A stretch of DNA of 64,000 bases from Roseimicrobium gellanilyticum (GTDB lineage Bacteria; Verrucomicrobiota; Verrucomicrobiia; Verrucomicrobiales; Verrucomicrobiaceae). The stretch is taken from contig NZ_QNRR01000005.1 of NCBI RefSeq assembly GCF_003315205.1, positions 62,001-126,000 on the forward strand, read 5' to 3'. Below, piece by piece: positions 1 to 64,000 of the stretch (positions within the stretch are counted from its first letter, which is position 1; the number at the start of each line of letters is the position of its first letter). Position numbers and translations under genes: made by a program. The notes beneath the pieces were generated by a model. It saw nothing but the letters and a program-made list of their open reading frames with translations, searched no databases and was not told where the DNA came from.

Positions 1-421
1 CGAGTGATGGGAAGCGCGTCTCGCTACCCACTTTCTCAGCCATGAACTGATCAAGAGAAATGCTGTTGCGGAAGGAGCCACGGCTCGCTCCCGGCGCACA
101 GGTGAGGAAGGATTTCTCCGCAGCATGGCCACCATCCACACCCGGCAGTGACACGCCTGAGAAGACGGTGAGGTCGTTGCGATGCTCTTTCAAGATATCC
201 AGGTACGGCGTGCTCTCGTAGTCGCGACCTGCCGTCGTGGGAAAGAACTGATCCGGCAGGATGCCCATGTTCGTCATCATGCCGATGAAGCGGCGCGGAG
301 GCGTGGGCGATGCAGCACCGAGGCGCGGCATCATCGCCTCAAGAAATGGCAGGGCCAGCGCTGCGCCAGTGCTGCGCAGAAAGGTGCGGCGCGAGATCGG
401 AGAACGAAGGGCGATGTTCAT
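1..421 (-). CDS. DUF1552 family Tat-exported protein (partial, C-terminus outside window)
   Basis: The first 140 codons of a minus-strand gene that runs off the left edge. The N-terminus carries a twin-arginine signal (SRRTFLRSTG) followed by a hydrophobic stretch ending near LPFLEAMMPRLGAA. The part after it (RRFIGMMTNMGILPDQFFP, then a segment with VFSGVSLPGVDGGHA) is the pattern I know from DUF1552 proteins of planctomycetes and Verrucomicrobia, which are exported and of unknown function. The gene starts 17 bp after the stop of the DUF1592-type cytochrome gene on the same strand, and such pairs commonly travel together, so an operon is likely. The start ATG is fixed by the Tat signal. Function beyond export is not known. 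Confidence 0.85.
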   Translation of the reverse strand, partial: MNIALRSPISRRTFLRSTGAALALPFLEAMMPRLGAASPTPPRRFIGMMTNMGILPDQFFPTTAGRDYESTPYLDILKEHRNDLTVFSGVSLPGVDGGHAAEKSFLTCAPGASRGSFRNSISLDQFMAEKVGSETRFPSL

Positions 422-438
422 GCTATTCTGAGGGGAGG

Positions 439-3078
439 TTATTTCATGCCGAAGAGCTCGCTCTGTATCACTTCCAGAAGCAGGCTCTGCACGCCGTAGT
501 TGGAACTCCTCGTTTTGGCGACGATGGAATCGACACGATCACGATCCGCAAAGCTGATGTCAGCGCCGGTCGCATACGTGATGAGGTGGCTGGCGAACGC
601 ATGAGCGAGACGTTCCGGCTGTGAAGCAAGGATGGAGCGCAGCTCATTCACGTCCTTGAAGGCGCGCCCATCTGGCATGGCACCGGAGCAATCCACGGGT
701 GCTGCGGCGTGATATTCGATGCCGCGGCCATGCAGTACCGGGCGGGTTTTCGAATCACCAGCAGATCCTGCGGCGCGGTACTGCTCGCGCCAGCCGCCCA
801 TGACATCGAAGCTCTCCAGTGCGAAGCCATAGCCATCCATCTTCTGGTGGCATGCAGCACAGGTGGCGTTGCGCTTGTGCTTGTCGAGTTGTTCACGAAT
901 CGTCGTGGTGCCGCGTGTGTCTGGCTCCACCGTGCCTGCATCCGCTGGCGGTGGGGAGGGAACAATGCCGAGCACCTTTTCCATCACAAAGGCGCCGCGC
1001 TTCACGGGCGAGGTGGTGGTTCCATTCGCCGTGGTCTTCATCACCGCCGCCATGGTGAGGAATCCTCCACGCGGGCTGTGCTTCGGCAGCGTCACACGTT
1101 GGATGTCCCAGCCGCGTACTCCGTCGATGCCGTACAAACGTGCCAGTGGCTCATTGAGATAGGCAAAGTCCGACTGCACGAGGGTGCTGATGCCGAGATC
1201 GTTCTTCAACAGGTCGGTGAAATAGGCGCGAGCTTCCAGAAGCATCGCGTCCTGCAACCAGGGCATGAACTCCGGATACATCTTGCGATCCGGCTGTGTG
1301 GCTCCGATCTCGCGCAGCATGAGCCATTGACCGAGGAAGTCCTCCACGAAGCGCTGTGAGCGTTTGTCAGTCAGCATGCGCTTCGTCTGCGCGAGCAACA
1401 CGTCGGGCCGCGACAGCTTCTTTTCATCGGCGAGCTTGGAGAGCTCCTCATCCGGAAGCGTGTTCCAGAGGAAATAGGAGAGCCGCGAGGCGAGGGCGTG
1501 GTCATCGAGCTTTCCAGCGGGTTCACGAATGAAGAGGAATTCCGGTGACGTGAGCGCCTCACGATAGGCCGTGCGCATCGCGTCCTCGAAAGCGGCACCC
1601 GCATCGAGTCGTGCCTTCACCTTGGCGGTGTACTCGGCGACCTCGGCATCCAGCACGGGGCGGCGGAAGGCCTTGCGCAGGAACGTGCGCAGCAGCCGCT
1701 CGGCATCGGTGACCGGGTTCTTCGACTCCACATACACGATGGGGCGGTGCTGACCGCGCTCGCCATAGATGTCTGCAGGTTCCGAGCGCGGATTGCCGCG
1801 TGGCCAGATCTGCTGCGTTGGCTTGGGAATGCCAAGCTCCGGCGTCCAGACCTTCACCGGCAGATCGCCGAAGAGAGCCCGATGACTTGCCGGTGGCCAC
1901 TGGTCATGCAGCGGTCCTTCGATCTCGATCCATTCCACCGCGATGCCGGGCACATTCCACATGGGGCCGAGGACATCCTTGTTCGGACCGTGGGCATAGT
2001 CGCGCACGTTTTCCAACGAGGCGCCGATGATTCGGATGAAGTCATCGTGCGGATGGTTCATGCCACCGCCGCGCTCCAGCCAGGCGGTTACCTCGCGTAC
2101 GGCGGCTTTGTTCGGTGGCAGATCCACCGTGCCGTGATGCTCTCCCTTTTGATACACGCCCCAGCCCAAGGCGCCGTGGCGATCCGTGGGCACCACCTGT
2201 TTGCCATTCCATCCAAAGCTGTATCCGGAGACGCGCAGCTTGTACCAGCCGGTGACGTAGGGCTGGACTTTCGTCATGGTGGTACGGTAGTCCGCGTCCT
2301 CATGGCGGAAGAGTCCGACGGCTGTGGCCTTCGGTTCCTCATCTGTGATGTGATAGGGTGTATCCGCGAAAAAGGTCTCGTCCCGCTTCATGCCGACGAG
2401 CCCGATCGCCGTCTTGTTGCGCACCGCCTGGGACACGGAGCCTTCGCACTGGGTGCCCTTGTGGTGCACTGGCTCCCAGGGCTTGTAGCGGTACTTGAGT
2501 GTCGGCGGAGCTTCCGGGGTGGGGCACAGCGCGGCGTTCAGCGCCTTGTCCACGGCGGCGAGGTAGGACTCCATGTGGACAAAGGAGATGTCCAGGGCGC
2601 CGGAAAGGCGGTCAAAGCCGTGGGACTTGCCATCCTCCGGCAGGGAGTCCTTTACCTTCAGTGCCGGCATCGACAGGAGGTCGCGGATCGAATTCTCAAA
2701 CTCCACGCGGTTCAGCCGGCGCAGGCGGGAGCGACCGTCTCGCTGCTCCCGTGCAGCATCCGCATGGCGGAGCTCGGTGGCCAGGGACTTCAACACGGGA
2801 TCCGTCTCACTGGCGGCAGGCCGCGATTTTTTGGCGGGCGGCATTTCACCCGATTGCACGCGGTCGTGCACCTTTACCCAAGCGGAAAGCGCCTTGGCAT
2901 CGTCCAGTTGAAACGAAAGAGCCGTGAGATCGAGCTCGCCCTTTTTGGTCTCGGCATCATGGCACTCCACGCAATGCTGCTCGAGGAACGTCTTCAGTGC
3001 AGGAGCAGGGTTGGCCGCAGACTGGGCAGCCGGGAGCGAGGAGAGAAAAAGGAATGGAGCAAGAACAGTGAGACGCAT
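439..3078 (-). CDS. Planctomycete-type cytochrome c protein, DUF1587/DUF1592/DUF1595/DUF1588/DUF1585 architecture
   Basis: An 879-residue exported protein with an N-terminal signal peptide (MRLTVLAPFLFLSSLPAAQSA) and a c-type heme site CVECH near residue 36. A second CxxCH (CAACHQKMDGYGFALESFD) lies near the C-terminus in the typical DUF1588 context. RLRRLNRVEFENSIRDLL near residue 119 matches the start of DUF1587. These multi-domain periplasmic cytochromes are abundant in Planctomycetes and Verrucomicrobia. They are thought to be redox partners in polymer or sugar breakdown, but no substrate is proven. It is followed on the same strand by the DUF1552 gene. It lies divergent to a GntR regulator, with an operator-like palindrome in the shared intergenic region. 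Confidence 0.9.
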   Translation of the reverse strand: MRLTVLAPFLFLSSLPAAQSAANPAPALKTFLEQHCVECHDAETKKGELDLTALSFQLDDAKALSAWVKVHDRVQSGEMPPAKKSRPAASETDPVLKSLATELRHADAAREQRDGRSRLRRLNRVEFENSIRDLLSMPALKVKDSLPEDGKSHGFDRLSGALDISFVHMESYLAAVDKALNAALCPTPEAPPTLKYRYKPWEPVHHKGTQCEGSVSQAVRNKTAIGLVGMKRDETFFADTPYHITDEEPKATAVGLFRHEDADYRTTMTKVQPYVTGWYKLRVSGYSFGWNGKQVVPTDRHGALGWGVYQKGEHHGTVDLPPNKAAVREVTAWLERGGGMNHPHDDFIRIIGASLENVRDYAHGPNKDVLGPMWNVPGIAVEWIEIEGPLHDQWPPASHRALFGDLPVKVWTPELGIPKPTQQIWPRGNPRSEPADIYGERGQHRPIVYVESKNPVTDAERLLRTFLRKAFRRPVLDAEVAEYTAKVKARLDAGAAFEDAMRTAYREALTSPEFLFIREPAGKLDDHALASRLSYFLWNTLPDEELSKLADEKKLSRPDVLLAQTKRMLTDKRSQRFVEDFLGQWLMLREIGATQPDRKMYPEFMPWLQDAMLLEARAYFTDLLKNDLGISTLVQSDFAYLNEPLARLYGIDGVRGWDIQRVTLPKHSPRGGFLTMAAVMKTTANGTTTSPVKRGAFVMEKVLGIVPSPPPADAGTVEPDTRGTTTIREQLDKHKRNATCAACHQKMDGYGFALESFDVMGGWREQYRAAGSAGDSKTRPVLHGRGIEYHAAAPVDCSGAMPDGRAFKDVNELRSILASQPERLAHAFASHLITYATGADISFADRDRVDSIVAKTRSSNYGVQSLLLEVIQSELFGMK

Positions 3079-3240
3079 TCGGGCTGGATAATACGGACCT
3101 GCCCGGCGATCCTTAGCCCGCGCGTGGGCAAACGGTGATATGCCTGCGTGCGCAGGTGGCCCCCATCTTCGCAGTCACGGCCCATGTCCTGCCGGGATGA
3201 AATCCCGAACGCTTGAAAGAGCCTTGCCAGCCAGCCGTAG

Positions 3241-3256
3241 AACTGGCATACCAGTT
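3241..3256. promoter_or_regulatory. Candidate GntR/FCD operator palindrome
   Basis: AACTGG-CATA-CCAGTT is a 6+4+6 inverted repeat in the 215-bp divergent gap, 37 bp before the GntR start and 162 bp before the divergent cytochrome start. FadR/FCD-type GntR regulators commonly bind short palindromes of the TGGT-N-ACCA kind, so this is the natural site for autoregulation and for control of the divergent operon. Binding itself is inferred. Confidence 0.5.
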
Positions 3257-3293
3257 TGATTCCAATTCGATTTCGATATTCCCCCCCAAAACC

Positions 3294-3956
3294 ATGGCAA
3301 CCCCGCCCGCCCCCTCCCGTCTCCAGTCGCGTGCGTATTCTGAGCTGCGGCGGCTCATCGCTTCCGGTGAGTTTCCCCCCGGGACGTTCCTTTCGGAGCG
3401 TCAGCTTGCAGCCCAGTTCGGCATGAGCAAGACGCCCATCCATGTGGCGCTTGAGCGACTGGAGGCGGAGGGGTTCGTCACCATCTCGGCGCAGCAGGGC
3501 ATCGTGGTGCGGGGCATGAGCGTGGAGGACATCGTGGATCACTATGAGCTGCGCGAAGCCATCGAGTGCTGGGTGGTGCGGCGCATCGCGGGAAAGCTCA
3601 ATGCGGAACAGCAGGCGCAGCTTCGCGAGAACATCGCACGTCAGGAAGCAGCGCTGAAGGAGTGGGACCTGAACTCCCTCATGCACCTCGATGAGCAGAT
3701 GCACTTCCTGTTGTGCTCCTACCTCAACAACAAGGAGATCATCACGACCATGGAACGCCTGCGTGACAAGATTCACCAGGTGATCCTCCGAGTCACAGAC
3801 ACGGACAGCAGGCGTCCGGCCGAGAGCGTGGCGGAGCACGTGGCGATCATCAATGCCGTGCTGGATGGAGAGGGCCCTCGCGCTGCGGATCTGATCGTGG
3901 AGCATCTCGAAGCCGGCAAACGCCGCATCCTGAATCCAGAACGCTTTGCCCGATGA
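3294..3956 (+). CDS. GntR family transcriptional regulator, FadR/FCD subfamily
   Basis: A 220-residue regulator. An N-terminal winged helix (residues about 10-75; SERQLAAQFGMSKTPIHVAL) is followed by an all-alpha FCD effector domain starting near DIVDHYELREAIE. FCD members usually sense small carboxylic acids or sugar acids. I chose the ATG at 3294 because the protein then begins just before the helix-turn-helix. An upstream in-frame start at 3213 would add 27 unlikely residues and place the operator-like palindrome inside the gene. The stop overlaps the next gene's start (ATGA), so it is co-translated with the DUF1553-type cytochrome gene. That makes it a probable local regulator of the cytochrome/Tat gene sets on both sides. 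Confidence 0.88.
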   Translation: MATPPAPSRLQSRAYSELRRLIASGEFPPGTFLSERQLAAQFGMSKTPIHVALERLEAEGFVTISAQQGIVVRGMSVEDIVDHYELREAIECWVVRRIAGKLNAEQQAQLRENIARQEAALKEWDLNSLMHLDEQMHFLLCSYLNNKEIITTMERLRDKIHQVILRVTDTDSRRPAESVAEHVAIINAVLDGEGPRAADLIVEHLEAGKRRILNPERFAR

Positions 3957-6388
3957 GAATGGTCGCCGCCAGTGCGGGCGTCGGCCTGCTCGCGCTTTCG
4001 CTCCCCCTCAGGGCAGCGGAGACTGGCGCTGTGGATTTCATCAGGAAGGTGCAGCCGATCCTGCAGCAGCACTGCGTGAAATGCCACGGACCCGAGGAGC
4101 AGAATGGCGGCCTGCGTTATGACGACAAGGTGGGCGCTTTTGCCCAGGGGGATTCCGGTGGTCATGCGATCGTTCCCGGTAAACCGGAGGAGAGCCAGCT
4201 CCTGAAGCGCATCACCTCCACACACAAGGAGGAGCAGATGCCGCCGAAAGGTGCGAGACTCAGCGCGGCGGAAGTGGAAACATTGAAGTCATGGATCACC
4301 TCCGGCGCCCAGTGGCCCGAACATGTGGTCGCGCAAAAACCGAAAAAGAACGGTAGCGATCACTGGTCCTTCCAGCCGATAGCGAATCCCACACCTCCTT
4401 CGGTGAAGGATGCACAGTGGGCCTTCACGCCTCTGGACCGCTTCGTTCAAGCGCCACGCGAAGCCGCAGGTCTCACCGCTTCACCAGATGCGGATCCGGT
4501 GGCGTTGGTTCGTCGTGCGACGTATGACCTCACCGGGTTGCCTCCCACGCCTGCGGAAGTGGAGAGCTTTGTCGCTGCCTGCAAGACACCCGGCGGGACG
4601 CCCGCGGCGTTCGCGGCCTGGGTGGATCGCCTGCTGGACAATCCGCGCTATGGCGAACGCTGGGGCCGTCACTGGATGGACTGGGTGCGCTATGCGGACA
4701 CCGCGGGTGACAATTCGGACTATCCCATCCCTCAGGCCTATCTGTATCGGAACTACATCATCGAGTCCTTCAACGCCGACCTGCCTTACAATCGCTTCAT
4801 CACGGAGCAGATTGCGGGGGATCTGCTCCCGGCGGAGACGCAGCAGCAGCAGAACCGGCAGACCATTGCCACTGGATATCTTGCCATGGCGCGCCGTTTC
4901 GGCTCGCTGGTGGAGCGGTATCCCTGGCATCTCACGATTGAGGACACGCTGGACAACATGGGCCGCACCATGATGGGGCTCACTCTGAGTTGCGCGCGTT
5001 GCCACGATCACAAGTTTGATCCCATTTCCACGCGCGACTACTACGGACTGTACGGCATCTTCGCCAGCACGAGGTATCCATTCCCCGGCCTTGAGCTCTT
5101 TAAAACACAGCGGGATTTTGTGCCGCTCATCCCGCAGGAGGAAGTGCGCAAGACGATGCAGCCCTACCAGGCGAAGACGGATGAACTCACCAGGGAACTC
5201 GAGCGTCTGCTGGCGCTGTGTGAAAAGAAGTCACTGGAGAATGCGGCGAAAGAAGGGGAGCGCTCTCTTAACGAACAGCGCCAGGCAAAGGGCGAACTCG
5301 ATGGCATGCTCTTCAAGGCACGCGAGGCTGGTGAGGCGCTTGCAGACTACTTGAAGACCACACCCGTCATTCCCACGGCGTATGCGGTGCAGGAGGCGAA
5401 ACCGCTGAATGCACGTGTGCAGATCAAAGGGGAGCCCGACCGGCTGGGTGCGGAGGTGCCGCGGCATTTCCTGGAGGTGCTGGGAGGACAGACGTTGCCG
5501 GACCAGGCGCAGTCGGGAAGCGGTCGCCTGGAACTTGCGAAGTGGATCACCGACGAGAAGAATCCACTGACCGCACGTGTCATCGTGAACCGTGTATGGC
5601 AGCGGCATTTCGGCACGGGATTGGTGTCGAGCACGAGTGATTTCGGCCTCCGTGGTGAGAAGCCGACGCATCCCGAATTGCTCGATTGGCTGGCACGTGA
5701 ATTCATGCGCAGCGGGTGGTCCATGAAGCATCTGCACCGGATCATCATGACCTCGCATACGTACCAGCTCTCCAGCCAGGATACGGATGACAATGTGGCC
5801 AGTGATCCGGGGAACAAGCTCTACTGGAAATTCACCCGTCAGCGTCTCGACGCAGAATCGCTGCGCGATACCCTGCTCTTCATCAGCGGTGGTCTCGATA
5901 CCACACCGCAGATGAAGCCCTATGCTTTCCCCCCCTCCAAGCAGTGGGGCTACACACAGCACCATCCCTTCAAGGACGATTACCCCAGCAGCAAGCGCAG
6001 CGTCTACCTCATGACGAAGCGCCTCACGGCGAAGAGCTACTTCCAGACCTTCGATGGCGCAGACCCGAACGTGTGCACCAGCAATCGCGACAGTTCGGTC
6101 ACCGCACTGCAAGCGTTGTACTTCGTGAATGACAAGTTCCTGCACGAGCAAGCGGAACGCTTTGCAAAGAAAATAACCAGGGAATCCCAGAATGATGAGC
6201 AACGGCTGGACAGCGCCTTCACGGCGATTCTCTCACGCCTGCCCGATGAAGAGGAATCCACTCTGATGCTGAGCTACGTGAATGAAATGCGCCAGCGCAT
6301 GCAGCCGGACCCGAGCGGGGATCGACAGGCATGGACCAGCCTGATCCGCACACTGTTCCGGTTGAATGAATTCATGTACCTTGATTGA
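3953..6388 (+). CDS. Planctomycete cytochrome c protein, DUF1549/DUF1553 (PSD1) domains
   Basis: An 811-residue exported protein: short signal peptide, an N-terminal PSCyt1-type heme domain with CVKCHGPEEQNGGLR near residue 42, DUF1549 in the middle and DUF1553 at the C-terminus. A second heme-type motif, CARCHDHKFDPIS, lies near residue 346 and is characteristic of DUF1549. A charged region near residues 405-460 sits between the two DUFs. The start ATG overlaps the GntR stop. The DUF1501 gene follows after 26 bp. A DUF1553 protein paired with a DUF1501 protein is a standard module in Planctomycetes and Verrucomicrobia, with suspected but unproven roles in periplasmic oxidation or polysaccharide use. 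Confidence 0.92.
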   Translation: MRMVAASAGVGLLALSLPLRAAETGAVDFIRKVQPILQQHCVKCHGPEEQNGGLRYDDKVGAFAQGDSGGHAIVPGKPEESQLLKRITSTHKEEQMPPKGARLSAAEVETLKSWITSGAQWPEHVVAQKPKKNGSDHWSFQPIANPTPPSVKDAQWAFTPLDRFVQAPREAAGLTASPDADPVALVRRATYDLTGLPPTPAEVESFVAACKTPGGTPAAFAAWVDRLLDNPRYGERWGRHWMDWVRYADTAGDNSDYPIPQAYLYRNYIIESFNADLPYNRFITEQIAGDLLPAETQQQQNRQTIATGYLAMARRFGSLVERYPWHLTIEDTLDNMGRTMMGLTLSCARCHDHKFDPISTRDYYGLYGIFASTRYPFPGLELFKTQRDFVPLIPQEEVRKTMQPYQAKTDELTRELERLLALCEKKSLENAAKEGERSLNEQRQAKGELDGMLFKAREAGEALADYLKTTPVIPTAYAVQEAKPLNARVQIKGEPDRLGAEVPRHFLEVLGGQTLPDQAQSGSGRLELAKWITDEKNPLTARVIVNRVWQRHFGTGLVSSTSDFGLRGEKPTHPELLDWLAREFMRSGWSMKHLHRIIMTSHTYQLSSQDTDDNVASDPGNKLYWKFTRQRLDAESLRDTLLFISGGLDTTPQMKPYAFPPSKQWGYTQHHPFKDDYPSSKRSVYLMTKRLTAKSYFQTFDGADPNVCTSNRDSSVTALQALYFVNDKFLHEQAERFAKKITRESQNDEQRLDSAFTAILSRLPDEEESTLMLSYVNEMRQRMQPDPSGDRQAWTSLIRTLFRLNEFMYLD

Positions 6389-6414
6389 GCTGAGCTGAAC
6401 TGAACGCCACCTGC

Positions 6415-7770
6415 ATGACCCCGTTCTCACCCCAGCGCCGCACCCTGCTCCGCTCGCTTTTCAGCAGCTCCACGCTGCTCATGCCGGGTGTGCTGTCCGA
6501 GCTGTGCGCGGCATCGGATGAACCGCTCAACCCGCATCGCCCACACACAGCGGGAAAGGCGAAGCGCATCATCTTCATCTACGCGACCGGTGGTGTATCA
6601 CACATTGATACCTTTGACCCGAAGTCCATGGCGAAGGGACGCGACGGCACCGGATCAGACAAGCTCATGGGGAACATCTTCGGTGCGCAACGCAACAAGC
6701 GCTGCGGCACGGAGGTGAGCGATATCTTCCCTCATGTGCGCAATGTCATGGATGAGATCTGCCTCATCCGCAGCATGAAGGCCTCGCACTTCGACCACTC
6801 GGAGGCCACGCTCGGCATGCACACGGGGTCGCCCACCTTCGCACGGCCCAGCATGGGATCATGGGTGAGCTATGGCCTTGGCACCTTCAATCAGAATCTG
6901 CCGAGCTTCGTGGTCATCGCCCCCTTCCTTCCTTATGGAGGCACGCAGGTGTATGGCAGCGACTTCCTGCCCGCCTGCCACCAGGGCACGCGTGTGATCC
7001 CCGGAGATAATCCCATTGCCAATCTGCGTCCGCCAGGGTCCACGAAAGATCTGCAGCAGATGGAACTGGGTCTGGTGGATCAAATGAACCGCCGGCACTT
7101 CGCTTCGCGCACGCATGACACGGCTCTCGCGGCACGCATCAAGTCCTTCGAGACCGCCTTCCAGATGCAGCAGGCCGCTCCAGAGGCCTTTGATGTGAAC
7201 TCAGAGCCGGAGCACATCCGCCGGTTGTATGGGCTCGACCGCAAGCTGAAGGGCGCAGGCTCGGAGTTTGGCTGGCAGTGCCTCGTGGCGCGTCGCCTCG
7301 CCGAGCGCGGGGTGCGCTTCATCGAGCTCATCGATACGGGCTCCCGTCCGAACTGGGACTCCCATGGTGAGATGAAGGACCATGCGGCCATCGCTTACAA
7401 TGTGGATCAGCCCATCGCAGCCCTCATCACGGATCTGAAGCAGCGCGGCATGCTGGATGAGACCATCATCCTTTGGGCCACGGAATTCGGCCGCACCCCC
7501 GGGCGTGAAGGAACGAATGGACGCGGACACCATCGCGATTGCTTCAGCATCTGGCTGGCTGGTGGCGGCTTCAAGCCAGGGCATGTGCATGGCGCCACCG
7601 ATGAACTTGGCAAGTATCCCATCGAAAAGCCTGTGGAGGTCCATGACTTGCATGCCACCGTGTTGCACCAGCTCGGCATGGACCACGAGAAGCTCACCTT
7701 CCGTCACGCCGGCCGCGATTTCCGGCTCACGGATGTGCACGGCCACGTGATGGACGAGTTGCTGATTTGA
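6415..7770 (+). CDS. DUF1501 family Tat-exported protein
   Basis: A 451-residue protein with a Tat-like N-terminus (PQRRTLLRSLFSSSTLLMPG) and the DUF1501 body: FIYATGGVSHIDTFDPK at the start of the domain, SHFDHSEATLGMHTG in the middle, and the C-terminal WATEFGRTPGREGTNGRGHH block. DUF1501 resembles the sulfatase/alkaline-phosphatase superfamily and keeps conserved Asp and His residues, but its reaction is unknown. It is the last gene of the GntR-DUF1553-DUF1501 operon. The end is 14 bp from the convergent DUF2752 gene. A stem (ACTGGCTC / GAGCCAGT, 7774-7804) spans this boundary but has no T-tract. Confidence 0.92.
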   Translation: MTPFSPQRRTLLRSLFSSSTLLMPGVLSELCAASDEPLNPHRPHTAGKAKRIIFIYATGGVSHIDTFDPKSMAKGRDGTGSDKLMGNIFGAQRNKRCGTEVSDIFPHVRNVMDEICLIRSMKASHFDHSEATLGMHTGSPTFARPSMGSWVSYGLGTFNQNLPSFVVIAPFLPYGGTQVYGSDFLPACHQGTRVIPGDNPIANLRPPGSTKDLQQMELGLVDQMNRRHFASRTHDTALAARIKSFETAFQMQQAAPEAFDVNSEPEHIRRLYGLDRKLKGAGSEFGWQCLVARRLAERGVRFIELIDTGSRPNWDSHGEMKDHAAIAYNVDQPIAALITDLKQRGMLDETIILWATEFGRTPGREGTNGRGHHRDCFSIWLAGGGFKPGHVHGATDELGKYPIEKPVEVHDLHATVLHQLGMDHEKLTFRHAGRDFRLTDVHGHVMDELLI

Positions 7771-7784
7771 TTGACTGGCTCACC

Positions 7785-8234
7785 TCAATGCGGTGCGAGC
7801 CAGTTGAAGGGTGCCCAGGGAAGGTTCCGCAACACGGAGAAGAGCGCCACGACGGCCACGAATGCCCAGACGAGGCGGAGCTGGAGATTCACCTTTTCTG
7901 GTGTCGTCGGAGCAGGGGGCCGGCCGCACATCCAGCGCCACGCACTGCACCCTGCCCACCAGCCAAGGAAGGGAAGGGCGAGCACGTAGATGATGTTCTT
8001 CTTCATCGCGCCGGGGAAGTCGCCATGCAGCAGCGCATAGGTCGCCCGCGTGGAGCCGCAGCCCGGGCAGTGCAGCCCCGTGATCTTGTGCATCATGCAG
8101 GGGGGCGTGATCCACGAGCTGCCGGGTGGATTGCGATAGAGGACCACCGCGCCAATCGTGAGACCGCACAGGAGTGCCAGCACCAGCGCGACACGTGGCC
8201 TCAGCAAGCCATGGGTCTGGAGGGAGGTGTCCAT
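7785..8234 (-). CDS. DUF2752 family membrane protein
   Basis: A 149-residue membrane protein with about three hydrophobic segments and the DUF2752 signature HCPGCGSTRATYALLHGD (ITGLHCPGCGSTRA). The CPGCG cysteines suggest metal or disulfide chemistry, but no function is established. I took the ATG at 8234 (MDTSLQTHG). A longer reading would need a TTG start. It is 81 bp downstream of the GYF/DUF4190 membrane protein on the same strand, a pairing that is frequent in Verrucomicrobia and Bacteroidota and suggests co-transcription. Confidence 0.85.
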   Translation of the reverse strand: MDTSLQTHGLLRPRVALVLALLCGLTIGAVVLYRNPPGSSWITPPCMMHKITGLHCPGCGSTRATYALLHGDFPGAMKKNIIYVLALPFLGWWAGCSAWRWMCGRPPAPTTPEKVNLQLRLVWAFVAVVALFSVLRNLPWAPFNWLAPH

Positions 8235-8315
8235 GGGGCTGGCTCTCAAGGTTACCTGCTGCCACGGGCATCCATGGCAACAGAGGAGGGAGGAATGGAG
8301 GGGTGTGTCTCCGAC

Positions 8316-8912
8316 CTATCTGGCCTCATTGAGCTGCCGTTGAATGTCAGCATAGCTCGCCACACCATTGATAGCCACTGCTACGATGAGGACGAGCAGA
8401 CCCAGGATGGAAAGGACGAGACCCGTGATGGCAAGAGGCTTTCCAAGCTGGTTGATGGGGTCCTTCTTGATCTGGTTCAGGCCGATGATGGAGAAGACAA
8501 TGCCCGCGATGCTGACGGGCAAACCGACGAAGCAACAGCACCAGGAGAAGAGGGATACAATGCCAAGCACCAGGCCAGTGATGGCCATGGGGTTCTGCCG
8601 GGGGCCGACAGGGCCAGCCACAGGGTAGCCGGTGTTCGGCGCACCGGGGGTGGCAGAGGAGGGCGGCAGCACTGTCGGGGCAGGGTCTGACTTGGAGAGA
8701 GAGACTGGCGAGGAGCCCGGCGCACCGTAGGCCGGGCTGGGCGCTGGAGTGGGGGCAGCCAGTTCGGAGAAGGCACTGGCCGCTTTCCAATCAGCGGTGC
8801 CTTCCTTCCACATGAGGTCTGTGGGGAGGATCTCGCCGCTGATATACTTGGCCTGCACCTGTTCAAGGGTGAAGGGGCCGGTCTGCTGTCCATTCTTTCC
8901 GACGTAGTACAT
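8316..8912 (-). CDS. GYF_2 domain plus DUF4190 membrane protein
   Basis: A 198-residue protein. The N-terminal GYF_2 domain (MYYVGKNGQQTGPFTLEQV, then LMWKEGTADWKAA) is followed by a Pro/Ala/Ser linker and a C-terminal DUF4190-type region with two membrane segments around MAITGLVLGIVSLFSWCC and LAITGLVLSILGLLVLIV. GYF_2 domains are thought to bind proline-rich peptides. I chose the ATG at 8912 because GYF_2 proteins begin directly with MYYV-like sequence. A GTG at 8948 would add 12 residues. It is divergent from a second GYF_2 protein 92 bp away, probably a diverged relative. Confidence 0.85.
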   Translation of the reverse strand: MYYVGKNGQQTGPFTLEQVQAKYISGEILPTDLMWKEGTADWKAASAFSELAAPTPAPSPAYGAPGSSPVSLSKSDPAPTVLPPSSATPGAPNTGYPVAGPVGPRQNPMAITGLVLGIVSLFSWCCCFVGLPVSIAGIVFSIIGLNQIKKDPINQLGKPLAITGLVLSILGLLVLIVAVAINGVASYADIQRQLNEAR

Positions 8913-9004
8913 GGCGCCAAAACAGCCGAGGAGCTGTGCCTTGTCCACAGCAAAGTTTGTTCCAATGGGGTTGCAATGGTGCGTGTGTGCCTATGATCCC
9001 GCGC

Positions 9005-9466
9005 ATGGCTTACACGATTCAGCATCAAACGAAGAAGCTCGGTCCCTACGACCTTGGCCAGGTGCGTGCCATGGCCGAAGCCGGCGAGGTCTCGGGTGCG
9101 GATCTGGTGTGGAAGGAAGGCTCATCGGTTCCCACCACGGTGGCAGTCTTGCTGCAGGGCGCGGAAGGCGAGGCATCACCGGATGTGGAGAGTTCCGCCA
9201 CGTCGCCACCCGTGTTCAAGAAGGGTGCGGCGCTAACCTCATTTTATCTCGCCGCCTTGGGGCTGATTCCCGGCATCGGAATCTTCTGCGCCATCCCCGC
9301 CATCTTCTTTGGACTCAAGGGATTGAAGGATACAAAAGCCGACCCGCAGAGTCGGGAGCGCATGCACGCGCTGGTAGGGGTGTTCGTCGGCGGATTCCTG
9401 ACCCTGATGTATGCGTTGGTGATCACCTTCGTTTTCATGAAGATGATGAAGCCCGCCGGGGAGTGA
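9005..9466 (+). CDS. GYF_2 domain membrane protein
   Basis: A 153-residue protein with the same layout as its divergent neighbour: GYF_2 at residues 1-50 (MAYTIQHQTKKLGPYDLGQ, LVWKEGSSVP), a short linker, then two hydrophobic segments (FYLAALGLIPGIGIFCAIPA and a C-terminal LMYALVITFVFMK) of DUF4190 type. The ATG at 9005 starts the domain; upstream in-frame starts would only add non-domain sequence. It is followed by a hairpin plus T-run at 9479-9507. Function unknown; membrane-anchored peptide binding is the family-based guess. Confidence 0.8.
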   Translation: MAYTIQHQTKKLGPYDLGQVRAMAEAGEVSGADLVWKEGSSVPTTVAVLLQGAEGEASPDVESSATSPPVFKKGAALTSFYLAALGLIPGIGIFCAIPAIFFGLKGLKDTKADPQSRERMHALVGVFVGGFLTLMYALVITFVFMKMMKPAGE

Positions 9467-9478
9467 TGGTATGGGGAA

Positions 9479-9507
9479 CAGGGGACCAGAACGTCCCCTG
9501 GACTTTT
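9479..9507 (+). terminator. Intrinsic terminator after the GYF_2 gene
   Basis: CAGGGGAC-cagaac-GTCCCCTG forms a perfect 8-bp stem, followed after two bases by CTTTTC. It lies 12 bp after the stop of the plus-strand GYF_2 gene. Confidence 0.6.
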
Positions 9508-9518
9508 CTCAAGGAGCG

Positions 9519-9534
9519 GGGGCATTCCTGCCCC
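9519..9534. repeat. Short GC-rich hairpin between convergent genes
   Basis: GGGGCA-ttcc-TGCCCC, preceded by AAGGAGCG. It lies between the terminator of the GYF_2 gene and the end of wrbA. The surrounding string resembles a dispersed palindromic repeat I have seen in Verrucomicrobia, but only one copy is visible here. Confidence 0.35.
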
Positions 9535-9560
9535 TGCCCAAAGTATGCGAACAACGCAGA

Positions 9561-10178
9561 CTACTTCGCCGCCACCTTGGCCGCGATCTGCGCCGTGTGT
9601 TTGCCTTGGTAGCGCGCAATCGCCAGCTCATTCTCGCTCGGCAGACGCTGGCCCTGGGCATCAGTAATGGTCGTGGCGCCATAGGGAGAGCCACCGGTGA
9701 TTTCTTTCATGTTCAGCAGTTCCTGCGCGGCATAGGGCACACCCACGACCACCATGCCCTGGTGGAAGAGGAAGGTCTGCATGCTGATCAAAGTCGTTTC
9801 CTGTCCGCCGTGCTGGCTGGCGGTGGAGGTGAAGACGCCTCCCACCTTCCCTACGAGCGCACCGGTGGTCCAGAGGCCCCCGGTAGCATCGAAGAAGGTC
9901 TGCATCTGCGCGGTCGCGCTGCCGTAGCGCGTGCCGGTGCCGAAGATGATGGCGTCCGCTTCGGCAAGCTTCTTGGGATCAGCGATGGGCACATGCGCAA
10001 AGGCCTTCTTGGCCTCGGTCGCGCCCATCTTGGCGATGATGTCATCCGAGAGGGTTTCCTGCACCTGCAGGAGTTCCACCTCTGCACCGGCTTCGCGAGC
10101 ACCGGCCGCCACGGCCTCCGCCATTTGGTAGATGTGTCCGTACAGGCTGTAGAAGATGACTTTGACCTTGGTGCTCAT
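9561..10178 (-). CDS. wrbA: NAD(P)H:quinone oxidoreductase, WrbA type
   Basis: A 205-residue flavodoxin-fold FMN enzyme that reduces quinones by two electrons, protecting against semiquinone radicals. Visible WrbA marks are the N-terminal phosphate-binding loop ([17 protein letters not shown]), the [20 protein letters not shown] segment around the flavin, and [19 protein letters not shown] with the STASQHGG motif. Length is typical for the family (about 200). It is a cytosolic monocistronic gene, facing the GYF_2 gene and preceded by a 186-bp gap in which I see only an imperfect hairpin (10259-10290). Confidence 0.95.
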
Positions 10179-10364
10179 GATGGTGGTGTTTCTTGATCGT
10201 TGAGGTTGGGATGAAAATACCGGAGGGCGGGGAGGAAATTCGCCGTGCGAGGGGAATACGGATGCGGTTTCAGGTCGGTCGCGCTGAAACGCATTTCAAG
10301 TGAACGATTGTGCCAGGGAAAGTTGCGCCATGGCAATCCAGGGTTCACGAAAAGATGTTTCGCA

Positions 10365-10850
10365 TCAGGGCAGTTTCAGGCCGCCTTGTTTTGCCGCCTT
10401 CAGCGCCTCGTCATGACGCAGATGCCACTCGCGCAGGGAGTCTTCGCCCAAAGTCTGCAAGGCATGCGTGATTTCCTCCGCGGCGTTTTGAACGCTGCGT
10501 TGCCTTGTGTTGGAATCGGACTGCGCCGCTGCCGCCATGATGAGGGTGAGCTGGGTCTTGACCTTTGCCCCCAGCATCAAACGTGCGTCTGCGAATGATC
10601 GCGCGCGTGCGGCACGGTAGCGCCACCACAACCAGGCGAAGAGAACCGCATGCACCACACCCACGGTCAGTGCGGCATACGCCACCACTGTCCACACACT
10701 GTGTGAACCGGCCAGGACAACACACGGCAGGACAAGCGCGAGCACCAACAGCGCGCCAAGGCCCCACACTTCCTTTCCACGCAAAAGCTGCGCCTTGGGT
10801 GCCGGGGTGGAGGGTGATACTGGAGGAATGACTGGATCTGGTGTGGCCAA
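10365..10850 (-). CDS. Small two-helix membrane protein downstream of ECF sigma factor
   Basis: A 161-residue protein: a Pro-rich N-terminus, two hydrophobic segments (GLGALLVLALVLPCVVLAG and TVVAYAALTVGVVHAVLFAW) and a soluble, charged C-terminal half. The reading frame has no ATG or GTG before an in-frame stop, so the start is probably TTG at 10850; no clear ribosome-binding site is seen. It lies 60 bp after the ECF sigma factor stop on the same strand, so it is likely the third gene of the kinase-sigma operon. It could be a membrane regulator or target of that system. No family is recognised. Confidence 0.6.
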   Translation of the reverse strand: MATPDPVIPPVSPSTPAPKAQLLRGKEVWGLGALLVLALVLPCVVLAGSHSVWTVVAYAALTVGVVHAVLFAWLWWRYRAARARSFADARLMLGAKVKTQLTLIMAAAAQSDSNTRQRSVQNAAEEITHALQTLGEDSLREWHLRHDEALKAAKQGGLKLP

Positions 10851-10910
10851 AACGGGTGAAGGCGTTGCGTTCCAATGTCCACGCCAGTGATACCGATTCG
10901 CGATTCAGGT

Positions 10911-11651
10911 TCAACCAGCAAAGGATGCAAAGAGCGCCTGCATCTCATCTGCCACCGTGGAGGGGTCCGCCAGGGTCTGGGCAATCTCTTCACGCAAAAT
11001 TTCGCGATACCGCAGTCGCAACCGATGCACGGACACGCGTGCCGCGCCCTCGCTCATTTGCATGGTGGAAGCCACCTCAATATAGGGGATGGCCCCCTTC
11101 TCCATGGTGAGGAAGGGCTTCAATGCATCGAACAGTTCGGTCTTCTGTTCCGCCATGTGCTCTTCACGGAGTCGCGCCACCACCCGATCCAGCAGAGTGA
11201 CGGCCCACGCGCGGTCGTACTGGAGATCGGGACTCAGCGTGTCCACCACATCGCACTGGTAGCGTTCATCACCACTCTCCCAATCCAGCGAGAGATGCAC
11301 AGCGCCACCGCCGCGTTTCTGACGCGAGGCGCGGTCCCATTCATTCGCGAGGAAATGCTTCAACGCTGCTAGGAGGAATGCGCGAAACTTTCCGCGCTCA
11401 CTGCTGAGACCCTGAAGGGAATTCTTTTCCAGCAAACGCGCGAAGAATGCCTGTGTGAGATCCTCGGCATCTTCCTTCGCATGACCGCGACGCCGCACAT
11501 ACGCGTAGAGCGGGTACCAGTACGTGCGGCAGAGTTCCTCCAATGCCACTTCGGACTCTGGTGTGCTGCGCTGCCCCGCTGCCAGCACCAGGGTCCAGCG
11601 CGTGGTGGCGAAGATGTCACCAGGGGGGATGGAATGTGCTCCGCCGGACAT
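10911..11651 (-). CDS. ECF-type RNA polymerase sigma factor
   Basis: A 246-residue sigma-70 family protein, larger than classic ECF factors (about 180). Region 2 lies near residues 25-100 (YVRRRGHAKEDAEDLTQAFF, GKFRAFLLAALKHFLANEW) and region 4 near 165-235 (YIEVASTMQMSEGAARVSVH, RLRLRYREILREEI). This form is common in Verrucomicrobia and Planctomycetes next to Ser/Thr kinases, where phosphorylation is believed to replace a classical anti-sigma factor. Its start ATG overlaps the last base of the upstream kinase stop (TGATG), so translation is coupled. It should direct transcription of a small regulon, not identified here. Confidence 0.9.
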   Translation of the reverse strand: MSGGAHSIPPGDIFATTRWTLVLAAGQRSTPESEVALEELCRTYWYPLYAYVRRRGHAKEDAEDLTQAFFARLLEKNSLQGLSSERGKFRAFLLAALKHFLANEWDRASRQKRGGGAVHLSLDWESGDERYQCDVVDTLSPDLQYDRAWAVTLLDRVVARLREEHMAEQKTELFDALKPFLTMEKGAIPYIEVASTMQMSEGAARVSVHRLRLRYREILREEIAQTLADPSTVADEMQALFASFAG

Positions 11652-13966
11652 CAGTGCGAGGAGGGGTGGTCGGGAGCGTTGGGATACAGCGAAGGGGTGG
11701 TAACCATCTTGTACCGCACCTTCACACTGCGATCACCGGGAGCCATGGGGAAGACTTCCAGCACCCCCTTGGTGCCGCGTCGTGTGATGAAGAAAAGAAC
11801 ATCGGGAGAGAAAGCCGTGATCGCCATGAAGCCGTTGCCTCCATCCTGTATGTACTGTCTGCGCTCCCAGTCGGCCTGCTTCACAAAGCGCTCGACCTCG
11901 TCTGGCGTGATGTCATCCCATCTGAAGGTGCGTCCATTCACCGCTGGACGCATGGCCACCGCTTCGATCATGCGCAGAGTGCCATCGAGGGAGGCCTGCA
12001 TCACTACATCGCCATCAGCGTCACGCAGCCATTTCAAATTCTCTGCGGTGAGGATGGGTTCTCCTCGCTCAAACTTTTCCGAAATCGAGCGCGGGGGAGA
12101 TTCCAGGCGGCCGGTGCGGAAGGAGAGCACGGAGGGAACACCTGGCCCTGGTGCGGGAATGACACGCTCCGTGGTGGGACCAAAGACGCTCGCCGCCGCA
12201 CTGCTCTGCTCTGGCATCGGTGGCCTCCAGTAGACGCTGATCACACGGCCCACCACCGCTCCACGTGAAATGATGACATCAGGTCGGTTGTAGTGCGACA
12301 GGGTGAACTGGTCCCTGCTGGTGCTTTTGATCCGGCCCACACAAACCACTCCGTTGTAGCGATAGGCAATCAGGTCTCCGCGTGAATACCGGGTGGCGAT
12401 TTTCCACACCAGCATGTGACTGCCCTGGGGAATCTCCGGCGCGGCAGCGTCCGTGGCAGCGCGGAAGGGCTCCACGAAATAGGCGCGGAGCAGCATCGCC
12501 GTGATGACCGCGATGACAATGGTGAATAGCATCCGGGTGCCGAAGTTGCGCAGTACCCGCTCCCGGTTCGCGGGTGGAGCGAGTGGTCTGCCGGTTGCTT
12601 TGGCGTACCCACGCGCAATGGCCTCGATGATTACCGCGAGACCACAAAAGCCGAAGAATCCCAAGAACCCCCGGAATGGCTCCCACGTGGGCAGAAAACC
12701 GAGAAAACCGATGAATCCAAGCCAGCCCAGGCTGCAGCACCATTGTGCCCACCGTGAGCGGAGGCCCATCGCTTCGTAGATGCGCCGGCGATGGGCGACA
12801 TGTGGCGATGCTCCCAAGGGGATGGGGGGCAGCACGGCCAGCACCGCGCAGGCTGCGGCAAAGACAATCCACCCCGATCCACCCCAAGGATTGAAGAACG
12901 CCATCAGAATGGCGACCACCGGCACTGCTTTCCAGAGTTGCTCGTTGAGCATGACTTCTCCCTCTTCTCCAGCGTTTTCCGGGGTGTCGGCAGGAGCAGG
13001 GATATTCGGTGTCACCATCACCGTCTCCACCTGCGTGCGAAATTCTGCAGCCGTCTGGTAGCGCATCTCTGGAGCCTTCTCCAGGGCACGAAGCACCACC
13101 TCGTCCAGCCGCACATCCACCGTGACTTTGCGTGAAGGTGGCTGGAATCTTCCGAGAGGCAGCTCGCCGGTAAGCAGCTCATAGAACACTACGCCGAGGG
13201 AGTAGATGTCCGCGCGGTGATCCACTTCCTGCGGACGCTCCACCTGCTCGGGTGCCATGTAGTGCGGCGTGCCCATGACCTCCTGTGCGCCCGTCAGGAA
13301 GGCATCCCCTTCGGGACGCTGTATCAGCTTCGCGATGCCGAAGTCCGCAATCTTCACGCGGCCTCGCGTGTCCATCAGCACATTCTCCGGCTTGATGTCG
13401 CGATGCACCACGCCGTTGTCATGGGCGAATTGCAGGGCGTCACAAACCTGCGGCACAATCTGCAGCGCCTCGCGGGGAGAGAGTCGTCCGGAGCGTTCGA
13501 GTTGTCGCAGGGTCACGCCATCCACGAACTCCATGAGGATGTAGTTCCACCCTTCCACCTGACCGAAGTCATGCACGGCGACGATGTTCGGGTGCACCAG
13601 CTTCGCAAGAGCGCGTGCCTCCCGCCCGAACCGCTCGGTGAAGGCTGCGTCCGTGCGGTGGGTGGCGAGGAGTTTCAGCGCTACAAACCGATCCAGCGAC
13701 GGTTGCCGCGCCTTGTACACCGCCCCCATGCCGCCGCGACCAATGAAGGCGAGGATCTCCAGTTGCGGAAAAAGGCGCGCGACGTCCGCGATCGAAGGCG
13801 GTTCAAAGGACGAAGCACCGCCCTGCGTGGGCGAGTCTGTCATGACTCCCTGCTGCAGCAGGCACGCGGCACACAGCCCCTCCAGCCTGCCCGCAGGCAG
13901 GAGGGCGCCGCACTGGACGCATTTCTTCGCTTCCGGGGGCGTGCCAGATGGCGGTGTGGTATTCAT
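11651..13966 (-). CDS. Ser/Thr protein kinase with membrane helices and degenerate S26 signal-peptidase-like domain
   Basis: A 771-residue protein. A zinc-ribbon-like CVQC...CAAC lies at residues 16-35. A full Hanks-type kinase spans about 68-318: GRGGMGAVYK at 76, Lys98, HRDIKPEN at 188, DFG at 208, APE at 238. Hydrophobic segments follow at about 345-500. Residues about 480-580 (VEPFRAATDAAAPEIPQGS, RGDLIAYRY, RGAVVGRVISVYWRP) align by eye with signal peptidase I, but the catalytic Ser position is Ala507 and the catalytic Lys position is near Gly543, so this part is probably not a protease. The remaining 190 residues are unassigned. The gene is the first of the kinase-sigma-membrane protein operon and presumably phosphorylates the sigma factor (inference). 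Confidence 0.85.
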   Translation of the reverse strand: MNTTPPSGTPPEAKKCVQCGALLPAGRLEGLCAACLLQQGVMTDSPTQGGASSFEPPSIADVARLFPQLEILAFIGRGGMGAVYKARQPSLDRFVALKLLATHRTDAAFTERFGREARALAKLVHPNIVAVHDFGQVEGWNYILMEFVDGVTLRQLERSGRLSPREALQIVPQVCDALQFAHDNGVVHRDIKPENVLMDTRGRVKIADFGIAKLIQRPEGDAFLTGAQEVMGTPHYMAPEQVERPQEVDHRADIYSLGVVFYELLTGELPLGRFQPPSRKVTVDVRLDEVVLRALEKAPEMRYQTAAEFRTQVETVMVTPNIPAPADTPENAGEEGEVMLNEQLWKAVPVVAILMAFFNPWGGSGWIVFAAACAVLAVLPPIPLGASPHVAHRRRIYEAMGLRSRWAQWCCSLGWLGFIGFLGFLPTWEPFRGFLGFFGFCGLAVIIEAIARGYAKATGRPLAPPANRERVLRNFGTRMLFTIVIAVITAMLLRAYFVEPFRAATDAAAPEIPQGSHMLVWKIATRYSRGDLIAYRYNGVVCVGRIKSTSRDQFTLSHYNRPDVIISRGAVVGRVISVYWRPPMPEQSSAAASVFGPTTERVIPAPGPGVPSVLSFRTGRLESPPRSISEKFERGEPILTAENLKWLRDADGDVVMQASLDGTLRMIEAVAMRPAVNGRTFRWDDITPDEVERFVKQADWERRQYIQDGGNGFMAITAFSPDVLFFITRRGTKGVLEVFPMAPGDRSVKVRYKMVTTPSLYPNAPDHPSSH

Positions 13967-14080
13967 ATGCGTCCCTCAGAAGCAAATCCGGAAATACGTT
14001 ACGCGATTTTTCTCCGTGGTATCCAGAGCGATTTCTTTCCAGTTGCGCGGCGTTTGGATTCCACGGAGTAGGACCCAGCA

Positions 14081-15088
14081 ATGCCCATCCTCACCTCACG
14101 CCTTTCCTGGATCGATTGGATGCGGGGCCTTGCCGTGGTGGGAATGCTGGTCACGCATGTGATGAATGCCTTCCTGCATCCGGACCATGAGCACGCGGCG
14201 TGGCGGCATGAGTTCACCTCTTACAGTGGATTGGTCGCGCCCAGCTTTTTCTGGATCGCGGGTTATGTGCAGGGTCTCGCCATCCGCAGGGCACATCGGG
14301 AAGGGAGACCTGTGGGCGGATTCCGGCGCTGGCACCGGCTGGGCATCATTCTGCTCATCGGTTACCTGCTGCATCTGCCGCTCGCGCATTGGTTGAAGGG
14401 TGACTTTGGCGCGGAAAGCTGGAAGACCTTCCTCCAGGTGGATGCCCTCCAGTGCCTCGCCGCGAGTCTTGCCCTGCTGCTGGCCATGGGCATTGCTGGT
14501 GTGCGCTGGTTTGATGGGTTGGTGCTATTGACGGGTGCTGCAACCGTGTTCATTGCTCCCCTCGCAGGATCGTGGAGTACGGGGTTCTGGTTTGTGGACG
14601 CGTGGCTGAATCACAACACAGGCTCGTTGTTCCCGCTCTTCCCGTGGTTTGGATTCGCGGCTGCGGGTTGCCTGGCCAGCCGCTGGGAGCCTTCGTGGAA
14701 ATGGTATGTGCCTCTCGCCGTGGCGCTCATGGCCGCGGGGTATGTGTTCGAGCCCACGCCGTGGTCGTACACGCATCCCACCTTCTTTGGCGAGCGCCTG
14801 GGCTGGGTGTGTTTGCTTGCTGTTGCGGTGCATGGCGTGGCGGGATGGTTTGCACCGCAGTGGCTTCTGCTGGCCGGACGGGAATCCCTCTTCGTGTATG
14901 TGTCCCACCTGCTGATCCTGTTCTCCATTCCCTTCACAGGAAAGCCCTTGCAAGAAGCGGTTGGCCGTACGCTCTCACCCTGGCAGGTGGTGCTGCTCTC
15001 CGTCGCGCTGGCGACCGTCTGCCTCGTGCTGGCATCACTCAATGAGCGCCGGAAGCACCGCCTGCTGGCCAGGGCCAAAGTGACATGA
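14081..15088 (+). CDS. Membrane acyltransferase, DUF1624/heparan-alpha-glucosaminide N-acetyltransferase-like
   Basis: A 335-residue integral membrane protein with about ten hydrophobic segments. The N-terminus (SRLSWIDWMRGLAVVGMLVTH) followed by a His-containing loop and FFWIAGYVQGLAIRRA is the DUF1624 pattern. Relatives move acetyl groups from cytosolic acetyl-CoA to glucosamine outside the membrane. The likely role is modification of a cell-surface glycan. It is divergent from the kinase gene (114-bp gap) and 106 bp upstream of a GT39 transferase, which fits an envelope-glycan theme. Substrate is unknown. Confidence 0.8.
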   Translation: MPILTSRLSWIDWMRGLAVVGMLVTHVMNAFLHPDHEHAAWRHEFTSYSGLVAPSFFWIAGYVQGLAIRRAHREGRPVGGFRRWHRLGIILLIGYLLHLPLAHWLKGDFGAESWKTFLQVDALQCLAASLALLLAMGIAGVRWFDGLVLLTGAATVFIAPLAGSWSTGFWFVDAWLNHNTGSLFPLFPWFGFAAAGCLASRWEPSWKWYVPLAVALMAAGYVFEPTPWSYTHPTFFGERLGWVCLLAVAVHGVAGWFAPQWLLLAGRESLFVYVSHLLILFSIPFTGKPLQEAVGRTLSPWQVVLLSVALATVCLVLASLNERRKHRLLARAKVT

Positions 15089-15194
15089 TCGTCGATTGCG
15101 ACTGCGGGTGAGCGTCGCATGGAAGGCATGAGCCTGTCATGCCGGTAACCCCCACCTTCTTCCTTCGCTGCGTTGTTGGGTCGCAGCGCCTCTC

Positions 15195-16940
15195 ATGAGC
15201 GCGCTCTGGTCCCACCTGACCAGCCGCCACGCTTGGCTGCTGCTGCTGGTGCTCACGCTGCTCCTCTACTTGCCCGGCACGGGAAGCATCCCACTCATGG
15301 ATCGCGATGAGCCACGCTTCGCGCGTGCCACGGTGGAGATGATGCAGCGCGGAGACTGGGTGATTCCGTGGTTCAACGGCGAGTACCGCTTCGACAAGCC
15401 GCCTCTCACCTACTGGTGGATGCGCCTGCATTTCCATCTGCTGGGGGTGAATGAACTCGCGGCACGCCTGCACTCGGTGGTCTCGGTGTGGCTGGTGGCC
15501 CTGGTCATCTTCCGCATGGGAAGGGACCTCGGTGGCCGCGCCGCCGGATGGTGGGGAGCGGTGGGATGGATCACATCACTTCAAACTCTGATCCATGGGA
15601 GATTGTGTGTGGCGGATATGCCCATGGTGCTCTGTGTCGCGCTGGCCATGCTGGCACTCTCCAAGATCCTGCTTTCACCGCCGGACGAAGCCCGGCCCTT
15701 CAGCAAGTGGTGGTGGGTCCTGTGGTGTTCGTTGGGTCTTGGTTTCCTGGCGAAGGGGCCTATTGCTTTGCTGGTGCCTGCGCTCGCACTCGTGTTGTTC
15801 CGGCTGGCCTTTTGGAGGAAGCCCATGCCGTGGGGCAAGCTCGGCCTCGGCTCCGGCTTGGTGCTGGCGCTGGCGATGGTCGCCGCGTGGGGCATCCCGG
15901 CACTTGTGCAGACGGAAGGAAAATTCTGGAACGTGGGCATGGGCGAGCATGTGGTGAAGCGTGGCACGCAGGCCTTCAATGGACGTACCATTCTCCCGGG
16001 ATACTACCTCATCAGCGCCTTCCTCAGCCTGCTCCCATGGATGGTGTTCCTGCCTCACATGTGGCGCCACGTGCGCTCGCGATGGGATGCTCATCGAGCG
16101 CTTCTCGTGGCGTGGTTTGCTGCACCGCAGTTGATTTTCCTCTTCTACGCGACCCAGCTTCCGCATTACACCATGCCGGGCTTCGCAGGTTTCTTTGTAC
16201 TGCTGGGCCTGACCCTGGCGGATGGACAACAGCGCTCTTTCATACCGACAAAACTAGGACGATTCGGAATCACGTATCTGGGGTTGTTGGTTCTGCTCTC
16301 CATTGGAATGATCACCGCTCTGTGGGCTGGTGGTATCGTGCCGCAGTCGTCACTGCGCCTGATGCTCACCAGCGGTGCAGTCATGCTGGGTGCCCTCGCC
16401 GTGCTGGGAGCGGCGGTGGTGTGGCGTCGATGGATGCTGGCCGGAGTTTCCTTGGTGGCTGTCGCATTGGGGCTCGCGGTGTTTGGTTCATCGCTGCGAT
16501 CCATCCATCCCATCGTGCAGATGGCTCCCGCATTGCGCTCTCTACCCAAGGAATCGAATGCCATTGCGTGGCAGTACACCGAGCCGTGCCTGGTGTTCTA
16601 TTCGGATCATTCGTGGACCATGCTCTCGAAAATCGAGCGGGTGCGTGAGCGCATGCATCAGCCTCGTACTGGCATGGTCGTCGCGCAAATCTCTGAGTGG
16701 ACGCTTGCCCAGTGGTGGAAGAGCCTCACGACGGGAACCCAGCACACCACATCCAGGGATTTCCAGAAGGAAGTGGAAGCGCTCACCAGCGCGGTGAGCA
16801 CCGACTACGACTGGAAGGACACCAGCGGCTTCAACGCCGCTCGCAGCAGTTGGGTGACTGTGCGGGTGTTTGTGCGGAAGCAGCCATCGACACCTTCAGG
16901 ACCGGAGCTCACGGTCCAGCGAGCCGGCAGCGATCGGTGA
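15195..16940 (+). CDS. Glycosyltransferase family 39, ArnT-like membrane protein
   Basis: A 581-residue polytopic membrane protein. The N-terminal motif MDRDEPRFARATVEMMQ and FDKPPLTYWWMRLHFHLLG near residue 60 is the ArnT/PMT signature: the acidic pair in the first periplasmic loop is the catalytic region that accepts a lipid-linked sugar. About a dozen hydrophobic helices follow, then a soluble C-terminal domain from about residue 440. It probably transfers a sugar from an undecaprenyl or dolichyl-type carrier onto lipid A or another envelope acceptor. The 3' end overlaps the convergent PAP2 gene by 45 bp. Confidence 0.88.
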   Translation: MSALWSHLTSRHAWLLLLVLTLLLYLPGTGSIPLMDRDEPRFARATVEMMQRGDWVIPWFNGEYRFDKPPLTYWWMRLHFHLLGVNELAARLHSVVSVWLVALVIFRMGRDLGGRAAGWWGAVGWITSLQTLIHGRLCVADMPMVLCVALAMLALSKILLSPPDEARPFSKWWWVLWCSLGLGFLAKGPIALLVPALALVLFRLAFWRKPMPWGKLGLGSGLVLALAMVAAWGIPALVQTEGKFWNVGMGEHVVKRGTQAFNGRTILPGYYLISAFLSLLPWMVFLPHMWRHVRSRWDAHRALLVAWFAAPQLIFLFYATQLPHYTMPGFAGFFVLLGLTLADGQQRSFIPTKLGRFGITYLGLLVLLSIGMITALWAGGIVPQSSLRLMLTSGAVMLGALAVLGAAVVWRRWMLAGVSLVAVALGLAVFGSSLRSIHPIVQMAPALRSLPKESNAIAWQYTEPCLVFYSDHSWTMLSKIERVRERMHQPRTGMVVAQISEWTLAQWWKSLTTGTQHTTSRDFQKEVEALTSAVSTDYDWKDTSGFNAARSSWVTVRVFVRKQPSTPSGPELTVQRAGSDR

Positions 16941-17783
16941 TGCCGTCCCCACCGCCACCGGAGTAGTGGCATCCAGAGGCTCCGTATCGGGAAGTTGCTC
17001 CTCGTGATCATCTGCCGGACCGTCGGGACCGTCACCGTCGCTGATGAATCGAGTGCGGCGTACGGCCAGACCCAGAGGCACACCGAAGAGTACCGCCAGC
17101 CAGATGGCGACAGCCACGTCTGAAGGGTGATGCTGATTTCCGTACATGCGTGCCCAGCAGACACCGCCTGCTGCCACGAGTGCTGGCACGCCCACCGGAG
17201 GCATGGCCACCGCGAGGGGAATCGCCGAACCAAATGCCGTAGCCGTGTGACCGGAGGGGAAGGAATTGTAGTTCCATTTCACCTGGGGACCGTAGATGCC
17301 ATCCTTCACACCATCACGCTCGATGGCACGTGGCCGGGGCCTGCCTACGGTGAAGCGAAACACATTGGCCACCGCACCGGCGAAGATCGCGCACAGCATG
17401 CTGGCCACCGCGAGACGCTGAAAGTAGCGCGAGCGGAAAGCGCGTCCCCCGATCCACAGGCCGACGACGAGCACGAGATTGTAGCCGGCAAAATCACCCC
17501 ACTGGCCAATATCCCCGGAGAGGTCCTTCAGGTCCTGGCGCAGTTCCTTGTCCGGTACGTGCTTCAACTGCAGCGCGCGCAGCAATGCACCATCTCTGGG
17601 CAGCACGAGAAGACCGATGGCCATAAGCACGAAGACTGTGGCTGCAATCATCCACCGTGGTCGGCGGAAGAACGTACCCGCCATGTGCTTGCAAAGCAGG
17701 CGGATGTCCGGCCACATCTTCATGGTGGTCGGCACACGGCGGCGCTTTCTCCGCCGCACAACTTTTACCAGGGGAGAGTTCAT
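16896..17783 (-). CDS. PAP2 family phosphatase (membrane lipid phosphatase)
   Basis: A 295-residue membrane protein with the three-part PAP2 signature: VGRPRPRAI (first basic motif), NSFPSGHTATAFGSA (PSGH with the catalytic acid His) and ARMYGNQHHPSDVAVA (His nucleophile with Asp). Substrates of the family include undecaprenyl pyrophosphate, phosphatidic acid and lipid A phosphates. I chose the ATG at 17783, which has GGGGGTGATC just upstream. The longer frame from 17864 would run through an intrinsic terminator (17803-17830) belonging to the upstream symporter operon. The tail after the third motif is acidic and Pro/Thr-rich. A link with the facing GT39 gene in carrier-lipid recycling is plausible. 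Confidence 0.9.
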   Translation of the reverse strand: MNSPLVKVVRRRKRRRVPTTMKMWPDIRLLCKHMAGTFFRRPRWMIAATVFVLMAIGLLVLPRDGALLRALQLKHVPDKELRQDLKDLSGDIGQWGDFAGYNLVLVVGLWIGGRAFRSRYFQRLAVASMLCAIFAGAVANVFRFTVGRPRPRAIERDGVKDGIYGPQVKWNYNSFPSGHTATAFGSAIPLAVAMPPVGVPALVAAGGVCWARMYGNQHHPSDVAVAIWLAVLFGVPLGLAVRRTRFISDGDGPDGPADDHEEQLPDTEPLDATTPVAVGTASPIAAGSLDRELRS

Positions 17784-17802
17784 GATCACCCCCATATGAA
17801 CC

Positions 17803-17830
17803 AAAAACCCTCCGGTGAACCACCGGAGGG
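17803..17830 (-). terminator. Intrinsic terminator of the DUF485-actP operon
   Basis: Read on the minus strand, CCCTCCGGTG-gtt-CACCGGAGGG is a perfect 10-bp stem followed by TTTTT. It sits 83 bp after the symporter stop and just before the PAP2 start, so it separates two transcription units and decides the PAP2 start. Confidence 0.9.
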
Positions 17831-17912
17831 CTGCAACATCTATGCCACGTGAAATTCCCGGCACACTTCTGCGCTTGCGCGGAGAAACCGGGAATGACGT
17901 TTCTGCGTGAAT

Positions 17913-19532
17913 TTAGTGTGACGACGCCTTCTCCGCACCAAGACCGGTCTGCGCGCGGACGCTCAGTTCGGTGAATTTGGCCTCCGCGTCCAGGTCACGA
18001 CCAGAAAGGATCGTACCCAAATAGGCGCCAAGGAATCCGAGCGGGATGCTCACGATGCCGGGGTTCGCCAGCGGGAAGGGCGCGGTCTTCGCATCATAAA
18101 GTCCATTCTTGCTCAGAAGGATGAGCACAATGGAGGAGACAAGACCCACACCCAGACCGGCGACCGCACCTGTGGTGTTGAAGCGCTTCCAGAACACGGA
18201 GAACAGAATCACCGGCAGGTTGGCGGACGCTGCGACCGAGAACGCAAGACCCACCAGCATGGCGGCATTCACACTGGAGCCCAGCTTGATGGCGAGGCCG
18301 ATGCTGACCGCTCCCACGAAGAAGGCGGTGATACGCGCCACTCGCACTTCCTCGCCCACGGTCTTCTCTTTGCCGTGGTGGATCACATTCGTGTAGAAGT
18401 CGTGTGCGAAAGAAGTGCTGGCGCTCATGGTGAGACCGGCGACCACCGCGAGAATGGTGGCAAACGCGACTGCACTGATGAACGCGAAGAACAATTCACC
18501 GCCCAGCACGTGGGCCAGCGTGGGTGCCACCATGTTTCCATTCGGAAGCCCTTTGGCATCCAGCGGAATGTGTCCTGCGGTGACATCCGCGGCGATGGTC
18601 GTGGTCTTGAGGAGGGTTGCGGCGCCAAAGCCGAAGAAGGTCGTGAGCACGTAGAAGACACCAATGATGGCGGTGGCCCACACCACGCTGTTACGGGCGG
18701 TCTTCGCATCCGGCACAGTGTAGAAGCGGACGAGAATGTGAGGCAGACCGGCGGTGCCGAGCACGAGGCCGAGGGCCAGCGAGATGAAGTCCCAGTGTCC
18801 CCAGGGATTGGCGTCTGTCTTGCCGTAGGCCATACCGGGGTCGAGCAGGTTCACCGGCTCCTTGGTGCCAGCGTAGTCCGCCTTGGACACATGCTCGAAG
18901 AAGGTGGCAAGACTGTAGTCATGCTTCGCGAGCACCATCCAGCTCAGGGCAAAGGCACCGGCCATGAGAAGGATGGCCTTGATGATCTGCACCCAGGTGG
19001 TGGCGAGCATGCCGCCGAAGACCACGTACACCAGCATGAGCACACCCACGCCGATCACGGCAGGAGCAAAGGGTACCCCGATGAGTTGCTCGATGATGCC
19101 ACCCGCGCCCACCATCTGCGCGATCATGTAGAAGGTGGAAACAGTCAGCGTGCTCAGCGAGGCCATCGCGCGCACCGGGCGCTGCTTCATGCGGTAGGCC
19201 AGCAGGTCCGCCATGGTGTACTTGCCCGCATTGCGCAGCGGCTCGGCGACCAGGAGCAGCACCGTCAGGTACGCCACGAGGAAACCCACGGAGTACATGA
19301 AGCCATCGTAGCCCTTGAGGCAGATGATGCCGGAAATGCCCAGGAAGCTGGCGGCGCTCATGTAGTCACCGGCAACGGCAAGACCATTCTGCCAGCCCGT
19401 GATGGAGCGGCCCGCGGCAAAGTACGCAGCGGAACCAGTGGCCTTCCTCGCACTGAAGTAGGTGATGACGAGCGTGAGCGCCACGAAGGCGAGGAACATC
19501 CCCAAGGCTGGGGTCATGGTAAAGGCGAGCAT
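17913..19532 (-). CDS. actP: Sodium:solute symporter, cation/acetate symporter (ActP-like)
   Basis: A 539-residue inner-membrane symporter of the SSS family with about 13 hydrophobic helices. ActP-type features include SARKATGSAAYFAAGRSITG near the N-terminus, GDYMSAASFLGISG around residue 55, a TM block with AGLPHILVRFYTVPDAKTAR near residue 265, and SFAHDFYTNVI near residue 375. It imports acetate or a related short-chain carboxylate with Na+. The DUF485 partner (YjcH type) ends 3 bp upstream on the same strand, which is the standard yjcH-actP arrangement and supports the acetate assignment. It ends at a strong terminator. Confidence 0.9.
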   Translation of the reverse strand: MLAFTMTPALGMFLAFVALTLVITYFSARKATGSAAYFAAGRSITGWQNGLAVAGDYMSAASFLGISGIICLKGYDGFMYSVGFLVAYLTVLLLVAEPLRNAGKYTMADLLAYRMKQRPVRAMASLSTLTVSTFYMIAQMVGAGGIIEQLIGVPFAPAVIGVGVLMLVYVVFGGMLATTWVQIIKAILLMAGAFALSWMVLAKHDYSLATFFEHVSKADYAGTKEPVNLLDPGMAYGKTDANPWGHWDFISLALGLVLGTAGLPHILVRFYTVPDAKTARNSVVWATAIIGVFYVLTTFFGFGAATLLKTTTIAADVTAGHIPLDAKGLPNGNMVAPTLAHVLGGELFFAFISAVAFATILAVVAGLTMSASTSFAHDFYTNVIHHGKEKTVGEEVRVARITAFFVGAVSIGLAIKLGSSVNAAMLVGLAFSVAASANLPVILFSVFWKRFNTTGAVAGLGVGLVSSIVLILLSKNGLYDAKTAPFPLANPGIVSIPLGFLGAYLGTILSGRDLDAEAKFTELSVRAQTGLGAEKASSH

Positions 19533-19535
19533 GGA

Positions 19536-19862
19536 TCAGTCCTTGGTGACGGAGTTGAGAAGTTCGGCGTTCATCTTGTCCCACCGGCGGGCGGCGCGGA
19601 CGTACAGGCCGCAGATGACCCAGGTCATGATGAATTGCGAAAGGGCGAAGAGGTAGGCCCAGTTCACCTTGCCCAGCACGGGCTTCTTCATGATTTCAGG
19701 GAAAAAACCGACCAGCACCGGCAGCGCCATGTAATACACCATGAAGAAAATGGTGGCCGGAATGATGAAGCGGAGCTTGGCGCGCTTGAGCTCCGCGAAG
19801 CCGGGATGTTGGGCGATTTTCTCCCATTGTCCCGATGGTGTAGGGTTGGTCTCGGCTGGCAT
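19536..19862 (-). CDS. DUF485 family membrane protein (YjcH-like symporter partner)
   Basis: A 108-residue protein with two hydrophobic helices (LRFIIPATIFFMVYYMALPV and VNWAYLFALSQFIMTWVICG) and the DUF485 layout (HPGFAELKRAKLRF before the first helix). In proteobacteria the homolog YjcH is co-transcribed with ActP; its role is unclear. The ATG at 19862 gives the usual length of about 100. A TTG 36 bp upstream is less likely. A hairpin (19860-19891) covers this start codon, which may limit translation. Confidence 0.88.
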   Translation of the reverse strand: MPAETNPTPSGQWEKIAQHPGFAELKRAKLRFIIPATIFFMVYYMALPVLVGFFPEIMKKPVLGKVNWAYLFALSQFIMTWVICGLYVRAARRWDKMNAELLNSVTKD

Positions 19863-19891
19863 GGCGCGGAGACTAGAGAGTCCGCGCCATG
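19860..19891. promoter_or_regulatory. Hairpin covering the DUF485 start codon
   Basis: ATGGCGCGGA and TCCGCGCCAT form a perfect 10-bp stem, extended by one C-G pair, around a 10-nt loop. On the minus-strand mRNA the 3' arm contains the start codon of the DUF485 gene. It could act as a translation-limiting hairpin or a protein-binding palindrome. Confidence 0.45.
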
Positions 19892-19934
19892 ATGGCAAGG
19901 CGTGAATTGCTTGGTTCTGAGGGAACCTTTTGCC

Positions 19935-20816
19935 CTATGAGGCTGACGGGCCGCTCGGGCCTGGACCCGGATTCTGAGGCGGGCCGGGCCGTTGCGGACG
20001 CGGGGGGCCAGCCGGGCGCTGGGGGCCCGCCGACGGTGGTGCGGGGGCCGGAGCCGGGGCCGGGGCAGCCTGAGGTGTCGCACCAGGCGGAGTGACGGCG
20101 GCGGCGCGGGTCGCATGCAGCGGTTGGGGGTTCACCACCACCTTCTTCTTTTTCGTGAGCTCCCAGCCGTAGTAGGCCGCGGCAGCTATGACCACCAGGC
20201 AGATGAAGATCCACTTCCACGGGAGCGCGCGGGCCAGCACGGTCTCCTGTGTGGGCTGGTTGGCGAGGATTTCTGTCAGCTTGAAACGGTAGCGGACATC
20301 GCTGTTCGCCTGGTCATAGAAGCCGGAGTTCGTGTTGGCGATTTTGCCGTCGAAGTGGGTCTTGTACTGCACCCAGTTCTGCTGGGGGAGATCGGAGATG
20401 GGTTCGCCGACGCCGAGCTTGCGCACGATGCTGGTCTTGCCATCCGCCTTGCTAACGGTGAACTCACCTCCGAGGATGCCGGCCGGCTTGTTCGCGGCAA
20501 GGGCCTCATTCAGCTTTTCCAGGGAGGAGAAACTGATGTGCAGCTTCACCACGGGGCGGCGGTCGTTGCTCTTGGAATAGTTGAGCAGCTTCACGCCGCT
20601 CAAGGCGTCAAAACGCGCGCGGAGTTTGGCTTCGTCAAATTCCGGGCCGACCTTGGAGTAGGAGGAAATAAGGCTGTCGGGCAGGGTGATGGTGGAGATA
20701 ACCTCCCCGGAAAGGTCCTTGTGGATGATCATGTCTTCCTCGTAGTCGAGGCAGGAGCTCAGCAGGAAAAGGCAGGTCGCCGCCAGGGCAGCCAGAGATA
20801 GTCGCGCGTGAATCAT
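19935..20816 (-). CDS. Exported lipoprotein with C-terminal membrane helix and proline-rich tail
   Basis: A 293-residue protein. The ATG at 20816 gives a clean lipoprotein signal peptide (LSLAALAATCLFLLSSC) with Cys20 in the lipobox. A globular domain follows (about 25-205; MIIHKDLSGEVISTITLPDS), then a membrane helix (WIFICLVVIAAAAYYGW), a Lys cluster and a Pro/Ala/Gly tail of about 70 residues. The beta-rich 'HKDLSGE' start loosely recalls LppM/DUF3153 lipoproteins, but I would not assign it. It ends 73 bp upstream of the DUF485 gene on the same strand. Its own start is 56 bp from the divergent ATP-grasp-like gene. Confidence 0.75.
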   Translation of the reverse strand: MIHARLSLAALAATCLFLLSSCLDYEEDMIIHKDLSGEVISTITLPDSLISSYSKVGPEFDEAKLRARFDALSGVKLLNYSKSNDRRPVVKLHISFSSLEKLNEALAANKPAGILGGEFTVSKADGKTSIVRKLGVGEPISDLPQQNWVQYKTHFDGKIANTNSGFYDQANSDVRYRFKLTEILANQPTQETVLARALPWKWIFICLVVIAAAAYYGWELTKKKKVVVNPQPLHATRAAAVTPPGATPQAAPAPAPAPAPPSAGPQRPAGPPRPQRPGPPQNPGPGPSGPSAS

Positions 20817-20872
20817 GCATCGATGGGAATTCCGGGTGGCGGCAGAGTCAAGCGAGAAGCGCGCGAGGATGC

Positions 20873-22309
20873 GTGAGGAGTGCGATTCGCAACCTTCTGC
20901 GCAACTTCGAGCGTATCCCATCGCCCCGGCTTGCGAGGATGTATGCATTCCGCGTTGTGTCCGAGCCGGGTTTCTCTACGATGCCCGCCTCCATGCCTTC
21001 CACCTCCGCAATGACCCTCGAAAGAGTCCGCCACGTGCGCGATTCCATGCCAGAGGGCGGCATGTTTGAGGGGAAGGAGTGGCGCATCTCCCCGGAGGCC
21101 TTCCCGCTTGAGGAAGCGCAAGTCCGGATCATCGAAGCGCTCGGCACCGCGGCGCTGGCGTTTCAGCGGGCGTGCAACCGCCTCTACTTCGAGTCGGCCG
21201 AAGGCGGTTCGCACGCTTGGGTGGCGCGCCTTCTGGATCAGGGCAAGCCGGAGCGCATGGTTGCTCTGGGACGGAAGAGCTGGCGTGAGGAAGTGCCGCG
21301 CGTCATTCGCCCGGACCTCATCCTCACGGAGACCGGCCTGAGCATCACGGAACTCGATAACCTGCCTGGCGGCATCGGCCTCACCGGCTGGCTCGGGGAG
21401 ACCTATGCCACGCTTGGAGAAAACATCGTGGGTGGCGCTTCCGGCATGGTGGAGGGATTTGCCAACGCCTTTCCCGGCTATGACATCCTCGTTTCACGCG
21501 AATCTCAAGGCTACCAGCCGGAGATGGAGTGGCTGAATGCGCGGATGCGTGCGAAGGGCCTGCCGACGGGGCGTGTGTTCAATCCCTGGACGGTGCATGC
21601 CTCACAGCTGGCCGGACTCGACATCTACCGATTCTTCGAGCTTTGGGACCTGGACAACGTGGAGCACAGTGCCGAGATCCTGGCCATGGCGGAGCGCGGT
21701 GAGATTCGCATCTCGCCACCGTTGAAGCCTTTCCTGGAGGAGAAGTTGTGGCTGGGCCTGTTCTGGTCACCCGCCTTGCAGGAGTGGTGGGAGAAGAATC
21801 TCTCACCGGAGCATCTCACGCTGCTGAAGCAATGCATTCCGTACGGCTGGGTGCTCGATCCCGTGAAGCTGCCGCTGCATGCCGAGTGGCCTCGCCTGGG
21901 CATCCATTCCTGGGAGGAGATGAAGAAGTTCGGCAACAAAGAGCGCGAACTCGTCATCAAGATCAGTGGCTGGTCCGAGAAGAGCTGGGGCTCACGCGGC
22001 GTGAACATCGGCCACGATCTCTCCACAGAAGGCTGGGCTGCTGCCATCGACGAAGCACTGGCTGCCTTCCCCACGAATCCGCATCTCATGCAGCGCTTCC
22101 ACCGCGGTCGGGTGATTGCGCACCCCGTGTGGGATGAAGCGAAGCAAGAAGCCGTGATGATGCAGGGCCGTGTGCGCCTGTGCCCGTATTACTTTGTGCA
22201 GGGAGATGAAGCCAAGCTCAGCGGCGTGCTGGCGACCATCGTGCCGGCAGACAAGAAGATCCTGCACGGCATGTCGGATGCGATGCTGGTGCCGTGTGGG
22301 GTCTCGTAG
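20873..22309 (+). CDS. Uncharacterised protein with circularly permuted ATP-grasp-like features
   Basis: A 478-residue protein without signal peptide or membrane segments. Two stretches recall circularly permuted ATP-grasp enzymes: VIRPDLILTETGLSITELDN with PGGIG after it (near 140-170; the usual form is RPDL...E.N..P.GIG) and LVIKISGWSEKSWGSRGVNI with GHDLSTEGW after it (near 360-395; the usual form is K.....GG.GV.IG). These would hold ATP and a Lys/Gly loop. Its substrate is unknown. Start: a GTG at 20873 has GAGG four bases upstream; ATGs at 20939 and 20981 are alternatives. It stands alone between a divergent lipoprotein gene and a convergent small gene. Confidence 0.6.
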   Translation: MRSAIRNLLRNFERIPSPRLARMYAFRVVSEPGFSTMPASMPSTSAMTLERVRHVRDSMPEGGMFEGKEWRISPEAFPLEEAQVRIIEALGTAALAFQRACNRLYFESAEGGSHAWVARLLDQGKPERMVALGRKSWREEVPRVIRPDLILTETGLSITELDNLPGGIGLTGWLGETYATLGENIVGGASGMVEGFANAFPGYDILVSRESQGYQPEMEWLNARMRAKGLPTGRVFNPWTVHASQLAGLDIYRFFELWDLDNVEHSAEILAMAERGEIRISPPLKPFLEEKLWLGLFWSPALQEWWEKNLSPEHLTLLKQCIPYGWVLDPVKLPLHAEWPRLGIHSWEEMKKFGNKERELVIKISGWSEKSWGSRGVNIGHDLSTEGWAAAIDEALAAFPTNPHLMQRFHRGRVIAHPVWDEAKQEAVMMQGRVRLCPYYFVQGDEAKLSGVLATIVPADKKILHGMSDAMLVPCGVS

Positions 22310-22324
22310 GCGACGCCCTCAAGA

Positions 22325-22708
22325 CTATCGTACCTCATAGAGCGCTCTGCGCACTGACACCTCTATCTGCAAAGCTGGCTGGAAGAACAGCACCATGAAC
22401 CTCCCACCGCTCGTGGTTGGGTAAACGCGCATCGAAGGCGGTGAAATGTTGCTCAACACGCAGAAAATGTGATCGCCGCTGTCGGCAGCGCCGGGCAGGG
22501 GATCAGTGGCAGCAGCCGGGGGCGGAGAGCCGAATGGAATCGAATAGTCAGCGGAGACAGGACCAAGGACTCTGAAGGTGAAATAGGCTAGGGCATAGAC
22601 GCATAGGACTCCCAGCATCACCCATAAAGACGAGTGGAAGCCCGATCGGAAATGTGCAGGCTCCTTCACGAGGGATAATAAACATCCTGGGTCGCGTCTC
22701 GGAAACAA
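22325..22708 (-). CDS. Hypothetical small membrane-anchored protein
   Basis: An open frame of 127 codons with one hydrophobic segment (SLWVMLGVLCVYALAYFTF near residue 27-45) and a beta-like C-terminal part (RFMVLFFQPALQIEV). The only starts are TTG at 22708, GTG at 22669 or ATG at 22618; none has a clear ribosome-binding site. No family is recognised. The base composition is more AT-rich than the neighbours, so it may be an acquired or decaying gene. Confidence 0.4.
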   Translation of the reverse strand: MFPRRDPGCLLSLVKEPAHFRSGFHSSLWVMLGVLCVYALAYFTFRVLGPVSADYSIPFGSPPPAAATDPLPGAADSGDHIFCVLSNISPPSMRVYPTTSGGRFMVLFFQPALQIEVSVRRALYEVR

Positions 22709-22717
22709 ACGAAGCTT

Positions 22718-23239
22718 TTACCGGATCGGACTTGGGCATAACTCGCGACGCTGGCATTTCTCACAAAAATCCCCCAGATAAAAGCTATCCAGCCACGCCA
22801 TCAGCTCGCGGATGTGATCCCGATCCTCCGTGAGGAAGCCCGCCTCAAAGTTGCGCCGATCCGGTGACTTCGCTCCCATGCCTGCGCCCGTGAGATTCGC
22901 GCTGCCCACGTAGGCCATGCGATCGTCAGCGATGACACACTTCATGTGCATGCGCGGGCACAGGATGCGTTCGAAGAGATCGCTGCGCACAAATTCGGGG
23001 AACTGGTCGAAGTCCTCCCGGAAGCGCGGCCCGGGTTCCTTGGCGTGGATAAGCCGCACTTCCACCCCTTCGCGAAGCTTGCCCGCGAGCATTTCGAGGA
23101 AAGGTACAAAGCGCCCAGTACCATTATCCACAAACAGGTCCTTGAGGTCTGCCGTGACAATCCACAACACCCGCCTCGCTGCCGGCACCACACGACCCAT
23201 CACGGCAGTGTAGGTGGCTTCGTTGAGGATGAGGTCCAT
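22718..23239 (-). CDS. Phospholipase D-like domain protein, single HKD motif
   Basis: A 173-residue protein with one HKD-type motif: RMHMKCVIADDRMAYVGSAN, which holds His-x-Lys, the downstream Asp and the GSAN segment typical of PLD-family nucleases and phosphatidyltransferases. Single-HKD proteins act as dimers (for example Nuc). A C-terminal cysteine-rich tail (FCEKCQRRELC) could bind metal. No signal peptide is visible with the ATG at 23239, so it is probably cytosolic. The longer frame to 23287 adds 16 residues before MDLILNEATY. Possible substrates are nucleic acid or phospholipid. Confidence 0.75.
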   Translation of the reverse strand: MDLILNEATYTAVMGRVVPAARRVLWIVTADLKDLFVDNGTGRFVPFLEMLAGKLREGVEVRLIHAKEPGPRFREDFDQFPEFVRSDLFERILCPRMHMKCVIADDRMAYVGSANLTGAGMGAKSPDRRNFEAGFLTEDRDHIRELMAWLDSFYLGDFCEKCQRRELCPSPIR

Positions 23240-23357
23240 GGGGTTGGGGCTTCGGTGCAGTATAGGGGAAACCATTCGTCCGCCCAAAGCAAAAGAGGCG
23301 GGGCGCTGCTGCGGTAGTGGTAACCCTCCGAGTCTGCCGGTAGCGGGACCTGTTCAC

Positions 23358-23478
23358 GGCGCGCCACCCCAACCGCGACCAGCGGTCGCAGCCACAGCTA
23401 CGGCCTGAACCATCCGCCACGGCAGTAAGTCCTGGTACCACTGTGGCTGCGACCGCTGGTCGCGGTGCGGCAAGTCAC
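23358..23478 (+). repeat. REPIN/MITE-like palindromic element, family 1, copy 1
   Basis: A 121-bp intergenic element. Its arms ACCGCGACCAGCGGTCGCAG (23372 onward, extending to 23397) and the reverse complement at 23441-23466 form a 26-bp terminal inverted repeat. Each arm also holds its own hairpin GCGACC-agc-GGTCGC. A second copy in the opposite orientation lies at 38111-38230, with only about five differences by eye. No coding sequence is seen in it. The rest of the 375-bp gap (23240-23614) holds nothing else I can name. Confidence 0.85.
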
Positions 23479-23614
23479 CCCTAATCCAAGGCCACGACTT
23501 TGTTTAAACCGCCCTCGGAAGCCGGCGCAGGGGACCCCCACCGGGCTTTTTGGTTGGCGAAATGGCAGACCAGAGAAGCGTCGCAAGGCCTCTAACGTTT
23601 GGCAGCGGAGCACC

Positions 23615-25429
23615 CTACTCCGCCAGCTTCTCCTCCTGAAAGCTCAATGCCACCAACTCCGCATAGTACGGGCACTTCTGCATGAGCTCTTCATGCGTGC
23701 CGTGATCCACCACCTGGCCGGCGCGCATCGCGTAGATTTGATCCGCATGAAGAATCGTGCTGAGCCGGTGCGCGATCACGAGGCACGTGCGATCCTTCCT
23801 CAACTCATCAATTGCCTGCTGGATGAGCCGTTCGCTCTTGGTGTCCACCGCACTCGTCGCTTCATCGAGCAGAAGGATGGGCGCATCCTTCAAGAAAGCA
23901 CGCGCGATGGAAATGCGCTGCTTCTCGCCACCGCTCAGGCGTGAGCCGCGTTCGCCCACCGTGGCATCGAGCTTGCCATCCAGCTTCTCCACAAAGTCCG
24001 CGGCACAGGCAAGGCGCAGCGCGCGCCACAGTTCCTCCTCCGTGGCGTCGGGTTTGCCGAGCTTCAGATTCTCACGGATGGTCTGGTTGAAGAGGTAACT
24101 CTCCTGCGTGACGTAGCCGATGGAGTCACGCAGGCTGACCTTGCTCAGCGATCGGATGGACTTTCCGTCGAGCAGGATGTCGCCACTGTCCGGATCATAG
24201 AAGCGTGTGAGCAACTGGAAGAGTGTGCTCTTTCCAGCACCCGTGGCGCCGACGATGGCGACTGTCTGCTGTGGCTGCACCGCCAGGTGGATGTGCTCCA
24301 CCGTGGGTCGGTGTTCGTCATAGCGGAAGCTCACATCTTCGAAGCGAATCTCACCCTTCACCTCCTTGAGTTCATCTCCTTCGTGGAGCTTCTCGGCGCC
24401 ATCGAGAGAGAGGATGTCGAAGATGCGCTTCGCGCTGGCGAGGCCATTTACAAAGGTCTGGTTCACGCCGTGGAGCCGCCCAATAGGCTCATAGAACATC
24501 CCCATCAGCAGCAGGAACTGGCTCAACTTGCCGATGGTCAGAGCATTCGCCTCAAAGCTCGCCAGCGCCGTTGCATTTGCACCGGAGGCACGCAGGGAAT
24601 CCAGGGCCAGCATGTCTTGAATGCACCAATACGCCCCGAATCCCATGAGCAGCACCACGCCCAGATCGCCGAGGAATCCCATACCCGGTCCGTAGATGGA
24701 CCACGCACGCTGCAGCTTTGTTTGCTGGTCGCGATAGGCACCACTGGACTCATCGAAGTCCTCCTGCTTCTCCTGCTCCAGGGTGTAGCTTTTGATCTGA
24801 CGGATGCCCGCGATGTTGTCATGCAGCAGCGTGCTCAAACCGCTCGCCGCCTCGCGGGCCTTGGTCGCGCGTGGTGACACCCACTTGGCATAGATCCATC
24901 CGCCCGCGATGATGAATGGCACGGGAATCAGCACCACCAGTGCGAGCTTTGGATGGATGGTGAACATCACGCCGCCCGTGAGAATCACCTGCAGGATGGA
25001 TGGCAGGCCCTGATCGATCCCCTCCAGGATCACGCGCTGCGTGGCCGGCACGTCATCCGCCATGCGCGTGAGGATGTCGCCCGAGCTCTGCCGGTCGAAC
25101 CACTTCAGCGGCAGGTGCTGAATTTTGCGGTGCAGCTCGCTGCGCAGATCATACGTCATGCGCAGTTCGAAAGCATTGTTCGCCAGGGTGCGCAGGCTGT
25201 AGAACACCTGCCGCAGTGCAAATGCCCCGAGGGCGATTGCCGCCGTACCGAGGATCAATTCCGTTTTCCGCTGCGGGATGATCTTGTCGATGAATTTTTG
25301 AGTGATCGCCGGAAACACAAAACCCAGCAGCGTCCCCGCAATCGCCATGAAGGCCCCCGCCGCCACCCGCCACGGATAGCGCCGCATGAAGCGGATCATC
25401 TGCGACGTAGTGGACGTGGCGGCGGACAT
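23615..25429 (-). CDS. ABC exporter, fused membrane and ATP-binding domains (ABCB/MsbA-like)
   Basis: A 604-residue half-transporter. Six predicted helices (about 20-310) form an exporter-type membrane domain. The nucleotide-binding domain holds Walker A GATGAGKST, signature LSGGEKQR, Walker B PILLLDEATS and the H-loop AHRLST. It should act as a homodimer exporting lipids, peptides or drugs. The ATG at 25429 follows the stop of the FHA-ABC transporter by 4 bp with GGGGAAA upstream; the longer frame would need a TTG inside that gene. The two ABC genes therefore form one operon, possibly under common phospho-control through the FHA domains (inference). Confidence 0.92.
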   Translation of the reverse strand: MSAATSTTSQMIRFMRRYPWRVAAGAFMAIAGTLLGFVFPAITQKFIDKIIPQRKTELILGTAAIALGAFALRQVFYSLRTLANNAFELRMTYDLRSELHRKIQHLPLKWFDRQSSGDILTRMADDVPATQRVILEGIDQGLPSILQVILTGGVMFTIHPKLALVVLIPVPFIIAGGWIYAKWVSPRATKAREAASGLSTLLHDNIAGIRQIKSYTLEQEKQEDFDESSGAYRDQQTKLQRAWSIYGPGMGFLGDLGVVLLMGFGAYWCIQDMLALDSLRASGANATALASFEANALTIGKLSQFLLLMGMFYEPIGRLHGVNQTFVNGLASAKRIFDILSLDGAEKLHEGDELKEVKGEIRFEDVSFRYDEHRPTVEHIHLAVQPQQTVAIVGATGAGKSTLFQLLTRFYDPDSGDILLDGKSIRSLSKVSLRDSIGYVTQESYLFNQTIRENLKLGKPDATEEELWRALRLACAADFVEKLDGKLDATVGERGSRLSGGEKQRISIARAFLKDAPILLLDEATSAVDTKSERLIQQAIDELRKDRTCLVIAHRLSTILHADQIYAMRAGQVVDHGTHEELMQKCPYYAELVALSFQEEKLAE

Positions 25430-25433
25430 GGCA

Positions 25434-28268
25434 TCATTTCCCCTTCTGCTTCCCAATGAGCCCCCAGATTGTGATGCCGTAGCACGCGAGAATCCAGATG
25501 CCCAGGATCGTGGCGGAAGTCATGGCCGGTGCGGTGAACCCGTACAGCGTGCCCATCTTGTAGCGCACGTCGTTGCGCTGTTCGGTGCTCTCGTCGTACT
25601 TCTTCACGCCGCGCTGGATGCGGAAGGCATTGTGGTGCTGGCCCACGCGGTTGGGGAAGACGATCAGGTTCTGCCAGCTCACATTCCAGTCAGAGACCTT
25701 GTCATACTTCTCGGTGGTGGATTCGCCGAGTTCGGTCCACGTCACTTCCTCCTGTTCACCCGTCGGCGTGAGGAAGACGGGATACTTCGTGCGATTGGTC
25801 ATGCGCGGTGTGATCTGGCCGTATATGCCGGCCACGTCCATCATGCGCTGGGCGCAGTAGCTGGGGACGAACTCGCTCGCGAAGCGCACACTCGGAGTCA
25901 TCTCCGGGCGCGTCACCACGAAGCCGCCAAAGAGGATCTGCGGAATGAGCACGAGCGGCACCCACATCACGGCCTGGGTGCTGGTGCGCACCAGACCGGA
26001 AATCGCGAGGCCAATGGTCACGCCCACCAGCGCTGCAGCGAAGAGTGCCGAGAATTTCAGCAGCAGCACCAGGAAAATGATGCCCAGGGTCTTCGACTTG
26101 GTATCAGGACTCGGAGGCTGGCCTTCGCCCGGATCCGTGGTGTCCATGATGTTCTGGCCGCATTCGAAGAAATTTGCCACGCGCAGCAGCGAGGTCATGA
26201 GGAAGCCCGGGCCCTTGGGTTTGGGCACTTCAGCGGCAGGCGCTGCTGTTGCTGCCGGTGCGGCTTCTTCCTTACCCTTGGTGTCCTCGGTGACGATGTC
26301 GAACTCATCCACCTGCGCCTGCACGGAAGTGGTGGCCGCCGCCACGCCAGGTGCCGCGGTCGGCGCCGGAGTCAGGCGTGTGGTCATCACCTCCATGTAC
26401 TTCGTGCTGTTGAAGTCTGAGGGGTTGATGATGTGCGCCGTGGTCAGCGTCACCAGATAGAGCAACAACGCCTGCAACGTGGTGACGATCGCAAAGAACA
26501 CGTACTTGCTCTGCAGGTATGCATTCAATCCCAGGCCGCACACGCGCTCGCGACGGAAGATGGAAATCTCACGCACGATCTGCTGCGCACCATTGCTGCA
26601 ACCGAACCACAACGTGGCCACCACACAGAGGAAGGTGCGCAGCACCGCATCATCTGCCACCCAGCCCACGAGCAGGCCAATCAATATGGGCTGTGCGAGC
26701 AGGAAGAGGAGATTCAGCAAGTCTGCCCTCAGGATGCTCCACTGACGCTGGAGCTGGATGATGAGTGTGGGCAACCAACCCGGTCCGCGCTTCGGTTTCA
26801 CCTGCTGCGTGGTGTCTTCCTGCGCGGGTGGGAGATACGCGAGCGGTTTCGCGGCGGGACGTGAGGCTTCAAATTCATCACGCCAGTTCGCGCCCGTGCG
26901 CGTTTCGTCTCCACCGACCTTCAGGTAGATTTCCTCAAGACCATTCTCCACCTTGAAGTAGTCCACCGCTTCATCGGGAGTGCCGTTGAAGATGATGTGA
27001 CCGCCGTGAACAAACAGGAGCTGGTCAAAGAGATACGCGCGACCGAGCACGTGCGTGGTGCAGATGACCGTGCAATCAGTACCAGCGAGGCGGCGCAGCA
27101 GCGACATCAGGTCAAACTCCGTCTTCGGGTCGAGACCGCTGGAAGGCTCGTCGAGAAAGAGCACGCTTGGCTTGGCCAGCAACTCGGTGGCGATACTCAC
27201 GCGCTTGCGCTGGCCACCGGAGAGCATGGAGATGCTTTTCTCCTTGTGCTCCGCAAGACCGAGGCGCTCGATGGTTTCCTCCACAAGATCGCGAATCGCC
27301 TTGCGCGGTGTGCCGCTCGGCAGCTTCAGCCGCGCGCTGTACGTAATGGCCTCCGTCACCGTCAGCTCGAGGTGCACGATGTCATCCTGCGGCACGTAGC
27401 CGATTCCTGCGGCAGCCATCTGCCGGGAATCGCCCAGCTTCACGCCGTTGATGTAGCTCTCACCGCTCGTCGCCGGGTTCACACCGCAGAGCGCGTTCAT
27501 CAGGGTGCTCTTGCCCTGGCCGGATCCGCCGAGGATGCCCACGAAGGAGCACGGGGAGATATCCAGCGAGATCTGATTCAGGATGTTGCGCCCGTTCTGC
27601 AGGGTGAAGGTCAGATTGCGCGCTTCCACTTTGGCGCCGCCGAAAGCAGACACACGACGCAGGGATGTGCCGGTGAACTCAAAGGTGTAGCTTCCCAGCT
27701 TCAGGCGATCGCCCACAATGAGCTGGCGCCGGTCGAAGCGCTGGCCATTCAGCAGCGTGCCGGTCTGGCTCTTGTCAGTGACGAACACCACGCCAGGTTC
27801 CGTTTGGTCGAGCTCCAGATGCTGGCGGGAAACGCGTGCGTCCTCGCTGTCGAGTTCCACCTTGGGATCGGCAGTCTGCTCACCGGTGGCACGACCCAGC
27901 GTGAGCTTGTTCAGACCGCGCAAGACCACTTCATTGGTCTCCACTCCGCGGAAGCGCGGCGTCATCGGCGTGAGTCCGAACCGGATCAGCACGTCAGGCA
28001 TTTCAATGATGTCGCCGTCTTCAAGCGATGCAACGGAGGACAAAAGCTGGCCGTTCAGCCGCAGTGTTTTCTGGGCGGAGGGACTGCCGGCGCTCAGCAA
28101 CCAGGAAGAAGCGCGTGGCTCCCAGGCAAGCGTGGCATGGAGGGATTCGATGCCCTTTGCCGCCAATTGCAGATCCGCGCTGGGAGAGTTGCCGATGCTC
28201 GTAGAGGTTTTGTCGAGCGCGAAGGCGCGGAGATCGCCTTGGAATGCGAGGGTGATATGGCCGTTCAT
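25434..28268 (-). CDS. FHA-FHA-ABC transporter, ABCG-like with ABC2 membrane domain
   Basis: A 944-residue protein. Two N-terminal FHA-like domains come first: one at about 5-100 and a better-conserved one at about 112-200 with GRA at 125 and SRQHLEL at 147. Then an ABC ATPase (about 213-450; Walker A GGSGQGKST at 247, signature LSGGQRKRVS at 349, Walker B VLFLDEPSSGLD at 369). The C-terminal half has ABC2-type membrane helices, with a long Ala/Pro-rich insert near residues 640-700. FHA domains bind phosphothreonine, so transport or assembly may be steered by the Ser/Thr kinases in this genome. Single-gene ABCG half-transporters usually dimerise. Followed closely by a second ABC gene. Confidence 0.9.
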   Translation of the reverse strand: MNGHITLAFQGDLRAFALDKTSTSIGNSPSADLQLAAKGIESLHATLAWEPRASSWLLSAGSPSAQKTLRLNGQLLSSVASLEDGDIIEMPDVLIRFGLTPMTPRFRGVETNEVVLRGLNKLTLGRATGEQTADPKVELDSEDARVSRQHLELDQTEPGVVFVTDKSQTGTLLNGQRFDRRQLIVGDRLKLGSYTFEFTGTSLRRVSAFGGAKVEARNLTFTLQNGRNILNQISLDISPCSFVGILGGSGQGKSTLMNALCGVNPATSGESYINGVKLGDSRQMAAAGIGYVPQDDIVHLELTVTEAITYSARLKLPSGTPRKAIRDLVEETIERLGLAEHKEKSISMLSGGQRKRVSIATELLAKPSVLFLDEPSSGLDPKTEFDLMSLLRRLAGTDCTVICTTHVLGRAYLFDQLLFVHGGHIIFNGTPDEAVDYFKVENGLEEIYLKVGGDETRTGANWRDEFEASRPAAKPLAYLPPAQEDTTQQVKPKRGPGWLPTLIIQLQRQWSILRADLLNLLFLLAQPILIGLLVGWVADDAVLRTFLCVVATLWFGCSNGAQQIVREISIFRRERVCGLGLNAYLQSKYVFFAIVTTLQALLLYLVTLTTAHIINPSDFNSTKYMEVMTTRLTPAPTAAPGVAAATTSVQAQVDEFDIVTEDTKGKEEAAPAATAAPAAEVPKPKGPGFLMTSLLRVANFFECGQNIMDTTDPGEGQPPSPDTKSKTLGIIFLVLLLKFSALFAAALVGVTIGLAISGLVRTSTQAVMWVPLVLIPQILFGGFVVTRPEMTPSVRFASEFVPSYCAQRMMDVAGIYGQITPRMTNRTKYPVFLTPTGEQEEVTWTELGESTTEKYDKVSDWNVSWQNLIVFPNRVGQHHNAFRIQRGVKKYDESTEQRNDVRYKMGTLYGFTAPAMTSATILGIWILACYGITIWGLIGKQKGK

Positions 28269-28427
28269 TCAGCGGGGGCAGGATTGGCGGGATTGGCAGG
28301 ATTCTTGCGCAGCAGCGTTGTGAAGAAAACGTCTTTTTGTTTGCTTTGTGCCGGGAGCATTGGGTAATGTCGCCCCCGCGTCATCGTGCGTTACAGCCCC
28401 CGAATCAACCACTGTCGTCAACACGTC

Positions 28428-29051
28428 ATGAAGAACTTGTTTCTCCGATCCACCGCTGCCGTCACCGCCCTCGCCTTCGTCACCAGCTGCGCGAACATCA
28501 AGGATGACCAGACCCGTACTCGTACGGAGGGTACCCTGGCTGGCGGTGCTCTCGGTGCCATTGCCGGTGGTATCATCGGTCACCAGAGCGGCCGTGGATT
28601 TGAAGGCGCGCTTCTGGGCGCCGGCATCGGCAGCCTCGCCGGCCTGGCCGTGGGTGACCACGTGGCCCGCAAAAAGGCCAAGTACGCCTCCCAGGAAGCC
28701 TGGCTGGACGCTTGCATCGCCCAGGCTGAGCGCGTGAACGCCAACGCCCGCTCCTACAACCGCTCCCTTTCCAGCAAAATCTCCAATCTGGAATCCCGCT
28801 ACGCCTCCGCCAAGGCCAGTGGCAACAAGGCTGAAATGCGCAACATCAAGCAGGCTGTCGTTTCTCTCCAGCAGGAGTCCCGCGAGCAGTCCAAGTTGGT
28901 GGACAACGAAATCAAGGAGCAGTCCTCCGTGGTCAACCAGACTGGCAGCTCCGGCCTCAGCAGCCGCGTGACCCAGCTGCGCAGCACCCGCTCCTCCCTC
29001 AGCAGCAACCAGGATCGCCTGGCCGACCTCGGCAATCAGATTGACGTGTAA
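28428..29051 (+). CDS. Glycine-zipper lipoprotein
   Basis: A 207-residue lipoprotein. The ATG at 28428 gives a signal peptide (LFLRSTAAVTALAFVTSC) with Cys21 in the lipobox. A glycine zipper follows (GTLAGGALGAIAGGIIGHQS, then GALLGAGIGSLAGLAVGD), a membrane-inserting pattern seen in Rcs-type and OmpA-associated outer-membrane lipoproteins. The C-terminal 130 residues are Ser/Gln/Arg-rich and probably coiled coil. The next gene, another small lipoprotein, starts 48 bp downstream, and the S41 protease gene follows, so an envelope operon is likely. Confidence 0.85.
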   Translation: MKNLFLRSTAAVTALAFVTSCANIKDDQTRTRTEGTLAGGALGAIAGGIIGHQSGRGFEGALLGAGIGSLAGLAVGDHVARKKAKYASQEAWLDACIAQAERVNANARSYNRSLSSKISNLESRYASAKASGNKAEMRNIKQAVVSLQQESREQSKLVDNEIKEQSSVVNQTGSSGLSSRVTQLRSTRSSLSSNQDRLADLGNQIDV

Positions 29052-29099
29052 ATCCGGCCGTCACAGTCGCCGCGACTATCACATACATCTACTGCGAAC

Positions 29100-29348
29100 A
29101 TGAAACTTCCCAGCATCCTTTCCCTTGCCGCCGTCGGCGCCTCCCTGTTGCTCACCTCCTGTGAAACCACGGGAGACCCGAACCAGGGTGGTCTCTTCGG
29201 CTGGTCCCAGTCCAAGGCGGACTACCGTCTCCATGAGCGCGAGCAGCGTCTGAACCAGTTGGATCGCTCCAATGCGTACCAGCAGGGCCGCACCGAAGCG
29301 CTCGAGAACGAGTACGCCCGCAAGAAGAATCAACAGGGCTCGTGGTAA
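29100..29348 (+). CDS. Small lipoprotein
   Basis: 82 codons. A signal peptide (ILSLAAVGASLLLTSC) ends in a lipobox Cys21. The mature part is short, hydrophilic and helical (SKADYRLHEREQRLNQLDR), rich in Glu, Arg and Gln. It resembles no family I can name. It sits between the glycine-zipper lipoprotein and the S41 protease, 19 bp before the latter, on the same strand. Confidence 0.8.
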   Translation: MKLPSILSLAAVGASLLLTSCETTGDPNQGGLFGWSQSKADYRLHEREQRLNQLDRSNAYQQGRTEALENEYARKKNQQGSW

Positions 29349-29367
29349 CGACACGGGTTCTCGTCTG

Positions 29368-30645
29368 ATGGTCTATTCTCAGGGCTGGTGGCAGAAGTGG
29401 GCTCGGTTCGCCGGGTGCCTCGCTCTTGCCACCAGCCTTTTTCATGCCCCGGTACAAACGCACGCCCAGGCACCTGAAGGTGACGACCCGGCCACCGTCA
29501 CCAGTCTCGTGCGTGAGGTGACGGATCATGTCACCAAGGCTGCGTACAAGACGGAACCCAAGGCCGTCATTTACACCAAGGCGCTCAAAGGCCTGGTGAC
29601 CCAGCTCGGCGAGTCTGCCAGGAGCCAGGAGAAGGACCTCTCCACAATGATTGATGACGCGGCCGAGGCCGAGTTCATCCGCATCCTGCAGGCCATTGCT
29701 TCCACCCCCGGCCAGCGTCTTACCCTTCGGGAGCTCGCGGAGCGTGCGCTCCAGACTTACTGCCGCCAGCACGACGCCTACACCCGCTACATCCGCTCGG
29801 ATGAACTGAAGTTGGTCAAGCTCATGGGCAAGACCACAGGCAGCGCCGTGGGCATGTCCGTCATGGAGAAGGAGGATGGTTTCTACTGCTACCCACTTCC
29901 CGGGTCCCCTGCGGAGGCTGCGGGGATCAAAGCAGGTCAGAAACTGGTCAGCGTGGACGGCAAACCTGTCGAGGGACGCTCTTTGGAATACCTCGCCGCA
30001 GTCATCCGTGGTGCGCCGGGCACCGAGGTCAGCCTGCGTGTGGAGCATACCTTTGGTCGTGCCCAGACCATCCGCGTAACCCGTGAAACCCTCTCCACAC
30101 CGAGCGTGCTCACGGAGAAGCGTGTTTCCAGCTTCATCCTCCGCGTGCGGAAATTCTCCAAGGAATTGCTCACCGAGGCCCGCTCGGCGCTTTCACAGCT
30201 GAGCCCGGGAGGCACCCTGACCGTTGATTTCCAGGGCTGCCCCGGTGGTGATTTGGATGTTGCTCTGGAGTTCGCCGGTATGTTCATGGAACCTGGAGAG
30301 CCCATCGTCACCGTACGACGTCGTGGCCAGCCGGATGAGGTCATTTCGGCCAACAAGCCACGCGAGTTCAAGCCAGCGGGTGTCATTCTTCTTCAAGACT
30401 CCGGTACTGCGAGCGGCGCGGAACTGGTCATCGCTGCCCTCATCGCGAGCAAGACCGCCCGAGGTGCAAGCCAGGGTACCAAATCCTACGGCAAGGGCAT
30501 GACCCAAAATGGCATCGACCTGCGCGGAGGTGGCCGATTGATTTTGACCACGGGTGAACTCATCGCCCCACAAGGCCAGACTTGGGACAAGATTGGCCTG
30601 CTGCCCTCCCTCGAGAATCGCGGAAGAATTTTCCCGAAGGATTGA
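29368..30645 (+). CDS. S41 family PDZ peptidase (carboxyl-terminal processing protease-like)
   Basis: A 425-residue exported protein. The ATG at 29368 leads into a signal peptide (RFAGCLALATSLFHAPVQTHAQA). A helical N-terminal domain follows, then a PDZ domain around GSAVGMSVMEKEDGFYCYPL and GSPAEAAGIKAGQKL, and the S41 catalytic core. The core shows DFQGCPGGDLDVALEFAG, the nucleophile region DSGTASGAEL and the Lys region SYGKGMTQ, so the Ser/Lys dyad looks intact. Enzymes of this type trim periplasmic proteins or peptidoglycan enzymes. Last gene of a probable operon with two lipoproteins. Confidence 0.88.
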   Translation: MVYSQGWWQKWARFAGCLALATSLFHAPVQTHAQAPEGDDPATVTSLVREVTDHVTKAAYKTEPKAVIYTKALKGLVTQLGESARSQEKDLSTMIDDAAEAEFIRILQAIASTPGQRLTLRELAERALQTYCRQHDAYTRYIRSDELKLVKLMGKTTGSAVGMSVMEKEDGFYCYPLPGSPAEAAGIKAGQKLVSVDGKPVEGRSLEYLAAVIRGAPGTEVSLRVEHTFGRAQTIRVTRETLSTPSVLTEKRVSSFILRVRKFSKELLTEARSALSQLSPGGTLTVDFQGCPGGDLDVALEFAGMFMEPGEPIVTVRRRGQPDEVISANKPREFKPAGVILLQDSGTASGAELVIAALIASKTARGASQGTKSYGKGMTQNGIDLRGGGRLILTTGELIAPQGQTWDKIGLLPSLENRGRIFPKD

Positions 30646-30665
30646 GGGGTGCGGCTGATTCGCAG

Positions 30666-30794
30666 GGAGCGGCACTAGCCTAGTGCCGGTGGTGGGCAAA
30701 TGTTGGTGCGGAGCCAATTTTTTGGAAGCTCTGTGAACGCGTCCACCCCACACCGCAGCGTTGCTACATGACAGCACTAAGCTAGTGTCGCTCC
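30666..30794. repeat. MITE-like palindromic element, family 3
   Basis: Arms GGAGCGGCACTAGCCTAGTG (30666-30688) and its near reverse complement (30772-30794) are separated by 83 bp. Each arm is itself palindromic (CACTAG-c-CTAGTG on the left). The element lies between convergent genes (S41 protease and homoserine dehydrogenase). No second copy is visible in the window. Confidence 0.6.
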
Positions 30795-30829
30795 TTGATC
30801 TGGGGCTTCGTTTGAATGTTAGGGCAGCC

Positions 30830-32149
30830 TCAGCCCCCCAGTGTCTCCACGCGCATGCAGCTCGGCTCTTCGCGCACACACGCGAGCTGCTTCAGCTCAT
30901 CAATGGCCTCACGCACGGTGCGCAGCGTGGCGTCATCGAGCATGAGGATCAGGGAGGTGGTATCGCTGCCTTCGTCTTCGGGTTGGATCACCGAGGAGAT
31001 CCCGATGCCACGATCGCCGAGCACCTTGGCCACCTGGGCCAGCACGCCGGGAGTGTCTTCCACGGTCAGGCGCACATAAAAGTTGGAGACAGTTTCATCC
31101 ACCGGCTTGCTCTTGCCATACAGCCCGTGCGGCACGAAGCCGCTGTGGCGCGAGCCATACACGAGCGTGGCGGCTGCTTCGGCGATGTCACTGATCACAC
31201 TGGAAGAGGTGGGGTCCTGTCCTGCGCCCTTGCCGTAGAAAAGCGTTTCACCCACGATGTCGCCATTCACCAGCACCGCATTGAAGGCGCCGCCCACGCT
31301 GGCGAGCACGTGGCTCTTCGGTACCAGGGAGGGCTGCGTTCGCACCTCCACCTTGCCGTCCCTATCCGCTCGGATCACACTGAGAAGCTTGATGGTGTAG
31401 CCCAGACGGTCGGCGAAGCTCATGTCCGTGAGGCTCACCTTGTCGATGCCCTGCACAAATACGTCCTCCGGCTTGATCCAAAATCCGTAGCTCAGGGAGG
31501 CGAGGATGATGGCCTTGTGCGCCGCGTCCCAACCGCCGACGTCCAGCGTGGGATCCGCCTCCGCAAAGCCCAGCTTCTGCGCCTCATCCAGGGCAATCTC
31601 GTAGCTCAGGCCTGCTTGTGACATCCGGGTCAGGATGTAATTGCAGGTGCCGTTGATGATGCCGTAGATGCTGCGGATGTGGTTTCCCACGAAACCCTCC
31701 TGCAGGGTCTGGATGATCGGGATGCCGCCAGCCACTGCGGCTTCGAAGTAGATGGGCACGCGGTTCGCCTCGGCGAGGGCAAAGAGTTCCTTCCCGCGCT
31801 CCGCGAGCAGGGCCTTGTTGCCAGTCACCACGGGCCGGCGGGCACGTAGCGCAGCCGAGACGAGATCAAATGCCTCCGTGGTTCCTCCGATGAGTTCCAC
31901 CACCACATCGACTTGCGGGTCGGCCACGAGCTCCTGCCAGCTACCGACGAAGAGCGATTGGGGGACCTTGCCATCACGCGGCTTTTTCGGATCCCGCACG
32001 GAAATCCTGGTGACCTGGAGATGGAATCCCGTGCGCTCGCGCAGCAGTCCGGCGTTGGTTTCCAAGTTCTTGTACACCCCCATGCCTACATTTCCAAGAC
32101 CCGCCAAGCCGATGCGGACGGTGCGAAATTTTTCAGTGGAGCCAGGCAT
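30830..32149 (-). CDS. hom: Homoserine dehydrogenase
   Basis: A 439-residue NAD(P)-dependent enzyme that reduces aspartate semialdehyde to homoserine, the branch to threonine and methionine. The Rossmann GLAGLGNVGMGVYKNL, the LIGGTTEAFDLV and GNKALLAE segments, and the family core VAGGIPIIQTLQEGFVGN with INGTCNYIL and DEAQKLGFAEADPTLDVGG are all present. The C-terminus holds an ACT domain (FYVRLTVEDTPGVLAQVAKV), so threonine feedback control is likely. The ATG at 32149 (MPGSTEKF) was preferred over an upstream start because homologs begin just before the Rossmann strand. Monocistronic in appearance. Confidence 0.96.
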   Translation of the reverse strand: MPGSTEKFRTVRIGLAGLGNVGMGVYKNLETNAGLLRERTGFHLQVTRISVRDPKKPRDGKVPQSLFVGSWQELVADPQVDVVVELIGGTTEAFDLVSAALRARRPVVTGNKALLAERGKELFALAEANRVPIYFEAAVAGGIPIIQTLQEGFVGNHIRSIYGIINGTCNYILTRMSQAGLSYEIALDEAQKLGFAEADPTLDVGGWDAAHKAIILASLSYGFWIKPEDVFVQGIDKVSLTDMSFADRLGYTIKLLSVIRADRDGKVEVRTQPSLVPKSHVLASVGGAFNAVLVNGDIVGETLFYGKGAGQDPTSSSVISDIAEAAATLVYGSRHSGFVPHGLYGKSKPVDETVSNFYVRLTVEDTPGVLAQVAKVLGDRGIGISSVIQPEDEGSDTTSLILMLDDATLRTVREAIDELKQLACVREEPSCMRVETLGG

Positions 32150-32329
32150 GCAGAGGAGCGGGAGAGGGGGCGCGTACGATGAATGAATGAACGAGAGTGA
32201 CCGGTGACGCAACTGTCACGTCGAATTGGCTGAACGATAGGGTGTTTGCACTACAGGGAAGTGAATCTTCAGCCGGGATGTTTTTGTCTGTTGCCACAAA
32301 CTAAGCAATCTGATTAGCTTGTAATTACG

Positions 32330-32575
32330 ATGTCAATCGCAGTGAAAATCGCATGCGTGCTGATGCTGGCCACCTCGGCCTTTGCGGAAGGCAATGCGTT
32401 CACGGACAATGCTATACCGGCCATGGCATCCGCAGGAGCCGTGGCTGCGGCGAATGCAACCGTGCCTTCCTCCGAAATTCCCGGTGATAACCGGACGGTG
32501 GTACTGATCATGGGCATCGCCGCCGTGGCGGTCACGTTTCATCGTGTGCTTTTTCGCGGCCGACAGGCGGCTTGA
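32330..32575 (+). CDS. Tiny exported protein with C-terminal hydrophobic helix and basic tail
   Basis: An 81-codon frame. A signal peptide (IACVLMLATSAFA) is followed by about 35 small polar residues, then VVLIMGIAAVAVTFHRVLF and the basic end RGRQAA. This helix-plus-Arg ending resembles exosortase sorting signals, which are common in Verrucomicrobia, but the PEP motif is missing. It is divergent from homoserine dehydrogenase (180-bp gap) and followed by a REPIN-like element. No family is recognised. Confidence 0.6.
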   Translation: MSIAVKIACVLMLATSAFAEGNAFTDNAIPAMASAGAVAAANATVPSSEIPGDNRTVVLIMGIAAVAVTFHRVLFRGRQAA

Positions 32576-32670
32576 CGCGCGGCGGGAACTCCGTTGCCGT
32601 CACGAACATGGGAACCCTGGCATCCCCTGCTGGCATTCCTTTCGCGCCTGGCAACGCCCGCCCGACAACG

Positions 32671-32815
32671 GAAAGTAGTCCGCCGAGCCTTCGGCGGTCA
32701 GGGGGATTTCGCCCTTCAGCTCGCGAGTGGTCAGCTCGCTGACCGTCCGCGTCCGAGTTTCCGAGACGGGTGTTTTGGTGTTTCCCGACCGCCGAAGGCT
32801 CGGCGGACTACTTTC
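32671..32815. repeat. REPIN-like palindromic element, family 2
   Basis: A perfect 29-bp terminal inverted repeat (GAAAGTAGTCCGCCGAGCCT, 32671-32699; reverse complement 32787-32815) flanks an 87-bp core. Each arm holds the hairpin CCGCCGA-gcct-TCGGCGG. The right arm directly touches the stop codon of the HlyD-like gene. A single arm of the same sequence, one base shorter, occurs at 38021-38048. Confidence 0.85.
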
Positions 32816-33835
32816 TCACATCCCCGTCGCCAGCGTCTGCGGCATGGAGGTTTTGGCGGTGGGCAACTCCTCCATGAAAACGTCCACCTGCTGTCCGGGA
32901 AGGAAGCGATGTACCGAAGGTTCCAGGCGGTAGATGAGCTGTAGCACCCGCGTGTCCACACGCTCCGCTGCAGCACCGGTAAGACTCTGCTTCGGCACGA
33001 CAAGCGGTTCAATGCGCACAAACTTCAGGGGCGCAGACCGCGTGGAGTCGCCACGCATCTGGGCAATGGCGCGTGCTTCAGACGAGACACGCCAGGCGTC
33101 CTGCTCGTCCACGTCCACACGCACATGCAAGGGCAGGGTCTGACCAAGGATGAGATATGGTTGCGCTGCTGCGCCGGCCGTCGCGTGCTCTCCGGGGCGA
33201 ATGCGCACCTGCAGGACTTCACCGTCGATCAGCGCTGTCACCGTGCTGCGTTCAAGGTCCACACGCACCATGTTGCTGGCGGCCTCGGCAGCCTTGACTT
33301 GGGATTGGGCCGCTTCGGCTTCGGAGCGCGATGATTCCAGCGCGGCTTCACCCGTCTCTACTGCAGCGCGTTTCTGGGTCACTTCATCCGCACTGATGGT
33401 GCGTGAAGTCGTGAGCTTTTCCGCCGTGACCAGCAGAAGTTTCGCCTCCTTCAGCGCCGCCGCGGCTGTCTTCACTCGTGCATCGGCGCTGGAGGCGCTG
33501 GCGCGCAACGCAGTGACACTCGCTTCCTTCTCTGCGAGCTGGGCTTCAAGGGCGCGGGTGTCGAGCTTGAAAAGCGGTGCGCCGACCTTCACGCGGTCGC
33601 CCGCTTTCACGTACACCTTTTCCACCACACCTGGAAGGTGGGAGGACACGGAGATGATCTCCGAACTGGGCTCCACCAGGCCGATCCCGGCTACGGTGCG
33701 CTCAAAGGTGGAGCGCGGCGGTGGCATCGGAGGATCGACGCGCGGCGTGTGCGGCTGCGAACGCACCACGCTCAACGTGGCGTACGCGAGCAGTCCAACG
33801 CTGAGGATGGGCAGGAGAAGACCTTTTGTTTTCAT
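32816..33835 (-). CDS. HlyD-family membrane fusion protein of ABC exporter (DevB-like)
   Basis: A 339-residue periplasmic adaptor with one N-terminal membrane anchor (LLLPILSVGLLAYATLSVV). The first lipoyl half is ISVSSHLPGVVEKVYVKAGD, and long Ala/Glu-rich coiled coils follow at about 95-195. The second lipoyl half is LIDGEVLQVRIRPGEHA, and a beta-barrel (LHVRVDVDEQDAWRV) completes it. It should connect the ABC permease to an outer-membrane channel. The start overlaps the ATPase stop (ATGA). The stop codon directly abuts a REPIN-like element. Confidence 0.88.
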   Translation of the reverse strand: MKTKGLLLPILSVGLLAYATLSVVRSQPHTPRVDPPMPPPRSTFERTVAGIGLVEPSSEIISVSSHLPGVVEKVYVKAGDRVKVGAPLFKLDTRALEAQLAEKEASVTALRASASSADARVKTAAAALKEAKLLLVTAEKLTTSRTISADEVTQKRAAVETGEAALESSRSEAEAAQSQVKAAEAASNMVRVDLERSTVTALIDGEVLQVRIRPGEHATAGAAAQPYLILGQTLPLHVRVDVDEQDAWRVSSEARAIAQMRGDSTRSAPLKFVRIEPLVVPKQSLTGAAAERVDTRVLQLIYRLEPSVHRFLPGQQVDVFMEELPTAKTSMPQTLATGM

Positions 33836-34614
33836 AGGGCGACAGGGACGGTTGAGAATGTCTTGGAGGCGCGTGATTCCACCTCGGTGATGGCGCCGTC
33901 GTTCATGTGGGCGATGCGGTCGGCGTAGTGGAAGACGCGATTGTCATGGGTGACGACAATGACCGCGCGCTCGGGATGCACGGCAGAGTTCGCGAGGAGA
34001 TCCATCACGGCTTCACCCGTGTGGTGGTCGAGAGCGGCGGTGGGTTCATCGCAGATCAAAAGGCGTGGCTCATGCACGAGTGCGCGTGCCAGGGCCACAC
34101 GCTGCTGCTGGCCACCGGAGAGCGTGCGCGGATACGCGTTGGCGCGATGACCCAGGCCCAGTTGATCCAGCAGTTCGGTCGCACGGCGCACGGCCTTGGA
34201 GCGGTTCACACCCGCGGCCAGCAGAGGGACGGCGGCATTCTCCGCGGCGGTGAGGGCGGGGAGGAGATTGTACTGCTGGAAGACGAAGCCAAGGTTCTGC
34301 CGGCGGAACACGATCTGATCGCGCGGACTGAGGGCGGACCAGCGTTCTCCAAACAAGGTGACTTCGCCGTCGCTGAAATCCAGCAGGCCCGCGATCACGG
34401 AGATGAGCGTGGTCTTTCCACAGCCGCTTGGTCCTACGAGAAAAGTCATTTCACCAGGGGCGGCAGTGAAGTCGACGCCACGCAGGACATCGACCTTCGC
34501 CTCGCCCGTGCCGAAGGACTTGCGGATTCCTTCGCAACGGACGGCAGGTTCGGTTTCCACCAATGAGTGCATAAAGGTTTGTGAAGGCATGTGCATGGTC
34601 ATGGTCGCATTCAT
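33832..34614 (-). CDS. ABC exporter ATP-binding protein (DevA/LolD/MacB type)
   Basis: A 260-residue ATPase with Walker A VGPSGCGKTTL, signature LSGGQQQRVALARAL, Walker B LLICDEPTAALD and the H-loop VVTHDNRV. It drives the FtsX-type permease encoded immediately upstream: the permease stop and this start are adjacent with no gap. The N-terminal 18 residues (MNATMTMHMPSQ...) precede the domain, so a shorter start is possible. Second-last gene of the overlapping exporter operon. Confidence 0.93.
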   Translation of the reverse strand: MNATMTMHMPSQTFMHSLVETEPAVRCEGIRKSFGTGEAKVDVLRGVDFTAAPGEMTFLVGPSGCGKTTLISVIAGLLDFSDGEVTLFGERWSALSPRDQIVFRRQNLGFVFQQYNLLPALTAAENAAVPLLAAGVNRSKAVRRATELLDQLGLGHRANAYPRTLSGGQQQRVALARALVHEPRLLICDEPTAALDHHTGEAVMDLLANSAVHPERAVIVVTHDNRVFHYADRIAHMNDGAITEVESRASKTFSTVPVAL

Positions 34615-35754
34615 TCATCCCCGGAAGACGGTGGCGGGCTCCAGCACGAGCACGCGGCGGAGGCTGGCAATGCTGGCCAGCAGCACCACGGTGAGCATCA
34701 GCACGCCCACGCCCGCAGCGCTCTGCCACAGCAGCACGAAGTGACGGGTGGCGACCTTGTGGCTGGTGATTTCGAAGAACGTGGCACCAAGCGCGGTGCC
34801 AATCGCAAAGCCGACGAACCACACGATGAAGGCCTGCAGCAGGATCATGCCGAGCAGCCGTGCATTCGTTACCCCGATGGCCTTGAGCGCACCGAACTGC
34901 TTGAGGTTTTCAACCGTGAAAAGGTAGAAGGTCTGCCCTGCCACCACGAGTCCCACCAGGATGCCCACACCGATGGTGATGCCGAAATTCACCGGGATGC
35001 CGGTGTTCTTCATGTAGTAGCCCACACAGTCCCACATGAACTGCAGCGTGGTCCGCGCCTTCAGTCCCGTGGCGGTGCTGATGCGAGTGGCGAGCTCTTC
35101 GGGGGTCACGCCTGGCTTGGCGCCCACGAGCACATAGGAGAGTTGCTGGCGCTGGCGTCCCTGGAAGTTCAACGCCTCGCTGTAGCGCGCGTGGATGATG
35201 GGGAAGGAGACAAAGGCAGGTAGTGCATCCGAGATGCCCACGATCTCCACGCGATTGTCATTGAGCTCCAGTGTCTGTCCCAGCTCCAGCGGACGACCGG
35301 GGAAGAGCATGAGGTACCCGGCTTTGTCGATGATGATGGAGTTCGGATTGCGAAGGTCCTCCCACTTGCCCAGCAACATGTTGCGCGGTGCACCGAGGAG
35401 CGTCGCTTCGTCGATGCCCAGCACGGTGCAGGCGGCGAAGGTGCCATCCACCGTGCGTGCCACCGGCGTCCCTTTGAAGAGGCGCACCGCATAGTCCACG
35501 CCTTCCACACCGCGCACGCGGGCGAGGTCGGTGTCCTTCAGGGGTTTGGTTTCGTCAAAGTAACGGGTGCGGGGATCCATGACCCACACGTCCGCATCCG
35601 CCACATCCAGTATCTGGTGGCCCGTCCGCTTCATCAGCCCTGCGAAGATCGACGTCTGGTTCTGCAGCAGGAAGGTGGAGAAGGCGATCGCGAAGATGAG
35701 CCCGATGTACTTGGCCCGATCTCCCACCAGCATGCGAAAGGCGACGAAGTTCAT
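34615..35754 (-). CDS. ABC exporter permease, FtsX/DevC type
   Basis: A 379-residue permease: one N-terminal helix (YIGLIFAIAFSTFLLQNQTS), a periplasmic MacB-like domain of about 210 residues, then three C-terminal helices (ITIGVGILVGLVVAGQTFYL; LLGMILLQAFIVWFVGFAIG; AAGVGVLMLTVVLLASIASL). FtsX-type permeases work in lipid, lipoprotein or small-molecule export. The TKPLKD-like loop and ENLKQFGALKAIGVTNARLL are typical of the DevC branch. It follows the TetR gene after a 63-bp gap that contains a TGACT-N3-AGTCA palindrome. Confidence 0.92.
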   Translation of the reverse strand: MNFVAFRMLVGDRAKYIGLIFAIAFSTFLLQNQTSIFAGLMKRTGHQILDVADADVWVMDPRTRYFDETKPLKDTDLARVRGVEGVDYAVRLFKGTPVARTVDGTFAACTVLGIDEATLLGAPRNMLLGKWEDLRNPNSIIIDKAGYLMLFPGRPLELGQTLELNDNRVEIVGISDALPAFVSFPIIHARYSEALNFQGRQRQQLSYVLVGAKPGVTPEELATRISTATGLKARTTLQFMWDCVGYYMKNTGIPVNFGITIGVGILVGLVVAGQTFYLFTVENLKQFGALKAIGVTNARLLGMILLQAFIVWFVGFAIGTALGATFFEITSHKVATRHFVLLWQSAAGVGVLMLTVVLLASIASLRRVLVLEPATVFRG

Positions 35755-35783
35755 GTCTAAATCGATGAATGAGATTCAATAAA

Positions 35784-35796
35784 TGACTGGAAGTCA
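35784..35796. promoter_or_regulatory. Candidate TetR operator 1 (exporter promoter)
   Basis: TGACT-gga-AGTCA, a 5+3+5 palindrome, lies 30 bp before the permease start. The same arms with a different spacer occur at 36566-36578 near the TetR start, which makes both sites good operator candidates for the adjacent TetR protein. Confidence 0.6.
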
Positions 35797-35817
35797 GTTT
35801 TGGGCCAAAAAAAGGGA

Positions 35818-36597
35818 CTACTTGGCTTTGAACCAGTTCGACTCGGGAAAGATCTCGTCATGGATGCGCTTGTCAGAGGAGGCGTAGTCGAAGTCGCGGA
35901 AGAGCGGTTTCCAACCCATGCCATCCAGTACGAGGTCCTGGTTCACCCGGACAATCGTCGCGGCGTCCTCGATCCCGGCCAGCACCCGCAGGTCATGTAC
36001 CTGGGTCATGATGTGACTGCCCATGGTCATGGCAATCAGGGAGAAGGCCTGTAACTCCGTGGTCATGTGGGGTGAGGGAGGCAGGTCACCGCTGGTCTGG
36101 CCATCGATGATGGCCTTGTGCACCGTGCGAAAGCACCGCCCCCCCTCGACGGCGTGCTTTTGCCGCTGGGCCTCCGAGGCCTTTTCCCAGAAGGAATCAC
36201 TCTTCAGCATGAGCTCCGCGCTGAAGTAGTTCGGATACGTGAGCATGAACTCCACACAGGCATAGCCGATGGCGCGGATGCGTTCCCGACTGCCACCTGT
36301 GAACTTCAGCGCACGCTCAAAGAGGTCCGCCCGATGCCGTAGCGCTCTGGTGGCCACGGCCAAGGCCAGGTCCTCCTTGGACTGGAAGTGGAGGTAGATG
36401 GTCCCCTTGGAGTACTCCACCGCTTGGGCCAGCTCGTCCAGGTTCACGTCCTGATACCCGTCACGCCGGAACAAACGCTGGGCGTGGTCGAGGATGAGTT
36501 CCTCCCTTGCCTGGCGCTCGCGTTCTTTGCGGGTAGCGGTCACAGTACCCACATTGGCAGGTTTTTGACTCTCAGTCAAATTCTTCTTTCGAGTCAC
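35818..36597 (-). CDS. TetR/AcrR family transcriptional regulator
   Basis: A 259-residue regulator. A TetR_N helix-turn-helix lies at about 30-78 (ILDHAQRLFRRDGYQDVNL, AVEYSKGTIYLHFQSKEDLA), and the rest is the ligand-binding and dimerisation domain. The open frame starts with GTG at 36597, overlapping the upstream gene's stop (GTGA). However, a TGACT-N3-AGTCA palindrome falls on codons 7-11 of this reading, so a later GTG (codon 16 or 19) is equally possible. It lies inside the membrane-protein/exporter operon and probably represses it until an exported compound binds. Confidence 0.88.
   Translation of the reverse strand: MTRKKNLTESQKPANVGTVTATRKERERQAREELILDHAQRLFRRDGYQDVNLDELAQAVEYSKGTIYLHFQSKEDLALAVATRALRHRADLFERALKFTGGSRERIRAIGYACVEFMLTYPNYFSAELMLKSDSFWEKASEAQRQKHAVEGGRCFRTVHKAIIDGQTSGDLPPSPHMTTELQAFSLIAMTMGSHIMTQVHDLRVLAGIEDAATIVRVNQDLVLDGMGWKPLFRDFDYASSDKRIHDEIFPESNWFKAK
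36566..36578. promoter_or_regulatory. Candidate TetR operator 2 (TetR start region)
   Basis: TGACT-ctc-AGTCA, extending to TTTGACT-ctc-AGTCAAA (36564-36580, perfect 7-bp arms). It shares its arms with the site at 35784-35796. It lies at the very start of the tetR reading frame, close to the end of the upstream membrane-protein gene. Confidence 0.6.
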
Positions 36598-37514
36598 AAA
36601 GTCGGCTCCTTCCTGAGGGAGAGTGCCCCGGACTTCCTACCCTTCGCCAACCACCACATCCAGAAGGGGATATTCACCAGAAAGATGAAGCACATCATCT
36701 GGTTCACCCGGAAGTCGAGCTGCATGATCAACTCCACTCCGAAGTGGAAGGCAATGATGCTCAGTCCGATGAAAAGCGCCCATGCACGGTTCCAGAGGGC
36801 AAGGAAGGCAAACAGCTCCAGCATGAACCCGGCGCCAAACGCGAGGCGGGTGACGACGTGGTGCTCTGCCAGCCACTGGGCGATGGCTGATACCTGTGGC
36901 ACTGCGAGACCCTCTGGGTTGTCATAGAAGGTCTGCCGGTGGGTCTTGACGATCGACTTCGCGAGGTAGTGGCTACGGAAAAGCCAGAGCCCATCGGACT
37001 TGCTCAGTTTCGTGATGGCGGAGGTCACGTACACCGCGGCGATGGCGCACTGTGCGAAGTAGAGCTGATACCCATGGCGCACTGCATCCGCCACGGCGCC
37101 CCCCTTCTCCAACAGCGGCCGGATCCTCCACCACAGCTCGGCGACGCATTGGGCGATCAACACAAGGCCGATGATGTTGTACCCGTGGTAGGTGAAGCCC
37201 TGGGAATTCTGGAGCGTGTTGTAGCCCAGGTGAGCCAGTGTCAGCACCACGAGGCCAAGGGGATTCAGCCACTCAAGTACGTATAAGATGGCCGCGCCGA
37301 TGATGAGCGGGCGGAACCACAGCATGGCATCCTCACCACCCAGGAACTCCAGCGGTATGATGCGGGCCAACCCGTTGGGTACCTCCATCTTCTCAAAGGG
37401 AAGCACCTTCCACATGCACCACACGGCGGTGATGGCAAAGAGGAGGCGCATGAGCCGCGCCTCCCAAGGTCCCACGTTCACGGGGCGGAATGCCTGGGGA
37501 GAAAGCTTGATCAT
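36594..37514 (-). CDS. HTTM-like polytopic membrane protein
   Basis: A 306-residue membrane protein with about seven hydrophobic helices. The layout, with a His/Asn-rich loop (GYNTLQNSQGFTYHGYNIIG) and a mid-protein segment SAITKLSKSDGLWLFRSHYL, resembles HTTM proteins related to vitamin K-dependent gamma-carboxylase. That assignment is moderate. It overlaps both neighbours by 4 bp: its start overlaps the stop of the small protein gene upstream and its stop overlaps the TetR start. It therefore belongs to the regulated exporter operon. Function is not known. Confidence 0.65.
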   Translation of the reverse strand: MIKLSPQAFRPVNVGPWEARLMRLLFAITAVWCMWKVLPFEKMEVPNGLARIIPLEFLGGEDAMLWFRPLIIGAAILYVLEWLNPLGLVVLTLAHLGYNTLQNSQGFTYHGYNIIGLVLIAQCVAELWWRIRPLLEKGGAVADAVRHGYQLYFAQCAIAAVYVTSAITKLSKSDGLWLFRSHYLAKSIVKTHRQTFYDNPEGLAVPQVSAIAQWLAEHHVVTRLAFGAGFMLELFAFLALWNRAWALFIGLSIIAFHFGVELIMQLDFRVNQMMCFIFLVNIPFWMWWLAKGRKSGALSLRKEPTL

Positions 37515-37975
37515 CCTTCGCCAAGCACCTGGGGTTCCTCGCGGAAGGCCGCGCCGTCCTTGTAGTCCTGATAGATCAACACATTCGTGATGCGCACCTT
37601 GTCCGGCAGCGGACGCTTGCGCTTGTCTGCGAGCTCACGCAACTGCCGCATAGTTTCCGCGAACACCTTCGCGCGGATCTCTGGCGTCGCTTCCGTGGGT
37701 TCGATGTCCAGCTTGCTGCAGGTGCGGTTGAGACGCTCGGTGTAGATCTTCTTCACCTTCGCGGAACTCAGTCCGGTCATGTGCTTCACATTGATCGGAT
37801 TGCCAGCGCCATCCGCCACGATCAGGTAGTCGGAAGGGTGCGGGCTGGGATCCGCATACATCGGGAAGCTGTTGAAGGGGTACGCATTCTTCACCACCCG
37901 GCACAGCAAAACGAGCACCACCATCATCATGACGGGATGAATCAGCATGCGTGCGATGCGGGACCACATGCTCAT
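37511..37975 (-). CDS. Single-helix membrane protein, HTTM-associated
   Basis: A 154-residue protein with one N-terminal helix (PVMMMVVLVLLCRVV), then AYPFNSFPMYADPSPHPSDY, a motif often seen in small proteins encoded beside HTTM membrane proteins. The rest is soluble and probably outside the cytoplasm. Its stop overlaps the start of the HTTM-like gene (ATGA). It is the first gene of the five-gene overlapping operon ending in the exporter. No enzymatic motif is visible. Confidence 0.7.
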   Translation of the reverse strand: MSMWSRIARMLIHPVMMMVVLVLLCRVVKNAYPFNSFPMYADPSPHPSDYLIVADGAGNPINVKHMTGLSSAKVKKIYTERLNRTCSKLDIEPTEATPEIRAKVFAETMRQLRELADKRKRPLPDKVRITNVLIYQDYKDGAAFREEPQVLGEG

Positions 37976-38020
37976 GCGGTAGTGGAGCCCGTGCAGCGGT
38001 GCAACCTCAGACTCTCTTCA

Positions 38021-38048
38021 GAAAGTAGTCCGCCGAGCCTCGGCGGTC
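38021..38048 (+). repeat. Solitary arm of REPIN-like family 2
   Basis: GAAAGTAGTCCGCCGAGCCT followed by CGGCGGTC: identical to the left arm of the element at 32671 except for one missing T in the hairpin loop. No matching inverted arm is seen nearby. It lies 46 bp upstream of the minus-strand operon start at 37975. Confidence 0.75.
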
Positions 38049-38110
38049 AGGTGGGGCCACCATCCTCGCAAAAAGATAAAGCCGTCCCGCACCCCACAGG
38101 AGCGCGGAGG

Positions 38111-38230
38111 TGACTTGCCGTACCGCGACCAGCGGTCGCAGCCACAGTAGTACCAAGACTTACTGCCGTGGCGGATGGTTCAGGCCGTGGCCGTGGCTGC
38201 GACCGCTGGTCGCGGTTGGGGTGGCGCGCC
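38111..38230 (-). repeat. REPIN/MITE-like palindromic element, family 1, copy 2
   Basis: Near-identical to 23358-23478 but in the opposite orientation. The arms are at 38122-38147 and 38191-38216, with one or two mismatches between them. It sits in a 616-bp gene-free gap (37976-38591) that also holds the solitary family-2 arm (38021) and a plus-strand terminator (38304). Confidence 0.85.
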
Positions 38231-38303
38231 CCAATACGAAAATGGCTACACTGTAACTTAAACCGCTCTAAGTCCCTCAGATTCGCTGTTCACCCCCCTT
38301 CAG

Positions 38304-38333
38304 CCAGTGTCCCGAGCCGGACACTGGTTTTTT
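38304..38333 (+). terminator. Orphan intrinsic terminator upstream of the Verru_Chthon cassette
   Basis: CCAGTGTCC-cgagcc-GGACACTGG is a perfect 9-bp stem followed by TTTTTT. There is no plus-strand gene upstream of it in the window before the divergent operon. It therefore either ends an unannotated transcript from 37976-38303 or acts as a leader attenuator for the cassette 259 bp downstream. Confidence 0.85.
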
Positions 38334-38591
38334 GTGCCCGGCGCAGTTCGTTCATTTTGTGGGCGGCGCGCAAATTGGAGGCAAAAAAGCCGACCTTCTG
38401 CTTGATCTTAATCTACATTGAATTAGTGTGATAAACGCGAGTGACCAGCGTTGCTCGATGATTACAGCCCATCCGCATCACGGACGGCGTCGTCAGACAT
38501 CAGCCAGGCACTGATCCCGAGAAGGGAAGGAGCAGGCACCCCCCCACGCACAGGCCTTCGTGCCTTTGTCGTCTGCCCCCTTCGTTCTCTC

Positions 38592-41500
38592 GTGAAAATC
38601 AGACCTCTCATCTCAGCCAGCCGCCGGGGCGTTGCCCTCGTGATGGTGGTGGCCATGCTGGGCCTCATCACCGTGCTGGTGCTCGCGCTGTATTCGCTTG
38701 CGGAGTCCGAACTGAAAGGCGCCCGCCACTATTCCAGCGGCCAGCAGTCCCGGCAGATCTCTGATGTGGCCGTGGACATCGTCATTTCCCAGCTTCGCAA
38801 GAGCACCACGCAAAGCGACACGGCCAACGGCCGAGAAATCTGGACCTCCCAGCCCGGTCTGGTGCGGCGCTATGCCACCACTGGAAAGTTGCAGGCCGCC
38901 TACAAGCTCTACTCGAGCTCGCAGATGGCCCTGGCAGATGAACCCAAGCTGGAGGACAAGCTGCTCAAAGATGTCCCTCCGTCCGACTGGACCGCAACGC
39001 CAGAGCGCTATGTGGATCTCAACCAGCCGGTGGTGCGGACGAATCACCTGGGCCAGCCGCGCCTCCTGTTTCCAGTGATCGATCCGCGCGCGATGTCCGG
39101 TGCGGACGACGCGGTGCACGGTTTCAAATACACCGACACCTTCATCGGTGGCAGCAAGATCCAGGGAGTGGTCACCCAGGCGGGAGACGGACAGCGCCTG
39201 CCCATGCCGGTCGAGTGGATCTATGTGTTGAAGGACGGAAGTCTGGGAACGTTGGATCCAGACAAGCGATTCACCGGTCGCGTTCCTGCCACCAAGGAGA
39301 ATCCCATCGTGGGTCGCGTGGCCTTCTGGACGGATGATGAAAGCAGCAAGGTGAACATCAACACCGCGTCCGAGCCCACCTTCTGGGCGCCTCCCACTTT
39401 CTTCCATGATGAGGATGCATCATGGGCACGCTATCAGCCGGTGAATGGCGAGTTCCAGCGGTACCCCGGCCACCCGGCCACCACCGCGCTGAGCCCAATC
39501 CTTTTCCCGGAAAAGCAAATCGAGTGGGAGGACAAGGAACTCATCTACGGCCTTGTGCCCAAGATCGGACCGGGAGGCACCAAGGGCGGTACCGTCTCCT
39601 ATGACGATCCCAAGATCGAAGCCGTGAACCTCAGCCAGTTCCGCAAGGAGCGCCTGTATGCGAGCCTCGATGAATTCCTCCTGAAGGAAGATCGCACGCA
39701 GAATGACTTCGGTGCTGCAGATGTGGGGCCTGACAAGCTGCAACGCACGGGCTTCTTCCTCACGGCGCGCAGTCGCGCGCCGGAGTCGAATCCATTCGGC
39801 CTTCCGAAGATCGCTACATGGCCGGGGAACTATCGTGGCCCGGAGTATCGCAGCAAGTACGACACGGTGATCGCCTTCTGCGCCACCCTCGCGAAGCTCG
39901 GTGGGAAGAGGCAATACATGTTCCAGCGCGGCTATGCGGACTCTCCGACCATGGATGTGACCCAGGCGGATAACCAGGCGCTGCTGAACTACCTGCTGAA
40001 CCAATGGCAAAAGCCGGTGCCCGGGTTCTCCGACGACGCGAAAAAGAACTTCAACACCAAGTACGGCGAAGACCTGCCTCAGATCCTCGTGGAGATCTTC
40101 GACTACATCCGTTCCGTCAATCTTCATGACGGATACCTGGCCGATCCCAGCGACAAGCCGGCGAATACCACCGCGAACTTCATGCTCGGATATCAGGGTT
40201 CGTACACACGCCCGATCAAGTTCAAGACCTTCACCGATCCGCGGTTCATCCATACAGGCGCGGATGCGGAAACGGGCGAGCCGGTGGAGCACGAGTTCCT
40301 GGCCTTTCCCGGTCACGGCCAGGTCACCCCCTCCGTGTGGACGCGCAATGGAAAGAGCTATGAAGGCATCGCGCGCTTTCCCACCATCACGGAGGCTGGT
40401 CTGCACTTCATCTGCGCTGCGGACAACACCAACGATCCCAACAATCCCTTCGCCAAGGTGTCGGCAGCCATTGGCAAGCCGGGTGGCGGCAGCGCTCCCA
40501 AGCTCCGGCCGAAGGCGAATGATCCCACCGATCGGTGGTATTCCAACTTCCCGCCCAATCCTGTTGGCAAACCCTACGGTCCGGATGTGAATCATCCCGG
40601 ATACCAGAAACCAAACTGGAACTGGCAGTTGGAGCCGAACAAGCCACTGCCTCCGGGCAAGCGCCGTATCCAGGCCCGCTTCCTGTTGGAGTTTTTCATT
40701 CCGGCTGCGGGGTACACCATCATTGAGCCGGAGTTTTCCGTGAAGGTGAAGGGGCTGAAGAACTTCAAGATCGTGCATCCCAATGGCACGCAGACGCAGC
40801 TCTTCCCCAATGAGGATCTCGTCGTGCGCACCGGTCGCCGCGCCACCCATGTGGGAAACCAGGAAACCGGCGGCTATGGACTTGGGCTGAAAGGATTCCT
40901 CCGTGAGCGCGAGGCACCTGCGCGTGCGCCGATGCCCGCGGACAACCAGTGGGGCGCGGTGCCCTGGCAGGTGAAGCCCTCCTCGGACACGCCAGCTCCT
41001 CTCAGCGTGCTGAACTACGATCTCATCAGCAATTTCGTCGACATCGAAGTGGGTGAGGATGGCTCCATCCCGATGCTAATCACCGGAGCCAATGTCGAAC
41101 TTGAGATCTACAGCGGGCACCTGGGCAAGATCGTGGCGCTTCCTGAGATCGCCGCCACACGTGTGCAGACGCTGCAGCTCAATTTCCCCTCGAACACGGT
41201 GAAAGCTCCGACGCTGGTGCGTGTGCCCATCGAGGCCATCACCAATGCGAAGGGCAAGGTCACGGACCCCGAGGTCGAGGCGCCGTATTGGTGGACCTTC
41301 TACGGCAAAGGTTGCATGGGCTTCGATGTCGACAGCCTGAAGAAAGGTACTGCCCAGGTGATCGGCGGGCGCTTCTGGGGATCCAACTCCGAGCCCCAGG
41401 CCAGCAACCAGCTTCGCCGGGGGGCATTCTTTTATGGCTTTGATCCGGACATCGCCGGGGCGCCGCGTCCCTTCCGTCCAAAGCTCACGCCGAACAAGCC

Positions 41501-42836
41501 GGCGGTGGGTGAAGAGGCCGAGGGCAGCGATGTCGTGCAGACCATGCTTATCAAGCACGGCGACTACCGTCTCACCGCGGCCTCGCCCGTGGTGGACGCC
41601 AGCCAGTGGAAGCCTCACCGCAACTGGGGCTCGCGCAGGCTTGCGCATAACTTCAGCAACTTCGTCTCCCAGCAGATGCCGGGTTATGACTATGGTGGAA
41701 ACACGGATTACGAAAACCGCCTCGTGCCAAACAAGGCCGGAGATGCTGGACAGAAATATGCGAACAACCGGATTCCCGATTTCCCTTTCTTTACCGAAGC
41801 GGCGAGCGCGGCGCACAGCACCTGGGATTTCGACAATGGCACTGGCCCCGCGCGTGACGGTCCCTACATCAACAAACCCGATGAAGGCAATCTGAACAGC
41901 AAGAATGGACTCGCCTATTTTGTAGATGCCGGGAAGCAGCAATCCATGGGGGAGAACTTCTTCTCGCCGAACCGGCAGATCCCTTCCCCGGCGGTCCTCG
42001 GATCCCTGCCCACGGGAGTGAAAGCAGGCAAGCCGTGGCGCACCTTGCTCTTCCGTCCGCAGGAGGGACATCCCGGTGGCTCGCAAGCAAATGGCGGGCA
42101 GGATCCTCCGGATCATCTCTTCCTTGAGTTCTTCTGGATGCCGGTGGTCGAGCCCTACGCGATCAGCGAACCCTTCAGCACGGCGGGCAAGATCAATCTC
42201 AACTACCAGATCTTCCCTTTCACAAACATCCGTCGCGCGAGCGGGCTGCACGCTGTGTTGGAAAAGGAACGTCTCACAGCCGTGAACAAGGGGGACATGT
42301 CCGACTACAAGGCATGGCCTGTCGCGGGGAACAACGAAACATTCTGGAAGGAGCAGGATGGGAAGACCTGGCATCGCAAGCTGGACATCGAAGCCACGCT
42401 CAAGCAGTTCGATCAGCGCTTCAATGTCGGCAGGGCCTTCATCACCCCGAGCGAGATCTGCGATATCCACCTCATCCCGGTGGGTGTGGAGAGCGCGGAG
42501 GACATGCCGGACTTCTGGGCGGACCATCGTCTTACGGGTGACAACACCCGCGAGCGCCCCTACGCGAATATCTATCCACGCCTCACCACGCGCTCCAACA
42601 CCTTCAAGGTGCACTACGTCGCACAGTCCATGGTGAAGGCGCGCTCCACCGCCCCTGATGTGGTGGACAACGAAGTGGACAAGATCACCAGCGAGCACCG
42701 CGGTTCCACCGTGATCGAGCGCTACCTCGACCCCGCGCAAAAGAACCTGCCCGACTTCACCTCCGGAGTCACCACAGACACACTCGACCAGTACCACCAG
42801 TTCCGCGTCATCGAGACCAAGAAGTTTGGGTCGTAA
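38592..42836 (+). CDS. Verru_Chthon cassette protein A (giant GspK-like pseudopilin)
   Basis: A 1414-residue protein, first of the four-gene cassette known from Verrucomicrobium and Chthoniobacter. The GTG at 38592 gives a short basic leader and SRRGVALVMVVAMLGLITVL, a prepilin-type signal cut after Gly. Position +5 is Met, not Glu, as in GspK. Further inside, DDESSKVNINTASEPTF resembles the conserved INxNTA segment of GspK. The remainder is a very long extracytoplasmic region of unknown fold, rich in Pro, Asn, Lys and Trp. The open frame extends back to a TTG at 38451, but that leader is implausible. Probably a tip subunit of a pseudopilus-like apparatus (inference). Confidence 0.88.
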   Translation: MKIRPLISASRRGVALVMVVAMLGLITVLVLALYSLAESELKGARHYSSGQQSRQISDVAVDIVISQLRKSTTQSDTANGREIWTSQPGLVRRYATTGKLQAAYKLYSSSQMALADEPKLEDKLLKDVPPSDWTATPERYVDLNQPVVRTNHLGQPRLLFPVIDPRAMSGADDAVHGFKYTDTFIGGSKIQGVVTQAGDGQRLPMPVEWIYVLKDGSLGTLDPDKRFTGRVPATKENPIVGRVAFWTDDESSKVNINTASEPTFWAPPTFFHDEDASWARYQPVNGEFQRYPGHPATTALSPILFPEKQIEWEDKELIYGLVPKIGPGGTKGGTVSYDDPKIEAVNLSQFRKERLYASLDEFLLKEDRTQNDFGAADVGPDKLQRTGFFLTARSRAPESNPFGLPKIATWPGNYRGPEYRSKYDTVIAFCATLAKLGGKRQYMFQRGYADSPTMDVTQADNQALLNYLLNQWQKPVPGFSDDAKKNFNTKYGEDLPQILVEIFDYIRSVNLHDGYLADPSDKPANTTANFMLGYQGSYTRPIKFKTFTDPRFIHTGADAETGEPVEHEFLAFPGHGQVTPSVWTRNGKSYEGIARFPTITEAGLHFICAADNTNDPNNPFAKVSAAIGKPGGGSAPKLRPKANDPTDRWYSNFPPNPVGKPYGPDVNHPGYQKPNWNWQLEPNKPLPPGKRRIQARFLLEFFIPAAGYTIIEPEFSVKVKGLKNFKIVHPNGTQTQLFPNEDLVVRTGRRATHVGNQETGGYGLGLKGFLREREAPARAPMPADNQWGAVPWQVKPSSDTPAPLSVLNYDLISNFVDIEVGEDGSIPMLITGANVELEIYSGHLGKIVALPEIAATRVQTLQLNFPSNTVKAPTLVRVPIEAITNAKGKVTDPEVEAPYWWTFYGKGCMGFDVDSLKKGTAQVIGGRFWGSNSEPQASNQLRRGAFFYGFDPDIAGAPRPFRPKLTPNKPAVGEEAEGSDVVQTMLIKHGDYRLTAASPVVDASQWKPHRNWGSRRLAHNFSNFVSQQMPGYDYGGNTDYENRLVPNKAGDAGQKYANNRIPDFPFFTEAASAAHSTWDFDNGTGPARDGPYINKPDEGNLNSKNGLAYFVDAGKQQSMGENFFSPNRQIPSPAVLGSLPTGVKAGKPWRTLLFRPQEGHPGGSQANGGQDPPDHLFLEFFWMPVVEPYAISEPFSTAGKINLNYQIFPFTNIRRASGLHAVLEKERLTAVNKGDMSDYKAWPVAGNNETFWKEQDGKTWHRKLDIEATLKQFDQRFNVGRAFITPSEICDIHLIPVGVESAEDMPDFWADHRLTGDNTRERPYANIYPRLTTRSNTFKVHYVAQSMVKARSTAPDVVDNEVDKITSEHRGSTVIERYLDPAQKNLPDFTSGVTTDTLDQYHQFRVIETKKFGS

Positions 42837-42878
42837 CGAAATCGAAAAACAAAAGCCTTCATCCCCCAACGACAAGAC

Positions 42879-43406
42879 ATGCAATCGAACCTGAACCGAC
42901 TGAAGTCCCGCTTGCTCCAGGGCTTCTCCCTGCCTGAAGCCACCATCTCCATCGCCATAGCGGCGCTGGGGCTGACCTCCCTGCTGGGCTTTTTGCCGCA
43001 GAGCATGCACACCCTCAAGCAGGCAGGAGACATCGCCACGGAGACCCGTATCACCGAGCAGATCCTCTCCAGCATCTCCAATTCCGAATGGGTGGATGCC
43101 TCTGGCAACGACGTGCTCACGAATGAATACCAGGGCAAGCGGTACTACTTTGACGACCTCGCCGTGGAGCTCGACTCCAAGAATCCCGGTGACTGGGTGT
43201 CCTATGTCGCTGAGGTGGAAGTCCCGCAGTCAGACATCTCGCTTCCTGCCACGAGCCCGGTCCCGAACAATGGTGATTCCGATCCCTACCTGCGTCGTGT
43301 GGTGGTGAAGGTGGGTAATGCCAACAGCACCCAGTTCAGCTTTGACGATGCGCCGGCGTCGACCTTCCGCACCTACGCATCCGTGGTTTCGCGTTCAGGA
43401 AAATGA
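42879..43406 (+). CDS. Verru_Chthon cassette protein B (GspI-like pseudopilin)
   Basis: A 175-residue protein with a class III signal: LLQGFSLPEATISIAIAALG, cleaved after Gly with Glu at +5, followed by a hydrophobic helix. Length and position fit the Verru_Chthon protein B family. By signal type and size it parallels GspI. Its stop overlaps the start of protein C (ATGA), so the two are co-translated. It starts 42 bp after protein A. Expected to be processed by a prepilin peptidase encoded elsewhere. Confidence 0.88.
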   Translation: MQSNLNRLKSRLLQGFSLPEATISIAIAALGLTSLLGFLPQSMHTLKQAGDIATETRITEQILSSISNSEWVDASGNDVLTNEYQGKRYYFDDLAVELDSKNPGDWVSYVAEVEVPQSDISLPATSPVPNNGDSDPYLRRVVVKVGNANSTQFSFDDAPASTFRTYASVVSRSGK

Positions 43407-44515
43407 GAGCGCAGCCATTCCATCGTGCGAAAGCTTCCGGCTTCACCCTGCTGGAAATCATGATCTCCACCGTGATCGTGTCCGTGATCATGCTGGTGTG
43501 CGTCACCGCGCTGGATCAGACACAACGCACCTGGAAGTATTCGCAGGCGAAAGTGGAGCAGTTCCGTGAAGCCCGCCTCGCCTTTGAAGCCATCACCCGA
43601 CACATCTCACAGGCGACATTGAACACGTACTGGGACTATCACTATGCGGAAACAGGCACGAATGAGGCGCCGCCTGATGCCGCCGTGCAGCCCAGCGCGT
43701 ACGTGCGCTTTTCCGAGCTTCAATTCCGCACCGATCAAACCATCAACCTCCTCGGAGCGACCACCACCCCCGCGGATCACCCGGGACATGCCGTTTTCTT
43801 CCAGGCGCCTCTCGGACTTTCGCAGCAGCATCGGGAGTTGGGCACCCTGCTGAATGCGCGTGGCTATTTCATCGAGTTCGGCAGTGATGTGAAGGATCGC
43901 CCTCCGTTTCTCGGTCAGCGTGGCATCGCAGAAAAATTTCGTTACCGCCTCATCGAATACCGCCCGCCTTCCGAGCGCGCTACCAGCGCGCCTGCATCCA
44001 CTGAGCAGGGGAACACGGTGTACGTGAAGCCGGATGAATGGTTCCGCCAGGATCTCGCGACTTCATCGGAGCCACTGGCGGACAACATCATCCTCCTGCT
44101 CGTGTCTCCGCGTGTATCGGAGGCCACCGCAAAGGCTGCCAATCGGAATGTGTCATGGGTCGCCCCCAGCTACCGGTATAACTCACTCGATACAGACAAC
44201 AGCACGACCACGGTGGAGCCCGTCCAGCTCAATGAGGACGGCTCGGCGAAACAAGGCACACAACACCTGTTGCCACCCCTCGTGCAGGTGACTCTCGTGG
44301 CGCTGGACGAGCCCTCGGCACAACGTCTGGCAGAGCAGCACCGTGACAAGCCCGTGGATCTTCTGGCCGAAGCCAAGTCCACCTTCACGGAAGCGGCTTT
44401 CTACGAGAGGGATCTCGGAAGGTTGAAGGACCACCTCTCCGCCCAGCGGCTGAATTACCGCGTCTTCACCGCCGCCGTCGCCATGCGCAACGCGCGCTGG
44501 GATGGACGCGAATAG
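43403..44515 (+). CDS. Verru_Chthon cassette protein C (GspJ-like pseudopilin)
   Basis: A 370-residue protein with the prepilin signal ASGFTLLEIMISTVIVSVIM (Gly before Phe, Glu at +5) and an N-terminal helix continuing to ALDQTQRTWKYSQAKVEQFR. The body is long and mixed in composition. It matches Verru_Chthon protein C in order and size and parallels GspJ, which is likewise the larger of the Glu5-containing minor pseudopilins. It overlaps protein B by 4 bp and lies directly before protein D. Confidence 0.88.
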   Translation: MRAQPFHRAKASGFTLLEIMISTVIVSVIMLVCVTALDQTQRTWKYSQAKVEQFREARLAFEAITRHISQATLNTYWDYHYAETGTNEAPPDAAVQPSAYVRFSELQFRTDQTINLLGATTTPADHPGHAVFFQAPLGLSQQHRELGTLLNARGYFIEFGSDVKDRPPFLGQRGIAEKFRYRLIEYRPPSERATSAPASTEQGNTVYVKPDEWFRQDLATSSEPLADNIILLLVSPRVSEATAKAANRNVSWVAPSYRYNSLDTDNSTTTVEPVQLNEDGSAKQGTQHLLPPLVQVTLVALDEPSAQRLAEQHRDKPVDLLAEAKSTFTEAAFYERDLGRLKDHLSAQRLNYRVFTAAVAMRNARWDGRE

Positions 44516-44528
44516 CCCAAGCCACTTC

Positions 44529-45146
44529 ATGAAGACCCATCGCGCATTCAAGACCACCGGCACGGCAGGATTCACCCTGATCGAAATGCTCGTGGTCATC
44601 GTCATCCTCGGCTTGCTCATTGCGATCAGCGCCCCGGGGATTGATGGCATTCTGCGCTCGACACGGCTGAGTGCGGCTGCCGATGACGTCCGCAACTTTC
44701 TCTCCAGTGCCCAGCAACTCGCCGTGGCGCAGAATGTGGAGGTGGAGGTGCGGCTCTACGAATCCGTCAGCGGCACCGCGGTGGATGACACCCCGCGTGT
44801 GCGTACGCTGCGGACTCTCGTATTGCGCACCAGCGACATTGGTGTCGAGGGAGACTACAAGCCTGAGGGCGTGGCATTGAAACTCGACGACTCGATGGCC
44901 ATCAGCAGCGAGACGCAACTCACGTCACTGCTTGGGAGAGCCTTCAAGTCAGCGGGCACAAATGAAGAGGGCAGGTACGTCTCCTTCCACTTTTTCCCAG
45001 ATGGCTCGACCGATTTGCCGTCCACACAGGCCTGGTTCCTCACGATTCTGGAGGCGAAGCATGCCTCGCAACAGAATGCACCGGCGAATTTTGTGACCAT
45101 CCAGGTCCACCCTACCAGCGGCAAGCTGCGGACCTTCCGGCCCTGA
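44529..45146 (+). CDS. Verru_Chthon cassette protein D (GspH-like pseudopilin)
   Basis: A 205-residue protein with the prepilin signal TAGFTLIEMLVVIVILGLLI, very close to GspH. The rest (DDVRNFLSSAQQLAVAQNVE) follows the GspH pattern of a helix then a beta-rich globular domain. The ATG at 44529 gives a 14-residue leader. An earlier ATG at 44502 overlaps the end of protein C and would give a 23-residue leader; neither has an obvious ribosome-binding site. Last gene of the cassette. Confidence 0.88.
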   Translation: MKTHRAFKTTGTAGFTLIEMLVVIVILGLLIAISAPGIDGILRSTRLSAAADDVRNFLSSAQQLAVAQNVEVEVRLYESVSGTAVDDTPRVRTLRTLVLRTSDIGVEGDYKPEGVALKLDDSMAISSETQLTSLLGRAFKSAGTNEEGRYVSFHFFPDGSTDLPSTQAWFLTILEAKHASQQNAPANFVTIQVHPTSGKLRTFRP

Positions 45147-45286
45147 TTGCGCCGACGGAGCCACCCGGATGTCGGCAAATGTTGCAATCCCTCCTGGCCG
45201 CTTACGTCGTGCCATGAGTATGCAACATCTTGTTCACCTTGGCACGATTGTTTCATCCATGGGGCTTCCGGTATCATTGCGAAGTC

Positions 45287-45478
45287 ATGAAATCGACACC
45301 TTCACCCTTTGCCCAGGCAGTCCCTGCGGGCCCCACCCTCACGGCCCGCGCCGGATGGATGCTCCTGGCCTGGTCCTTCTACATGTGCTGGCTGGGCGTG
45401 AGCAGCGTGGGGCGCGTGCGTCTGCGGATGCACCACTGGCGTCACAGCCACAGCCATCGCCTTGCTGAGGCATCCTGA
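45287..45478 (+). CDS. Hypothetical 63-residue protein with one helix and His-rich end
   Basis: A short frame with one hydrophobic segment (AGWMLLAWSFYMCWLGVSSV) and a His/Arg-rich tail (RMHHWRHSHSHRLAEAS). A strong plus-strand terminator lies 72 bp after its stop, which supports a plus-strand transcript here; it may be the tail of the cassette operon or a separate gene. No family is recognised and the coding call is tentative. Confidence 0.45.
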   Translation: MKSTPSPFAQAVPAGPTLTARAGWMLLAWSFYMCWLGVSSVGRVRLRMHHWRHSHSHRLAEAS

Positions 45479-45549
45479 GGGAAGCAGCCAGCCAACCTGC
45501 AGATCGGCACGCGTGATCCTCACGTTTCCCCGCCCTGCCTACCCAACCT

Positions 45550-45592
45550 CGACCACCGTCCCCGAATTCAAAAAAGGGGAGTGGTCGTTTTT
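45550..45592 (+). terminator. Intrinsic terminator after the Verru_Chthon cassette region
   Basis: CGACCAC...CCCC and GGGG.GTGGTCG pair as a 7-bp outer stem plus a 4-bp inner stem, followed by TTTTT. It ends plus-strand transcription from the cassette or the small gene at 45287. Confidence 0.75.
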
Positions 45593-45636
45593 GCTTTGAT
45601 GCGCATCTGCGAACTTCGGAACTGAGTTCAGCAAGA

Positions 45637-45711
45637 TGGTGCGCGGGGAGGGGATCGAACCCCCGACCAACTCGGTGTAAACGAGCCGCTCTACCGCTGA
45701 GCTACCCGCGC
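45637..45711 (-). tRNA. tRNA-Val (anticodon UAC)
   Basis: 75 nt on the minus strand. Acceptor stem GCGCGGG/CCCGCGC, D-arm GCTCAGCGGTAGAGC, anticodon stem GCTCG/CGAGT with loop TTTACAC (anticodon TAC), and T-arm GGGGG-TTCGATC-CCCTC. The 3' CCA is encoded. Confidence 0.96.
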
Positions 45712-45782
45712 GGTATCTGGATGGGTGCCTACAGTGCGTGTCGATGAGCTTCGCGCAAGCTGAATTGCGAGGTGTGTGAGGG

Positions 45783-46475
45783 TCATTCCTTCTGGGGCGG
45801 GTGCTGAATAACCGGTTTGACCGGGCCTTCGATCTTGTAGGAGTGCTTCCGTTCCTTGCCATTTTCCATCCAGACCTCGTCGAACTCGACGGAAATCCAG
45901 GCGTAGAACCTGCGTCCGGGATGGACCTCAAGGGACTTGGCCCGCATGGATTTTTTTGTGATGCGCCAGGTGAGTGGAGGAGTTGGCGAAGGGTACACCG
46001 CGTTGAAGGAACAGGTGAAGTTGGCGGTCTTTGGGTCCACATCCACCGTCAGGGAGCTGGCGTGGGCAGGGACACCACCGTGGATGAAGAGCGCCACACC
46101 GCCGTGCTCGGTGGATTTGGTTTCGCAGAAGGACATGAGGTGCTCTCCCTGATGGGTCGAGGTACACGCGGAGGTGTGCTCCAGAAGAATCAAATCCTCT
46201 TCGTCGATGCTGCCATCCATGGTGTCTTCGAGTCCTTCATCCGGATTTCCCGTGATGTGCCACGGACGGGAGGTCTCCAGGGAGGTGAAGAATTTGAATG
46301 TGAGCTCCGGGGCTACCTGAACCTTTGCGGCTATCATATCCTCGCAGGCATCCTTCGGCGCGGGGATGGGGGTGGGCGGGGGCTCTGCCTGGCTGACGGA
46401 GCAGCAGGCCAGCGACCACACCAGCCATGCGGCGGCAACGCCCGTGATTGGTTTGTTCGGGAGGCTCATGGGCAT
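45783..46475 (-). CDS. Exported hypothetical protein
   Basis: A 230-residue protein with a signal peptide (GVAAAWLVWSLACCSVSQAEP), possibly a lipoprotein signal ending at LACC. The mature part has four cysteines in the middle (ACTSTHQGEHLMSFC and the neighbourhood of FTCSF) and a beta-rich, acidic composition. A second ATG two codons in (46469) could also start it. No known domain is recognised. It stands alone between tRNA-Val and the divergent pseudokinase-FHA gene. Confidence 0.7.
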   Translation of the reverse strand: MPMSLPNKPITGVAAAWLVWSLACCSVSQAEPPPTPIPAPKDACEDMIAAKVQVAPELTFKFFTSLETSRPWHITGNPDEGLEDTMDGSIDEEDLILLEHTSACTSTHQGEHLMSFCETKSTEHGGVALFIHGGVPAHASSLTVDVDPKTANFTCSFNAVYPSPTPPLTWRITKKSMRAKSLEVHPGRRFYAWISVEFDEVWMENGKERKHSYKIEGPVKPVIQHPPQKE

Positions 46476-46684
46476 GGCGATTCGGCTGGGATGCTAGCGT
46501 GGGAGGGGGGAAGGCACCGTCAAAACCCTGTAAAATATCCCTGCTTTCACACCATCTTCGGCCGGATCCGCAAAACGAATCTGTCACACCCCGTTAGCAC
46601 CAGACATCCAGTTGCGATTCAGGTGCTTCCTCCAATGCTCGACATTGTCGCGGGTGCGCCTATCGTTCTGACCGACCCTTTTCC

Positions 46685-48601
46685 ATGACGCTCGAACAGT
46701 TCCTCGGTAACCGCTACCGCCTCATTGCGCGCCTTCCCGCGCTTGGTGCCACGCACCAGCGCTATGCGGTGCAGGCGTCGAATGGCACGCCGGACTACCT
46801 GGTGCTGAGTTACTGTGACTATGCCAAGCCGCTGAGCATGGATTCCCTGGCCCAACAGCGCCGGGCGGTGGAGGTGATGATGCGCCCGCCTGTGGGATTG
46901 CTCTGCCGGGTGACGGACTTCCAGCTCAAGCCGGACCACCAATGGACGGTCTCTGAGTACCCGGGCGACTACAGCCTGCGGGAGTTGCTCCAGCAGCGTC
47001 AGTCCCTCACCATGGAGGAGGTGGAGGCCTTCCTGCGCCTGCTCACGGAGGCTTGTGAGGCCGCTACCGCGCTGGGTTGGCCTCGCCTGCAACTGGAGGC
47101 CGGGCACCTGTATCTGGATGCTCGCTTGGGCCTGCCCCGCATCCCCGCGCCAGACGTGCCGGCGTTTGAAAATGCCGGCTCGGACGTGACGGATATGGAT
47201 CCCATGGCGACCATGCAGTTCAGCGCCGCCGCCTTGCGCGCTGCCCTGGTCGATCCCGTGCCGAAGGACACGCACGAGTATGTGCTGCCCTTGGCAGCGC
47301 TCGCCTGTGACCTGCTCGGCCAGCCCCAGCACATGCGTGGGGGGAATGCCCGTTACCAGCCGGTGCCCCAGCTCACCTCCCAGCAGAATGTCCTCCTGCG
47401 CCGTGCGCTCACCAGCGAGGGCCGCGCCGGATTTGGCTCGGCCAAGGCGTTCATGGACGAGTTCTTCGGGGTGTCGATGCAGCCCAGCATCGCCGCGCAT
47501 ACCGAGCGCTTGCGGACCCTCACCGTCCCTTCACATCGCTCTGCCACCGGTCCTGTGCCCGCGGCACCGCCTCCCCCTGCCGGGATGTCCGGCGCCTTCA
47601 CCACGGGCTCGCATGCCCCAGGCTCATTCCTCACGGCCCTCATCTCCACTTCCAGCAGTCCCGCTTCCTCGTCGCCGCCTCCGGTGGCGGGTCCAGCATC
47701 CACTAGTGCGGAGCAGCCGGTGAGTTTCGATGCCGTGACGGTGAAGCGCACCGGACCGCCCCCGCTGCCCGCCGCCAAGCCAGCAGGTCCCAGCGTGGCC
47801 GTCCTTGCCGTGACTGCGGCGGACCGCGAGAAAGCCCTGTCCCTGAGCCCGACGCTCCGCATCCGCCTCGTGCCGGACAGTGAAGAGGCACCCATCTTTG
47901 CCCTTGTGGGTGAGGAAAATGTGGTACTGGGCCGTTCGGCGAGCGATGCGGACTTCATCGCGCAGTTCCGTCCGCGTTCCAACATGAATGACGCCCGCTC
48001 ACGCCGCGTCAGCCGTGCGCAGGCACGCGTACAGCTCCAGGATGGCAAGCTGATCGTCGAGGAGAGCGATGCGGTGAATCCCACGGTGCTGCAGGATGCT
48101 CCCATTCCCGGATTCGCCGAAGTGGAACTCCCGGTAAATTTCCTGTTGGCCGGTGAGTTTCCTATCGAGGTCCGCGCCATTGCCACGGAATTTGTCCTGG
48201 GGCGCGAGGTGCAGGATTGGTCAGCGCCTGAGGGTGAAGACGGCAAGCTCCACGGCGCAGTGATTCTGCGACCCGGCGGAAGCGGGGTGCTCTTGTGCGA
48301 GGCGGCCATGGTACTGAGCGACGTAGGCATCCATTTCTCCAAGTCGGGCCGCCCCTGGTTGCGGGCTGATTCTGCCGCTCATCCGGTGGCCAGAATCCAG
48401 CGCTTCGCCGGGCAGTTCTGGTTTGAGCCAGTGGAGGCCAGCGTGGTGGCGGTGGCCACAGGTGCGGATTTGCGCAGCAAAACAAACGAACTGATTTTGC
48501 TTACCGATGGGGCGAAGGTCCGGCTGGGGCCATACGGCTACACAGTGCAGACCTACAACCTGACGACAGCCAACGCGTCGGATGCGTCCCAGGCTGCCTG
48601 A
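46685..48601 (+). CDS. Pseudokinase-like protein with FHA domain
   Basis: A 638-residue cytosolic protein. Residues about 8-265 follow the outline of a Hanks kinase (NRYRLIARLPALGATHQRYA; YPGDYSLRELLQQRQSLTME; ACEAATALGWPRLQLEAGHL). The VAxK lysine, HRD and DFG motifs are all missing, so it should not phosphorylate. A Pro/Ser/Ala linker (285-370) leads to an FHA domain at about 389-500 with GRS at 416 and VSRAQARVQL at 442; the usual His is Gln. The C-terminal 130 residues are beta-rich and unassigned. It may be an adaptor reading phosphothreonine marks. Divergent from an exported protein gene. Confidence 0.75.
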   Translation: MTLEQFLGNRYRLIARLPALGATHQRYAVQASNGTPDYLVLSYCDYAKPLSMDSLAQQRRAVEVMMRPPVGLLCRVTDFQLKPDHQWTVSEYPGDYSLRELLQQRQSLTMEEVEAFLRLLTEACEAATALGWPRLQLEAGHLYLDARLGLPRIPAPDVPAFENAGSDVTDMDPMATMQFSAAALRAALVDPVPKDTHEYVLPLAALACDLLGQPQHMRGGNARYQPVPQLTSQQNVLLRRALTSEGRAGFGSAKAFMDEFFGVSMQPSIAAHTERLRTLTVPSHRSATGPVPAAPPPPAGMSGAFTTGSHAPGSFLTALISTSSSPASSSPPPVAGPASTSAEQPVSFDAVTVKRTGPPPLPAAKPAGPSVAVLAVTAADREKALSLSPTLRIRLVPDSEEAPIFALVGEENVVLGRSASDADFIAQFRPRSNMNDARSRRVSRAQARVQLQDGKLIVEESDAVNPTVLQDAPIPGFAEVELPVNFLLAGEFPIEVRAIATEFVLGREVQDWSAPEGEDGKLHGAVILRPGGSGVLLCEAAMVLSDVGIHFSKSGRPWLRADSAAHPVARIQRFAGQFWFEPVEASVVAVATGADLRSKTNELILLTDGAKVRLGPYGYTVQTYNLTTANASDASQAA

Positions 48602-48627
48602 GCACTGGGTTGGGCAAATGCCACGAG

Positions 48628-50244
48628 TCAGCGTTCTGGTGTCGATGGCGATGGCGGTGGTGCGGCACTACTGGAATCGGGCGCGGTAGGCTTTTCCACG
48701 AGGTACAAGTTCTTGGGCAATCCTTCCTTGGAGAGGATGGTCGTTTCCAGGTAGTGGCTCTGGGTTGTCTGCAGTGGCAGATCGCTGACGAGATACCTGG
48801 TTCTCTTCCAGATGAGCGGAGTATTGGCACCCCAGTAGGGCAGGCGATAGATGCGCGGAAAGTCTTTGCTCCCCCGTGCCGGTCCATCTTCATAGTAGTA
48901 CCGCAGGGTGGGGTAGTAGTTGGGGATGACACTGACCTCCTCACGCTTGGGATTCAGCTTGTCGAGAAAACGGATGAGTTCGGGCACATGAGTCCACGGT
49001 TTCCGATCGTGCCTGATCATCAGCACGCAGGCCACGGTGATGGCGCAGGTGAGAGCCAGGGGTTCGAAACGTGCGAAACGCACACGGGAGGTGTCCTTGC
49101 GCTCAACCAGCGCCAGCAAATCAGCGGCAACGCGTACGAGAGTGACCGCGGAAAGAGCCTGCAGGTAGTTGCCCCACTTCATGGCCACGGCCCAGGGATG
49201 CCATTTCCAAACGGCCGCCGTGATGATGATGGTGAAAAGAGCCACCAGGTACTGCGGTGCCAGTGGTTGCTCGCTTCCAAGTGGGGCACGCTGGCCCCGT
49301 CGGCGCCAGATCTTGCGTGAGAGCACCAGCAGGGGAATGACAGTAAGAGGCCAGGCGATGGGATGAAACAGGTTGGTCATCACCTTTTCAGTCGTGGCAT
49401 GTGATGCCTTGAACACATCCAGATACCGCACCAGAGCACCGTTCTCCCAGGAGATGCGGTCACGGTATTGTGGGTAGAAGCCAAGCCAGAGCACCAGCAC
49501 ACCCAGCACCACCATGGGGAGGACGAACCACGCGATGGGCGCCAATCGCGCGCTGAGCGTTTTTTTCTCCAGCAGGCAATACGTCGCGAACGCACCGGTC
49601 ACGGCCATCGCTACAAGGACGAAACTGTATCTCGACCAGAAGAAGAGGCCGATCACCAGTCCGCCGATGAGCAGGGCATTCCGCCGCCTATGTGTGAGCA
49701 CGACGTCCAGCGTCAGACACGCGATGACAATGGCGGCGAGCTCCATGCTGTATGCTCGTGCTTCATTGGCATGGTCGCGTAGCACGGGATAAACTGCCGG
49801 CACCAGTCCCGCTAGGAGGGCAAACTTGAAACTGCGCCTCCACCGCCAGCCGAGCCATGCCAGACATCCGGACCCGAGTGCAAAGAACAGCAGCGGAAGC
49901 AGGCGCTGCCATTCCAAGGTGCGAGACATCATGAGCCAGAAATGCAGCAGGATGCTGTAGCCACCCGGATCCAGGTTGCCGCGCGCATTGTGGTGCATCA
50001 CGTCCGCCACATTCCCGGGTTTCTGAAAGGGAGGAGAGAACGCGTCGATGCCTCTGGAGATCCAGTATTGGACAGACTCGTCATACCAGAGACCTTCAAA
50101 GCGCAGGCAGCGCACGACAAAGAGGGTGGCTGACACCAGGGCCAGCAGCAGCAGGGCGAGATTCCACACGGAGATGCGACCGCCCAGCCACGGCTTCCTG
50201 TGGCCGGGAGAGGAAGGGGAAGTGTTCTCTGCGCCGTGGATCAT
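48628..50244 (-). CDS. GT39-like membrane glycosyltransferase
   Basis: A 538-residue polytopic membrane protein. LWYDESVQYWISRGIDAFSP near residue 55, with the acidic DE pair, and HHNARGNLDPGGYSILLHFW further on resemble the first periplasmic loop of PMT/ArnT-type transferases. About ten hydrophobic helices follow and a soluble C-terminal part from about 430. It probably uses a lipid-linked sugar. The ATG at 50244 overlaps the stop of the upstream membrane-protein gene (ATGA); a longer frame to 50286 would overlap by 46 bp. Acceptor unknown. Confidence 0.75.
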   Translation of the reverse strand: MIHGAENTSPSSPGHRKPWLGGRISVWNLALLLLALVSATLFVVRCLRFEGLWYDESVQYWISRGIDAFSPPFQKPGNVADVMHHNARGNLDPGGYSILLHFWLMMSRTLEWQRLLPLLFFALGSGCLAWLGWRWRRSFKFALLAGLVPAVYPVLRDHANEARAYSMELAAIVIACLTLDVVLTHRRRNALLIGGLVIGLFFWSRYSFVLVAMAVTGAFATYCLLEKKTLSARLAPIAWFVLPMVVLGVLVLWLGFYPQYRDRISWENGALVRYLDVFKASHATTEKVMTNLFHPIAWPLTVIPLLVLSRKIWRRRGQRAPLGSEQPLAPQYLVALFTIIITAAVWKWHPWAVAMKWGNYLQALSAVTLVRVAADLLALVERKDTSRVRFARFEPLALTCAITVACVLMIRHDRKPWTHVPELIRFLDKLNPKREEVSVIPNYYPTLRYYYEDGPARGSKDFPRIYRLPYWGANTPLIWKRTRYLVSDLPLQTTQSHYLETTILSKEGLPKNLYLVEKPTAPDSSSAAPPPSPSTPER

Positions 50245-51887
50245 GGGGCGGGCTTTGATTTTTTTCCTATGGCGGTTCCCGACCATGGAGGGGCGCTCCT
50301 GGCCAGATGGCGGAAAAAGAACGAGTCAGAGGCGCCCATGTATTGCCCGATCAAATAAAACTGCTTTTTTCCATCAAGTTGTTGCTGGAAGAGATCGGGG
50401 TGCAGCTTGTAATCCGAAAGGTAATACAGGTGCCACTGTCGTTGCGCCAGACGCTGGCCGGTGACGCGCAACATGTTGACGGGGTTGAGGGCGCCAATGA
50501 TGAGCAACCCGATCAAGGCAGGTCTGGCCCAGGCGGAGGCGGGACTTTTTATTGCCGCCCTCGGAGCGCTCAAGACGTGGAGCACCAGCACCTGCAGCAC
50601 GAAGAGCGCTGGAATGCACACCCGCATGACCAGATCATTGAAGTGCCCGTAGTGAACCCAGGGCAGCAGCAGGAGACACGCACTTGCGCTTGCCAGAAGG
50701 GCCACGTCGGTCCGGTGCCTGTCAGGCAGTGTTTTGAAAAGAAGAAATGCCAGTAGGCCAAACTCCAGCAGCAGCGTGAGGAGGTACAGCACCGCGAACT
50801 CGTCCCTGGAACCGTGGCTTAGCGCGAAGTAGAAGTCCCCCTTGGCAGTGATCTTCCGCGACGGGTAGAACTCAGAAGGCAATTCGTAAGGTGTGAACTT
50901 CGAGGCGAAGTAGAGCACCAGAATCAATCCCAGGAAAAGTGTGGGTCCATTCCGCCAGGTGCATTGGGCCGCCAGCCATGCCCGCCAAAGGTTGCGATGC
51001 CAGACAAGCCATCCGGCATAGACCAGAGCCAGACCAATGGTGATGAAAGGTGACCAAAGCATGCTGAGCACCATCAGACCCGCGGCGTGATAGGCTTCCG
51101 CATCCTTGTGCAAACCGTGAATCAAGAGCGCTGTGAGCAGCCATCCCGCGATTGCTTGATGAGGCACATAGGCGATGAGGGTGAGGTTGGCGGGAAACAC
51201 CCAGCGCTTGGACCACCATTCCATGTCAAAATTCCCCTGCCACGGACGGGCGTTCAGAGCGCCAGGCGACACCATGGCGCCGATCAGATCGCCACCGGAG
51301 AAGAGCAACAGCACCAGCAGGACAATCCACCAGCGCGCCCCTGAAAGCGCCACGAGCCAGAAACACGCCAGGGCGCATCCGGCGATGGTCCACAGCCAGA
51401 GAGTGGTGTTGGCAGCGGTCCACCCAAACGCATGGCCCACCAGGGCCGCAGGCAGGTAGTATGCCACGTAGTAGGTCAGCGACACTGTATCCTTCGTGGT
51501 GTGATACATCACGGGCCACGGATGATCCATGAGATCCCGGAGAATGGCGAGGTGTTTGGCCCAATCCCAGTTCTGGATGCCGAACCCGCCGGCGCCCTGG
51601 GTGGACACCACCAAAGCGATGGTCACCACCAGGAGTGCGCCATGCCACCAGCGCCATCCTGACGGCATCCGGCAGACCTTGTGCCCATATCCGAGTGTCG
51701 CCACCATGGCAAAGGCAGAGATGGTGCCGAGGCACGCCCAGAGCGGCTGCAGCCAGCCGGAGAGGAACAGCAACACCGGCAGTGTCAGGTAACTCAGGCT
51801 TGCCCATACCAGCCAGCGGGGGACAGCGTGCTTCTCCACGGTCGGGCAATCAAGGCTGCCACCACTGGTGCCGGTGAATGCCATCAT
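50241..51887 (-). CDS. Large polytopic membrane protein, possible glycosyltransferase
   Basis: A 548-residue membrane protein with about twelve hydrophobic segments. NWDWAKHLAILRDLMDHPWP in the first large loop and the later HGSRDEFAVLYLLTLLLEFG are notable polar motifs; the layout resembles GT-C fold transferases, but I see no clear family signature. The ATG at 51887 follows the Met-Met pair (MMAFTGTSGG). The longer frame from 52013 begins without a domain. Translation is coupled to the downstream GT39-like gene by a 4-bp overlap, which suggests joint action in surface-glycan synthesis. Confidence 0.65.
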   Translation of the reverse strand: MMAFTGTSGGSLDCPTVEKHAVPRWLVWASLSYLTLPVLLFLSGWLQPLWACLGTISAFAMVATLGYGHKVCRMPSGWRWWHGALLVVTIALVVSTQGAGGFGIQNWDWAKHLAILRDLMDHPWPVMYHTTKDTVSLTYYVAYYLPAALVGHAFGWTAANTTLWLWTIAGCALACFWLVALSGARWWIVLLVLLLFSGGDLIGAMVSPGALNARPWQGNFDMEWWSKRWVFPANLTLIAYVPHQAIAGWLLTALLIHGLHKDAEAYHAAGLMVLSMLWSPFITIGLALVYAGWLVWHRNLWRAWLAAQCTWRNGPTLFLGLILVLYFASKFTPYELPSEFYPSRKITAKGDFYFALSHGSRDEFAVLYLLTLLLEFGLLAFLLFKTLPDRHRTDVALLASASACLLLLPWVHYGHFNDLVMRVCIPALFVLQVLVLHVLSAPRAAIKSPASAWARPALIGLLIIGALNPVNMLRVTGQRLAQRQWHLYYLSDYKLHPDLFQQQLDGKKQFYLIGQYMGASDSFFFRHLARSAPPWSGTAIGKKSKPAP

Positions 51888-52126
51888 GACAGCACAAGAC
51901 TTGAGTGCCTCGCCAGGCGGAGCAGGAACGGTTGGGGCGAATGGGAGGGAGGTTCCATGATGGAATGGAGTCTGGAATCTGCCTCGCTTTGCACAAAATC
52001 CGCCTGTCAGCAAGAAACTCAGGAATCAGCTCATCGGGGGACAAAATCCCGCTTCGCCTTTGCGACCCTTGACTTGCACAGGCATCAGGAAGTTGTTGGG
52101 TGCGGTATCACCTCTCCCGCATTTTT

Positions 52127-52885
52127 ATGTCTATTGAGAACCAGGACACGTTGCGCCCCAGAATCACCGCATATGAAGTCGGTGCGGAAATGGCTGGCTG
52201 GACCATCACTCCGGCCTCGTACCAGCGCCAGCTGATGGATGATACGCCCGGGCGTGGTGCCTATCGCTGCCTGCCGCTCAGCATGGCAAACCAAGCCGGA
52301 TGGTTTGTCCACTGTGCGTTCGGCTTCACCGCAGTGTGGAATGGAGAAGTCGACTCCAGTGGGATCACGTTGGACTTTCCCGAGGAGACTCGGGAGAAGG
52401 CCTCTGCCTCAATCCTTTCGCACTTTGGCTGCGGCATCATCACTTTCCGGCTTCCCTTCTTGTTCCGCACGCCTCCCGGAGTCGGACTGCTCGTTCGTGG
52501 CGCGCCGAATTGGCCGCTGGTGAATTTCCATCCGCTCGAAGGCCTGGTGGAGACGGACTGGAGTTCCTCCACCTTCACGATGAATTGGAAGATTCTGGAG
52601 CCGGGGCGCGAGGTGCGTTTTGATCCGGCCACTCCTGTCTGTTTCATCCAGCCCTTTGACATGGACCTGCCGGAGAAGCTCGAAGCGCACCGTATGCCGG
52701 TGAAGAATGATCCGGAAATTGAAAAGCGGTTTTGTGAGTGGCGGAAAAGCCGGAGCGAATTCATGAATTCGGAGGTGCAAAAGCGCGGTGGCTGGCAAAA
52801 GGACTACTTCCAAGGCGTCGACACGCAAGGCAATGAGACTGAGGTGCATCGAACAAACTTCCGCCTGTCAAAATTTCCAGACTGA
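52127..52885 (+). CDS. DUF6065 family protein
   Basis: A 252-residue cytosolic protein. The pattern YRCLPLSMANQAGWFVHCAF, then HFGCGIITFRLPFLFRTPPG and NFHPLEGLVETDW with FTMNWKILEPGREVRFD, matches my recollection of DUF6065, a family without known function. The ATG at 52127 (MSIENQD) was chosen over an upstream in-frame ATG at 52100. It is divergent from the glycosyltransferase pair across 239 bp. A plus-strand region with a possible microprotein and a strong terminator follows. Confidence 0.7.
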   Translation: MSIENQDTLRPRITAYEVGAEMAGWTITPASYQRQLMDDTPGRGAYRCLPLSMANQAGWFVHCAFGFTAVWNGEVDSSGITLDFPEETREKASASILSHFGCGIITFRLPFLFRTPPGVGLLVRGAPNWPLVNFHPLEGLVETDWSSSTFTMNWKILEPGREVRFDPATPVCFIQPFDMDLPEKLEAHRMPVKNDPEIEKRFCEWRKSRSEFMNSEVQKRGGWQKDYFQGVDTQGNETEVHRTNFRLSKFPD

Positions 52886-53044
52886 GGACGCTCTCCACCC
52901 TGGCACTGGGCGTTTTGCAACAAACCTTTACAAAATGGGTTGCGCGAGACGGGTCTGGAAGCAAAAATCCCCGCCAAGCTGGCTGCAAGAGGAATGGGCC
53001 TCTTGTGGTACGAACGGCGCACTTAACCCCAACATTGAACACAC

Positions 53045-53101
53045 ATGTCCACTGTACCTCCGCCCCCCCCTCCGCCGATTCCGCCACCTCCGGTGCCGTA
53101 A
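53045..53101 (+). CDS. Possible polyproline microprotein (18 residues)
   Basis: ATG to TAA encoding MSTVPPPPPPPIPPPPVP, almost pure proline. It lies 159 bp after the DUF6065 stop and 33 bp before a strong plus-strand terminator, so it is probably transcribed. No clear ribosome-binding site is seen, which leaves translation uncertain. The rest of the 322-bp interval 52886-53207 holds only a short CTAAAG-a-CTTTAG palindrome and the terminator. Confidence 0.35.
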   Translation: MSTVPPPPPPPIPPPPVP

Positions 53102-53134
53102 ATTGGTGATCCGCTAAAGACTTTAGACTCCCGG

Positions 53135-53173
53135 CAGTCCCGTTGTGTGCATGCACAACGGGACTGTCATTTT
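53135..53173 (+). terminator. Strong intrinsic terminator
   Basis: CAGTCCCGTTGTG-tgcatg-CACAACGGGACTG is a perfect 13-bp stem followed by TCATTTTC. It ends the DUF6065/microprotein transcript. Confidence 0.8.
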
Positions 53174-53207
53174 CTGAAAATGAACTGCGCAGCCAGGGGA
53201 ATTCGCC

Positions 53208-54380
53208 TCAGGGTTCGCGGAGCCACCAGCGCTTCAGAAAGGAAGGCATGCGTTGGGTCAGTTGCTTCCAACGTCGTTGTTCCTCCTGCAAACGCAGTTT
53301 GAGTTTTGCCACCCTTCCGCGGGACGTTTGCGCCTGTTCACGGAGTTGTTTCACACGTCCCTCGGCACCTTTGATCAATGGACCCAAGGTCGCGAGATAA
53401 CTGCTGATGGCTCTGTTTTCGGCAAGGGCGTCCGGTGGCGGGGCAGTGGTCCAGGTGGCGAGGACTTCTGTGTAGAGTGCCTCAAGTTGCGTGCAGGTTC
53501 CATCGAAGCTGTACCGTGCTCTCACGCGTCGTGTCACCTCGCTGGCTTTGCCAGGATCAAAGCTCCGAATCTCTTTCTCCACGCGCTTCACCTCCATGGG
53601 AAAGATGTCTCCGGGAACGGTGAAGTTCCTGCGACCCCATGCCTCGAGTGATTCTGGATTGATGATAGGCCCACAGCCACGCACGCTGCACGGCATCACG
53701 GCGCAACCACATGCCATCGCTTCCAGTGCGGAGCGACCAATGGCAAATACCAGATCGTACTCGGGAAGCACGTCTTCGGGAGCGGTAATGGCGTTCCCGA
53801 AAGGTGCGCCCAGTTTGTCCAGGTGAGTGCCTGCGCGCTCACAGGCCTGCTGGATCCGGCTCACATGATGTGCGGGGATGAACGCGTTCCCATACAGCAG
53901 GGCACGGCGGGGCCTCTGACAGAGCTGTCGGACGTTGCGAAATCTGCCCAGGTGCACCGAGTTGGGCAGGATGCAGATGTCTTCTTGAGGCCTTCCTGCT
54001 TCCACGGCGAGCCAGTGCCTCATTGCTTCCGCCATGCCCACATATCTGGCGATGCGGGGATGCCGGGGAGGCCGCTCCTGCCAGGGGCCGTAGCCGTGGC
54101 AGTGGTAGATGGCGGGAGCAGAGGGAAAGGCGCAGAGCGCCGTCATGGTGGCGAGGTGATGCTGGCCATGAATCACCTCCGGCACGAACGCACAGGCTTG
54201 GGGAGACTCCAGCACGGCGACACCTTGAGCCTCCAGCGCGGCGCTCACGGACCCGCGCAGCCAGGCGTAGACCGCCACCGTATGGCCGCGTTCCTGAAGG
54301 GCTATGGCCAGATCGCTGATGAACACCTGCGTGCCACCGCGCACTTCATGAAGCTCGTCATTGGTGAGCAGGAGTTTCAT
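53208..54380 (-). CDS. Glycosyltransferase, GT4-like (GT-B fold)
   Basis: A 390-residue cytosolic transferase. The N-terminus LLTNDELHEVRGGTQVFISD, followed by LAIALQERGHTVAVYAW, is the acceptor-side Rossmann half of GT-B enzymes. The C-terminal half has EYDLVFAIGRSALEAMACGC, the GT4-type sugar-nucleotide site. The last 70 residues are coiled and basic (QLREQAQTSRGRVAKLKLRL). Its start overlaps the stop of the Mpl-like ligase gene (ATGA), so the two act in one operon, probably on a cell-wall or surface glycan. Confidence 0.8.
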   Translation of the reverse strand: MKLLLTNDELHEVRGGTQVFISDLAIALQERGHTVAVYAWLRGSVSAALEAQGVAVLESPQACAFVPEVIHGQHHLATMTALCAFPSAPAIYHCHGYGPWQERPPRHPRIARYVGMAEAMRHWLAVEAGRPQEDICILPNSVHLGRFRNVRQLCQRPRRALLYGNAFIPAHHVSRIQQACERAGTHLDKLGAPFGNAITAPEDVLPEYDLVFAIGRSALEAMACGCAVMPCSVRGCGPIINPESLEAWGRRNFTVPGDIFPMEVKRVEKEIRSFDPGKASEVTRRVRARYSFDGTCTQLEALYTEVLATWTTAPPPDALAENRAISSYLATLGPLIKGAEGRVKQLREQAQTSRGRVAKLKLRLQEEQRRWKQLTQRMPSFLKRWWLREP

Positions 54381-55804
54381 GTGGGCAACGTGCCGTGCTC
54401 GTCCCGGATCTCCAGCACCTCTCGCAGAACACGAGTGAGGTGGGCCGTTTCGTCCTGGCGAATCATCGAGAAGGAAATGACCACCACGTCACCAGGCTGG
54501 CACCAGCGACGGATGGACGCTTCCATGGCCGGCAGACTCGGGGCTGCGACAGCTTGCACCCCCAGGGTTCTCAGCCGACGGCAAAAGCCCGTGGTGGAGA
54601 AAGGCCGGGCGTAGGAGTGCAACTCCACGGGGGGGCTCGCGATGACCAGGTTTGCGCTGGCCGCCACGCTCCCCGGAAGTGCTTGAATCCAGGGGCCGCG
54701 AGCACCCCCTGTGTACCTCGGTTCGAAGAGCAGGACGATCCGGCGTGAGGGGTGGCGGCTGCGCAGGGCGTCCAGGGTTGCCCGGAGTGCCAGGGGATGA
54801 TACGCCTCGTCCGTGTAGATGCGGGAGCGCATTCCTTGGGCCACCAAGTCAAGGCGGCCTTCCACGCCGGGAAAGGTCCGCAGCGCCTGTGCAGCTTTCT
54901 TCGGAGTGACTCCGGCATGCTGCGCCATCACAGTCGCCAGGGCGGCATTGCGCGCGTTCATTTTTCCGGGGAGGGACAGGGCAAATGGAACCGTACCCAG
55001 CCGAAACGTGATGCCGGAAGCGGTTTCGTGAAATTCTTCGATCCGGATGTCCGCACCCTTGGCGAAGCCCACGGACGTGATGGGAGTCGGCGTCAGACCA
55101 GCCAGGGTGGCGACTCCGGGATCGTCTGTGTTGATGGTGATGCTTCCATTCCCCGGCACCTGATGGACCAGGTGCACAAAGGCCTGCCGATACGCGTCTG
55201 GAGTGGGATACACCTCGAGATGGTCCTGCTGCAGGGTGGTCAGTCCCAGGTGGCGGGGATGGTAGCGCAGGAACTTGGGCAGGGGATCGCCCAGTCCACA
55301 TGGGTACTCGTCACCTTCCAGCACAAAAACCTTGGAACGGGAGAGCGAGACCCGCTGTTCACGGCCTCGTATGCCGCCTCCGAGGAGGAAAGACGGGGGC
55401 TTTCCCGCGGCCAGGAGGATCCACAGGAGCATTGCGGTCGTGCTGGTCTTGCCCTTGGTGCCTGCGACGACGAGGTTGTCCGTCGCCCGCAGGAAGTGGT
55501 GCTGGAGGAAAGCTGCCGCATTCCAAACGGGGAGCCCGCGCTTGAGGGCGGATTCCAGAAGAGGCTCCCCCCGATTCACCATGGAGCCGGTCACCACGGC
55601 GTTCACATGGGAGGGGAGCCGCCCATTCTGGCCGTGAGGTGTGACCTTGATTCCAGCCCTTTCCAGAATGCCCGGCATGGGAGGGAATCCGACGGGATCT
55701 GTGCCTGAAACCTTCACGCCCAGCTCCTTGAGAGCCAGAGCGAGACCGCCGACCATGCGCCCATGAATCCCCAGAAAGTGGATTCGTTCAGGAAGATCAG
55801 GCAT
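54377..55804 (-). CDS. Mur ligase family protein, Mpl/MurC-like
   Basis: A 475-residue ATP-dependent ligase. The N-terminal Rossmann domain begins MPDLPERIHFLGIHGRMVGG; the central ATPase has GTKGKTSTTAML and LEGDEYPCGLGD; the C-terminal domain has FPGVEGRLDLVAQGMRSRIY and TDEAYHP. Mpl joins a recycled murein tripeptide to UDP-MurNAc; MurC adds L-alanine. The FPPMPGILERAGIKV region and overall length favour Mpl. However, the Mpl glycine motif is changed (GIHGRMVGG instead of GICGTFMGG), and the gene is coupled to a glycosyltransferase rather than to wall genes. A different amide-forming role is possible. The ATG at 55804 was preferred over a GTG at 55849. Confidence 0.8.
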   Translation of the reverse strand: MPDLPERIHFLGIHGRMVGGLALALKELGVKVSGTDPVGFPPMPGILERAGIKVTPHGQNGRLPSHVNAVVTGSMVNRGEPLLESALKRGLPVWNAAAFLQHHFLRATDNLVVAGTKGKTSTTAMLLWILLAAGKPPSFLLGGGIRGREQRVSLSRSKVFVLEGDEYPCGLGDPLPKFLRYHPRHLGLTTLQQDHLEVYPTPDAYRQAFVHLVHQVPGNGSITINTDDPGVATLAGLTPTPITSVGFAKGADIRIEEFHETASGITFRLGTVPFALSLPGKMNARNAALATVMAQHAGVTPKKAAQALRTFPGVEGRLDLVAQGMRSRIYTDEAYHPLALRATLDALRSRHPSRRIVLLFEPRYTGGARGPWIQALPGSVAASANLVIASPPVELHSYARPFSTTGFCRRLRTLGVQAVAAPSLPAMEASIRRWCQPGDVVVISFSMIRQDETAHLTRVLREVLEIRDEHGTLPT

Positions 55805-55986
55805 AGAGAAGAGTCGGGGGATGCTGGAGCCTTTGGCGCCGGAGTCCACAGCTATAACGGGCCTATCAGCGGACGATCAAGGAGCTTCATTTGTATGCAG
55901 ATGCTGTTGAACAGTTCTTGCGGGTGGTACGCTTCTCTCGCCAGCAGGTTTTCCAGTGTGAACCTGAGCGCCTTTCTGCGTGACAG

Positions 55987-58458
55987 ATGAGCAGCATCCC
56001 GTATGCTGAGGGGCTCGAAGATTCGGAATGCGGTAGACCCGCCATGAACCCCTTGGATGACACGCTGAACATCGGTCCTACTCTGCCGCGGCAGTCGTCG
56101 CAGGCTGAGGAGCCTTCTGCCAGCGCGAGCAGCAGCATCTTGGAGACGGATCTGGATCTCCAGCAGACGGTGCGCATGCCCGGCGCGGGCACCCTGACGT
56201 TTGGTCGCTACCGGTTGCAACGGGTACTGGGCCGTGGTGGCATGGGCGTGGTGTGGCTCGCCGTGGACACCAAGCTGGAGCGCGCAGTGGCCCTGAAATT
56301 TTTGCCGGATGCCGTGGGCCTCGACCCCATGGCCCTCAAAGAGCTGAAGGAAGAAACCCGCCGCGGTCTCGATCTCGCGCATCCGAACATTGTCCGCATT
56401 TACGACTTCATCGATGACGACGAGGGGGCGGCCGCCATCAGCATGGAGTTTGTGGATGGCAAGAGCCTCTCCGAGCGTCGCATCTCCCTCCCGCATCACA
56501 TCTTCACGGTCGATCAGATTGGTCCCCTGGTGGGGCAGATGTGTGATGCCCTGGACTACGCGCACTTGCAGAAGCGGATTGTGCACCGCGATTTGAAGCC
56601 GGCGAACCTCATGGTGAACTCGGACTCGCAGGTGAAGATTACCGACTTCGGCATCTCCTGCAGCCTCTCTGATACCATGAGCCGCCTGAGCCGGATGCAG
56701 CAGCATACGGGCACCAGCGGCACCCTGCTCTACATGAGCCCGCAGCAGGCCATGGGAGATCTCCCGCGTCCCACGGATGACATCTATGCGGTGGGCGCGA
56801 CCTTGTTTGAGCTGCTCACCGGGAAGCCGCCTTTCTATCGTGGGGACATCACCACGCAGATCACCGGCAAGATCGCTCCCCGGCTGAAGGATCGTCGCGA
56901 AGAATTGCAGATTTCGGCCGCCGACGATATTCCCAGGGAGTGGGAAGATGCGATTGCCGCGTGCCTCGACAAAGATCCGGCCCGCAGGCCACAGACCGCC
57001 GGGGATCTGGCCCAGATGTTGGGAGTCTCCCTCCGCAATGACACGAAACCCTCGCTGCAGGTGAAGACCAACTCGGTGGGACTTCGTCCGATTGAGGTGC
57101 AGTCTCCGCCGACTGAGAAGCGGGAAAAGGCACCCGTATCTCCCCTGGCGCGGTGGATTCTCATCACCTGTGCCATTGTGCTGTTGCTCGCTGGTCTGGG
57201 TGCTGGCGGCATCTGGTGGTGGCTGAACCGCCCAGGTGAGTGGGCCGTGGAGACAGAACCTCCCGGCGCGACGGTCACCATGAACGGGTACACGGTGAAG
57301 TCTCCTGCCACGATCCAAGGGCTGAAGCCTGACGACTACCGGGCCACGGTCACCAAGGACGGGTTTGAACCCCGCACGGTGGCATTCCGTGTCTCCCCGG
57401 GGAAACCCGTGGACATCGGCACCGTGAGCTTGGAGCGCAGCACAGGAAGCCTGACGGTTTCCAGCGATCCTGATGGCGTGGAATTTGTGGTGAAATCCAC
57501 CACGAATGACAAGCAACCGCAGGAAATTGGCGTGACACCGCGCGTCTTGCGCCTGCCCGTGGGCACCTATGAGGTGTCCATGGAGCACGATGGCGAGACC
57601 AAGCACTCGGTGGTGCAGGTCGTCCGGAACATTGATGTGCCGAAGACCTTGAAGTTTGAGAAGCCTGAGCCGCCTCCACCTCCTGCCCCGACGCCTGTGG
57701 TAGCGGCGAACACGCCCCCGCAGACACCTCCCATGCCTTCCTCCTCGGACGGTCCGCCGCCTGAGAGCAGTGCAAGTCCCTCCAGTTCGGCCGGAAGCAA
57801 TCCCCCCGCACCTGCGCCCCCGCAACCTCAGGTCCCGCCACAGCCACAGCCACAGCTCGACGTGGCGGATACTCCTCCGGCGCCTGCGCCAAATGCCGCC
57901 GCCATGGCTTCCGCTTCTGCAGGGGGGCAAGTAGAGCCCTCCGCTTCGCCTTCTGCGCCTGCCCCCAATGCCAGCACGCCAACGGAGGGAGGGGCGCCTG
58001 TCGGTCCAAACATGGCTGGTCCTCCTGGGGTTCAGCCGACCGTGGGAGACCCCTCAGATGGGCATTGGCAGCTGGACGAAATCTTCTCCAGCTCCACGTA
58101 TGCAGGTTACTCGGAGGCCGGGCGACGTTATCTGCTGTACAAGGCACAACAAGGTCTTGGGATTGGCGCGGACGGCAAAGTCGGGCCCGGCACGCACAAG
58201 GCCATTCAGAAGTTCCAAACCGCAAACGCACTGCAACCCACTGGTCAGCTCGATGGCCCGACCATCTCCGCTCTCGAACTGGCAAACCAGCCGGACAAGC
58301 CCGACTGGTCTCCACCTCAGCGCAGTGGTGGTGGGAGCAGCAGACGCTCAGGCGACGATCGCACCCCTGAGAGCGAAAAGACTGCGGCTCGCAAATTCAT
58401 CGAGCGCAACATCCTCGGTGGACGAGACCTGAAGGAAGTATTCAAGGGCAAGCGATAG
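55987..58458 (+). CDS. Transmembrane Ser/Thr kinase with two PEGA repeats and a peptidoglycan-binding domain
   Basis: An 823-residue protein. The kinase spans about 74-350: GRGGMGVVW at 82, Lys104, HRDLKPAN at 200, DFG at 220, SPQQA in place of APE near 251. One membrane helix follows at about 389-413. Outside the cytoplasm are two PEGA-like repeats (418-484 and 486-557), a Pro/Ala/Ser linker (558-690) and a C-terminal peptidoglycan-binding_1 domain (about 713-766; GLGIGADGKVGPGTHKAIQK). It probably senses wall state and phosphorylates cytosolic partners. A later start at 56044 (MNPLDDTLN) is possible. Divergent from the Mpl-like gene. Confidence 0.88.
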   Translation: MSSIPYAEGLEDSECGRPAMNPLDDTLNIGPTLPRQSSQAEEPSASASSSILETDLDLQQTVRMPGAGTLTFGRYRLQRVLGRGGMGVVWLAVDTKLERAVALKFLPDAVGLDPMALKELKEETRRGLDLAHPNIVRIYDFIDDDEGAAAISMEFVDGKSLSERRISLPHHIFTVDQIGPLVGQMCDALDYAHLQKRIVHRDLKPANLMVNSDSQVKITDFGISCSLSDTMSRLSRMQQHTGTSGTLLYMSPQQAMGDLPRPTDDIYAVGATLFELLTGKPPFYRGDITTQITGKIAPRLKDRREELQISAADDIPREWEDAIAACLDKDPARRPQTAGDLAQMLGVSLRNDTKPSLQVKTNSVGLRPIEVQSPPTEKREKAPVSPLARWILITCAIVLLLAGLGAGGIWWWLNRPGEWAVETEPPGATVTMNGYTVKSPATIQGLKPDDYRATVTKDGFEPRTVAFRVSPGKPVDIGTVSLERSTGSLTVSSDPDGVEFVVKSTTNDKQPQEIGVTPRVLRLPVGTYEVSMEHDGETKHSVVQVVRNIDVPKTLKFEKPEPPPPPAPTPVVAANTPPQTPPMPSSSDGPPPESSASPSSSAGSNPPAPAPPQPQVPPQPQPQLDVADTPPAPAPNAAAMASASAGGQVEPSASPSAPAPNASTPTEGGAPVGPNMAGPPGVQPTVGDPSDGHWQLDEIFSSSTYAGYSEAGRRYLLYKAQQGLGIGADGKVGPGTHKAIQKFQTANALQPTGQLDGPTISALELANQPDKPDWSPPQRSGGGSSRRSGDDRTPESEKTAARKFIERNILGGRDLKEVFKGKR

Positions 58459-58751
58459 GCTGGCTGGTTTTGTTTTGCCATTGTCTGTGTAAACATCGCA
58501 GACGCAATCCGCATCATATTCTCCACAGATCCGTCATGGCCGCCGCGTGACGGAAGTGTTTGTGAAAAACGGTCGGTGGCCGTATTCCTGCTGCGATTTG
58601 AATCAGGTATGTTCGCGAACCGCGCATAGACGTGAACGCCTCCAAAAAAATTCAAAAAACCTGTCACGTCGTTTTGGGGCGCTACATGAATATGGCAAAA
58701 CCAAATCTCATTTTGCCAGTGCAACCTTCTACAATTCAAAAGTCAAAGACC

Positions 58752-59267
58752 ATGAAAATCAGCATCAAAAACCTCATCATCACCGGCGCTCTCATGATCG
58801 CCTCCACCACAGCCCTCAAGGCTGACCCCCGCGAAGCGGAAGACGTCGCTTACCGCATGGCCACCAGCTACGTCGCCAAGGGCTTCTCCATGGCTCCGAC
58901 CGACCACTCTGGTGTGCTCGGCGGTGGGCAGGCCATCCGCTTCCTCATTCCCGTGACCAAGGGCCTTGACTATGTGTTCCTGGCCGGTGCAGACCAGAGC
59001 GCTCTCGACGTGGATGTGTATGTCTATGATGAAGTGGGCAACCTGATTCTCGACGACCGCCGCAGCACCCGTCTTGCCGGTGTGCAATTCCGCGCCAGCT
59101 ACAACGGCACCGCGATGGTGTACCTGAACATGGCCCGCGCCAACGGTCTCGCCAGCTACTACGTGCTTGTCGGTCGTCGCGGCGCTGCCAAGGGTGGCAT
59201 CAGCGGAACGACGCTCACCAGCGGCAGCCAGAATCCCATCGTTGAGACGGCTGTCTCGGCCAACTAA
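58752..59267 (+). CDS. Exported hypothetical protein, PPC-like beta domain
   Basis: A 171-residue protein with a signal peptide (LIITGALMIASTTALKADPR) from the ATG at 58752. The mature part is beta-rich (FLIPVTKGLDYVFLAGADQS, VDVYVYDEVGNLILDD, then GTAMVYLNMARANGLASYYV), like PPC-type domains of secreted proteins, though not a sure match. A weak terminator follows. The 293-bp gap upstream holds an inverted repeat TCCGTCA/TGACGGA near 58530-58555 and an A-rich stretch, but no gene that I can support. Confidence 0.7.
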   Translation: MKISIKNLIITGALMIASTTALKADPREAEDVAYRMATSYVAKGFSMAPTDHSGVLGGGQAIRFLIPVTKGLDYVFLAGADQSALDVDVYVYDEVGNLILDDRRSTRLAGVQFRASYNGTAMVYLNMARANGLASYYVLVGRRGAAKGGISGTTLTSGSQNPIVETAVSAN

Positions 59268-59284
59268 TGCCTCGAAAGATGTAC

Positions 59285-59315
59285 CAAAGCCCCGTCACTC
59301 CGGTGGCGGGGTTTG
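59285..59315 (+). terminator. Weak intrinsic terminator
   Basis: CCCCGTCAC-tccg-GTGGCGGGG with one T-G pair, followed by only TTT. It lies 18 bp after the exported-protein stop. Confidence 0.5.
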
Positions 59316-59363
59316 GGTCTCAAGAAACTTCAAGTTTGTCATAACCCATCGTCATCATTTGCC

Positions 59364-59588
59364 ATGAAACGCATTGTCACCTCCCTGAGCCTTGCTCTTT
59401 CCGCCCTTGCCCTTGCCAGCTGCGCGAGCGATCCGCCCCCCGCGCATGTGCACCACTACCACACCCGCACGCGTTATGTGGAGCCCTCCTACAAGCCCGC
59501 TGGTGTGAGCGGCAGCTACAACACGAATGTGTACAGCGCGCCTGAAAGCTTCTCCGCAGTCGCTCCTCCGCACAGCTACTCCAACTAA
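59364..59588 (+). CDS. Small Tyr/Ser-rich lipoprotein
   Basis: A 74-residue lipoprotein. The signal peptide ends in a lipobox (ALSALALASC, Cys19). The mature part is Pro, His, Tyr and Ser-rich (SDPPPAHVHHYHTRTRYVEP) and without recognisable domain. A strong terminator lies 93 bp downstream. Probably anchored in the outer or inner membrane; function unknown. Confidence 0.75.
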   Translation: MKRIVTSLSLALSALALASCASDPPPAHVHHYHTRTRYVEPSYKPAGVSGSYNTNVYSAPESFSAVAPPHSYSN

Positions 59589-59681
59589 GTTGCAGACTGG
59601 CTAACAAGCGAAGAAGAACGCGGAGTTCACGGAACCCGCCGGACGATCCAAAAACAAAACGTTCCATCCGGCCCTCCCAAG

Positions 59682-59709
59682 GCGCCAGCCCTCACCGGCT
59701 GGCGCTTTT
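59682..59709 (+). terminator. Intrinsic terminator after the small lipoprotein
   Basis: GCGCCAGCC-ctcacc-GGCTGGCGC is a perfect 9-bp stem followed by TTTT. Confidence 0.8.
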
Positions 59710-59720
59710 GATTTTCCCAA

Positions 59721-59902
59721 GGTGAAACGCAAAGCAGCGAAGCAACGAAGAGGATATGAGATGGAGTCTGATGCGAACAGTGTTGTGCCTGGATGAATCA
59801 CAGTGTCGTGGCACGCAGGCAGCCATCAACAGGCCCCGTCGCAAATGGTGGTCCAGTGGGAACCAAAACCCCTTTTGCTGCTTCGCTGCTTTGCGTTTCA
59901 CC
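59721..59902. repeat. MITE-like inverted repeat pair, family 4
   Basis: GGTGAAACGCAAAGCAGCGA (arm 59721-59743) and its exact 23-bp reverse complement (59880-59902) flank 136 bp. The right arm ends 3 bp from the stop codon of the minus-strand gene at 59906. The interior shows no gene. Only one copy is seen in the window. Confidence 0.7.
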
Positions 59903-59905
59903 TCT

Positions 59906-60745
59906 TTACCGCGGGAAGTCCTTCTCATATCGTTTCACCAGCGCATTCACATCATTGGTCATGAGATAGATCTTGCCGTGGATCTTCTTCGTCTCCCCCG
60001 GCTTCACTTCACCGATGCGGAAGTCACTGTGCAGGCATTTTGCGACGCCTTGGAAAAGCTCCTGGTAGGGTTCGAAGGCCATGGCATAGAGCCATTTTCC
60101 ATCCTGGCTGAAGCAGCCAATCAATCCATTGCTGGGCACAAGCGTACTCAGCGGGCGTGGATTCACATCAGTGCGGGGGACATCCTTCGGGCACCACACC
60201 TGGCCCGGTACGTAGCGCGCCTTGGTGGCCCATGGTTGAGTGGGCATGCGTGTCAGTTTGCCGTCGAGAAAGATGAAGCTGTTGGAAAGCTTGATGTCCA
60301 CGCACTTCGGATCACTCGTCTCTGCGCCAGCGAAGTCACCGAGCCGCACGCAAGGCTGTGCCCAGTGGGCTTCATTCACTTTGTCCGTGGGGTTGTGCAC
60401 CGTGAGGTCAAAGGTGATTTCGTCATCACCGGCCTTGATATCGTGATCCACCACGAGCCCGTCCTTCACCTTGCATCGGAGTTTCATGTCCTTGCCATCC
60501 GCGCTGGTGGAGAGGTGTTCCGTGGTGTGGCCCACGTAGGTGTGCTTCATCCAGTCCGCATCGGTGGAGCCGGCACGGCAGTAGGCTTCCAGATAGTTGA
60601 TGCGAATCTCTCCCTTCGGCAGGTGAGCGCCTTTGATGACCAGCCAGTTCTGTTCCCTTGCAAGAGTGAGGGTGGGTTTCTCTTGTGCTTGGGAGACAGA
60701 GGCCAGGCCGAGGCAGACAAAGCTGAGCAGAGTGTGAAGTCTCAT
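59906..60745 (-). CDS. Exported hypothetical protein
   Basis: A 279-residue protein with a signal peptide (LHTLLSFVCLGLASVSQAQE) from the ATG at 60745; another ATG six codons upstream is possible. The mature part is beta-rich (WLVIKGAHLPKGEIRINYLE, DDEITFDLTVHNPTDKVNEA) with several cysteines. The C-terminal part has a motif (PGETKKIHGKIYLMTNDV) typical of galactose-mutarotase-like or DUF-type carbohydrate-binding folds, but no family is sure. It lies 82 bp downstream of the PPOX gene on the same strand. Confidence 0.7.
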   Translation of the reverse strand: MRLHTLLSFVCLGLASVSQAQEKPTLTLAREQNWLVIKGAHLPKGEIRINYLEAYCRAGSTDADWMKHTYVGHTTEHLSTSADGKDMKLRCKVKDGLVVDHDIKAGDDEITFDLTVHNPTDKVNEAHWAQPCVRLGDFAGAETSDPKCVDIKLSNSFIFLDGKLTRMPTQPWATKARYVPGQVWCPKDVPRTDVNPRPLSTLVPSNGLIGCFSQDGKWLYAMAFEPYQELFQGVAKCLHSDFRIGEVKPGETKKIHGKIYLMTNDVNALVKRYEKDFPR

Positions 60746-60827
60746 GGCGCGGAAAATGTGCATGTGCCCGGGATCAAAGCCGGATGCCGGTTCCCTCTTT
60801 CACCAAGAACCAAGAACTCAAAATCCC

Positions 60828-61271
60828 TCACACCGGCACCACATGATACTCCAGTGCCCATTCGCGCATGTAGCGCACCTGGTCCGGTACGATGCGATAG
60901 AGCATGAACACCGGATTGTCTGGTGAGCCAAGATACACCCTCAGCAGTGCATTCTCCTGCCAGATGTCATCGATGAGCATGCGGTCGGTCACCACTTCGG
61001 CGCGGCCCGTGATGCGGACCTGGTTATGATCCGGATCGAGATAGCACAGCTCGACCTTCGGGTTTACGGCGATCTCTCCAGTCTTGTGGTAGCTCTTGAG
61101 GTTCGCGACATACACCGTGAATCCATCCGTGCGGACGGGAGATACAGGGCGCACACGCGCCTGATCGCCATCCATGCTCGCGAGCATGGGAAACTTCGCG
61201 GCGCGCATGGTCGCTTCGGCGAGCGCGGGAAGTTCCGCGGGATCGATGGGCTTGGGGACAGGAGCGGGCAT
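60828..61271 (-). CDS. Pyridoxamine 5'-phosphate oxidase family protein
   Basis: A 147-residue split-barrel flavin- or heme-binding protein. MLASMDGDQARVRPVSPVRT, then TVYVANLKSYHKTGEIAVNP, and ELCYLDPDHNQVRITGRAEV are the PPOX/general stress protein 26 pattern. It lacks the C-terminal PdxH domain, so it is not the vitamin B6 oxidase itself; it probably reduces a small flavin or F420-type cofactor or binds it in stress. It lies 74 bp after the 2-hydroxyacid dehydrogenase gene on the same strand. Confidence 0.85.
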   Translation of the reverse strand: MPAPVPKPIDPAELPALAEATMRAAKFPMLASMDGDQARVRPVSPVRTDGFTVYVANLKSYHKTGEIAVNPKVELCYLDPDHNQVRITGRAEVVTDRMLIDDIWQENALLRVYLGSPDNPVFMLYRIVPDQVRYMREWALEYHVVPV

Positions 61272-61345
61272 GGAGAGGAGTCAAGAGGTCAACGGTCGTT
61301 GGTCAACCGTTTTGCAGGGAATGACTCCTCCCACCGCGACCTGCT

Positions 61346-62338
61346 TCACATCACCCGGCTCAGCAGTTCATCACCTTTCAGGAAGCGCGCGAAGTTTTCG
61401 AGGAAATGCTCCACCATGTCGCGCATGTCATCCTTCTGACCGCCTCCGGTGTGCGGGGTGATGTGGCAGTTTTCCAGGGCAAAAAGCGGATGGTCTGCGG
61501 GCAGCGGCTCAGGCTCGGTCACATCGAGCCAGGCGGCACTGAGCAGTCCCTCCTGCAGCGCTTGCGCCAGGGCATTCTGGTCCACTGTCGTGCCACGGCC
61601 GATGTTGTAGAAGGTGGCGCCGTGCTTCATGACGGCGAATTCCTTGGTGGAAAAGAAGTCGCGAGTGCTCTCGCTGTCCGGCAGGATGTTGATGACATGA
61701 TCGGCTGTGGCCAGTGCAGGATAGATTTGGTCCGGGGTGAGGACATTCACGCTCTCCGTCCCGCGGGGCTCGCGGCGCACGGCCCGCACGCGCATCGCGA
61801 AGGGGGCGAGCATGCCGACCAGCTTCTCTGCAATGGAACCGTACCCCACAATCAACACTGTCTGCCCACGCAGAAGGCGGCAGCTGGCGCGGAGCTGGTA
61901 CCAGGTGTCGGTGCCGCTCGGTGTCACGGTCGCCAAAGCACGCGGGAGCTGGCGGGCCTGTGCCAGCATGAAGGCGAGTAAGTGCTCCGCGCATGCCTGG
62001 TCATAGACCGGCGAGCTGTTGGTCACGACCAGCTGCTTCTCTCCCACCCCACTGCGGAATTCGGGAGTATCATACCGTGTGATGCTGGCCGTGCTCACTT
62101 GCAACCAGCGGAGATTTTTGGAGCCCAGCACCCCAGCCACGGCAGGCTGTCCGAGGGCGATGTGCGCTTCCGCAAGCTGGGCATCAATTGGCGCATCCTC
62201 CAACACCGAGGTGCCACCCGCTGAGGGCACGAGCAATCGATGAGGTTCAATGCCGGTGCGCAGCCGCTCCAAGAGCGCGGGCTCGACTTGAATGTCCGTG
62301 AAAACGTTCAGCGTGGCGGGCAGGTCGGGAGGAGACAT
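61346..62338 (-). CDS. D-isomer specific 2-hydroxyacid dehydrogenase
   Basis: A 330-residue NAD(P)-dependent dehydrogenase. The substrate domain is split around the Rossmann domain (GQTVLIVGYGSIAEKLVGML; usual GxGxxG is GYGSIA). HVINILPDSESTRDFFSTKE and the VDQNALAQALQEGLLSAAWL and DVTEPEPLP segment are family marks, with the catalytic His in NCHITPHTGGG. The branch fits glyoxylate/hydroxypyruvate reductases. It is the first gene of a probable operon with the PPOX and exported-protein genes downstream. Confidence 0.9.
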   Translation of the reverse strand: MSPPDLPATLNVFTDIQVEPALLERLRTGIEPHRLLVPSAGGTSVLEDAPIDAQLAEAHIALGQPAVAGVLGSKNLRWLQVSTASITRYDTPEFRSGVGEKQLVVTNSSPVYDQACAEHLLAFMLAQARQLPRALATVTPSGTDTWYQLRASCRLLRGQTVLIVGYGSIAEKLVGMLAPFAMRVRAVRREPRGTESVNVLTPDQIYPALATADHVINILPDSESTRDFFSTKEFAVMKHGATFYNIGRGTTVDQNALAQALQEGLLSAAWLDVTEPEPLPADHPLFALENCHITPHTGGGQKDDMRDMVEHFLENFARFLKGDELLSRVM

Positions 62339-62406
62339 TGCAGGGAATACTCCCGAAATCGAAAGGCGGACTCAAGGTGGGTGCATCTTCCTGCGGGACG
62401 TCACAC

Positions 62407-62446
62407 AAAAAGCAAAACGCCGCGCCTGCTTGTGGCAGGCGCGGCG
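62407..62446 (-). terminator. Intrinsic terminator of the 62484 EF-hand gene
   Basis: Read on the minus strand, CGCCGCGCCTGC-cacaa-GCAGGCGCGGCG is a perfect 12-bp stem followed by TTTTGCTTTTT. It lies 38 bp after the EF-hand gene stop. Confidence 0.9.
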
Positions 62447-62483
62447 GTTGATGACAGGAAAGCCAGTCGTCGGGGAGGAAGGC

Positions 62484-62789
62484 TTACTTGGCTTCCTTCT
62501 TCTTGCCAACGGCGGTGAATTCTTCCTTGGTCAGGGAACCGTCCTTGTCCTTGTCCTTCCGGCCAAAGGCGGTTTCAGCCTTGGCAGCGTCCTTCTGACC
62601 CTTGAGGAATTCTTCCTTGGTCACCTTGCCGTCGCCATTCGCGTCTTTCTTGGCGAACTGGGCGGCCAGATCGGGCTTGGGCTTGGCACCCTCAGCAGGC
62701 TTGGCGCCTTCGGCGGGCTTCTTCTCGTCAGCGGCGAAAGAGACGGAGGCGCTCATGATAAGCGCGAAAAGAACTGCAGTGATTTTCAT
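62484..62789 (-). CDS. Exported EF-hand protein
   Basis: A 101-residue protein. The signal peptide (AVLFALIMSASVSFAADE) is followed by a PAEGAK repeat linker and two calcium loops: DANGDGKVTKEEF and DKDKDGSLTKEEF, both with the full acidic pattern. It should bind Ca2+ in the periplasm. Related exported EF-hand proteins are frequent in Verrucomicrobia; role unknown. The ATG at 62789 was chosen because it begins the signal peptide. It has its own terminator. Confidence 0.85.
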   Translation of the reverse strand: MKITAVLFALIMSASVSFAADEKKPAEGAKPAEGAKPKPDLAAQFAKKDANGDGKVTKEEFLKGQKDAAKAETAFGRKDKDKDGSLTKEEFTAVGKKKEAK

Positions 62790-62964
62790 ATTCTGATTCT
62801 GATGATGTTTTAAGTTTGGATTGTCACGCACCGTCACGCGAAACGCTCAGCGCGGGCGGGGGTAACGCTGAGTCTTGCAGGACATTGCAGGATTTTTTTA
62901 TATCGCACTGGGCAGGGACCTTTTGCTTCGGAATCTTCTGAATTCTTTACCGTAGGATCCCCGG

Positions 62965-63003
62965 GAAAAAAGAACCCCTGCCCCGGCGCAGCCGGAGCAG
63001 GGG
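62965..63003 (-). terminator. Intrinsic terminator of the 63049 EF-hand gene
   Basis: CCCCTGC.CCGGC-tgc-GCCGG.GCAGGGG (one mismatch) is followed on the minus strand by TTCTTTTTTC. Confidence 0.85.
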
Positions 63004-63048
63004 CGGGTATGACTCGGACCCTACTGATTTGCTTCTTAGCCCAGGGGA

Positions 63049-63408
63049 TCAGGGCTTCTTGTCGCCTTCCGGCTTCTTGCCGGGGCGGTCGCCACCTTCA
63101 CCGGGCTTGCGGCCACCTTCAGGACGGGCAAGAAACTCTTCCTTCGTGAGCTTGCCGTCCTTGTCCTTGTCCTTGGCGGCGAAGCCCTTCTCAGCGCGTT
63201 CCGCGTTTTCCTTGGCGCGAGGAGAGGCCAGGTACTCTTCCTTGCTGATGGCGCCGTCACTGTTGGTGTCGAGCTTCTTGAAGAATTCTTCGGGATTGCC
63301 GCGGGGGCGGTCACCGCCACCAGGGGGCTTGCCGGGCTTGTCGCCTTCAGCGGCGAGGGCGAGGGTGGCGCTCAGGAGCATGGCTCCAAGGGTCAGGATG
63401 ATCTTCAT
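63049..63408 (-). CDS. Exported EF-hand protein
   Basis: A 119-residue protein with a signal peptide (IILTLGAMLLSATLALAAEG), a Gly/Pro-rich stretch, and two calcium loops: DTNSDGAISKEEY and DKDKDGKLTKEEF. The tail is Gly, Pro and Lys-rich (GGRKPGEGGDRPGKKPEGD). It looks like a relative of the EF-hand gene at 62484 with the same signal-linker-two-loops plan; a tandem duplication is likely. The two are separated by a terminator, so each has its own transcript. Confidence 0.85.
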   Translation of the reverse strand: MKIILTLGAMLLSATLALAAEGDKPGKPPGGGDRPRGNPEEFFKKLDTNSDGAISKEEYLASPRAKENAERAEKGFAAKDKDKDGKLTKEEFLARPEGGRKPGEGGDRPGKKPEGDKKP

Positions 63409-63557
63409 CGTCGTGGATGGTTTGGCTATGGTTGATAAGGCGCCTCGCACCGGTAAGCCGATTGGGGCGTGTTGTGCTTCAACCTCCGACAATGCTCAGG
63501 GTTGCGCGGGAATGTGTATTCTCTTCGAAGGCGAGGTGACTGCGGCCTCATGATCCG

Positions 63558-63596
63558 AAAAAGTCGAAGGCCCTGGACGGCGGTCCAGGGCCTTCG
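63558..63596 (-). terminator. Strong intrinsic terminator of phoH
   Basis: CGAAGGCCCTGGAC-cgcc-GTCCAGGGCCTTCG is a perfect 14-bp stem followed on the minus strand by ACTTTTTC. It lies 37 bp after the PhoH stop. Confidence 0.9.
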
Positions 63597-63632
63597 GCAG
63601 CTTGATAGGGTGAATGCTCCTGGCGGCAGCGA

Positions 63633-64000
63633 CTACAACAACCTCGCTCCCGCCTCTGCCAGCGGGCTGCGTTCGCCCTTGCTGAGGGGAACGTGGGCCG
63701 CGAAGGGCTGGCCACGCAGTCGCTGGCGGGTGTACACGAGGCCGTTGCTGCGGCTGTCCACATACGGGTTGTCGATCTGGGCTGGGTCGCCGATGAGCAC
63801 CAGCTTGCTACCGCGGCTCATGCGGGTGACGACCGTCTTGGCCTCGAGTGGTGTGAGCTGCTGAGCTTCATCCAGAATGAAGAAGCGATCCGGAATGCTG
63901 CGTCCGCGGATGTAGCAGAGCGCTTCAATCTCCACCATGCCGGCCTGGATCAGTGGGTCGTAGGGAGCGGAGGCACCGCCGGCTACCGTGGACATGGGAG
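63633..64000 (-). CDS. PhoH family ATPase (C-terminal part; gene continues beyond the window)
   Basis: The last 122 codons of a PhoH-type protein. FFILDEAQQLTPLEAKTVVT is the Walker B region with its DEAQ. IGDPAQIDNPYVDSRSNGLV and AHVPLSKGERSPLAEAGARL follow as in the PIN-PhoH (YlaK-like) subgroup. PhoH proteins are P-loop NTPases; PIN-PhoH members are probably RNA helicase/RNases. The Walker A and PIN domain would lie beyond the right edge. The strong terminator after it shows this is the end of the transcript. Confidence 0.85.
   Translation of the reverse strand, partial: PMSTVAGGASAPYDPLIQAGMVEIEALCYIRGRSIPDRFFILDEAQQLTPLEAKTVVTRMSRGSKLVLIGDPAQIDNPYVDSRSNGLVYTRQRLRGQPFAAHVPLSKGERSPLAEAGARLL

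Follow-up and report, generated by a model that had tools for sequence, protein, structure and literature searches.

A 64,000-base stretch of the Roseimicrobium gellanilyticum genome (hereinafter the window) carries matching palindromes on both sides of a TetR-family gene, and these are very probably the operators of the protein encoded between them, which is predicted to act on both tetR itself and the ABC exporter operon that follows it. The outcome of our comparative analysis is a well-supported, sequence-based assignment of a regulator to its putative operators at an as yet uncharacterised exporter found in Verrucomicrobiota and some relatives, along with a corrected start for the regulator and a predicted tandem operator with an 18-bp phasing. 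The relevant features of the window are:

32816-33835, minus strand: membrane fusion protein, HlyD/DevB-like, probable target (HlyD_D23; NCBIfam models below cut-off).
33832-34614, minus strand: ABC ATPase, DevA/LolD-like, probable target (PF00005; TIGR02982 below cut-off).
34615-35754, minus strand: ABC permease of the DevC/MacB type, probable target (MacB_PCD and FtsX domains).
35766-35778, unstranded: O2, predicted weaker exporter-side operator 18 bp from O1, TGAAT-GAG-ATTCA (TGAATGAGATTCA), at the +18 offset peak.
35784-35796, unstranded: O1, predicted strong exporter-side operator, TGACT-GGA-AGTCA, with at most one base changed in 30 loci.
35803-35813, minus strand: T-tract TTTTTTTGGCC, seen as conserved columns when 28 gaps are aligned; it may belong to the exporter promoter.
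35818-36543, minus strand: tetR with revised start GTG 36541-36543, 241 aa (TetR_N PF00440, E 2e-14; start position conserved).
36564-36580, core 36566-36578, unstranded: O_R, predicted operator before tetR, TTTGACT-CTC-AGTCAAA, with the exact core in 30 of 35 tetR loci.
36594-37514, minus strand: uncharacterised ORF next to tetR.

As an earlier note on this DNA had claimed, the pattern TGACT-N3-AGTCA (TGACTNNNAGTCA) occurs exactly at 35784-35796 and 36566-36578. The window has no other copy; shuffled windows hold a mean of 0.04 copies, with none of 100 reaching two. The extension of the tetR-side arms to 7 bp also reads as described (36564-36580), as against only 5 bp at 35784-35796. The palindrome placed just before the permease start lies 29 bp ahead of the ATG (35754) and 21 bp beyond the tetR stop, and O_R falls within codons 7-11 of the longest tetR ORF (35818-36597). 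On the genome-wide occurrence of the 13-mer, which the note had made a test of its reading, the answer is twofold: the 7,930,206 bases in 32 contigs contain five copies and none of the backwards pattern, and scaling the shuffle rate to the genome gives an expectation of about five. The remaining three copies sit inside ORFs of 231, 360 and 598 aa, none similar to the tetR operon. The genome total is ordinary, but chance does not predict that two of the copies should flank a single regulator at a distance of 782 bp. With up to one mismatch allowed, this genome has 18 sites as compared to 20 in the reversed control, and a wider regulon was rejected since such sites are no commoner than the control. 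By the extended 17-base score, the O1 of the window is unremarkable (10 of 14, equalled by 58 of 300 shuffles), and hence the case for it is made by the 13-base core and the relatives only.

These relatives were gathered by protein searches with tetR, which gave matches in 15 of 57 genomes (its own and relatives), 33 matches in 386 genomes of the order and six in 387 of the phylum. The resulting set comprises 35 loci, namely the window and 34 fetched sequences, and leaves out G349, where tetR is split over two contig ends. Across these loci, which are related to each other so that the counts are not independent, the exact TGACYNNNRGTCA is found just before tetR in 30, and these same 30 have a copy differing by at most one base between tetR and the gene that follows, which is usually a DevC/MacB-type ABC permease. 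The gap site is exact in 21 of them and has one base changed in seven, as well as in G358 and G659, where it was missed by the 17-base score but is visible in the sequence itself. The other five loci, distant paralogs with 36–40% identity, have TGACYNNNRGTCA in neither place, and no such permease was detected downstream of them in the DNA examined (a short stretch for G065). In 28 of the 30 loci none of 300 dinucleotide shuffles equals the upstream score, with 2/300 and 1/300 doing so in the other two. The comparison of the 35 loci therefore settles the pairing as real and not a coincidence.

The exporter side bears a second palindrome, O2, which is new here and was overlooked in the earlier reading of the window. 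When offsets of 13–35 were scored against TGACYNNNRGTCA in the 30 loci, +18 stood out with a mean of 6.87 out of 10, the next best offset reaching 3.97, while the same scan on the tetR side gave no comparable peak. In the window O2 has perfect 5-bp arms, and the gap alignment at O1 displays a conserved GACC-like half-site after it. A further 12 loci outside the discovery set yield a mean of 7.25 at +18 against 4.5 for the next best; several of these are closely related to one another or to loci used in the discovery, making them support and not an independent sample. They represent all members with an exporter-side site in a group of 15 additional, distinct named relatives (identity 48% or higher); the three left out are L125 (tetR-side predicted operator present, exporter-side site not detected), L143 (tetR-side predicted operator present, with no gap as tetR abuts the permease) and L156 (sequence ends). 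O2 might instead be no TetR site at all and owe its conservation to the promoter or the translation start, its right arm abutting the ATG (TTCATG) in many loci and its palindromy being weak in most; we regard this as unlikely, given that the +18 offset also stands out where the ATG is further off, as in the window and several of the 12 further loci. Hence, we favor reading O2 as a weaker operator of the same regulator.

Both the restriction of the motif and its movement bear on which protein might bind it. In the 15 tetR-bearing genomes, 20 of the 21 exact matches to TTGACYNNNRGTCAA are at this operon, which points to a predicted local regulator and no regulon motif. The 42 genomes without a tetR ortholog show 19 matches versus 38 for a reversed-pattern control, and none of the 12 compared is similar to the tetR operon. 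In G023, G033 and G188 an insert, coding in G023 for a cupin protein, places the permease about 520 bp further away, and the site is still directly after tetR, 17 bp ahead of the new first start codon in G023 and G033. In G119 (L107), a fusion protein and an AcrB-type RND pump come after tetR and its two sites, in place of the ABC exporter. As the pair is kept with either the cupin insert (G023, G033) or the RND pump (G119), the predicted sites go with the regulator and not with the exporter. The cupin gene (PF07883) inserted between the exporter-side predicted operator and the permease is at L028:4288-4761 (minus strand).

Separately, G019 encodes a second TetR-family protein (TetR_N and TetR_C_6; L025:4815-5567, plus strand) between two permease genes, and other two-permease loci have a gap of similar size. 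The identity of the regulator at the sites being a prediction from sequence, they could conceivably be bound by another protein, either a global regulator or the second TetR of some of these operons such as that of G019. We hold this to be highly improbable: the motif is at or below chance elsewhere in these genomes, no second permease or second TetR was seen in the window operon, and the pair stays with this tetR even where the cargo genes differ. The operator reading that the earlier note offered for both sites is thus favored by their presence upstream in 30 of 35 loci, downstream in the same 30 (at most one base changed), and their near-restriction to this operon, and the TetR encoded between them stays the protein predicted to bind these sites.

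A consensus scan for sigma-70-like promoters found none at either site, and the aligned loci have no convincing -10 box; that no promoter could be assigned is a point against the operator reading. The notion of chance palindromes, or of mere promoter hexamers (TTGAC resembling the sigma-70 -35 box), draws on the chance-level genome total of five and can be dismissed, as shuffles seldom reach the site score and conservation in the 30 loci extends beyond TTGAC to both arms and spares the spacer, the tetR-side arms TTTGAC and GTCAAA being nearly fixed in the aligned loci around three variable central bases. A tract of six to seven Ts, often followed by GCC, lies at a fixed distance before O1 in nearly all 28 aligned loci. 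None of 26 loci has a Shine-Dalgarno-like motif ahead of the permease; a leaderless permease mRNA was not deduced from this, since the motif is scarce ahead of the ATPase as well (4 of 25; background 12%). Near-identical GC-rich hairpins followed by ACTACTTTCT flank the operon region at 32789-32806 (plus strand) and 38046-38030 (minus strand) of the window; they are oppositely oriented and perhaps represent a dispersed repeat.

The tetR product displays the TetR_N helix-turn-helix domain (PF00440) with 53.3 bits against a gathering score of 24, and all 17 NCBIfam models for named TetR equivalogs (RutR, AcrR, AcuR etc.) score far below their curated cut-offs. The palindromic operator at the regulator's own or a neighboring promoter that is typical of the TetR family is matched here by the predicted sites and their conservation. 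The DevBCA models likewise all stay under their cut-offs (DevA 220.9/295.8, DevC 56.1/290.35 and DevB 56.7/129 bits); the exporter is of the same general type as DevBCA and outside that subfamily. Directly 5′ of tetR are two ORFs of 306 and 154 aa (36594-37975) that match neither Pfam nor NCBIfam families at E 0.001 and were detected among the 35 loci only in the window and a sister genome.

The same sister genome helps place the start of tetR, which had been proposed to lie after 36566 at a later GTG. The GTG at 36541-36543 is 22 nt after O_R, at the start position of the relatives, and the other candidate (36550-36552) reads GTA in the sister genome. In 26 of the 30 loci, an ATG or GTG in frame with tetR follows 20–26 nt past the site; in G051, G069 and G072 an in-frame start codon follows at 49 nt, and G310 has none. 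Between the window and the sister genome, codons 1–18 of the long frame have five amino-acid-changing differences (one of them in the first codon itself) and two silent ones, as compared to 11 and 69, respectively, in the rest of the gene (Fisher p 0.002), an excess by which the long TetR N-terminus looks untranslated, in support of the proposed later start. In L094 (G310) and L113 there is no ATG, GTG or TTG between the predicted operator and the conserved domain, and an ATC occurs exactly 22 nt past the predicted operator, at the start position of the relatives, perhaps serving as a rare start codon.

A scan of named genomes, from which 80 of 506 loci were kept, brings the total to 91 distinct loci. 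TGAC-N5-GTCA is present upstream in 43 of 44 loci with at least 48% identity (the miss, L148, being a cut-off sequence) and in 23 of 47 with 30–47%, against shuffle rates of 0.04–0.33% (upstream, 91 loci; shuffles keeping base counts only); in the gap it is seen in 33/44 and 12/47, respectively. Both sites keep their original form in Plasticicumulans acidivorans. In more distant loci the upstream sites drift: TTGACG...CGTCAA is seen mostly among Planctomycetes, TTGAAY...RTTCAA in some Proteobacteria. Five proteobacterial loci (L186, L187, L190, L191 and L192) combine a single upstream TTGAAT-like palindrome with a changed helix, YA[TIV]GTLYQHF, which suggests a shifted putative operator. The recognition helix reads YSKGT in all 30 operator-bearing loci and not in the five site-less ones; YSKGT was rejected as a strict operator signature, as L117, L118, L119 and L143 read YAKGT and yet carry the predicted operator. 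An association of arm base 6 (T/C) with a helix residue (L/Q) was not used, its Fisher p of 0.0008 ignoring relatedness. The half-site drift among relatives could offer a natural series for how TetR proteins choose DNA.

Taken as a circuit, and borrowing partly from the characterized FhtR and AcuR mechanisms, a TetR dimer on O_R, immediately before the tetR start codon, would limit its own synthesis, while a dimer on O1, probably joined by a second dimer on the weaker O2 18 bp away, would shut the promoter of the permease–ATPase–fusion protein operon. A small ligand, probably the substance that the exporter removes, would then release TetR. More tentatively, and with somewhat less than even confidence, we posit that this TetR represents a subfamily so far unnamed and having a distinct operator, TTTGACYNNNRGTCAAA, which would use a single site for itself and a strong-plus-weak tandem phased by 18 bp at the exporter. 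If true, this asymmetry may be the working principle, with two dimers holding the pump under tight, perhaps cooperative, control and the regulator being controlled more loosely. A literature search, which reached few subscription papers, returned no match for ten spelled-out operator motifs or for the RutR motif.

As a circuit type, an efflux pump under a local TetR repressor that also regulates itself is ordinary and already known. Against the RutR model the tetR product scores 30.8 bits, with a cut-off of 368. The RutR half-site is TTGACC, with a spacing of 2 between longer arms. The palindromic site of E. coli RutR is given as about 16 bp (PMC10891134), a length shared by the site described here, which has a spacing of 3. 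For tripartite pumps, local TetR regulators with palindromic sites are presented as usual, the regulator gene being divergent from the pump in most cases and the intergenic site shared (review PMC8277102). The present system is of the same general type as these and the DevBCA exporters in combining permease, ATPase and fusion protein, and differs from most of them in that tetR points the same way as the pump genes, with one site at the start of tetR and another at that of the exporter. AcuR of Rhodobacter sphaeroides is described as first in its own operon, with an inverted repeat, TAATAGAC-n6-GTCTATTA, that overlaps the acuR promoter directly ahead of the start codon; this one site serves the operon as a whole, the gene lying between acuR and acuI is reported without a separate promoter, and AcuR relatives are noted in Verrucomicrobia (PMC3017554). 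Here too a TetR gene stands ahead of the operon with a palindrome just before its start codon; however, the operator sequence differs and there are sites at both tetR and the exporter. In Enterococcus faecalis, the account of FhtR/HrtBA has a TetR-family repressor control a MacB-family ABC exporter via two palindromes at the exporter promoter, 14-nt sites of the TTATCAATCGATAA type that together are proposed to give tight repression, with fhtR described as monocistronic and not autoregulated (PMC7858072). Our system resembles it in the TetR-family regulator, the MacB-type exporter and the two predicted exporter-side palindromes; in contrast to FhtR, a site also precedes the regulator and the site sequence is different. 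By analogy with FhtR and AcuR, the locus is hence best read as that of a putative local TetR repressor with one operator of its own and a tandem operator for the pump.

Follow-up and report, generated by a model that had tools for sequence, protein, structure and literature searches.

A Verru_Chthon gene cassette resembling a type II secretion pseudopilus tip with a greatly enlarged GspK-like subunit

The window analysed here is a stretch of 64,000 nucleotides of the Roseimicrobium gellanilyticum genome. Four genes, named A to D, follow one another on its + strand between positions 38592 and 45146 with no interruption, B and C overlapping by 4 bp and C and D by 14 bp. A preliminary description of this DNA had recognized four consecutive prepilin-type genes in this region, and their open reading frames, strand, coordinates and signals were all confirmed. 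The genes, together with three segments of protein A, are the following:

38592..42836, + strand: protein A, GTG start, 1414 aa; Verru_Chthon A, TIGR02600; minor pseudopilin resembling GspK but carrying very large insertions
38592..38768, + strand: class III signal RRG/VALVM of protein A with the beginning of its N-terminal pilin helix, the helix being visible in the model of a homologue
39321..39371, + strand: conserved FWTDDESSKVNINTA segment of protein A, comparable to iNvNtA in GspK, with which it has a weak profile match over 18 columns
42573..42660, + strand: C-terminal YPRLTTRSNTFKVHYVAQ segment of protein A (YPRLTTxSNTFxVHY), aligning with the C-terminal strands of GspK over 28 columns (E=0.0026, best among K, J, I and H; weak on its own)
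42879..43406, + strand: protein B, 175 aa; TIGR02598; prepilin-type, with a GspI-like N-terminal profile
43403..44515, + strand: protein C, 370 aa; TIGR02599; predicted GspJ fold
44502..45146, + strand: protein D, 214 aa, or 205 aa if translation starts at an internal ATG; TIGR02596; prepilin-type, with a GspH-like N-terminal profile

All four proteins start with a class III prepilin signal. In A this signal reads RRG/VALVM and carries a Met rather than a Glu at position +5, while the Glu is present in B (QG/FSLPE), C (SG/FTLLE) and D (AG/FTLIE). This pattern, already pointed out in the preliminary description, is that of the GspH-I-J-K tip of type II secretion systems (T2SS), and it extends to the homologues. 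The Glu is absent from 86 of the 87 A homologues that have a recognizable site, and is found in 72/74 B, 70/76 C and 73/75 D homologues identified by HMM, several of the exceptions among the last three being partial or mis-framed ORFs. The INxNTA-like segment formerly noticed in A is present as well, as TDDESSKVNINTA, and is strongly conserved across the A paralogues.

The four genes constitute the Verru_Chthon cassette A-D of NCBIfam, all of them scoring above the curated cut-off of their model (TIGR02600, 987.6 bits; TIGR02598, 73; TIGR02599, 341.5; TIGR02596, 126.3). These families have no assigned function in NCBIfam, and a literature search on the Verru_Chthon family names found no paper using them. 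The GspK model NF037980 matches A over residues 12-87 only (E=1e-6, 28.6 bits), below the whole-protein score of more than 130 bits that defines the GspK equivalog, so that A is classified by this profile as GspK-like and not as a GspK equivalog. Protein D is matched by the GspH model TIGR01708 with E=1.1e-8. Searches of A against the sequences of PDB chains, with the single sequence or with a profile, returned nothing relevant.

In profile-profile comparisons, the best score of each cassette protein was obtained with a different tip subunit: A with GspK (75.4, against 32.4 or less for the others), C with GspJ (90.4, the next being 57.0), D with GspH (81.0, the next being 67.0) and B with GspI (61.5), in this last case by a small margin over GspJ (55.9). 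The significant part of these matches is the N-terminal stalk, and none of A-D remained significant once it was removed. The pairing of B with GspI and of D with GspH, proposed earlier from signal form and size, therefore holds as the best profile match in each case but depends on the stalk. To judge from sequence, B and D may adopt the GspI and GspH folds.

For A, a structure was predicted from 76 A proteins for the homologue of locus L095, which is 1190 aa long and ~38% identical to A of the window (pLDDT 87.2, pTM 0.89). Aligned with VIA-align, this model matches GspK (3ci0_K) with a Z of 10.0 and an rmsd of 3.6 over 252/280 residues, the next unrelated fold reaching Z 4.1. Foldseek alone, applied to the 1190-aa model, did not single out GspK, which it ranked 42nd with an E of 1.1. 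Since the match to 3ci0_K is spread over model residues 46-1190, A is predicted, by way of this homologue, to consist of a GspK core into which some 900 additional residues are inserted. An Ig-like identity (ApaG, GH2 domains) was considered for the insertion and rejected, a Z of about 4 being too weak to name it. Protein C of the window was itself predicted from 62 relatives (pLDDT 87.6). Its model matches the GspJ structures EpsJ, XcpW and GspJ with Z 9.5-11.0 (3cfi_B, 11.0; 6utu_H, 10.7; 3ci0_J, 10.4), the next unrelated row being at Z 4.5, and its predicted fold is that of GspJ. The preliminary description had read the four genes as a tip of the K-I-J-H type headed by a GspK-like subunit several times the normal size, and would have withdrawn this reading if A had resembled GspK neither in profile nor in structure. 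A resemblance was found in the profiles and, for the homologue, in the structure, and together with the profile pairing and the GspJ fold it supports the earlier reading as largely right. The simplest reading of the locus is a T2SS-type tip whose GspK is greatly enlarged.

In agreement with the reported absence of gspD/E/F/G, no T2SS machinery was recognized in the window, and 89 cassette loci, most of them of 19-24 kb, did not yield a single T2SS machinery gene. A cassette carrying its own T2SS machinery is thereby ruled out, and neither the window nor any of these loci corresponds to a canonical gsp locus, encoded with gspD/E/F/G. The term orphan, applied to the cassette in the preliminary description, is thus appropriate for the window but not for the genome. 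Indeed, two T2SS gene sets, whose main components were checked, lie elsewhere in the genome, each with its own H, I, J and K (one on contig C20, the other on C22 plus C5). The genome search suggested at the time yielded three GspG genes, GspF, several GspE/PilB ATPases, secretins (GspD) and a type IV prepilin peptidase, all gene calls being made from ORFs and profiles rather than from curated annotation. In the window, at 36594-37975, two adjoining genes on the - strand encode membrane-protein-like products with no Pfam match; a relative of the larger one lies near the prepilin peptidase region (L041, 10261-11115), with a small gene beside it too.

Beyond the single locus first described, the genome contains 11 paralogous cassettes, many of them beside large exported proteins. 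B, C and D, searched for with paralogue profiles, accompany A in 11/11 loci. The tips therefore outnumber the major pseudopilins, with 11 A genes for three GspG. In the single-contig relative G395, at least 14 A rows were counted against 3 GspG, the A copy numbers in relatives being lower bounds.

The named loci with A all belong to Verrucomicrobiota records, for example Verrucomicrobium, Prosthecobacter, Chthoniobacter and Spartobacteria. The existence of these relatives, added to the 11 copies in one genome, argues that the cassette is not a chance arrangement. In the family of the window, A is carried by 27/30 genomes, and GspG is present in 27/27 of these. GspG was found in two of the three genomes without A; the assembly of the remaining one is 76% complete. 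The gene order varies between ABCD, BCDA, BCAD and DBCA. The distances among A, B, C and D proteins nevertheless covary, as expected of one inherited unit, with a Mantel r of 0.75-0.85 over 65 loci (those from related strains not being independent) and of 0.85-0.89 for A against B, C and D in the 11 paralogues of the source genome. Two other arrangements were encountered. At L103 and L118, unlike other cassettes, A is divergent from a separate D-C-B block, and at L054, L056 and L057 of Verrucomicrobium, two or three close A genes lie by a PATR gene with no recognized B, C or D between them.

On a larger scale, a sample of 388 genomes of the phylum contained 8 above the A cut-off and 208 in which the E of the match was 1e-3 or lower. 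These matches lie mostly at the N-terminus, and their ORFs are often 700-1400 aa long. Twenty of these phylum-wide A-like loci (L151-L170) were read; clear adjoining prepilin genes of the D, B or C kind were seen in 6/20 and none was detected in the others, which suggests that giant GspK-like proteins may form a wider class than the cassette. The ORFs of these loci, about 920-1400 aa in length, match part of the A profile only, and L170 has three D-like genes.

The neighborhood of the cassettes was examined for exported proteins. The source genome contains 149 matches to the PATR repeat. Grouped according to contig and to the length of the frame, they correspond to about 26 ORFs (591-8045 aa), a count that is approximate. 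Six PATR ORFs are next to cassettes, at 5 of the 11, where about 0.08 would be expected, itself an approximate figure that assumes an estimated 6900 genes or so. When the source genome and the others are taken together, a PATR/PEP-CTERM ORF of at least 400 aa, detected in the other genomes with a custom profile and pattern, is found within 600 bp of 24/69 evaluable cassettes. Over all loci, 27/29 adjoining instances are on the same strand as the cassette (binomial P 8e-7, related loci being counted separately), and the gap is often of 4-50 bp. At locus L032 (G000:C1, around 583000-626000), the cassette is placed between two giant PATR ORFs of the same strand. The upstream one, of 8045 aa, ends in a PEP-CTERM-like tail, and the downstream one measures 3631 aa.

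Among the other neighbors in the same orientation are genes for glycoside hydrolases, namely a rhamnosidase of family GH106, a cellulase combining GH5 and CBM9, and GH2 enzymes, as well as for a Calx-beta/PKD protein. By visual inspection, several cassette neighbors start with Sec-type signals. Genes for GH130 and LacI are likewise found repeatedly near cassettes, which places some of these in sugar-utilization loci. Such is the situation of L071, L094, L095, L096 and L100, some of which have a GH5 or GH2 gene on the other side. GH130 phosphorylase matches account for 5/56 same-strand neighbors. Some of the linked enzymes (GH130, and one GH2) are probably not exported. No PATR/PEP-CTERM neighbor was detected for 45/69 evaluable cassettes, including that of the window, and the notion of a PATR/PEP-CTERM partner for every cassette was therefore rejected. 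In the window, the cassette has no cargo-like neighbor and lies near a TetR-type regulator, genes with no Pfam match and a tRNA-Val. Further away, at 25434-28268, an ABC transporter protein of 944 aa combines N-terminal FHA-domain stretches with fused ATPase and ABC-2 membrane domains.

Three observations suggest exchangeable tips matched to their cargo: the paralogues are numerous, no cassette was found with machinery genes next to it, and many cassettes are linked to large exported proteins. The ratio of 11 cassettes to three GspG genes points to a few machines shared between them. Exchangeable, cargo-adapted T2SS tips served by few shared machines are the best explanation of these data, and probably the correct one. 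The cassette would then encode an enlarged minor-pseudopilin tip of the T2SS kind, in which A, B, C and D would take the places of GspK, GspI, GspJ and GspH. The four proteins are predicted to be processed by the prepilin peptidase of the genome, after which their stalk helices would come together within the inner membrane. The resulting bundle would cap and prime a GspG pseudopilus made from a T2SS locus elsewhere. The roughly 900 inserted residues of A, with the insertions of C, may form a large periplasmic head, which would receive a particular large exported protein and push it through the secretin. Where a giant PATR/PEP-CTERM protein or a secreted glycoside hydrolase is encoded in apparent operon with a cassette, that protein would be the putative cargo.

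The cassettes might instead form the tips of a type IV pilus, or of another type IV filament, with A as an adhesive head exposed at the surface on a pilus leaving the cell and the linked PATR/PEP-CTERM proteins as its partners in adhesion. PilB-like, PilT-like and further secretin loci do exist in the genome, C matches the type IV-like pilin TTHA1219 of Thermus (Z 10.8) as well as GspJ, and B matches PilV and XpsI equally weakly. A precedent is also provided by Myxococcus xanthus, in which the Kil Tad pilus has exchangeable heads formed by four paralogous KilLMN complexes at its tip (PMC12075869). This interpretation is nevertheless unlikely, because the A homologue matches GspK along nearly the whole GspK chain, and because, among the T2SS tip subunits compared, the D and A profiles prefer GspH and GspK. 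The Kil system resembles the cassettes by its scattered clusters of paralogous minor pilins with extra domains, serving one filament machine. It differs from them by its Tad-type pilins, its L-M-N trimer tips and its role as a predation pilus, the cassette being T2SS-like. In the T2SS reading, exchangeable cassette tips would be analogous to the adaptable tips of the Kil pilus.

The cassettes could also be accessory pseudopilin sets that assemble with the T2SS and do not select cargo, their linkage to exported proteins reflecting shared regulation or the co-transfer of surface loci. That most cassettes, the present one among them, have no detected PATR/PEP-CTERM neighbor fits such a view, as do the sugar-utilization neighborhoods with GH130 and LacI genes. 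The same-strand orientation of nearly all adjoining instances, many of them within 4-50 bp, is however better accounted for by an operon than by loose clustering, and this makes the accessory role distinctly improbable. An independent surface or envelope structure, relying on prepilin processing without the machinery of either a T2SS or a T4P, would agree with the 89/89 loci devoid of T2SS machinery and with the giant A-like ORFs of the phylum that have no recognized prepilin gene beside them, but is very hard to reconcile with the GspK and GspJ folds and the K-I-J-H-type signals, which indicate a conventional tip role.

Seen as exchangeable T2SS tips, the cassettes can be compared directly with GspH-I-J-K (XcpU-V-W-X, EpsH-I-J-K). 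Both comprise four prepilin-type proteins with a K-like member devoid of Glu at +5, and they share the GspK fold (for the A homologue), the GspJ fold (for C) and N-terminal profiles that pair with K, I, J and H. The cassette departs from the known tip by the length of A, 1414 aa against about 300-330 aa for GspK, by its score below the NCBIfam GspK cut-off, by a varied gene order outside the gsp operon and by a copy number that can reach a dozen or more in one genome. PilY1 with the T4aP minor pilins (PMC7541494) is another case in which a type IV filament is primed, at the tip, by a large partner carrying a head. In the cassette, the large head would be built into the GspK-like pilin itself. 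PilY1, unlike A, is a separate non-pilin protein.

It has long been asked how a T2SS selects what it exports, and a published description of the Xcp tip calls it critical for substrate recognition and binding (PMC6211770). The presence of 11 paralogous tips and three GspG genes in a single genome, together with cargo-like neighbors, makes the matter accessible to a direct swap experiment. A bolder and more tentative proposal, about which some doubt is in order, is that Verrucomicrobiota possess one or few T2SS machines and a library of exchangeable tips, each headed by a giant GspK adapted to its cargo, with the specificity for cargo residing in the tip and the cargo often encoded next door. 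If true, a function would be given to four NCBIfam families that have none, and an export route to very large surface proteins, such as the PATR ORF of 8045 aa, and to enzymes that degrade polysaccharides, in a phylum that matters for carbon turnover. One alginate-degrading verrucomicrobial genome is reported to encode 67 homologues of a PulG-like pseudopilin (PMC13274419), which suggests that the expansion of pseudopilins in this phylum is wider than the Verru_Chthon cassette.
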